This document shows, piece after piece, positions 1 to 22,050 of a stretch of DNA of 22,050 nucleotides. The DNA is taken from positions 1 to 22,050 of the IMG/VR virus record IMGVR_UViG_3300037246_000642; one strand, given 5' to 3'. The translations under genes were made by a program, and so were the position numbers. This DNA comes from a virus. Below the pieces are notes generated by a model. The model ran no database searches. It had not been told where the DNA came from and saw only the letters and a list, made by a program, of their open reading frames with translations. The stretch's first letter is position 1. Each line of letters starts with the position of its first letter.

Positions 1-1462
1 AACCTAGCCACATGCCTTCGTTGGTTGTTGGGATGGATAATGCGAACGAGTCGGAGTCATTTACCCCTGCCTCAAAGTTTTCTGGTTCCCCTACCTCGCT
101 TAGCCATACATGCCTTGCGTCTTCCTTAGTGAACCCGTATATCGCTCGCTCATCAAAGAAGGTGATTGACTTAGGCCAGCCCCTTACATTAGACCACGAA
201 CCCTCCGCCCATCTTGTTGTAGATACATTATCAGGAGGGGCTATGATCGAAGTAGCAGTAGCTCTAGTCTGTGATAATACTTCTGTTATCTTATAAATGC
301 TATCTTGAGTAGAGCTATCCACAAGGAATGTTGCCTCTACTGTCCCTGCGGTATATGCTGTGACATTAATCCTGTATTGAACTCCATTGTCTTCTTCAAC
401 ATCAGACTTCTGGGCATTGAATGAACCCTGTCCGGCTGACATCGTAGAGACATAGGTTCTGAATGTCTCCCAGTTGATTCCGTCTGCCAGTCTCTGTATC
501 TCTACTGTCGCATCCCAGTTGCCGGTGGTAGTAAATGTCCAGCTACCTTTAACATCTATCGCTTCACCAATAACACCTTTAGCTGTCGCTGTTCCTTTTG
601 TGACAGTCTTAGCCCGTTTATGTGTGATTTTCCATAAGGCATCAATATGCCCTGAGTCGCCTTCTACGAAGACCTGCCCTGAACTTTGCAGTGTCACCTC
701 TCCGCTATCTACATTGATTAACGGCGTTGCGATTCCTGCTGTTCCGGTGACGGTCTCGTTTGTGTATATTGTTACTGTTGTTCCGGTATAATCTGTTGCC
801 GTCGTAGAGCTAACCGTGTATGGTTTATTCCCAGAAGTAAAGTTTGTAGAATAAAACCTTTGATTGGCCTGGAATAGCGATGATATATCCGTTGAACTTT
901 CTATAGTAAACTTGCCTATCCCAGCAATACCTGTTGTGTGGGTGGCTATATCATATCCAACTACGTTACATCTAACTCCGTTGTCATTAGCAAGGTCATT
1001 TCTCTTAATAAACGGACCGTCTTCAAAGCTAATCTTATCTAAAGAGAATGTGGTGGCAGTAGTTCTGGTCAACTTCCTTGGATTGTAATTGTTATGGGTC
1101 AACCACATAACATCAGCAAGCTGGTCAAACTGAAGCTCAAATAGGTCTACCTCAAGGTATGGAGTGACTACTGATGTTATAAATTCGCCATCAAAGTAAA
1201 CATTAATCACCTTGTTGCCGAACTCAAGTTCGTAAGAAATAGAGGATGAATAGATGAATGGAACCATCCTTGACACAACGCCATGATTGTCTACATTGGC
1301 AATAAATTTAGTGCCAGGTCTTCTCTCTGCTGGGCCATAAATCAAAGGCAGCATGTTGGTAATAGTCCTGCAACCACCATCATAGCCTTCTACATCAGAC
1401 CTGCGGAAAGCTTTTGGAGAGAACTTGCCTTTGTTGAATCTTAATATTGGTATGTTAGGCAT
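1..1462 (-). CDS. Tail tubular protein B-like / tail nozzle protein, C-terminus cut by window edge
   Basis: Read on the minus strand, the frame is open from an ATG at 1462 to the left edge, giving 487 codons without a stop. The N-terminus has the pattern common to podoviral nozzle or stabilization proteins: a short strand ending in FNKGKFSPKAF, then GCRTITNMLPLIYGPAERRPGTKF cut here as 'GPAERRPGTKF', then VPFIYSSSISYELEFG, and later QLADVMWLTHNNYNPRKLTR. These segments line up with the gp12-like tail tube family, in which residues after the ADVM(Y/W)L block lead into a large beta-rich domain. The start overlaps the preceding stop as TAATG, which suggests translational coupling. The family forms the distal ring or tube of the short tail, below the gp11-like adaptor encoded two genes upstream. 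The middle part (about residues 200-400) is Thr/Ser/Gly-rich and beta-like. The true C-terminus lies outside the window. Confidence 0.78.
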   Translation of the reverse strand, partial: MPNIPILRFNKGKFSPKAFRRSDVEGYDGGCRTITNMLPLIYGPAERRPGTKFIANVDNHGVVSRMVPFIYSSSISYELEFGNKVINVYFDGEFITSVVTPYLEVDLFELQFDQLADVMWLTHNNYNPRKLTRTTATTFSLDKISFEDGPFIKRNDLANDNGVRCNVVGYDIATHTTGIAGIGKFTIESSTDISSLFQANQRFYSTNFTSGNKPYTVSSTTATDYTGTTVTIYTNETVTGTAGIATPLINVDSGEVTLQSSGQVFVEGDSGHIDALWKITHKRAKTVTKGTATAKGVIGEAIDVKGSWTFTTTGNWDATVEIQRLADGINWETFRTYVSTMSAGQGSFNAQKSDVEEDNGVQYRINVTAYTAGTVEATFLVDSSTQDSIYKITEVLSQTRATATSIIAPPDNVSTTRWAEGSWSNVRGWPKSITFFDERAIYGFTKEDARHVWLSEVGEPENFEAGVNDSDSFALSIPTTNEGMWLG

Positions 1463-1869
1463 TATTCTCCTGGTCCATATACATTGATAATCTTGTAAGC
1501 AGAACTCGTAAGTCCATCTAATTGCCCTGATATTGAAATCAAAGTGTCCTCGCTTGTTCCATTCCAGTATATCTCGCCCTCGGCTACAGCAAAGTCTGCA
1601 TCCAGCGGTACACCTGTCTCTTGCAAGAACACGGCTACCTTGTAGACAGCCTCGGTAGTTATATTAGCACTCGTATCAAAGTCGCCTATAAAGTGGCCAT
1701 CAGGTGCGTTCTCTGCCATAGCTACGGCGTAGTCAGAAGCATCTCTTCCGCCTGTTCCCCATACCTCCGAGGATGCACCGTTAGTTAGGAACACATCTCC
1801 ACTGCTGTCCCATCTGCAATGGTATAGAGTTGAACCTGTATTGTATTCGTGTGCTATTTCGTTAGCCAT
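1462..1869 (-). CDS. Small conserved phage structural protein, function unknown
   Basis: A 135-residue protein, start ATG at 1869 sharing one base with the stop of the tail adaptor gene (TAATG). It is acidic, has no Cys cluster and no membrane segment. It has a beta-domain-like pattern of alternating hydrophobic residues (YHCRWDSSGDVFL, DYAVAMAENAPDGHFIGDF, AVYKVAVFLQETG, AEGEIYWNGT). Similar short domains with 'G.Y.V.VF.Q.G......D..VA.GEI.W.G' are frequent next to or fused to phage tail genes, so I read it as a tail-associated structural or connector component. It is sandwiched between adaptor and nozzle genes with one-base overlaps at both ends, so it is translated in the same unit. The specific role is inference. 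Confidence 0.7.
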   Translation of the reverse strand: MANEIAHEYNTGSTLYHCRWDSSGDVFLTNGASSEVWGTGGRDASDYAVAMAENAPDGHFIGDFDTSANITTEAVYKVAVFLQETGVPLDADFAVAEGEIYWNGTSEDTLISISGQLDGLTSSAYKIINVYGPGE

Positions 1870-2492
1870 TAGCTACCCATCTGTGAGTCAATTCTACCGC
1901 CAGTAAAGAATCTGGCATCATTCCAGAGGTGTCTATCTGCTTTGCCTCTTGTATTTGTTTCCTGTCTGTCATTTGCTCTGACTTGTTTCATTAGCGGAAC
2001 AAGGTCTTGCTTAACATCTTGAGACAACTTCACGTTAGCTCCAGCCAAAGGGCCGACGAGTTTCTTAGCTATAGTTAAGACTAGTACTTCAATAAACAAA
2101 GAATCAAACTTAGTCGGGTCAGTAATCCTCTTGATATATCTGAAGTCTATTGATCCCTCGTTCGTTAAGAGCCTGTCACCTTCAAGAGCATAAGAGAACC
2201 GTGAGTTCCTTGTCTGGACTCCATCGTAAACAGACTTAGCTCTCATCATGTCTGAGGGTAGGATGAATTGATTGTCCCACTCATCGCCTTCTGGGTCTAT
2301 CGTATCTTGAGACAGCATCACTCTAGTAGATGCGAACCTCCAGTAATGAGACCGTATAAGGGCATCCCTTGTTTGTTCATAATGAAGCCTGCACTGGATT
2401 GCCTGCGGAGAACCATCGGTTTCTAGGTTGTTAATTCTCTTTGCGCCAATCCTGCCTAAGCTCTGGTTACAAATCTCTGTGTTACTTGCCAT
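1869..2492 (-). CDS. Tail tubular protein A-like head-tail adaptor (T7 gp11-like)
   Basis: A 207-residue protein starting with ASNTEICNQSLGRIGAKRIN, the typical opening of T7 gp11-like adaptors (N....A L..IG...I.....). This is followed by the family's YEQTRDALIRSHYWRFA segment near residues 38-54, where the protein enters the helical bundle. The length fits the family (about 190-220 residues). These proteins form a dodecameric ring bound under the portal and link head to tail nozzle. The start is supported by GAGGT five bases upstream. The gene follows a rho-independent terminator directly, so it is the first tail gene after the head block and its expression depends on read-through or on a promoter I cannot see. 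Confidence 0.85.
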   Translation of the reverse strand: MASNTEICNQSLGRIGAKRINNLETDGSPQAIQCRLHYEQTRDALIRSHYWRFASTRVMLSQDTIDPEGDEWDNQFILPSDMMRAKSVYDGVQTRNSRFSYALEGDRLLTNEGSIDFRYIKRITDPTKFDSLFIEVLVLTIAKKLVGPLAGANVKLSQDVKQDLVPLMKQVRANDRQETNTRGKADRHLWNDARFFTGGRIDSQMGS

Positions 2493-2500
2493 ATTGACCT

Positions 2501-2532
2501 CAAAAATAAGGGGCGAGCCGAAACCCGCCCCT
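2501..2532 (-). terminator. Rho-independent terminator between head and tail genes
   Basis: On the minus strand a 7-bp GC-rich stem (AGGGGCG/CGCCCCT, 2526-2532 with 2509-2515) closes a 10-base loop and is followed at once by TATTTTTG. It lies 7 bases after the stop of the 258-residue head gene and only 9 bases before the adaptor start codon, so it should lower tail-gene transcription relative to the capsid genes. Confidence 0.8.
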
Positions 2533-2538
2533 GTTATA

Positions 2539-3315
2539 CTACGACAGATTCATGTTAATGAGAGACGCTTCACCTACAGCTCCAACTGCTACGCATATTC
2601 CAACAGGAACATCGTCAGCCAGGGCATCGTTAAGATGAATTGTGCCAGCAACAGAATCAGACAATACTGCAACATCACCAACAACAATAGTATCAGTGCC
2701 ATCAACAAGTATTGAAGCCAGGCCACGATACTGTGCCCAGTAGTAGTTGTTGACAGGCACAATAGTAAGTGCCACTCCAGCTACATCTGATACAGTAGTA
2801 GTAGCACTGACCACAGTCAACGCCATCTGATTTGCATACAGAATAACATCGTCAGTAGCAGCAATAGCACGAACAAGACCATGCGGATCAGAGAGCGTTA
2901 CGCTCATAACTGTATCGCCTGTTATCCATACATTGGACTTAATCTCATACAGGTCGCCCATAGCAGCGCCACCATCGCTTACATGGAGCCATCCGTCTAT
3001 TAGCGAGCCATCGACCCATGCGTTTCCGGTTGTCTGTAAAACGGTAAACGTAACCTCGCCAACACCGGCCCCATGACCAGTCTGGATAGTAGACGTGATC
3101 GCTTGCGCATCTTGTGCAGCAGCGGCATTTACTAGATTCTTTGCTAGCTGTGTAGCACCTGCTCTTGCGTAGCGGAATGTTCTACCGTCAGCCTTTTCGT
3201 AGACAGCGCCAAGCTTATGCTCTTGGGTTGCACTGACTTCGTAAACGCCCTGCTTAGGTTCCGCACCGGAGCCAAATATAGCCGTATTATCAAAATTATC
3301 TTGAATAGTACTCAT
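2539..3315 (-). CDS. Putative head structural/decoration protein
   Basis: A 258-residue Ala/Val/Thr/Gly-rich protein with no charged helical regions, predicted mostly beta. The start ATG at 3315 follows AAAGGAG with ideal spacing, 12 bases after the capsid stop. It contains a weak internal alternation of short beta segments (VLQTTGNAWVDG, GDTVMSVTLSDP, VDGTDTIVVGDVAVL). Proteins of this size and composition immediately after podoviral capsid genes are usually virion components, often capsid decoration or fibre-like proteins. The last segment, with SDSVAGTIHLNDALADDVPVG, resembles repeats in capsid decoration proteins. It shares the capsid transcription unit and is the last gene before the terminator at 2501-2532, which suggests high expression like the capsid. 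The structural role is inferred from position and composition. Confidence 0.6.
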   Translation of the reverse strand: MSTIQDNFDNTAIFGSGAEPKQGVYEVSATQEHKLGAVYEKADGRTFRYARAGATQLAKNLVNAAAAQDAQAITSTIQTGHGAGVGEVTFTVLQTTGNAWVDGSLIDGWLHVSDGGAAMGDLYEIKSNVWITGDTVMSVTLSDPHGLVRAIAATDDVILYANQMALTVVSATTTVSDVAGVALTIVPVNNYYWAQYRGLASILVDGTDTIVVGDVAVLSDSVAGTIHLNDALADDVPVGICVAVGAVGEASLINMNLS

Positions 3316-3327
3316 AATAACTCCTTT

Positions 3328-4248
3328 CTACGAGATTTTCATCAACGCTTCGTGCACTTTAGCACCTTCCAGACGAATAGCGCCTGCATCCATTTCCGAG
3401 TAAACCTGAACCGAGTAATTCTTATCATCTCGTTCAGTGATTCTCGACGTAATATTCTCAGTCGTACCAAGAATAAGTCCATCTTCTGCCCATGCGAAAG
3501 TTCTTGAACAAGAACCATCGGTGCCATCGGCTGGTAGACGGTTGGACCAAATCCACTTGAATCCCATGTACGAGTCAACCTTACCGGTCATCAGAGTCTT
3601 AACTACATTAAAGTCAGAGCTTCCAACTTCTTCGAGGTCCAGCATATCGGAGATTTCCTGCGGAGTGACGCACCAATACTTGGCAATGTCAGCATCGACA
3701 TCGTCTTCGTTGAACGTCTGCATCATCGTCAGCATCTTAGCAAGGGTCATTACTGTCTCGGTCTGTGGCGTAGCCAGTGTTCCAAGAGCAGTGATAGTTC
3801 CATCACCATTCATGCTGCGTGAGTCGTCCTTAAACGCGATGGTTGTTCCACCGGATTGACCGGTAGCGACATCAGCATAAACAGAAGCGATGATAATATC
3901 ATCTTTCTTTCTACCGAGTGTCATAGCCTGTGCGTTAGCGTAAGGACTCTTAGGGTCAATTAACATTCTGAGACTGTCTGCGTTATCCAAGAGAGTCGCC
4001 GTATTGTAAGGCACCGGTGTCAACCGACGTCTACTATGCGGAATCTCGTTCAATGGTGTATCACCATGACGAGTTGTAATCTCTTGGGCATCAGCTTCAC
4101 CGAGTCTTTCAAAGTAAGCATTGCGTGCATTTGATACTGTCTCATTGCGAACGAAGCCCTGAAGTTTAGAGCCTTTCTGCTGTGAGAGCATGTATACCAA
4201 TGCGGAATACTGTTCTGTGAAAGCAGTTGTGACTGTACTTATAGCCAT
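3328..4248 (-). CDS. Major capsid protein
   Basis: A 306-residue protein with the pattern of a phage capsid family found in podoviruses that use the head-to-tail connector portal. The N-terminal helix reads FTEQYSALVYMLSQQKGSKL. Then come a FVRNETV segment, a region with HSRRRLTPVPYNTATLLDNADSLRM near residues 71-95, and LGRKKDDIIIAS near 111-122, the long spine-helix equivalent of HK97-fold proteins. The gene sits after scaffold, as expected for capsid assembly, and the length is normal for the family. The start ATG at 4248 is preceded by AAGGA. A micro-ORF of eight codons ends 11 bases upstream. No delta domain is visible, which is consistent with the separate scaffold gene. Confidence 0.85.
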   Translation of the reverse strand: MAISTVTTAFTEQYSALVYMLSQQKGSKLQGFVRNETVSNARNAYFERLGEADAQEITTRHGDTPLNEIPHSRRRLTPVPYNTATLLDNADSLRMLIDPKSPYANAQAMTLGRKKDDIIIASVYADVATGQSGGTTIAFKDDSRSMNGDGTITALGTLATPQTETVMTLAKMLTMMQTFNEDDVDADIAKYWCVTPQEISDMLDLEEVGSSDFNVVKTLMTGKVDSYMGFKWIWSNRLPADGTDGSCSRTFAWAEDGLILGTTENITSRITERDDKNYSVQVYSEMDAGAIRLEGAKVHEALMKIS

Positions 4249-4259
4249 TTCTACATTCC

Positions 4260-4286
4260 TTAATAGGAGTTACCATTAGTCGTCAT
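4260..4286 (-). other. Eight-codon micro-ORF upstream of the capsid gene (leader peptide candidate)
   Basis: The minus strand carries GGAGG five bases before an ATG at 4286 that opens MTTNGNSY and then TAA. It ends 11 bases before the capsid start. The Shine-Dalgarno is stronger than that of the capsid gene itself. It may be a leader peptide or a re-initiation device setting capsid translation, or chance. Confidence 0.3.
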
Positions 4287-4372
4287 GGCTACCTCCAACA
4301 AGGAGACCTGGACTACATTTCTGGTCTGCTAGACCACCGACCTTGCGGCTACCGGTTACCCGACAAGGGTAT
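4287..4372 (-). other. Structured untranslated segment between scaffold and capsid
   Basis: On the minus strand this short gap contains a perfect 6-bp hairpin TGGTCT-agc-AGACCA and a smaller CTCC-ttgtt-GGAG hairpin, the second just before the micro-ORF. No U-tract follows, so it is not a simple terminator. It is the widest gap within the head genes and could be an mRNA processing or stability element for the capsid message. Confidence 0.4.
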
Positions 4373-5212
4373 TTATTCTGGGTATGCTTCTGCGTTCAAT
4401 GCTGCTATTTCTTCTGTGATCTGTTTATGTCTAGCCGGACTTGTTTTAGCAAGCTCTCCGGTGATATAACCAGCTGTGTGCATTAATTCTTCTGCCTTTG
4501 CTATAGCATCCATAGGTGTACTCTTTGTGATACTAGCATCTATAATCTTATGTTCAACAAACTTGGCTGCAATGTCAGCAAGGAAGTTAGCTATCACAGG
4601 ATTGTTTCCGACCTGCTCTAGGATAGCGGCCTTATTTTCTTCGCTTACATTGTCATTAATCATGCGATTAGCTAGATGCAGTCGTTCTTCATAAGCCCCG
4701 CCCCACTCTTTCTTGAGTGCGGTTTCGGCATCAGTCATCTTCTGGGCTTCTGCTTGAGCTATTGCATCCTTCATTCCAGCTATACGGGCGTCATCAAGTG
4801 CTATTAAGTCTTGGACATCTTCCTGTCGCCAGCCTTTTTGGTGAGCAAACTCTTTGATTGATGTCTCGAACTCTTCATTAACTTCCATTCCTTCGATATG
4901 CTCAAAGGTGTAATCGCCAGCAGTAGCTGGTCTGAAGTTATCTTTAAATGCATCCCACTCGACATCTGTTGAATCAGCATTCGGCAAGGAAGTCATATTC
5001 TTGCCAATCATCTTCTGTGCATTAACTAGTTGCGAAGCAAGTCCCGCAACATTCTTAGTACTCTTGAGCGTGAGGTCGTTCCGTAAATCCTCATGTACTC
5101 CCAGCCCTTCCATCCAGCCTTCGTTTAAAATTCCACCTTCACCTACATACGAGACTGTCTCAGTCGCTACCTGCGTTTCTTCCGCAGACGCTTGTTCAGC
5201 TACCTCTGTCAT
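4373..5212 (-). CDS. Capsid scaffolding protein
   Basis: A 279-residue acidic protein rich in Ala, Glu and Lys with long predicted helices. It has an N-terminal disordered segment (EVAEQASAEETQVATETV), a motif GGILNEGWMEGLGVHEDLRND, then a KNVAGLASQLVNAQKMIGK helix. The latter two are typical of podoviral scaffold proteins, in which the segment corresponds to 'W...L..D...L..FKD...LAK.....Q..IGK'. A charged C-terminus would interact with the capsid protein encoded next. The length and the position between portal and capsid match the family. The start overlaps the previous stop as ATGA, so the two genes are translationally coupled. Confidence 0.8.
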   Translation of the reverse strand: MTEVAEQASAEETQVATETVSYVGEGGILNEGWMEGLGVHEDLRNDLTLKSTKNVAGLASQLVNAQKMIGKNMTSLPNADSTDVEWDAFKDNFRPATAGDYTFEHIEGMEVNEEFETSIKEFAHQKGWRQEDVQDLIALDDARIAGMKDAIAQAEAQKMTDAETALKKEWGGAYEERLHLANRMINDNVSEENKAAILEQVGNNPVIANFLADIAAKFVEHKIIDASITKSTPMDAIAKAEELMHTAGYITGELAKTSPARHKQITEEIAALNAEAYPE

Positions 5213-5448
5213 CTTTTACTCACTTTCTGCTTAACCTTACTTAAGTCTTTATTTAACTGTATTCTTAAATACAGAATAACGCTTCTCATTCCTTCTTGGT
5301 ATGCTGTGTGTAGAGCACTATTAGCTGTGTAGGTTGGCTCATTCTCTCTACATTTCTTCGACAGCAACTTTAATACCCGTTCGCCATGCTCGGTAGCGAA
5401 TGTTTCTTTTATGTCCTGTGCATCTCTTTCCTTCTGGTCTTTATCCAT
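5209..5448 (-). CDS. Small phage protein, Bbp19-like
   Basis: A 79-residue highly charged protein. The pattern 'F(A)TEHGERVLKLLSKKC' followed by 'YTANSALHTAYQEGMRSVILYLRIQL' matches the small Bbp19-like family, in which an 'F.T..G..VL..L' helix is followed by 'G.R.V...I...L'. These proteins are found between portal and scaffold in many podoviruses, and their role is not established. It overlaps the portal end by 8 bases and the scaffold start by 4 bases, so it is embedded in the head operon. The Shine-Dalgarno is weak, which is consistent with coupling to portal translation. Confidence 0.65.
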   Translation of the reverse strand: MDKDQKERDAQDIKETFATEHGERVLKLLSKKCRENEPTYTANSALHTAYQEGMRSVILYLRIQLNKDLSKVKQKVSKR

Positions 5449-7075
5449 TGTCCGTTCCCATTAATGCGGCAGCAGGAGAACCCTCTTCAGGAGCCTTTGT
5501 AGTCCCAGGGTAAACCTGTCCAGCTGTCTGTAGCAATGCAAGTTCCTCTGCCTTCTGTTTATCTAATGCACGCTTCTCGCGTTTAGCATCACGCTCTTCT
5601 ACTGAAGCTATATCCTCTTCGTTAACACCAAGTACACGACCCATCCTGCGGAGAGAGCTATCGAAGTCAATGTTGTCTACAGCGCCAGGGCTGATTGCTT
5701 CTGCTTCACCTACGAATGCTATCCACTGCTGTGATGCTTGGACCTCACTGCTCTGTAGAGCAAGTGATAATGGGCCTATGTATTCTACCTTGAATCCAGT
5801 TCCCTGTAACTCTTGAGGCGGTGGTGGTATAACGCCGTTCCTTAGCAGCAACATAAGCACCCTTGAAATCTGAGGCGTAAGTAGTTCACTTTCTATTCTA
5901 CCTACAGGTGCCCCAATAGCTTTAAAAGCTTCTATCACCCGCTGGCGTATCTCAAGCTCATTCCGTCTGTCACCAGTAAGTCCAGTAAGCGGAGCAAACG
6001 CATGTGAGATATAAGCGTCCTTGATTACCTGTCGCTCTGCTTCTAGTATGTCTTTAGTAATGGGGAAGTTGCCTCTCGCATCACCTTGTATGGCTCGTAT
6101 TGAACCCATCTCGGTTACGAAGTTCAATGCGTCAGCAGAGCAGTCAACCTCTCCATCAAATGTATCTAACACTTCTTTAGCAGGTCTAGCCCAGTTATTA
6201 CCAACCATATTAAAGTCATGCTTCATATCGTTAACTTGACGTACCTGTGGATTAATCTCAGTCCCTATCCCTCGCCCCCAACTCTCTGTTGAAGACTTCT
6301 CCCATCGTGGTACACTATTAGGGAACTCCTCGAATCCGCCTTCTTCTACAATCATCTGATCCTCTACACATGCTATCACTGACTCAAACGGCATGTTTAG
6401 GTTATCGGATAAATTCGGGTTTCTTTTCTTTCTTGGCCCTATCCGCTGGACGAACCAGAACTCCTTCTCTGCTCCCTCTGGTGTTTCCATAGCCTTAACA
6501 ATAGACTTGCTTGGATTCTCGAACGCCTCTGTTGCTTGGTCAGCAGTAAACGGGAACCTCAGCAGGATTGTATCTACCTTGCCAAGGTGGTTCTCAATTA
6601 TCTCATAAGTCCCTATAGCAAAGTCACGGAAGTTAAGTTCGGTAACAAACTCAGACATCATGTTGCCTGTGCCAAATACTACCAATGACCTTAAGGTCTG
6701 AACAAGTTTCAAAGGGAAGTTAGAAGCAAACAGCTCATCGTGAAGTATCTCGGTGACTTTATTTAAATACCGCTTAACAGAATCAACATCTTGCAACTCT
6801 CTGTCGGTAGGCTTTAGTGCAAAGAACTTCTGACCAGGAGGCATTATGTTCTGAGCAAGACCCGAAGAAGTCTTCTTGGATTCCTCTTTAGCAGTAATGT
6901 CATAGATACGAGCAGTCTTCTGCCTACCAGCTGTCTGCCGGTCAACGATCTGATTCTCTGTTGGGTACTGAAGGTCAGCGGTGTCCTGCCAGAGGTTCCT
7001 GAAGTTAGCTGACTCAGAGCTACCTCGACGACGCTCTTCTTGTTTTATGATTTCAACTGCAAGCTTGTCTGCCAT
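5441..7075 (-). CDS. Portal protein (podoviral head-to-tail connector)
   Basis: A 544-residue protein with the hallmarks of the head-to-tail connector family. The N-terminus reads EEERRRGSSESANFRNLWQD-like charged/aromatic sequence, then YPTENQIVDRQTAGRQKTARIYD, the segment after which the wing begins. KKTSSGLAQNIMPPGQKFFAL lies near residues 69-90. Near residues 260-280 it has SSTESWGRGIGTEINPQVRQVN (Y/W-GRG-P type motif). The C-terminus is Lys/Glu-rich and then Ala/Gly-rich, as expected for the crown. Length fits the family (500-560). The dodecamer forms the DNA gate and binds terminase, scaffold and the gp11-like adaptor. The start ATG at 7075 follows AGGA at good spacing; the gene is 3 bases after the preceding stop. 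Confidence 0.9.
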   Translation of the reverse strand: MADKLAVEIIKQEERRRGSSESANFRNLWQDTADLQYPTENQIVDRQTAGRQKTARIYDITAKEESKKTSSGLAQNIMPPGQKFFALKPTDRELQDVDSVKRYLNKVTEILHDELFASNFPLKLVQTLRSLVVFGTGNMMSEFVTELNFRDFAIGTYEIIENHLGKVDTILLRFPFTADQATEAFENPSKSIVKAMETPEGAEKEFWFVQRIGPRKKRNPNLSDNLNMPFESVIACVEDQMIVEEGGFEEFPNSVPRWEKSSTESWGRGIGTEINPQVRQVNDMKHDFNMVGNNWARPAKEVLDTFDGEVDCSADALNFVTEMGSIRAIQGDARGNFPITKDILEAERQVIKDAYISHAFAPLTGLTGDRRNELEIRQRVIEAFKAIGAPVGRIESELLTPQISRVLMLLLRNGVIPPPPQELQGTGFKVEYIGPLSLALQSSEVQASQQWIAFVGEAEAISPGAVDNIDFDSSLRRMGRVLGVNEEDIASVEERDAKREKRALDKQKAEELALLQTAGQVYPGTTKAPEEGSPAAALMGTDNG

Positions 7076-7078
7076 GAT

Positions 7079-7336
7079 TTATCCTAAGACTGTTTTCTTT
7101 TTTGTTTTCGGCACAAGGTCGCCTGTTACTATGCTCTGCTGTATAAGCCCACCCTTGGTTCCTTTACGGGCCTGTTCTGAAGCCTGAGTTGTATCAGCAG
7201 TAGCCGACGGAGGAGTTATTGCCTGCGGTACAGGTGGTGCTTGTACTGGCTTAGGTGGAGCTGTTGCAGAAGATAAAACCTTAGCTGCTGCAAAGCCGCC
7301 TATTGCTGGTAGTATTAGTGGTGCTAGTGCTCCCAT
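7079..7336 (-). CDS. Small protein with hydrophobic N-terminus and Pro-rich middle, unknown function
   Basis: An 85-residue protein. Residues 2-24 (GALAPLILPAIGGFAAAKVL) are hydrophobic and Gly/Ala/Pro-rich and may be one membrane segment or a virion-internal hydrophobic stretch. Residues 25-45 are Pro-rich (PPKPVQAPPVPQAITPP) and the C-terminus is basic (KTKKKTVLG). Small genes of this shape are common just upstream of podoviral portals and are sometimes virion or lysis proteins, but nothing here proves either. The start is supported by AGAGGA, 5 bases upstream of ATG. It lies 3 bases before the portal gene. Confidence 0.6.
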   Translation of the reverse strand: MGALAPLILPAIGGFAAAKVLSSATAPPKPVQAPPVPQAITPPSATADTTQASEQARKGTKGGLIQQSIVTGDLVPKTKKKTVLG

Positions 7337-7337
7337 G

Positions 7338-7547
7338 TTAATCCTCTATCAAGTTTCCGTTTTCGTCTCTTGGCCATATGTTAAGCCTGTTCTCACCAAT
7401 GCCACCAACAAGGCCGCCTGCAATAAAGTGACTACCCTTGCCAGCCATGCCCCATTGCTCTTTAGGTAAAGTATTTCCATTGTGGTCGCACTTGCCTTGG
7501 TGGTACTTGCTTACTATGGCATCTTCTATTTGTTTTGTGTTACTCAC
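7338..7547 (-). CDS. Small hypothetical protein overlapping the large terminase gene
   Basis: A 69-residue protein starting with GTG at 7547, inside the last codons of the terminase gene (8-base overlap). It is Gly-rich in the middle (WGMAGKGSHFIAGGLVGGIG) and polar at both ends. I do not recognise the family. The overlap and the next gene only one base away support it as part of the packaging operon. The Shine-Dalgarno is weak, so its translation probably depends on terminase translation. Confidence 0.5.
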   Translation of the reverse strand: MSNTKQIEDAIVSKYHQGKCDHNGNTLPKEQWGMAGKGSHFIAGGLVGGIGENRLNIWPRDENGNLIED

Positions 7548-9138
7548 TTCGCTTCGCTTTCTTCTGCCTATTCTTTATCCGTCCTACCGTAGAAACCTTA
7601 CCGCCGCTTGCTGCCAGCATGAAATAGTTCATACTATTGCGGTAATGTTCGTTCTTGCCTTTATACCTGAATACACTAGTACCCGACTTCTTATTGGTCT
7701 CAAGGACCTTATAAGCACCACACATCTGCTTAGCATACTCCTTCAACTCAGGGCTGAATCTTGGTATGGTTAACATACCAGGAGTAGTGACCAGTCGGTG
7801 GGTCTTGTCGAATATCTCTGTTCTGTTTACTGCAACGATACCAGTCTTGTCGTTATAGACAGTACCCTGCGGGGTTGACTCCTTATACTCACACAGGAAC
7901 GTCTTAAACTTGGCATCCTGCTGAAACTTCCTTGCACTGTCCTCGTATGGCCGTATATCGACAACAGCACTCTTAACATTAAACCGGTTAGCCATGTCCA
8001 TTATATCCTGCCATGAACTGAGCTGGGCTGTCTTTAAGATAGTATACTGGTCGTTACCTGTCTTTAATCCTATGACCACATGTTTGATCTTGCCTACATC
8101 TACACCCATAGCACAAGGACCGTTATGAGAACTAGGCTGCATATTAGGCCCACAGCAGTTATACACCTGGGCTTCAGTGAGTCTGTCCTCTTCTGCTATA
8201 TATGGTAAACCCAACCTGAGTCTATATACGTCAGCCAGATTCCCTTCTGGAGGGTTGATATAAGCTTCAAGTATCTCGGCAGGGTCGTTGTATACACTAG
8301 TAAGCTGGCTCCATCTATATCCATGCATGTAATCTGAATTAAGACGAACAGAGGGAACCCACTCTCCGTCCCTGATGAAGACTTCTTTTCCACATTTATT
8401 GCAACCAATATACCCTGTCCCGTCCTTACGTATCTTAACACAGTCAGGGAAACTTAGTTCAGCACAAGTCCACTCACCACAACCGCACTTCCGAAACCAA
8501 TGCCGCTGGTCTGAGGTACTAAATATCTTATCTATACCCTCGCCCGGAACCAAAGGGTTTGATATAAACACCTCCTCCTTGACGTGAGAATGACCCATCC
8601 TGCCGCGGGCCTTCTCTATGACCTCTTCGTCCATCATGTCCAGTTCGTCGAACTTAATAGCATCGACAGGAATACCACGCATCTTGGATGATTCGTTCTG
8701 GTCACTTATCTTCTGGCTTAGTCTTGCTCCACGCAGGTACAGGAAGGCATCGTGTATCTTCTTGAGTGAAGCGGTGTCAGTACCTTTGCCACCACTCTTG
8801 ACATACTTACCTATAGCTTCCTTGTTAGCAGCAATCAAAGGATTAAACCTAGACTTACTGAAGTCCTGAACATCATCAGTGGTGGGAAACATATACAAGT
8901 CCCCAGTCGGATGATGACCAAATATCATTGCATGTAAAGTCCGTAAGACCTCTATCTCAGTGAAACCACCCTGAGTAGCCTTCATATAACAACGCCTACG
9001 GACCTTGGAGGTAAGAGGCTCTAGCTGGTATTCGTGATCCTTAAGGGAAAACTTACCGCTCTGGAGCCGTATCTGCATTAAGTCCTGTGCCCAGTATGCT
9101 ACATCTGTAGATGCTATTTGGAGCGGGGTTAAGTTCAC
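7540..9138 (-). CDS. Terminase large subunit, gpA family
   Basis: A 532-residue protein with the lambda gpA-type layout. A Walker A-like KATQGGFTE lies at residues 53-61, where the family has K(S/A).Q.G.(T/S)E. The Walker B strand and acid are at 159-167 (DAIKFDELD). A Cys-rich insert around 218-249 (CGCGEWTC ... CNKC) follows FISNP, as in other gpA proteins. The nuclease domain begins near 343 (AMGVDVGK) with a first catalytic Asp about 347 and a second acid in AVVDIRPYE. It translocates DNA through the portal and cuts concatemers together with the small subunit encoded upstream. The start is GTG at 9138 with GGGGAG in front, and it overlaps the preceding stop as GTGA. An ATG would require losing conserved sequence. 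Confidence 0.92.
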   Translation of the reverse strand: MNLTPLQIASTDVAYWAQDLMQIRLQSGKFSLKDHEYQLEPLTSKVRRRCYMKATQGGFTEIEVLRTLHAMIFGHHPTGDLYMFPTTDDVQDFSKSRFNPLIAANKEAIGKYVKSGGKGTDTASLKKIHDAFLYLRGARLSQKISDQNESSKMRGIPVDAIKFDELDMMDEEVIEKARGRMGHSHVKEEVFISNPLVPGEGIDKIFSTSDQRHWFRKCGCGEWTCAELSFPDCVKIRKDGTGYIGCNKCGKEVFIRDGEWVPSVRLNSDYMHGYRWSQLTSVYNDPAEILEAYINPPEGNLADVYRLRLGLPYIAEEDRLTEAQVYNCCGPNMQPSSHNGPCAMGVDVGKIKHVVIGLKTGNDQYTILKTAQLSSWQDIMDMANRFNVKSAVVDIRPYEDSARKFQQDAKFKTFLCEYKESTPQGTVYNDKTGIVAVNRTEIFDKTHRLVTTPGMLTIPRFSPELKEYAKQMCGAYKVLETNKKSGTSVFRYKGKNEHYRNSMNYFMLAASGGKVSTVGRIKNRQKKAKRSE

Positions 9139-9344
9139 TTATACTCCCCACACAGGTAATCAATCGTAATCACACTCTTCTTGGGGTAGCGGTGGCAGTG
9201 GAGGCTAGTTTTGGATTTGTACTGGCAGGTGGCGCAGGTGGGGATAACCTTCGGTACAACCTTAACTGCCTTAGTAAGCCTGCTCGGCTTAGAGCTGCCT
9301 TCTGCTATAATCTTCTTAATAGCCTTATCTATCTTCTTCTTCAT
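9135..9344 (-). CDS. Small basic protein with Cys/His zinc-binding pattern
   Basis: A 69-residue protein. The first 33 residues are very Lys-rich (KKKIDKAIKKIIAE). The C-terminal half has CATCQYKSKTSLHCHRYP and a later C at LCGEY, giving Cys at about 37, 40, 49 and 65 plus His at 48 and 50. This pattern suits a single zinc site. Start ATG at 9344 follows AAGGAAG. It overlaps the terminase start by 4 bases. A DNA- or RNA-binding role in packaging is plausible from charge and position but not shown. Confidence 0.6.
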   Translation of the reverse strand: MKKKIDKAIKKIIAEGSSKPSRLTKAVKVVPKVIPTCATCQYKSKTSLHCHRYPKKSVITIDYLCGEYK

Positions 9345-9356
9345 TCTCTTCTTCCT

Positions 9357-9653
9357 TTAGTGATAAACACCCTTGTACCAATCAGCCTTAGTCTCTTTGC
9401 CTACTGTGACAGGACCGTAGGTGGGACCGACATATGTGGTGAAGCCACCGCCAATGCGCCTGAAGTTGCCCTGAATATCATCGACCTTGCCGTCGAGACA
9501 AGCCTGCATGTAGGAGTCAGACTCGATTTCCTTCATCTTTGGGTCAGTAGACTTACGTGACTTCTTAGCCACACTCTTAACCTTAGCCCTATCCTTCTTT
9601 ACCTTCTGCCTGATCCGATATGCCTTCTGCTTCTCTTGTGCTGATAATGCCAT
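9357..9653 (-). CDS. Small hypothetical basic protein
   Basis: A 98-residue protein with a strongly basic N-terminal 45 residues (KQKAYRIRQKVKKDRAKVK), probably helical, and a neutral C-terminus with Gly, Tyr and Thr (GGGFTTYVGPTYGPVTVGKET). Start ATG at 9653 follows GAAAGGAA at good spacing. I do not recognise the family. Position between small and large terminase, together with charge, suggests a nucleic-acid-binding protein in the packaging block. It follows the 277-base gap, so it may be the first gene of its own transcript. Confidence 0.6.
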   Translation of the reverse strand: MALSAQEKQKAYRIRQKVKKDRAKVKSVAKKSRKSTDPKMKEIESDSYMQACLDGKVDDIQGNFRRIGGGFTTYVGPTYGPVTVGKETKADWYKGVYH

Positions 9654-9688
9654 CTCGTTTCCTTTCGTGGTAACGGTTTCGCTAAAAT

Positions 9689-9788
9689 AAGTCTAGTATT
9701 AGCAATGGGTTATGGTTACTGTTTTTACGTATTGATGTAATTGCCCTAGTGGCGGAAAAAAACGTTACCAAAGGCTGATATTAGACTT
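9689..9788. repeat. Imperfect inverted repeat flanking a 70-base spacer
   Basis: AAGTCTAGTATTAGC at 9689-9703 matches the reverse complement of GCTGATATTAGACTT at 9774-9788 in 13 of 15 positions. The arms are too far apart for a terminator. Protein binding sites (for example for terminase or a regulator) or a long RNA helix are possible. Confidence 0.5.
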
Positions 9789-9841
9789 ATAATAAAGATG
9801 CATCCTAACTCGTATTCGTGGTAGGTTATGGATAAGAACAT
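9746..9841 (-). CDS. Possible very small membrane protein
   Basis: A 31-codon minus-strand ORF. Residues 12-29 (LGCIFIISLISAFGNVFF) would make one transmembrane helix. The only Shine-Dalgarno-like AAGG lies 10 bases upstream, which is long. The coding case rests on the hydrophobic stretch and on occupying a gap, so it may be chance AT-rich sequence. Confidence 0.2.
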   Translation of the reverse strand: MFLSITYHEYELGCIFIISLISAFGNVFFRH

Positions 9842-9930
9842 ACTTGTATTGCCTTAATTTGAAATAAAATACTCGTGGGCTTATGCTATACACCAACCCG
9901 CCCATCATGGGGGCAATGCCATTTCTACCC

Positions 9931-10440
9931 CTACCCCCGCTTTAACTTCAGCTCTGTCCTAGACTTAGCTTCGGCCTGCGCCCGCTTGAAGGCTATGAAT
10001 TGCTCTGCTTCCTGCTGCTGGGCTGCGGTAAGGTCTATCTCTTGTTCGGTGGTAGTCTCACCTTGTCTATCCCACAGCTTGAGGTGCTTGCCAAGCAGGT
10101 CCAGGGCCTTGTTCTGGTCAGAGGCTGTCCTGCTTAGCACCTTGTCGGCGTCTGTGGCCTCCTTAACGCCTGCTATTAGCATGAGCCGGTTGAGGATAGC
10201 CTTAGCGTCCAGCTTAACCTCAAGCTGTTTCTTAGCCCTTACAGCAGCTATTTGCGATTGCACCCCAACATAATCCCATACCCGCTTAGAGTTGGCATCA
10301 GTATAGCTCTTGCTATAATTAGCCTCTATCATAGCCCTAGACCATGTATAGCCTTCAACTGGCTTAAGTATCATGTTAGCTATATAGTGATCAGTTGCTA
10401 TTTGTGCTCTGTCACTGATTTTAGTCTTACTATCAGTCAT
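9931..10440 (-). CDS. Terminase small subunit
   Basis: A 169-residue protein upstream of the large terminase in the same orientation. The N-terminal half has the helix-turn-helix-like order of small terminases: ATDHYIANMILKPVEGYTWSRAMIEANYSK cut here as 'GYTWSRAMIEANYSK', then SKRVWDYVGVQSQIAAV, in which the phrase 'A...AGYS...A...G..LL..P.V...I' of the family is recognisable. This is followed by a helical region (AKAILNRLMLIAG) and a charged coiled-coil-like C-terminus ending in a basic tail (SRTELKLKRG). Its job is to recognise viral DNA and regulate the large subunit. It is the promoter-proximal gene of the late block; the start ATG at 10440 has only a weak AAGA-type ribosome site. Confidence 0.75.
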   Translation of the reverse strand: MTDSKTKISDRAQIATDHYIANMILKPVEGYTWSRAMIEANYSKSYTDANSKRVWDYVGVQSQIAAVRAKKQLEVKLDAKAILNRLMLIAGVKEATDADKVLSRTASDQNKALDLLGKHLKLWDRQGETTTEQEIDLTAAQQQEAEQFIAFKRAQAEAKSRTELKLKRG

Positions 10441-10633
10441 TTATCTTGTCTTTATCTTTCACCACCTATGCCTATTACTAAGCCATAATCGGTGATTTTG
10501 TCGGTTAATAGAGTAGTTTACTTATTACTTTCAAAATAGTTCTTGCAATTGTTGTGGAATAGGTTAAAGTTTCTATTAGTGTTAGTCGATACTAAAGCAT
10601 AACAATAATGTTAACCAGTTAAGGAGTTAGGCC
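10441..10633. promoter_or_regulatory. Divergent control region between late and early genes
   Basis: The 193-base gap separates leftward late genes from rightward early genes. It is AT-rich. On the minus strand TTGAAA, 17 bases, CTATTA is a weak sigma70-like match. On the plus strand TTGCAA, 16 bases, TAAAGT is another. Two short dyads lie near the plus-strand start: TTAGT-cgat-ACTAA and TTAAC-ca-GTTAA. They could be operator half-sites. None of the promoter matches is strong. Confidence 0.4.
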
Positions 10634-10915
10634 ATGACAAGAGTTATATTTAGGAAATTTAAAGAAGGCGATATAATAGCCCTATTCCCAGATAACGCCT
10701 GCACTCAGAATATCTGTGATTGTGAATCTTATATGCACATAGGCCAACACGGGGCAGCTAGTGTTAGTATTGTGAATTGGACTAAACCGGCAAGCAAAGA
10801 GGAATACCAAACCTTATATCAAGAGTTAATCAGTATTGGCTATGATCTTGAACTGGCCAGCCGGTTCTCTTATAAGTCTATGTTGCTCCGTCGCGAGCAG
10901 GTATTAAGTGTTTAA
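10634..10915 (+). CDS. Conserved phage hypothetical protein (IALFPD/HIGQHGA type)
   Basis: A 93-residue protein with the phrases VIFRKFKEGDIIALFPDNA near the N-terminus (quoted in part as 'GDIIALFPDNA') and ESYMHIGQHGAASVSIVNWT in the middle. Small proteins with 'IALFP....Y.HIGQHG' are common in phage early regions; no function is established. The C-terminal part contains EEYQTLYQELISIGYDLEL, a helix typical of that family. AAGGAG precedes the ATG at 10634 with a 7-base spacer. It is the first rightward gene, so it is probably expressed early. Confidence 0.75.
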   Translation: MTRVIFRKFKEGDIIALFPDNACTQNICDCESYMHIGQHGAASVSIVNWTKPASKEEYQTLYQELISIGYDLELASRFSYKSMLLRREQVLSV

Positions 10916-10924
10916 CCCACCTCA

Positions 10925-10965
10925 ACCCCGAATCCAGCTCATACCGAAGACTACTTCGGCGGGGT
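10925..10965 (+). other. Stacked RNA stem-loop between early genes
   Basis: ACCCCG (10925-10930) pairs with CGGGGT (10960-10965), and directly inside its 3' strand sits CCGAAG-acta-CTTCGG (10944-10959), leaving a 13-base bulge on the 5' side. No U-tract follows. Probably an mRNA processing or stability element. Confidence 0.5.
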
Positions 10966-10999
10966 ATTAATTAGAGTTTACTTATTTAAGGGATAGATT

Positions 11000-11212
11000 A
11001 TGGCAGATTTAGGACTAGATACAATTTACTGGCGCTTTGCCAAGGATATTAAGATGTACTATGGCGGTTCTTACGAGATCACCGAAACCAAGTTTAATGA
11101 GTACCGGCTTTGGGATTGTCGCAAGATGGAACAAGTAGGCCTCTATCGTGGTGTTGATTCTGCCCAACAGGCTGCCGAGTTGCATAAACAAGGACTAGCT
11201 ATTACATCTTGA
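11000..11212 (+). CDS. Small hypothetical early protein
   Basis: A 70-residue protein rich in aromatic residues (YWRFAKDIKMYYGG, YRLWDC) with a C-terminal helix (SAQQAAELHKQGLA). Not recognised. The ATG at 11000 follows AAGGGATAG at acceptable spacing. It lies downstream of the hairpin at 10925-10965 and upstream of a tRNA-like element, so it is bracketed by RNA structures. Its composition is natural for a folded small protein; no membrane or metal motif is present. Confidence 0.6.
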   Translation: MADLGLDTIYWRFAKDIKMYYGGSYEITETKFNEYRLWDCRKMEQVGLYRGVDSAQQAAELHKQGLAITS

Positions 11213-11228
11213 CTTCCACCGCCTCACC

Positions 11229-11277
11229 ACCGCCCTGCAACAACCCACGGTTGCTATTGTTCGACACTATAGGCGGT
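11229..11277 (+). other. Miniature tRNA-like element lacking a D-arm
   Basis: ACCGCC (11229-11234) pairs with GGCGGT (11272-11277) as an acceptor-like stem. Directly before the 3' strand is a T-arm-like hairpin: TATTG-TTCGACA-CTATA (4 of 5 pairs), whose loop has the canonical TTCRANN form. The rest is one hairpin, GCAAC with GTTGC around an 8-base loop (or CAACC-cac-GGTTG). There is no D-arm and no proper 7-base anticodon loop. At 49 bases it is too short for a normal tRNA. Confidence 0.4.
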
Positions 11278-11333
11278 ATTAAATGAGCCATAAGGCTAAA
11301 CTAATTCTTCACCACCAATTAGGAGTATGTATT

Positions 11334-11642
11334 ATGAGCAATAGAATAACCCAAGCAGACCTAGAAGGCCAAGTATTACGGATCAACCGGCTTATGGGCC
11401 AACCTGAAACCACCTATACAAAGCAAGCCGGCGGCTCATTTAATGCCAACGGTGGCAATTACCACCTGGATTATGCTTATGGCGGCGTTAGCCTTGAGCA
11501 GATCATTAAAGACGGCTCTGGTGCTGTTCGATGTATAAGCCGTGACGGACACGACACTAAACGCAAGCTTTATAACTTTATGTCTGGTATGATAGGCGGC
11601 ATCGAAGCCAAGGCTGCTCATCACGCAGTAACTGGTGAGTAA
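11334..11642 (+). CDS. Conserved phage hypothetical protein
   Basis: A 102-residue protein. The start at 11334 is chosen over an in-frame ATG at 11283 because AGGAG lies 8 bases before it and the conserved part begins MSNRITQADLEGQV. The sequence has 'RITQADLEGQVLRINRLMGQ', then GNYHLDYAYGGVSLEQI and a C-terminal SRDGHDTKRKLYNFMSGMIGG. Small phage proteins with an L...V..IN...G.P helix, a 'NYHL..AYGG..L' core and a final 'G...KRELY..M..F..G' helix are widespread, with no known function. It lies after the tRNA-like element at 11229-11277. Confidence 0.75.
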   Translation: MSNRITQADLEGQVLRINRLMGQPETTYTKQAGGSFNANGGNYHLDYAYGGVSLEQIIKDGSGAVRCISRDGHDTKRKLYNFMSGMIGGIEAKAAHHAVTGE

Positions 11643-11679
11643 TTACCATAATGCTAACGTCAACGAAAAGGTTTATATT

Positions 11680-11811
11680 ATGAGCAAGAAGAAGCTAACA
11701 CTAAAAGACATTGCCTCAGCCCAGCTATACACCGCTGGCATTGCTAAGGATGTAAAAGAGGCTAATCAAATGATGAAGCGGTTTACCCGAACGTTCGGGG
11801 ACCGGAAATAG
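11680..11811 (+). CDS. Small basic hypothetical protein, 43 residues
   Basis: An ORF of 43 residues: MSKKKLTLKDIASAQLYTAG and then IAKDVKEANQMMKRF, ending FGDRK. It is basic and mostly helical. The ATG at 11680 is preceded by GAAAAGG at good spacing, as in neighbouring genes, and it fills the gap between two genes neatly (37 bases after one stop, 19 before the next start). Not recognised. The first 30 residues resemble a short helix-turn-helix, but this is only a suggestion. Confidence 0.55.
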   Translation: MSKKKLTLKDIASAQLYTAGIAKDVKEANQMMKRFTRTFGDRK

Positions 11812-11830
11812 TTTAAACGAAAGGTATCAC

Positions 11831-12043
11831 ATGAAGAAGCTGTTAACACTATCATTGTTAGGTCTATTGTTGTTGTCGGGCTGTGAGATGGCTGGCGGTG
11901 CTGCCAGGGATGCACATAACCTAACCGGAGCCATCGTTGACTTAATCGACCCATTAGCCGACAAGGCTGAGTGGGGACGTATTCAACGTGAGTCCAACCG
12001 GACACAGGCTTACTTCCAAAGGCATCAGAGGTACATGAAGTAG
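11831..12043 (+). CDS. Small phage-encoded lipoprotein
   Basis: A 70-residue protein with a type II signal peptide: KK at 2-3, a hydrophobic Leu-rich core at 4-15, and lipobox LSGC with the lipidated Cys at 18. The mature 53 residues begin C-E-M-A-G-G-A, are polar and helical, and end basic (RHQRYMK). The residue after Cys is Glu, not Asp, which in Gram-negative bacteria favours sorting to the outer membrane. GAAAGG lies before the ATG. The mature start vaguely recalls entericidin-like peptides (C...GG...D). Phage early lipoproteins often block superinfection (T5 Llp type), which is a possible role. It is not an obvious Rz1, since no overlapping Rz frame is present. Confidence 0.75.
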   Translation: MKKLLTLSLLGLLLLSGCEMAGGAARDAHNLTGAIVDLIDPLADKAEWGRIQRESNRTQAYFQRHQRYMK

Positions 12044-12122
12044 GCATTGCCTAGGGCTTGAGCTATGGAAGGCTTGAGCCACTGGCAACGGTTACTAATA
12101 TTCTATTTCGAAAGGACTTACA

Positions 12123-12275
12123 ATGGATAAACTAACAGTACCAATGCGGTCATGCGACACCTGTTGCCGCGAGTACAACGCCAACCTCAACTGCTGTGAT
12201 AAATGCGGGGATGATCAGCAGGCAGACTTAACTATCGAGGATATAATCGACCAGGAGGCTATTAATGAGAACTAA
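12123..12275 (+). CDS. Zinc-ribbon mini-protein, 50 residues
   Basis: An ORF of 50 residues with SCDTCCREYNANLNCCDKCGDD: CxxC at residues 11/14 and a second CxxC at 25/28, enough to bind one zinc ion. The C-terminus is acidic (LTIEDIIDQEAINEN). The ATG at 12123 follows GAAAGGA. It overlaps the next gene by 11 bases, and an AGGAGG inside its own coding end serves the next start. Short zinc-ribbon proteins of this kind may bind DNA or RNA polymerase; no function is assigned. Confidence 0.65.
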   Translation: MDKLTVPMRSCDTCCREYNANLNCCDKCGDDQQADLTIEDIIDQEAINEN

Positions 12276-12555
12276 ATGGACAGTCAAAAAAGACTTCAAA
12301 CCAGTCACTATCACCACGGGAGGCGAAGGAGGTTCATTCCTTATCCGATGCTATTCTGGCACACAGGAAGCCAACGCCGAGTTCACCGTCAAGGCTTGTA
12401 ACCACCACGACGAGCTGGTTGGGCTTGTTACCGCCTTTAAGTGGTGGTTAACTATTATTGACACCGAAGCAGGCAGGGCGTTTAATATAGATAAAAACAT
12501 CGACCGAGAAGCCACCTTAGGCAATGTCGAAGCCCTGCTCAAGAAACTAAAATAG
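12265..12555 (+). CDS. Hypothetical early protein
   Basis: A 96-residue protein that starts at ATG 12265 behind AGGAGG, inside the last codons of the preceding gene. It has a beta-type first half (FKPVTITTGG, SFLIRCYSG, EFTVKACNHHDELVG) and a helical C-terminus (EATLGNVEALLKKLK). The segment 'ACNHHDELV' resembles phage proteins in which CN.HD.L. starts a helix. No known domain is recognised. Translation is probably coupled to the zinc-ribbon gene. Confidence 0.65.
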   Translation: MRTKWTVKKDFKPVTITTGGEGGSFLIRCYSGTQEANAEFTVKACNHHDELVGLVTAFKWWLTIIDTEAGRAFNIDKNIDREATLGNVEALLKKLK

Positions 12556-12581
12556 TATTTAATTTGAAAGGAACGTTAAAG

Positions 12582-13043
12582 ATGAAACTATTTAAAGCTA
12601 CAATCGAGTGTCAGCATTGTGGCGGAACTGGTCTTTATGTCGGCATGGCCGAAAGAGATGGCTCTGCCGTAGTGTGTCACCACTGTAAGGGAACCGGTAA
12701 AGTCAACCACGAGTTCAGATATACCGAGTTTACTCAAAGAAGGCCGCGATCTGATGTTAGGCGTGTTTTTCAGTCGTCCTGCGGTTATGTCCATTCTGCT
12801 GATAACGTCACAACAGAAGATGGTAAGTCCATAGAGTTCTCCAACGGCGGCGCTAGTTATGCTGACTGGCTAGGCGGGAAAAAGCCTCTGCCACTGAAGA
12901 ATCTGTACTGCCCGCTTCAGTTCACAGGCCAGCAGTGGCACGCCCCGTACTGCAAAGATAACTTCTGGGGTGGAATGCTAACAGACTGCCCAGAGAGGTG
13001 CAATATGGCTGCTTGCTGGGAGCTATGGGAAAAAGACCAGTAA
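12582..13043 (+). CDS. DnaJ-type zinc-finger protein
   Basis: A 153-residue protein with two CxxCxGxG motifs (CQHCGGTG at 10-17 and CHHCKGTG at 32-39), the repeat of the DnaJ Cys-rich zinc-binding domain, but with only two of the four repeats and no J domain. The remaining part has Cys pairs (LYCPL, PYCKDNFWGG, CPERCNMAACWELW) that may form another metal site. The start at ATG 12582 is preferred because GAAAGGA lies 9 bases upstream. A non-AUG alternative at 12564 has no ribosome site. The stop is followed by a GC-rich hairpin, so this ends the first early operon. Confidence 0.7.
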   Translation: MKLFKATIECQHCGGTGLYVGMAERDGSAVVCHHCKGTGKVNHEFRYTEFTQRRPRSDVRRVFQSSCGYVHSADNVTTEDGKSIEFSNGGASYADWLGGKKPLPLKNLYCPLQFTGQQWHAPYCKDNFWGGMLTDCPERCNMAACWELWEKDQ

Positions 13044-13051
13044 TAACCTCC

Positions 13052-13077
13052 AGGGCTGGCTTTAATCGGTCAGCCCT
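13052..13077. terminator. Stem-loop terminator between convergent genes
   Basis: AGGGCTG (13052-13058) pairs with CAGCCCT (13071-13077) around a 12-base loop, followed on the plus strand by TCCTTTAG. It starts 8 bases after the stop of the DnaJ-type gene and overlaps the end of a leftward small gene. The T-tract is weak on both strands. Confidence 0.55.
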
Positions 13078-13184
13078 TCCTTTAGCTCATCCACCCCCAT
13101 CACATCATCCAGCAACTTCTGCCAGAGCCTCTCACAAAGCAAACCCTCCTCAAGTAACATCAGCCATACCTCGGGTCTGGTCAT
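13062..13184 (-). CDS. Small helical hypothetical protein, 40 residues
   Basis: A minus-strand ORF of 40 residues, MTRPEVWLMLLEEGLLCERL and then WQKLLDDVMGVDELKEGLTD. It is Leu-rich, acidic and amphipathic, probably one or two helices. The ATG at 13184 follows AAGGTG with a 4-base spacer. It is the last gene of the leftward island and its stop lies within the loop of the stem-loop shared with the convergent plus-strand gene. Not recognised. The good ribosome site and clean protein composition support it. Confidence 0.5.
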   Translation of the reverse strand: MTRPEVWLMLLEEGLLCERLWQKLLDDVMGVDELKEGLTD

Positions 13185-13203
13185 GGTTCACCTTAAGGAA
13201 AGT

Positions 13204-13245
13204 CCTGCGCCGATAAGGTGTAGGTTAGACCTAGTTCGGCGCAGG
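13204..13245 (-). other. Long imperfect hairpin between two leftward small genes
   Basis: CCTGCGCCG (13204-13212) pairs perfectly with CGGCGCAGG (13237-13245). Inside, TAGGT-tag-ACCTA (13221-13233) forms a second helix. On the minus strand it starts 7 bases after the stop of the 13253-13432 gene and is followed by ACTTTCC, a poor U-tract. It may be a partial terminator or an mRNA stabiliser. Confidence 0.55.
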
Positions 13246-13252
13246 TTGAGGG

Positions 13253-13432
13253 CTAGTTTATCTCTGTGTAACCATATAATAATATTTCTCTGAAGGCTTT
13301 TTCCGTCTTAGCCACCACTTCAGGCTCGATTATGTTCCTTACCTTACGCAACCAGCTTGATGTGGCCTTGTATTCGGCGCGGGTGGTGTGTCTGTCTGGG
13401 TCTTTTAGTTTGATCTCGAATGCGTGGGTCAT
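13253..13432 (-). CDS. Small hypothetical protein, 59 residues
   Basis: A minus-strand ORF of 59 residues starting MTHAFEIKLKDPDRHTTRAE and including SSWLRKVRNIIEPEVVAKTE, then ending LLYGYTEIN. It is charged and largely helical. AAGGAAAG lies 4 bases before the ATG at 13432, a strong ribosome site. It lies directly after the 3' end of the structured non-coding region and is followed by a strong hairpin, so it is likely on the same transcript as that RNA. Not recognised. Confidence 0.65.
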   Translation of the reverse strand: MTHAFEIKLKDPDRHTTRAEYKATSSWLRKVRNIIEPEVVAKTEKAFREILLYGYTEIN

Positions 13433-13850
13433 GTTCTTTCCTTGTTTGTTAGATAGATAACTAACTTCTTAGTCTTATCCGGTTTACATCCCATTAGCAT
13501 GTAATAGGTACTGAAGCTAAAAGACTGTAACCGTGTCAGGTAGTGGAGGCTAGCAACCCCAATAGAATCTCGAACGAGATCATGCTGTTTTTGGTCGTGA
13601 GTTGTCACCGGTCGGACATTGCTCACTCTTTTTAGATACCCTGACATTCTGCCCCAGATTATTGTGCCATCCCGTGCTTAGCGTGGTTATGCACCTGTTC
13701 CAGAATATATATCACGTCCTTTTTTTGCTGACACAGCCGTCTTTGAAGTCAGCGGGATCTAAGTTCGTCGCCCATAAACCCTTTGAACCCGATAAGGGCG
13801 CGACCGAAGTCTACGCCCTACCGGTTTTCTATTCTTGATTGAAATCCAAA

Positions 13851-13920
13851 GCGGCTCCTGGGATCGAACCAGTGTCTTTCAAGCAGCCGTATCTGCTAGT
13901 CGCTAAAACCAGTCATCCGC
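13851..13920 (-). tRNA. tRNA-like element with short acceptor and abnormal anticodon loop
   Basis: On the minus strand GCGG/CCGC close a 70-base unit. It has a D-like arm (TGGT-TTTAGCG-ACTA), a hairpin GCAG-ATACGG-CTGC with a six-base loop where seven are needed, and CTGG-TTCGATC-CCAG with a canonical T-loop. Only four acceptor pairs form and the D-loop has no GG. A decaying tRNA, or a tRNA mimic that is part of the surrounding structured RNA. Confidence 0.35.
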
Positions 13921-14013
13921 AGACGCTGGCGGCCCTTAGATACTATCCAAGGGGAGGTTTAGTGGTTCCCTTACGACAGCCACTGCTGCCGAAGCTATTG
14001 CTTTATACACAAA

Positions 14014-14073
14014 ACCACCTCTTGGACTTGAACCAAGTAAGGGCCAGCCAGATTGCGACTCTAGCCAGGTGGT
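14014..14073 (-). tRNA. D-armless tRNA-like element
   Basis: On the minus strand a perfect 7-bp acceptor ACCACCT/AGGTGGT encloses a 7-bp hairpin GGCTAGA-GTCGCAA-TCTGGCT, an 8-base linker, and a perfect 5-bp T-arm CTTGG-TTCAAGT-CCAAG. The first hairpin's loop has U at position 33 and AA at 37-38, as in an anticodon loop, with CGC in the anticodon position. No D-arm exists: the anticodon-like hairpin follows the acceptor strand with no linker. At 60 bases it cannot be a standard bacterial tRNA. Confidence 0.45.
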
Positions 14074-14306
14074 ACACCGTAAGTTGTTTACACTAGGAGC
14101 GTCAACTTGATTAACCCTAGTAAATCTGATGGTATTCGGTTTAGCTTAATGCCCTTGAGGGGGCACGGTTTCCACCGATAAACCAACGTCCCTGCACCGC
14201 TAGGACGGCATTAAGCCATGCTTCGTTACCGCCCCTAGATACGCCTGTGAGAGGTAACTCTCTATCGAGAGGCGGGGGTGGTTGTTAGTTTAATTAGGGT
14301 GTGGCT

Positions 14307-14585
14307 CTATTCAAATGCCTTGGGGAATGCTTCTCTTATCCAATCATTTAGTCGTGAGCCAATCCCGTCGGGGTCTTGAATAAAGCCAGCCCCATCTTTT
14401 CTTATATCTTTTCTGAACTGAGTCAGCATCCTGCCATCTACTGATGTAGAGTGTTGACGGCTATCTATGTAATCGCAAGCCGTGTTATAATCATCCTTAA
14501 TCCTGTCCCAGTTGTCGTTTATAGATTTTTGCAGAATACCTAATAGAACTCCAGCCTTTCTATATTTGTTTGGTATGTCTCGCAT
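14307..14585 (-). CDS. Hypothetical protein of the leftward island, 92 residues
   Basis: A 92-residue charged helical protein beginning MRDIPNKYRKAGVLLGILQK. The start at 14585 is preferred over an in-frame ATG at 14633: the upstream ATG lies between the -10 box and the likely transcription start of the promoter at 14635-14663, whereas 14585 has AAAGGG 6 bases upstream. The untranslated leader can fold (CCCG-aaacaatg-CGGG). The middle is rich in Asp/Lys (DNWDRIKDDYNTACDYIDS). No family recognised. The stop is followed within about 25 bases by the first helix of the structured RNA region, so both probably share a transcript. Confidence 0.6.
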   Translation of the reverse strand: MRDIPNKYRKAGVLLGILQKSINDNWDRIKDDYNTACDYIDSRQHSTSVDGRMLTQFRKDIRKDGAGFIQDPDGIGSRLNDWIREAFPKAFE

Positions 14586-14634
14586 CCTTGCCCTTTCCGG
14601 CAACCCGCATTGTTTCGGGTACCCTACTATCATT

Positions 14635-14663
14635 ATTTTAATCTATATTTCGCTGAAAGTCAA
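14635..14663 (-). promoter_or_regulatory. Sigma70-like promoter, leftward
   Basis: On the minus strand TTGACT (14658-14663) is separated by 17 bases from TAAAAT (14635-14640). It would start transcription near 14628 and drive the 92-residue gene and the structured RNA. The word CTTGACTT is shared with the three other promoters listed. Confidence 0.7.
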
Positions 14664-14671
14664 GCCTTTTA

Positions 14672-15055
14672 TTATTTTTTAAGGTATTTTATTGCATTTT
14701 TCAAAGATTTAGTGCTATCTCGGGCAAATCCAAGCATGCAGTTGCAATGATTACATAATAACCCCCTCACTTTTCCGGTTTTGTGGCAGTGGTCTACTGC
14801 TAACGGCTTACTCTTGGCTGGCTCAGTGCCACATATCTTACATTTGCCTTCTTGCGATCTAAGCATTCTGTCGTAATCGCCCATAGTCATACCATATAGA
14901 CGTTGTAGCATCCCGCTCCTGTTGCGAGCCTTGGCTCTAGTGTCAGTTAAGTCGGAATAGTCATAGGCTGACCATGTAGGCATATACGGTATGTCTTCTA
15001 ACTCTTCTGCGAAACTTTTAATGTCATAAGTTTCAGGTTGATTGAGGTTTAGCAT
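14672..15055 (-). CDS. HNH endonuclease, recombination endonuclease VII-like
   Basis: A 127-residue protein. The C-terminal half is a textbook endonuclease VII/HNH zinc-finger nuclease: YGMTMGDYDRMLRSQEGKC lead-in at 54-72, zinc Cys at 72, 75, 101 and 104, the catalytic DHCH (88-91), and KVRGLLCNHCNCMLGFARD. The N-terminal 50 residues are variable. Free-standing genes of this type in phages are usually homing-like endonucleases or small nicking nucleases; T4 endonuclease VII itself resolves branched DNA before packaging. AAGGAG precedes the ATG at 15055 and a strong promoter lies 45 bases upstream. Its presence in a reversed island with a large RNA suggests the island may be mobile, but no intron splice signals are evident. 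Confidence 0.85.
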   Translation of the reverse strand: MLNLNQPETYDIKSFAEELEDIPYMPTWSAYDYSDLTDTRAKARNRSGMLQRLYGMTMGDYDRMLRSQEGKCKICGTEPAKSKPLAVDHCHKTGKVRGLLCNHCNCMLGFARDSTKSLKNAIKYLKK

Positions 15056-15099
15056 GTTATCTCCTTGTAGTTGTATTGTTTCGGGGGCTATCTATCTAC

Positions 15100-15128
15100 A
15101 TTTTACTCTACTTTACCTCAAAAGTCAA
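15100..15128 (-). promoter_or_regulatory. Sigma70-like promoter of the HNH endonuclease gene
   Basis: On the minus strand TTGACT (15123-15128), 17 bases, TAAAAT (15100-15105). It points leftward into the endonuclease gene and is divergent from the promoter at 15179-15206. Confidence 0.75.
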
Positions 15129-15178
15129 GCCCAAACCTAAGTAAAACCTACTTTTTTCACTTTATTTTATTTTTGCCC

Positions 15179-15206
15179 TTGACTTCACCCCAAAAGTCCG
15201 TATACT
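15179..15206 (+). promoter_or_regulatory. Sigma70-like promoter of the second rightward operon
   Basis: TTGACT (15179-15184), 16 bases, TATACT (15201-15206), preceded by a T-rich tract. It lies 37 bases before the methyltransferase start codon and is preceded by the same extended CTTGACTT word as the other promoters. Confidence 0.75.
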
Positions 15207-15242
15207 TTCAGATATAACAAGAGGTTAATCTTAAGGAGTGTT

Positions 15243-15872
15243 ATGAAAGTCTTAGTTGCATGTGAATTTAGCGGTAGAGTCCGTGAGGCGTTCAGGGCTA
15301 AAGGCCATGATGCCTGGAGTTGTGATTTACTGCCTAGCGATGATGATAGTCCTTATCACTACCAGCGTGATGTGTTTGATGTGTTAGGGTTTGGCTGGGA
15401 TTTAATGATAGCTCACCCTCCTTGCACTTACTTGTGTAACAGCGGTGTTAGCTGGCTATACAAGAAGAATGTCCATGCACCTGGAACCTCTTTTGCCAAG
15501 AACGAGAAGAGGTGGAAACAGTTGGCTGAAGGAGCTTCATTCTTTAATTATTTACTTAACACTAATGCTGTGGATAAGGTTGCTGTCGAGAACCCAATCC
15601 CACATAAATATGCGGTTGAAATGATAGGCCGTAAATACGACCAGATCGTCCAGCCTTGGATGTTTGGCGACATGGAGCGTAAGGCTACTTGCTTGTGGCT
15701 CAAGGGCTTGCCGAAACTGGTAGAAACCAATAACGTCAAAGAGGAAATGCTGAAGCTACCTAAGAATGTCCAGCAACGGCTCCACTATCTACCACCGAGC
15801 AAAGACAGGGCAAAACTAAGATCAACTACTTTCCAGGGCATAGCCGACGCGATGGCTGAGCAATGGGGCTAA
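15243..15872 (+). CDS. DNA cytosine-C5 methyltransferase-like protein
   Basis: A 209-residue protein. MKVLVACEFSGRVREAF at 1-17 is the SAM-binding motif I, with an acidic strand end at CDLLP. HPPCTYLCNSGV at 58-69 carries the PPC catalytic Cys (about 61), and VAVENP at 113-118 has the ENP/ENV Glu of motif VI. QPWMFGDMERKATCLWLKGLP follows, then a C-terminal IADAMAEQWG. This layout matches a compact phage family annotated as cytosine methyltransferase. The large target-recognition domain of typical Dcm enzymes is missing. No restriction enzyme is adjacent, so it is an orphan modifier, probably protecting phage DNA or altering early expression. AAGGAG before the ATG and the promoter at 15179-15206 make it the first gene of its operon. 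Confidence 0.8.
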   Translation: MKVLVACEFSGRVREAFRAKGHDAWSCDLLPSDDDSPYHYQRDVFDVLGFGWDLMIAHPPCTYLCNSGVSWLYKKNVHAPGTSFAKNEKRWKQLAEGASFFNYLLNTNAVDKVAVENPIPHKYAVEMIGRKYDQIVQPWMFGDMERKATCLWLKGLPKLVETNNVKEEMLKLPKNVQQRLHYLPPSKDRAKLRSTTFQGIADAMAEQWG

Positions 15873-15896
15873 CTTTATTAAGAAAGGAACTAAATC

Positions 15897-16274
15897 ATGA
15901 TCCAGCAACAAATCCGCACCCACCGCGGCACCACCACCAAGCAGGCCTACGCTAAGCAGCACGGCGTCAGCGTCAAGGCCATCACAGAGGCCGAGGCAGG
16001 CAAGTGCTCACTCAGTTTGTACAGCAAGGTGTTTGGCCCCAATGACTACCCTGTCAAGGGTGACACTATCACGGCATGGCAATATGACCGAGAGCATTTC
16101 TTGCTTCGGAGCTATCATCACTTCGACGTGGTTAAGGCTACTGAAGACGTTGTGGAATGCACTTGTGGCGATATGGTGGAAGGTGTATTAGGTGGTCTTG
16201 AGCCGGAACATGAGCTTGTGCTTCCGAGGGATAAGTGGAACTTCGAGATAGTTGAGGCTGATTTAACTAATTGA
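15897..16274 (+). CDS. Hypothetical protein
   Basis: A 125-residue protein. The N-terminus (TKQAYAKQHGVSVKAITEAE) resembles a short helix-turn-helix, including the turn HGVS. The rest is beta-like and polar, with a single CTCGD pair. The ATG at 15897 follows GAAAGGA. Codon use in the first 50 codons is noticeably richer in C-ending codons than in the following part. Not recognised. It could be a small DNA-binding regulator, but only one weak segment supports this. Confidence 0.55.
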   Translation: MIQQQIRTHRGTTTKQAYAKQHGVSVKAITEAEAGKCSLSLYSKVFGPNDYPVKGDTITAWQYDREHFLLRSYHHFDVVKATEDVVECTCGDMVEGVLGGLEPEHELVLPRDKWNFEIVEADLTN

Positions 16275-16289
16275 AAGGTGATGTTATTG

Positions 16290-16523
16290 ATGGAATCTAC
16301 CAGAGCAATCAGAGACCGTATTAAAAAAATGAGAGGCGAAGAAATGAAATGTATGAAATGCAAAAAAACAATTCACTTTTGGCAGAAGGCGTATAAAATG
16401 TTTTCCTTCGACTATATTGCATGGCATTGGGCGTGCCAGTACCCTGACGGGCAAACAGAAGAAGATGAACAAAAACAGGCTGAACGCAAAATGTTCGCCA
16501 TTAGAACTTTCGGGAGGACTTAA
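16290..16523 (+). CDS. Small zinc-finger-like hypothetical protein
   Basis: A protein of about 77 residues. The core CMKCKKTIHFWQKAY plus later HWAC gives CxxC and HxxC half-sites, suitable for one zinc. The C-terminus is highly charged (EEDEQKQAERKMF). The start is uncertain: ATG at 16290 has GAAAGG 11 bases upstream; ATG at 16281 sits too close to it; ATG at 16344, just before the zinc motif, has GAGG at 7 bases. All give the same domain. It ends one base before the next gene. Confidence 0.55.
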   Translation: MESTRAIRDRIKKMRGEEMKCMKCKKTIHFWQKAYKMFSFDYIAWHWACQYPDGQTEEDEQKQAERKMFAIRTFGRT

Positions 16524-16524
16524 A

Positions 16525-16869
16525 ATGGGCTTATTAGATTTAAAGAGAAGGAAGGCTGGCATCGACCAAGAGCTAGTGGATGTAAGGAGGCGAATTAAAT
16601 TTGCTAAATCAGAGGAGCAGGCTCTGCTGTCCCGCCGCGGAGCAATAAAAGGCCAAATTACGGTTCTCCAGAGAGACCTGATTGTCTCTGACCATGCTAT
16701 TGTAAGGTACATGGAAAGAGTTGCTGATATGGATATAGAATCCGTTAAGCAAGGTATTGTTGAAAGAATCGAGGGATCAGTCAGAGCGATAGGGGCGGGC
16801 AAATTCCCGTTAGGTGACGGATTGCAGGCGGTAGTCAAAGATAATGTCGTTGTAACTATCGAAACATGA
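16525..16869 (+). CDS. Coiled-coil phage hypothetical protein (SDHAIVRYMERV type)
   Basis: A 114-residue protein. Residues 1-50 are a charged coiled coil (LKRRKAGIDQELVDVRRRI). Then SDHAIVRYMERVADMDIESV forms a motif seen in many small phage proteins ('I.DHA..RYLERV.GMD.E......I'), followed by a beta-rich C-terminus (GDGLQAVVKDNVVVTIET). The start ATG at 16525 is chosen because GGGAGG lies 8 bases before it; an upstream in-frame ATG at 16417 would overlap the previous gene by more than 100 bases. Function unknown. It is the last gene before the promoter at 16899-16926. Confidence 0.75.
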   Translation: MGLLDLKRRKAGIDQELVDVRRRIKFAKSEEQALLSRRGAIKGQITVLQRDLIVSDHAIVRYMERVADMDIESVKQGIVERIEGSVRAIGAGKFPLGDGLQAVVKDNVVVTIET

Positions 16870-16898
16870 GTAGTCCATGGAAACATTCTGGCCTCAGC

Positions 16899-16926
16899 TT
16901 GACTTTGGCCGAATATCTTGTATAGT
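16899..16926 (+). promoter_or_regulatory. Sigma70-like promoter
   Basis: TTGACT (16899-16904), 16 bases, TATAGT (16921-16926), 43 bases before the next start codon. GGCC words flank the -35 box. The CTTGACTT word matches the other three promoters. Confidence 0.7.
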
Positions 16927-16968
16927 TATTATAGCAGTTAACTAAAACTTATTTTAGAAAGGTATCAA

Positions 16969-17196
16969 ATGAAGACAGAAACAATGCACAAAGTAGAGAT
17001 TGACCAGGTATCACAGAAGTACGACGGCCAGAACAACCTTGTCAAGGAATCACGCGAAGAGCTGGTTGGTGCCCGCTTTGGCGGTTCAGACAAGTTTGTG
17101 GCTGCATACAAGGCTATGAGAGAGCTTGACCCTGACGACAAGCTTGACATCAGCACCTTGGAGGTAAGCGTAGACGGCAGTATGTTTCGCGGCTAA
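16969..17196 (+). CDS. Small acidic hypothetical protein
   Basis: A 75-residue protein, charged and mixed helix/strand (EIDQVSQKYDGQNNLVKESR, then DKFVAAYKAMRELDPDDKLD). AGAAAGG precedes the ATG at 16969. First gene behind the promoter at 16899-16926. Not recognised. Its stop codon overlaps the AAGGAG that would serve the next start codon at 17205, which is part of the frame problem described for the next gene. Confidence 0.6.
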   Translation: MKTETMHKVEIDQVSQKYDGQNNLVKESREELVGARFGGSDKFVAAYKAMRELDPDDKLDISTLEVSVDGSMFRG

Positions 17197-17251
17197 GGAG
17201 CAGTATGGCGTATCTGATTTCGACCTAGAAGCCGTCAAGCACGTCAATAAG

Positions 17252-17842
17252 GTGGCTACTGAGGTTATGTCTTATGCCATGGGCCCAGTTGAGGTCAAGT
17301 CCAGACATGACCCTATTCCTGTCGGCGACTGGCCAGCCCTGCCCTACCAGCCAGAAGTAGGCGATGTGGTGGAGTTTGAGTGGGGCGGCAGGGCGCTAAA
17401 AGGCATTGCTTTTGGGCATGGCGGGTCTAAAAATTTAGATATAGCCATCCACAATCCTGACGGTGCTGTGTATACAGCCTCGAACGCCGTGTCTATTAAG
17501 AAGATAGGGTCTACCAGCAAGATGGATGGTGTCGAGTATTACACTGAAGCTAATCCGGTTGTTATGGCCTACTTCGCCCAGCCCACCTTCACCGGCACTT
17601 ACGCCGAACGCCAGGCCCAGTGGGTGGCTCATCATAACCTTAAGGTAGGTGACAAGGTTAAGGTGGTGCGTGGTTTTAAGGACGGCGATGACGGTGCTCG
17701 TATTATTTGGTACGACAACAAAAAGATGTGTACTGGTAAAACTTACACTATCAGGTCGATGGCAGGTGGTGTGCGGCTTGATACTGGCATAAGGCATGTA
17801 TCATGGTTCCCCTATACAGTCCTAGAGCCAGTAAAGGATTAA
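17252..17842 (+). CDS. Hypothetical protein, probably frame-disrupted at its start
   Basis: The annotated frame gives 196 residues from a GTG at 17252 that has no ribosome site. The same frame is open upstream from 17174, and the codons from about 17192 encode natural-looking protein (AAKEQYGVSDFDLEAVKHVN). A strong AAGGAG at 17195-17200 is placed perfectly for the ATG at 17205, but that ATG is in another frame and meets a stop after seven codons. A one-base loss just after 17205, a sequencing error, or programmed slippage would join them. The protein has a small beta-barrel-like repeat: EVGDVVEFEWGG near residue 30 and KVGDKVKVVRGFKDGDDG near 130, each typical of KOW/SH3-like loops. Function unknown. 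Confidence 0.6.
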   Translation: MATEVMSYAMGPVEVKSRHDPIPVGDWPALPYQPEVGDVVEFEWGGRALKGIAFGHGGSKNLDIAIHNPDGAVYTASNAVSIKKIGSTSKMDGVEYYTEANPVVMAYFAQPTFTGTYAERQAQWVAHHNLKVGDKVKVVRGFKDGDDGARIIWYDNKKMCTGKTYTIRSMAGGVRLDTGIRHVSWFPYTVLEPVKD

Positions 17843-17871
17843 GTCCTTATACCGAAAGGTGGCGGGGCGAA

Positions 17872-17941
17872 TACTGAGTAGCATAATTGGCAATGCACTG
17901 GCGATAGCCTTTAAGATGTGGGTTCGAGTCCCATCTCAGTT
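17872..17941 (+). tRNA. tRNA-like element without a usable anticodon arm
   Basis: Acceptor ACTGAG/CTCAGT (17873-17878 with 17935-17940) is followed by TA at positions 8-9. Then comes a perfect D-arm GCAT-AATTGGCA-ATGC with the GG of a D-loop, and a T-arm GTGGG-TTCGAGT-CCCAT with one G-U pair and a canonical T-loop. The 21 bases between them cannot form a 5-bp anticodon stem; only GGC-gata-GCC pairs. No decoding identity can be given. It lies in the 184-base gap between two plus-strand genes. Confidence 0.45.
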
Positions 17942-17968
17942 TTAATGACATTTTGTCTCCTTTCTTAG

Positions 17969-17996
17969 CTGGCATGGGTTTCCAGACCTGTGCCAG
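17969..17996 (+). other. Hairpin in the leader of the next gene
   Basis: CTGGCA (17969-17974) pairs with TGCCAG (17991-17996), with GG/CC possibly extending inside. It ends about 20 bases before the ribosome site of the following gene and could affect message stability. Confidence 0.4.
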
Positions 17997-18026
17997 TGAA
18001 AGAGGAGAACTAACGAAAGGAATAAC

Positions 18027-18854
18027 ATGAAGTGGATTACAAAAGACGAAGTTAAAGATGCCGCTAAGGCAGGCAAAATGGAAGCCCTGAAGATGTTACT
18101 CAAGCACCATGAGCAGGGGCGGGATTGTACCAGAGGTGAGTTGGTGGATGGCTGGGACGATGATAAGTTCGATCTTGGTGGCGGGCTATGCGCCTGTTGT
18201 GCCTTTTCGCGAGAAACGAAAGCTGGCGAAGCAGACCAATGTAGCATATGCCCACTAGCTGGCAATAAACCTGAACAAGGCACTAACGCGAATTGCTGTA
18301 ATGGCACATGGACTGCTGCCGATAAGGCACTGGGGCGTTATATGTCCGACCCATCCCCAGCCAACTTCCTCTCCTTCCAGCAGGCTGAAGGCAAGGTCTG
18401 TGAGTATATTGAGGGTGTGATAGAGAAGATTAAGGCTGAGGATGATAAGCCGGAGTTGAGGCATGGGGATATAGATAAGCACGGCCATATTTTTGTTAAG
18501 CTCGAGTCATGGTTAGGTTGTGACGACTTAGATTATAAACAGGTGGTATTGACCCCTACTGGATTACTAAGTAATATAGACGGCAATGACATGGTTGGCA
18601 GAGGTATCATCGGCAACATCTTCGACGACATAGCCAGCAGGGATAAGAAGTCGAAAGTAGAGCTGGGTAATTTCGATATGAGCTGTGATGACCACTGTGG
18701 TGGCGAAATAAGTGTAAGCTGGAACGACCAGGATGGAAAAGGTTTCCATATTAATGTCAGAAAAGGTGGCGAAGACGCCTTCTTGACTGTGGCAGCGAAA
18801 GACTTCCATGAGAAGCTAGGGCGAATGATAGCCACGAAGGAGCAGGAATCATGA
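18027..18854 (+). CDS. Cys-rich hypothetical protein, 275 residues
   Basis: The N-terminal helix MKWITKDEVKDAAKAGKMEA leads to a Cys cluster at residues 55-92: LCACCAFSR, CSICPLAG and NCCNGTW. This order (C..C, C..CPL..G, C..G..W) recurs in many small phage proteins and probably binds a metal; its role is unknown. Residues 140-275 form a second domain with beta strands and a DMSCDDHCGGEISVSWND segment, more like a sensor or inhibitor fold, not recognised. GAAAGGA lies before the ATG at 18027. It overlaps the next gene as ATGA. The two domains also occur separately elsewhere in phages, so this may be a fusion. Confidence 0.65.
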   Translation: MKWITKDEVKDAAKAGKMEALKMLLKHHEQGRDCTRGELVDGWDDDKFDLGGGLCACCAFSRETKAGEADQCSICPLAGNKPEQGTNANCCNGTWTAADKALGRYMSDPSPANFLSFQQAEGKVCEYIEGVIEKIKAEDDKPELRHGDIDKHGHIFVKLESWLGCDDLDYKQVVLTPTGLLSNIDGNDMVGRGIIGNIFDDIASRDKKSKVELGNFDMSCDDHCGGEISVSWNDQDGKGFHINVRKGGEDAFLTVAAKDFHEKLGRMIATKEQES

Positions 18855-19024
18855 CTGAAGACGTCTTAGACGCCCTGCAAGACCTCGTCCAAAGCTGGGA
18901 AGACGGTGGCTGGGAGTGGAGTTCACAGAGGTTCAAGCACAGCCAAGCGAAGATGGAGGAGCTGATTATGCTGTTGGAGAGTAACGGACGTGTGATTAGG
19001 CGACAGGTAGGAGTAGAGCTATGA
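18851..19024 (+). CDS. Small hypothetical protein, 57 residues
   Basis: An ORF of 57 residues starting MTEDVLDALQDLVQSWEDGG and continuing WEWSSQRFKHSQAKMEELIM. It is helical with many Trp/Glu. Start ATG overlaps the preceding stop (ATGA) and its own stop overlaps the next ATG, so it lies in a run of coupled mini-genes from 18851 to 20372. Not recognised. Confidence 0.55.
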   Translation: MTEDVLDALQDLVQSWEDGGWEWSSQRFKHSQAKMEELIMLLESNGRVIRRQVGVEL

Positions 19025-19143
19025 GCATGGAACGATGTAGCTGGTGCGGTAAGGATGTTGACACTGACTTCAATGTCGAGGGTGAGTACCACCACGACGA
19101 CCACGACGGGATATATTATGTTTGTGAAGAATGCGAGGAATAG
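19021..19143 (+). CDS. Zinc-ribbon mini-protein, 40 residues
   Basis: An ORF of 40 residues with CSWCGKDV at 6-13 and CEEC at 35-38, spaced by an acidic, His-containing stretch (GEYHHDDHDG). A two-knuckle zinc ribbon of the archaeal/phage type. Start overlaps the preceding stop by four bases. No function known. Confidence 0.55.
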   Translation: MSMERCSWCGKDVDTDFNVEGEYHHDDHDGIYYVCEECEE

Positions 19144-19145
19144 CA

Positions 19146-19376
19146 ATGGTAAACGAACACAAAGAAGGCTACAGCTGGTCGAGCCTGTCTCAATGGGATC
19201 AACCACCAAAGGATGCGATTATAAGAACCAGAGATGTTGGCGAAGGACCAATCAAGACTTATTGTCGCTTCATGCTGGTCGAGAAAACAGACACTGGATA
19301 TGGTTATCTTAGGAGTAAGTATGTCCCTAAATGTGCCGTGAATGTTGAAATACTAAGACTAGCCGGAGAGTGGTAA
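19146..19376 (+). CDS. Hypothetical protein, 76 residues
   Basis: A 76-residue protein starting at ATG 19146, three bases after the previous stop, with GAGGAA upstream. It has beta-like segments with aromatic residues (YSWSSLSQWDQPP, TYCRFMLVEKTDTGYGYLRS). Not recognised. The stop overlaps the next ATG (TAATG). In-frame non-AUG starts upstream would overlap the zinc-ribbon gene without gain. Confidence 0.55.
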   Translation: MVNEHKEGYSWSSLSQWDQPPKDAIIRTRDVGEGPIKTYCRFMLVEKTDTGYGYLRSKYVPKCAVNVEILRLAGEW

Positions 19377-19504
19377 TGTGTGACCCCAACTCCCAAGACC
19401 CGCCCGAACCTGTCCGTGAGTGTGAATCATGCGGGACTAAGATTAAGAACGGGCGTTGCTCGTATTGTGATGTTGAATGGAATTCAGATGAAAGGGTAGA
19501 ATAA
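19376..19504 (+). CDS. Zinc-ribbon mini-protein, 42 residues
   Basis: An ORF of 42 residues: an acidic Pro-rich start (CDPNSQDPPEP), then CESCGTKIKNGRCSYC giving CxxC at 16/19 and 28/31. A compact treble-clef or ribbon knuckle. The start and stop both overlap neighbours by one base (TAATG), typical of this gene run. No assigned function. Confidence 0.55.
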   Translation: MCDPNSQDPPEPVRECESCGTKIKNGRCSYCDVEWNSDERVE

Positions 19505-19779
19505 TGAAGATTAGGCCAAAAGTGCCACAGCCGAGAAAAGACGAGGTTAATTATGCACATTTAAAAGACGGGACGACGTTTATTTATCGCGGGAGCCTAT
19601 GCTTTAAGGCCGACGTGGAAGGGCACCAGTTAGGCATATGCCTTGGGAAGTCGACCGAGGGCGACTGTAGTGGAGTTGATTGGTATGACGAGATGTGCGG
19701 GCAAATGGTTGTACCGGTTGACGTTGAGCTGAAGTGGTCATACAAGAAACAGCCCTCCAAAAAGAAGCCTAAGAAATGA
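19504..19779 (+). CDS. Hypothetical protein, 91 residues
   Basis: A 91-residue protein: basic start (KIRPKVPQPRKDEVNY), beta-like middle with three Cys (LCFKADVEGHQLGICLG, GDCSG), and a Lys-rich tail (KKQPSKKKPKK). Start codon overlaps the previous stop. The basic tail suggests nucleic-acid contact. It overlaps the exonuclease start as ATGA, so it may be made in fixed ratio with the exonuclease, but a partner role is only inferred. Confidence 0.6.
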   Translation: MKIRPKVPQPRKDEVNYAHLKDGTTFIYRGSLCFKADVEGHQLGICLGKSTEGDCSGVDWYDEMCGQMVVPVDVELKWSYKKQPSKKKPKK

Positions 19780-20372
19780 TTATCTCCTGCCCCCAAGGCT
19801 CACCTGAATGGCACTACCTCCGCCTCGGCACTGTTACGGGAACAGGCTTTGCCAAGGTGCTGTGCAAGGGCAAAGGCCGTGGGGACTACATGGACGTCTT
19901 GGTCGAGGAGCTACGTACCATGAGCCCTAGAGAGGCTTACGTCAGTACCCACATGGAGCATGGCACAGCATGGGAGCCTATCGCACGTCTAGTTTACGAG
20001 GCGGTGACGCAAAGGACGGTTGACGAGGTAGGGTTCATTATCAAGGATGATTACATCGGAATATCACCTGATGGGTTAGTAGGAGACTGTGGTGCTATAG
20101 AAATCAAGTGTCCTTTACTGTCAACTCATCAGGGATATATCGAGAAGAACCGGTGTCCACCTAAGTATAAGGCGCAGGTGCAGGGCATACTCTGGGTGAC
20201 TGGCCGGAAGTGGTGTGACTTTATGAGTTACTGCCCTACAGCCAAGCAGCGGGTACTGATCGTCAGGGTAGAGCGGGATGAAAGCTATATAAGGAACCTA
20301 GAAAATGAAACTAATAAATTCGTGGCTGAACTTAAGGAGAAAATTAATGGCAGCGTGCATAGGAACATGTAA
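19776..20372 (+). CDS. YqaJ-type viral recombination exonuclease
   Basis: A 198-residue PD-(D/E)XK nuclease of the lambda exonuclease/YqaJ group. In order: QGSPEWHYLRLGTVTGTGF at 7-25 (the GS.EW...R.G..T.S start), HGTAWEPIAR at 62-71 with the G...EP.A motif and Glu 67, SPDGLVG at 97-103 with the catalytic Asp 99, AIEIKCP at 107-113 with Glu 109 and Lys 111, and YKAQVQGILWVTG at 131-143 with Gln 136. These are all the expected catalytic residues. It degrades one DNA strand to give 3' ends for annealing-type recombination. The SSB-like gene follows about 730 bases downstream. It overlaps the previous gene by four bases. Confidence 0.88.
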   Translation: MIISCPQGSPEWHYLRLGTVTGTGFAKVLCKGKGRGDYMDVLVEELRTMSPREAYVSTHMEHGTAWEPIARLVYEAVTQRTVDEVGFIIKDDYIGISPDGLVGDCGAIEIKCPLLSTHQGYIEKNRCPPKYKAQVQGILWVTGRKWCDFMSYCPTAKQRVLIVRVERDESYIRNLENETNKFVAELKEKINGSVHRNM

Positions 20373-20397
20373 TTGTGGTAAATCGAAAGGAACTAAG

Positions 20398-20685
20398 ATG
20401 AGTACAGAACTAGACGCAAGAATCAAGCAGAATAAGGCTGACCAAGAGAAGCTGGCTGAAGAGGGGCGGAGGCTGGAGGCGGAGAAGGATAGATTGGTGC
20501 TGGGCGATTATGGCACTGATGAGAAAGGGGAGGTTTTATTGATAGTTGAATACCATGGCTGTATGGAATGGGAGCTTACATCAATGAACCGCCAAGGTGC
20601 TTCGTGCGGTGCAATAGGCAGAGATGGCAGGCACATGACAAGGGAGTTTACCAAAAAGGGCAATGTTTACAATGACACAATCTAA
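20398..20685 (+). CDS. Coiled-coil hypothetical protein, first of a tandem paralogue pair
   Basis: A 95-residue protein. The first 32 residues (ELDARIKQNKADQEKLAEEG) form a charged coiled coil and match the start of the next gene closely. The rest has a small beta domain (EVLLIVEYHGCMEWELTSMN). The start at 20398 has GAAAGGA at good spacing and aligns with the paralogue. A second in-frame ATG at 20347, behind AAGGAG, would add 17 residues including CNCGK; both may be used. Function unknown. Confidence 0.6.
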   Translation: MSTELDARIKQNKADQEKLAEEGRRLEAEKDRLVLGDYGTDEKGEVLLIVEYHGCMEWELTSMNRQGASCGAIGRDGRHMTREFTKKGNVYNDTI

Positions 20686-20698
20686 GAAAGGCTAAATC

Positions 20699-21034
20699 AT
20701 GAGCATAGACGCAAGAATAGAACAGAACAAAGCCGACCAGCAGCGACTCCAAGAGGAGGGCGAACGGCTGGAGCGGGAACGGAAGGACAGCGAGGTTACT
20801 TATTCGATTGGGGATAGGTTTGTTTATTCCGCGAATGGTTGTTGTAAGGGAGATAAATGCCTCCTTGTTAATGTATCAGGGCGTGTAGCCATGATTGCAT
20901 TAAAGTCTGGCGGATTTTTCTCTTATAATGAGAATCCAAAACGCCAAAGCCATATCACTACAGAAGAGTTTCGCCGTATATCTAGTGGTAACTTCACCCG
21001 CTACTGGGACGCCCGAAAGCAGTGTAAGTGCTAG
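20699..21034 (+). CDS. Coiled-coil hypothetical protein, second of a tandem paralogue pair
   Basis: A 111-residue protein with an N-terminal coiled coil (IDARIEQNKADQQRLQEEGE) nearly identical in pattern to that of the preceding gene, then a different beta-rich domain containing IGDRFVYSANGC and RVAMIALKSGGFFSYN, and a Cys-containing end (KQCKC). The ATG follows AGAAAGG. The pair likely arose by duplication of the coiled-coil part followed by divergence or exchange of the C-terminal domain. The coiled coil may let both proteins form mixed oligomers. Confidence 0.65.
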   Translation: MSIDARIEQNKADQQRLQEEGERLERERKDSEVTYSIGDRFVYSANGCCKGDKCLLVNVSGRVAMIALKSGGFFSYNENPKRQSHITTEEFRRISSGNFTRYWDARKQCKC

Positions 21035-21103
21035 AATAGGAGGTGACCGGCACATAAGCAAGAGTGGAACTAAATGGAAACTAACTTAATCAAGGAAAGA
21101 AAT

Positions 21104-21733
21104 ATGAAAGCACCAGACGATAGACCTAAACGTGACCCGTTCCCAGCAGGGACATATAATGCTGTATGTTACGGCGTTATAGACATGGGCACACAACATG
21201 TACCAAGTAAGCTGTACGGTGATAAGGATAAACGACAGGTTCGCGTACAGTGGGAAGTGCCAGCCTTACGGGTGAAGTACGAGAAAGACGGCAAGGAACT
21301 GGAAGGCCCGAAGGTAATCGGCAAGACGTATATGTTCAGTACGTACAAGAAAGCTAAGTTATTTGAACACTTGACTGCTTGGGGGTTAACTGACCTCGAC
21401 AAGCTTGAGATAGAGACATTGATCGGCAGAGGTTGCATGTTGAACGTAGCCCATACACAGGCTGATGACGGAGATACCATCTCTTATATCTCTTCAGTGA
21501 TGCAGATGCCTGCTGGCAGTGTGTCACCGCAACTAGAGAACCCAGAGATGTACTACTCCGTCGAAGAGCATGGTAAGGCAATACCAGAGACCATGTACCC
21601 TTGGCTTAAAAAGAAGATTGAAGAGTGCAAGGAGCTTAATGAGGATAGTCCTTCAGCTGCCCCTGCCCATGCACCGGATGTGCCACCAGCGACAGATACG
21701 ACTGACTACGCGGACGAGAATATTCCTTTCTAA
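21104..21733 (+). CDS. Single-stranded DNA-binding-like protein with acidic tail
   Basis: A 209-residue protein. The core has FPAGTYNAVCYGVIDMGTQ, then RQVRVQWEVPALRV and GKTYMFSTYKKAKLFEHLTAWG, ISYISSVMQMP, a pattern of phage OB-fold-like DNA-binding proteins. After a Pro/Ala linker it ends DYADENIPF, the acidic hydrophobic tip that SSBs use to recruit partners. Start at 21104 is preferred because AAGGAAAG lies 4 bases before it; an in-frame ATG at 21074 would add 10 residues with a weaker site. It sits after the exonuclease, so the two form a replication/recombination module. The OB fold is inferred from family resemblance. Confidence 0.72.
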   Translation: MKAPDDRPKRDPFPAGTYNAVCYGVIDMGTQHVPSKLYGDKDKRQVRVQWEVPALRVKYEKDGKELEGPKVIGKTYMFSTYKKAKLFEHLTAWGLTDLDKLEIETLIGRGCMLNVAHTQADDGDTISYISSVMQMPAGSVSPQLENPEMYYSVEEHGKAIPETMYPWLKKKIEECKELNEDSPSAAPAHAPDVPPATDTTDYADENIPF

Positions 21734-21751
21734 ACTAGACGCTTTCTCCAC

Positions 21752-21796
21752 GGCGGCCTCGGTTAAAGACTAGAGTCTTGAAGAGCTGGGGTCGCC
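21752..21796 (+). other. Nested stem-loop after the SSB-like gene
   Basis: AAGACT (21766-21771) pairs with AGTCTT (21774-21779), with CTC/GAG and an outer GGCG (21752-21755)/CGCC (21793-21796) also able to pair. No U-tract follows, so it is probably a processing or stability structure and not a terminator. Confidence 0.45.
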
Positions 21797-21829
21797 ACTA
21801 TTGAAATACAGTTAAGACTGAGGTGTAAT

Positions 21830-22050
21830 ATGAGCCAAGAACTAATACAAAACGTAAAGAATATGCAGTTACTGATCCAAGCCATCACGGTTGAAGGTAA
21901 ACGAAGCGAAGATTTAATCAAAGCTAAAGCCACCTCTGCCTTTGAATATGACATGAAGCTGGCGGTGACAATGGCTAGGCTGAAGCTCGAAGGCAACCCT
22001 ACTACCACAGTAGAGAAGCTGGCTAAAGGCAACAAAGAAGTAGCTAAGGC
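21830..22050 (+). CDS. Conserved phage hypothetical protein, C-terminus cut by window edge
   Basis: The frame is open from ATG 21830 to the right edge (73 codons). AGGTG lies 4 bases upstream. The sequence is helical and Lys/Glu/Ala-rich (MQLLIQAITVEGKRSEDLIK, then EYDMKLAVTMARLKLEGNP). Proteins with an acidic/basic helix, a tyrosine and A...A...LKLEG.P are frequent just after phage SSB or recombination genes, with no known function. Possible helper of the recombination module. Confidence 0.6.
   Translation, partial: MSQELIQNVKNMQLLIQAITVEGKRSEDLIKAKATSAFEYDMKLAVTMARLKLEGNPTTTVEKLAKGNKEVAK

Follow-up and report, generated by a model that had tools for sequence, protein, structure and literature searches.

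What is encoded by an 874-nt stretch of phage DNA (13433-14306, minus strand) that holds no convincing gene? The stretch lies in an IMG/VR phage fragment, the complete 22,050-nt record of which is the window analyzed here, and it comes from a bacteria-infecting virus sampled in the environment. Leftward structural genes (terminase, head-tail adaptor, head and tail proteins) occupy 1-10.4 kb, a rightward block (methyltransferase, exonuclease, and others) begins at 15.2 kb, and the gap sits between leftward genes for proteins of 108 and 59 aa. Neither protein has a family match, and the 108-aa protein has no relative in viral_contigs. A sequence-only reading had placed a very strongly structured RNA at 13470-14285, possibly a divergent member of the GOLLD or ROOL families or a new family. 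To our knowledge, very few large structured phage RNAs have been described, and none has a settled role.

Results and Discussion

The Gap Is Noncoding and Has Its Own Candidate Promoter

A protein-coding reading of the gap was rejected on the basis of codon usage and protein family searches. Under a codon model trained on 15 genes of the window, the three ORFs of at least 60 aa inside the gap score -0.02, -0.31, and -0.27 bits/codon, in the range of sham frames (-0.36 to +0.05 bits/codon), whereas both flanking ORFs are gene-like (Table 1). A 72-aa minus-strand ORF at 13429-13647 overlaps the start of the 59-aa gene by ATGA, yet it scores only -0.02 bits/codon and was rejected. The internal ORFs have no significant match in Pfam or PHROGs. 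The proposal of some 820 bases without a convincing gene therefore stands, for the full 874 nt, and the gap is indeed the biggest geneless stretch of the window.

A candidate promoter with a predicted transcription start at ~14280, just before the first helix, lies at the 5' side of the gap. It differs at two positions from the TTGACT-N17-TAAAAT boxes that occur, identical and without mismatch, at two upstream minus-strand genes (15128-15100 and 14663-14635). Besides the boxes, these two adjacent genes (regions 15128-15075 and 14663-14609, minus strand) have in common an identical leader word, CCCGAAACAAT, which within the window is found only there and is a possible operator. At the 3' edge of the RNA lies the GGAA Shine-Dalgarno-like sequence of the 59-aa gene, and no terminator-like site or hairpin lies between the RNA and this gene. 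A hairpin of ~10 bp (CCTGCGCCGA...TCGGCGCAGG, 13204-13246) without a T-run occupies the spacer between convergent genes farther along.

Table 1. Positions of the features discussed, in the window and in other phages (prefixed L)
Feature	Position	Strand	Remarks
Upstream gene, 108 aa	14307-14633	minus	start perhaps ~14585; codon score +0.14 bits/codon
Candidate promoter TTGAAT-N16-TAAACT	14287-14314	minus	consensus match only
Domain A, 5' hairpin CCGCCUCU...AGGGGCGG	14229-14275	minus	-22.0 kcal/mol
Domain B, 10-bp closing stem and inner hairpins	14144-14216	minus	z only -1.5
Domain C, stem UUUACUAGG/CCUAGUGUAAA	14081-14124	minus	from sequence
TLS1, D-armless tRNA-like element	14014-14073	minus	ARAGORN mitochondrial mode; acceptor and T-arm scan
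anti-TLS1	13926-13964	minus	predicted to pair with 14008-14051 (13 + 17 bp, probability ~0.95) in place of TLS1
TLS2, weaker tRNA-like element	13850-13904	minus	scan score 23, reached by shuffles
C(UUCG)G-capped hairpin	13789-13824	minus	14 bp, probability 0.98-0.99; between TLS2 and anti-TLS2
anti-TLS2	13730-13788	minus	predicted to pair with 13844-13893 (13 + 17 bp, probability ~0.95) in place of TLS2
3' part	13433-13690	minus	codon usage not gene-like, folding ordinary
Downstream small gene, 59 aa	13253-13432	minus	codon score +0.18 bits/codon
Mini motif sites	L006:893-935, L006:248-285, L099:7793-7834, L107:2539-2578, L108:6818-6855, L186:9390-9431, L205:3760-3803, L210:7678-7719, L210:7418-7459, L247:180-223	minus
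Mini motif sites	L182:7084-7124, L194:5399-5438, L217:474-516, L219:3884-3928, L248:242-284, L256:44-84	plus
Non-decoding tRNA-like elements	L107:5405-5476, L108:8612-8683, L099:4288-4386	plus	D-loop GG, canonical T-arm

Above-Chance Folding Is Confined to About 13690-14290

Among 840-nt windows on both strands, the minus-strand region has the lowest z of all (-3.38, 60 shuffles), and the same region on the plus strand reaches -2.45, with fold energies of -284.7 versus -263.6. Separate folding of the whole region (~850 nt) gave z values of -3.2 and -2.6 for the minus and plus strands. Local 75-nt folds on the minus strand average -19.4 kcal/mol at 13650-14290 versus -13.8 elsewhere, and 34% of them fall below -22 there versus 4% elsewhere. 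The excess is confined to about 13690-14290; the 3' third is comparable to shuffles, and 13433-13724 folds no better than they do (z about -0.3, or -0.32). This 3' part may be either a 3' domain or the leader of the 59-aa gene.

The z values by domain describe an RNA that is clearly but not extremely structured. Domain A is the strongest of the three 5' domains (14225-14292, z -3.2, with 1 of 300 shuffles as good). In domain B, a 10-bp closing stem, GCUUAAUGCC/GGCAUUAAGC, can form at 14216-14207/14153-14144 (minus strand); the fold that contains it has -30.6 versus -32.0 for the MFE, i.e., it lies 1.4 kcal/mol above. GGUUUA in the same domain is complementary to UAAACC just 3' of the stem, a possible pseudoknot. 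In domain C, the loop sequence AAGUUG could pair with CAACUU downstream (14108-14103/14086-14081) to give a putative H-type pseudoknot; by nested energy this domain is within chance (z -0.8). Three copies of GUAUCUA lie ~300 nt apart in the RNA, and a search for a repeat unit around them gave none.

Measured against these data, the sequence-only reading was correct for the most part. The region has the lowest z of the windows examined on either strand (-3.2 to -3.4), but "very strongly structured" overstates the case, and the proposed extent reaches too far on the 3' side. The count of at least ten helices is reached, although most of them are single-sequence predictions. The C(UUCG)G-capped hairpin is present as described (13824-13789), the 10-bp closing stem exists but is missing from the MFE of its domain, and the claimed pseudoknot has its AAGUUG/CAACUU complementarity and is only possible.

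Two tRNA-like Elements Each Have a Predicted Competing Segment

TLS1 is a near-perfect tRNA-like element without a D-arm. Its 7-bp acceptor (ACCACCU/AGGUGGU) and its T-arm (CUUGG-UUCAAGU-CCAAG) are both perfect, the hairpin between them has a loop of 7 nt (GUCGCAA), and the element folds alone at -22.6 kcal/mol. ARAGORN names it a D-armless tRNA-Ala(cgc) without CCA, in the metazoan-mitochondrial mode (-mt) only. In the acceptor and T-arm scan it scores 31, versus at most 26 in 20 shuffles of the whole window. TLS2 has 6 of 7 acceptor pairs, a hairpin AGCAG/CUGCU, and a T-arm of canonical sequence (CUGG-UUCGAUC-CCAG). Both of the proposed tRNA-like units are thus present, but TLS2, with a score of 23, is within chance. 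Across 82 terminase-family loci and the window, the 161 kb outside long ORFs contain 11 T-arm motifs (one of the 11 being an ordinary tRNA, in L148), and the 737 kb inside them contain 2; in the gap region they are found on the minus strand only. Taken together, it is credible that the tRNA mimicry is real in at least one unit.

TLS1 and TLS2 were rejected as tRNA genes or as a tRNA array, as neither ARAGORN nor the tRNA model of Rfam recognizes a cloverleaf in them. Elsewhere in the window, 17872-17942 (plus strand, 29 nt past a stop codon) matches the Rfam tRNA model at 38 bits and is rejected by ARAGORN; a D-arm and a T-arm are present, but its anticodon arm is only GGC-GAUA-GCC, and so it looks unable to decode.

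Both modules are built in one order: tRNA-like element, hairpin, anti-segment. The anti-segments are predicted to pair with their tRNA-like elements in long hairpins (Table 1), and anti-TLS1 also contains a 9-bp hairpin at 13933-13953. In module 1 (13920-14075, z -2.8) the long hairpin has -59.2 versus -49.4 kcal/mol for the TLS1 form; in module 2 (13725-13915, z about -3.6, with 1 of 300 shuffles as good) the values are -71.0 versus -54.3 kcal/mol. The competing hairpins are therefore the more stable forms, by 10 and 17 kcal/mol for TLS1 and TLS2, respectively. On the basis of one sequence, the like order of the modules suggests a switch.

The RNA Matches No Known Family

The GOLLD and ROOL covariance models of Rfam 15 have no match at gathering, nor at E <= 5 or E <= 10, so membership in either family, as had been suggested, is not borne out even at permissive E-values. 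A scan of all of Rfam 15 returned nothing significant for the gap region, GOLLD, ROOL, tRNA, tmRNA, introns, and riboswitches included. For a group I or II intron, the best hit was group-II-D1D4-4 at 12.8 bits (gathering 49, E 2.3-3.9), and it was rejected; ARAGORN makes no tmRNA call, including with -m at an 80% threshold. A tRNA island of the GOLLD/ROOL type was likewise rejected: ARAGORN calls none anywhere in the window, and the one Rfam tRNA match is 3.6 kb away on the opposite strand. "Beside tRNAs" thus fits this locus only loosely, through that one match at 17872-17942 with its unusable anticodon arm.

Similarities to known systems nevertheless exist. The RNA is similar in size to GOLLD, is likewise phage-encoded, has possible pseudoknots, and contains tRNA-like elements, just as the GOLLD linker sometimes holds tRNAs (PMC12286853); it differs in having no Rfam match, tRNA island, or found homologues, and its units seem to be non-decoding. 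With ROOL, of which env-120 has 659 nt (PMC12286853), it shares the size class, the phage origin, and an elaborate predicted fold, but again neither an Rfam match nor a tRNA island. The units resemble D-armless mitochondrial tRNAs, viral tRNA-like structures, and the tRNA-like species of T-even phages in their 7-bp acceptor, their T-arm with a UUCRANN loop, and, in TLS1, a hairpin with a 7-nt loop and U33. Unlike that group, they lack CCA, their linker leaves no room for a canonical D region, their variable segment is long, and they lie within a larger RNA that supplies its own antisense segment. The best reading is that the window holds an analogue of GOLLD and ROOL and not a member of either. 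An unclassified structured phage RNA is credible, and the interpretation given in the sequence-only reading is supported in part: a sizable structured noncoding minus-strand RNA with tRNA-like units describes the region best.

Relatives Carry Non-Decoding tRNA-like Elements

Searches of phages, plasmids, viral_contigs, and genome_contigs returned no nucleotide homologue of the gap region, the latter two collections being searched with a DNA bait, an 85-aa pseudo-ORF that spans both tRNA-like units. Terminase-homologue loci (43-76% identity) show no nucleotide similarity to it, and searches with the 108-aa protein, methyltransferase, head-tail adaptor, and exonuclease led to no homologue of the region. 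The terminase family (L002-L016 and L099-L165) is a lineage of environmental phages; no terminase relative turned up in the genomes of 84,980 species of bacteria and archaea, and all those in a set of 50,697 phage records were distant (<60% identity).

The closest terminase relatives are at 72-76% identity, and the record of one, L099, reaches well past the equivalent place. It holds ~750 nt (3938-4690) on the terminase strand without a plus-strand ORF, 5-6 kb upstream of the terminase, including a non-decoding tRNA-like element with a D-arm and a T-arm. This stretch has no sequence similarity to the window RNA, folds weakly (z -1.6), and is a positional analogue only. The word TACGGTGTA, which precedes a tRNA-like unit in both, was discounted as expected by chance in a comparison of this size. 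Elements of the same kind are located near the terminase in L107 and L108, and all three are without a proper anticodon arm. The gaps of L007, L102, L110, and L138, inspected by eye, hold small ORFs and hairpins, none like the window RNA.

L006, L099, L107, and L108 also carry a smaller element of ~42 nt that has only an acceptor-like stem of 6-7 bp, an ACGG connector, and a T-arm with a UUCRAYU loop. A scan of the collection, with ACGG and the T-arm held fixed, found about 15 such mini motifs among many ordinary tRNAs; because the pattern fixed both, their constancy is not evidence. The acceptor stem does covary: 5 of 7 pairs are changed on both sides, and the covariation score is 0.33 versus 0.08 for shuffles and at most 0.07 for slid versions. 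In nearly all cases a stop codon precedes the motif by 4-10 nt, and where a start codon was found it lies about 28-63 nt past the motif. It has no Rfam match at a meaningful score. Phage mRNA punctuation is a possible role. In L108 (6257-7313, minus strand), several consecutive intergenic spacers carry GC-rich hairpins that resemble one another, each ahead of a Shine-Dalgarno sequence, and in one spacer the mini motif occupies that position. Like the window units, the mini motif stacks an acceptor-like stem on a T-arm and lies between genes, and it occurs in relatives of this phage. The window units differ in their greater length and in retaining a middle hairpin, and a search of the window with R1, a covariance model of the mini motif, gave no match at E values up to 10. 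A plus-strand candidate at 11228-11278 of the window was dropped, as it was not matched by R1.

Weighing the Explanations

The explanation that we favor, tentatively and at somewhat less than an even chance, is a new structured phage RNA, the tRNA-like units of which most likely serve RNase P-type processing that would yield a structured mature RNA. It builds directly on the noncoding status and position of the gap, the above-chance minus-strand folding of 13690-14290, and a TLS1 far beyond chance. The candidate promoter, the like order of the two modules, the scarcity of T-arm motifs inside ORFs, and the noncoding L099 stretch with its tRNA-like element also speak for it. A leftward transcript of about 640-850 nt would start near 14280, given use of the candidate promoter, and its 5' domains would fold locally, followed by the two like-built modules. 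During synthesis, each tRNA-like element would fold first and be bound by a tRNA-handling factor of the host, in all likelihood RNase P (with the 3' tRNase), which would cut at the ends of the element. Cutting would free a mature, stable RNA from the downstream 59-aa message, and modules that escape capture could close into the more stable long hairpins; a function in trans may follow. RNase P acts on tRNA-like structures and on certain operon mRNAs (reviewed in PMC11143913), and the simplest role for the units is therefore to direct processing of the leftward RNA. Counted against this explanation are the lower stability of TLS1 and TLS2 relative to the competing hairpins, the chance-level score of TLS2, the ordinary folding of the 3' third, the failure of the searches to find a homologue, the weak folding and dissimilar sequence of the L099 stretch, and the lack of a terminator-like site before the 59-aa gene.

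That same lack favors a rival explanation, a long structured cis leader of the 59-aa gene, for example one that switches between tRNA-like and long-hairpin forms; the shared strand, the Shine-Dalgarno sequence at the 3' edge, and the alternative pairings agree with it. We nonetheless consider it rather unlikely, as a phage leader of ~850 nt would be very long and the 250 nt adjoining the gene are the least structured. An ornate RNA of the GOLLD/ROOL kind, acting in trans as a large folded and perhaps multimeric molecule late in infection, with the tRNA-like units as structural domains or cargo, would account for the strong local folding of 13690-14290 and for the resemblance to GOLLD in size, origin, pseudoknots, and internal tRNA elements (PMC12286853). 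The failure of both models at permissive E-values and the lack of any conservation found make this unlikely too, if still worth serious thought.

Could the region instead be a decaying tRNA cluster, its units degenerate tRNA genes and the rest neutral spacer? TLS1, TLS2, and the 17872 unit do read as tRNAs with missing or broken arms, and no conservation is detectable. However, relic DNA seldom persists over 870 nt in a phage genome, the TLS1 stems are perfect, the folding exceeds that of shuffles, and relatives too have non-decoding tRNA-like elements in their spacers, so we find a relic improbable. Finally, the region might act at the DNA level, for instance as a replication origin or in packaging, close to where the minus- and plus-strand gene blocks diverge (~15.1 kb). 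The cumulative GC skew minimum at ~15 kb would fit, but the skew tracks gene direction, the minus strand folds better, and the T-arm motifs of the region are restricted to that strand; we give this explanation hardly any weight.

Implications

On a bolder reading, the locus could represent a new RNA class, a large phage RNA of switchable tRNA-mimic modules in a lineage that uses non-decoding elements as intergenic punctuation; we regard this broader proposal as an unlikely one that merits mention. The recurrence of the mini motif just past stop codons in a number of phages suggests more tRNA mimicry in phage messages than has been catalogued, and an RNA built around non-decoding tRNA mimics would give a concrete link to the tRNA-processing enzymes of the host.
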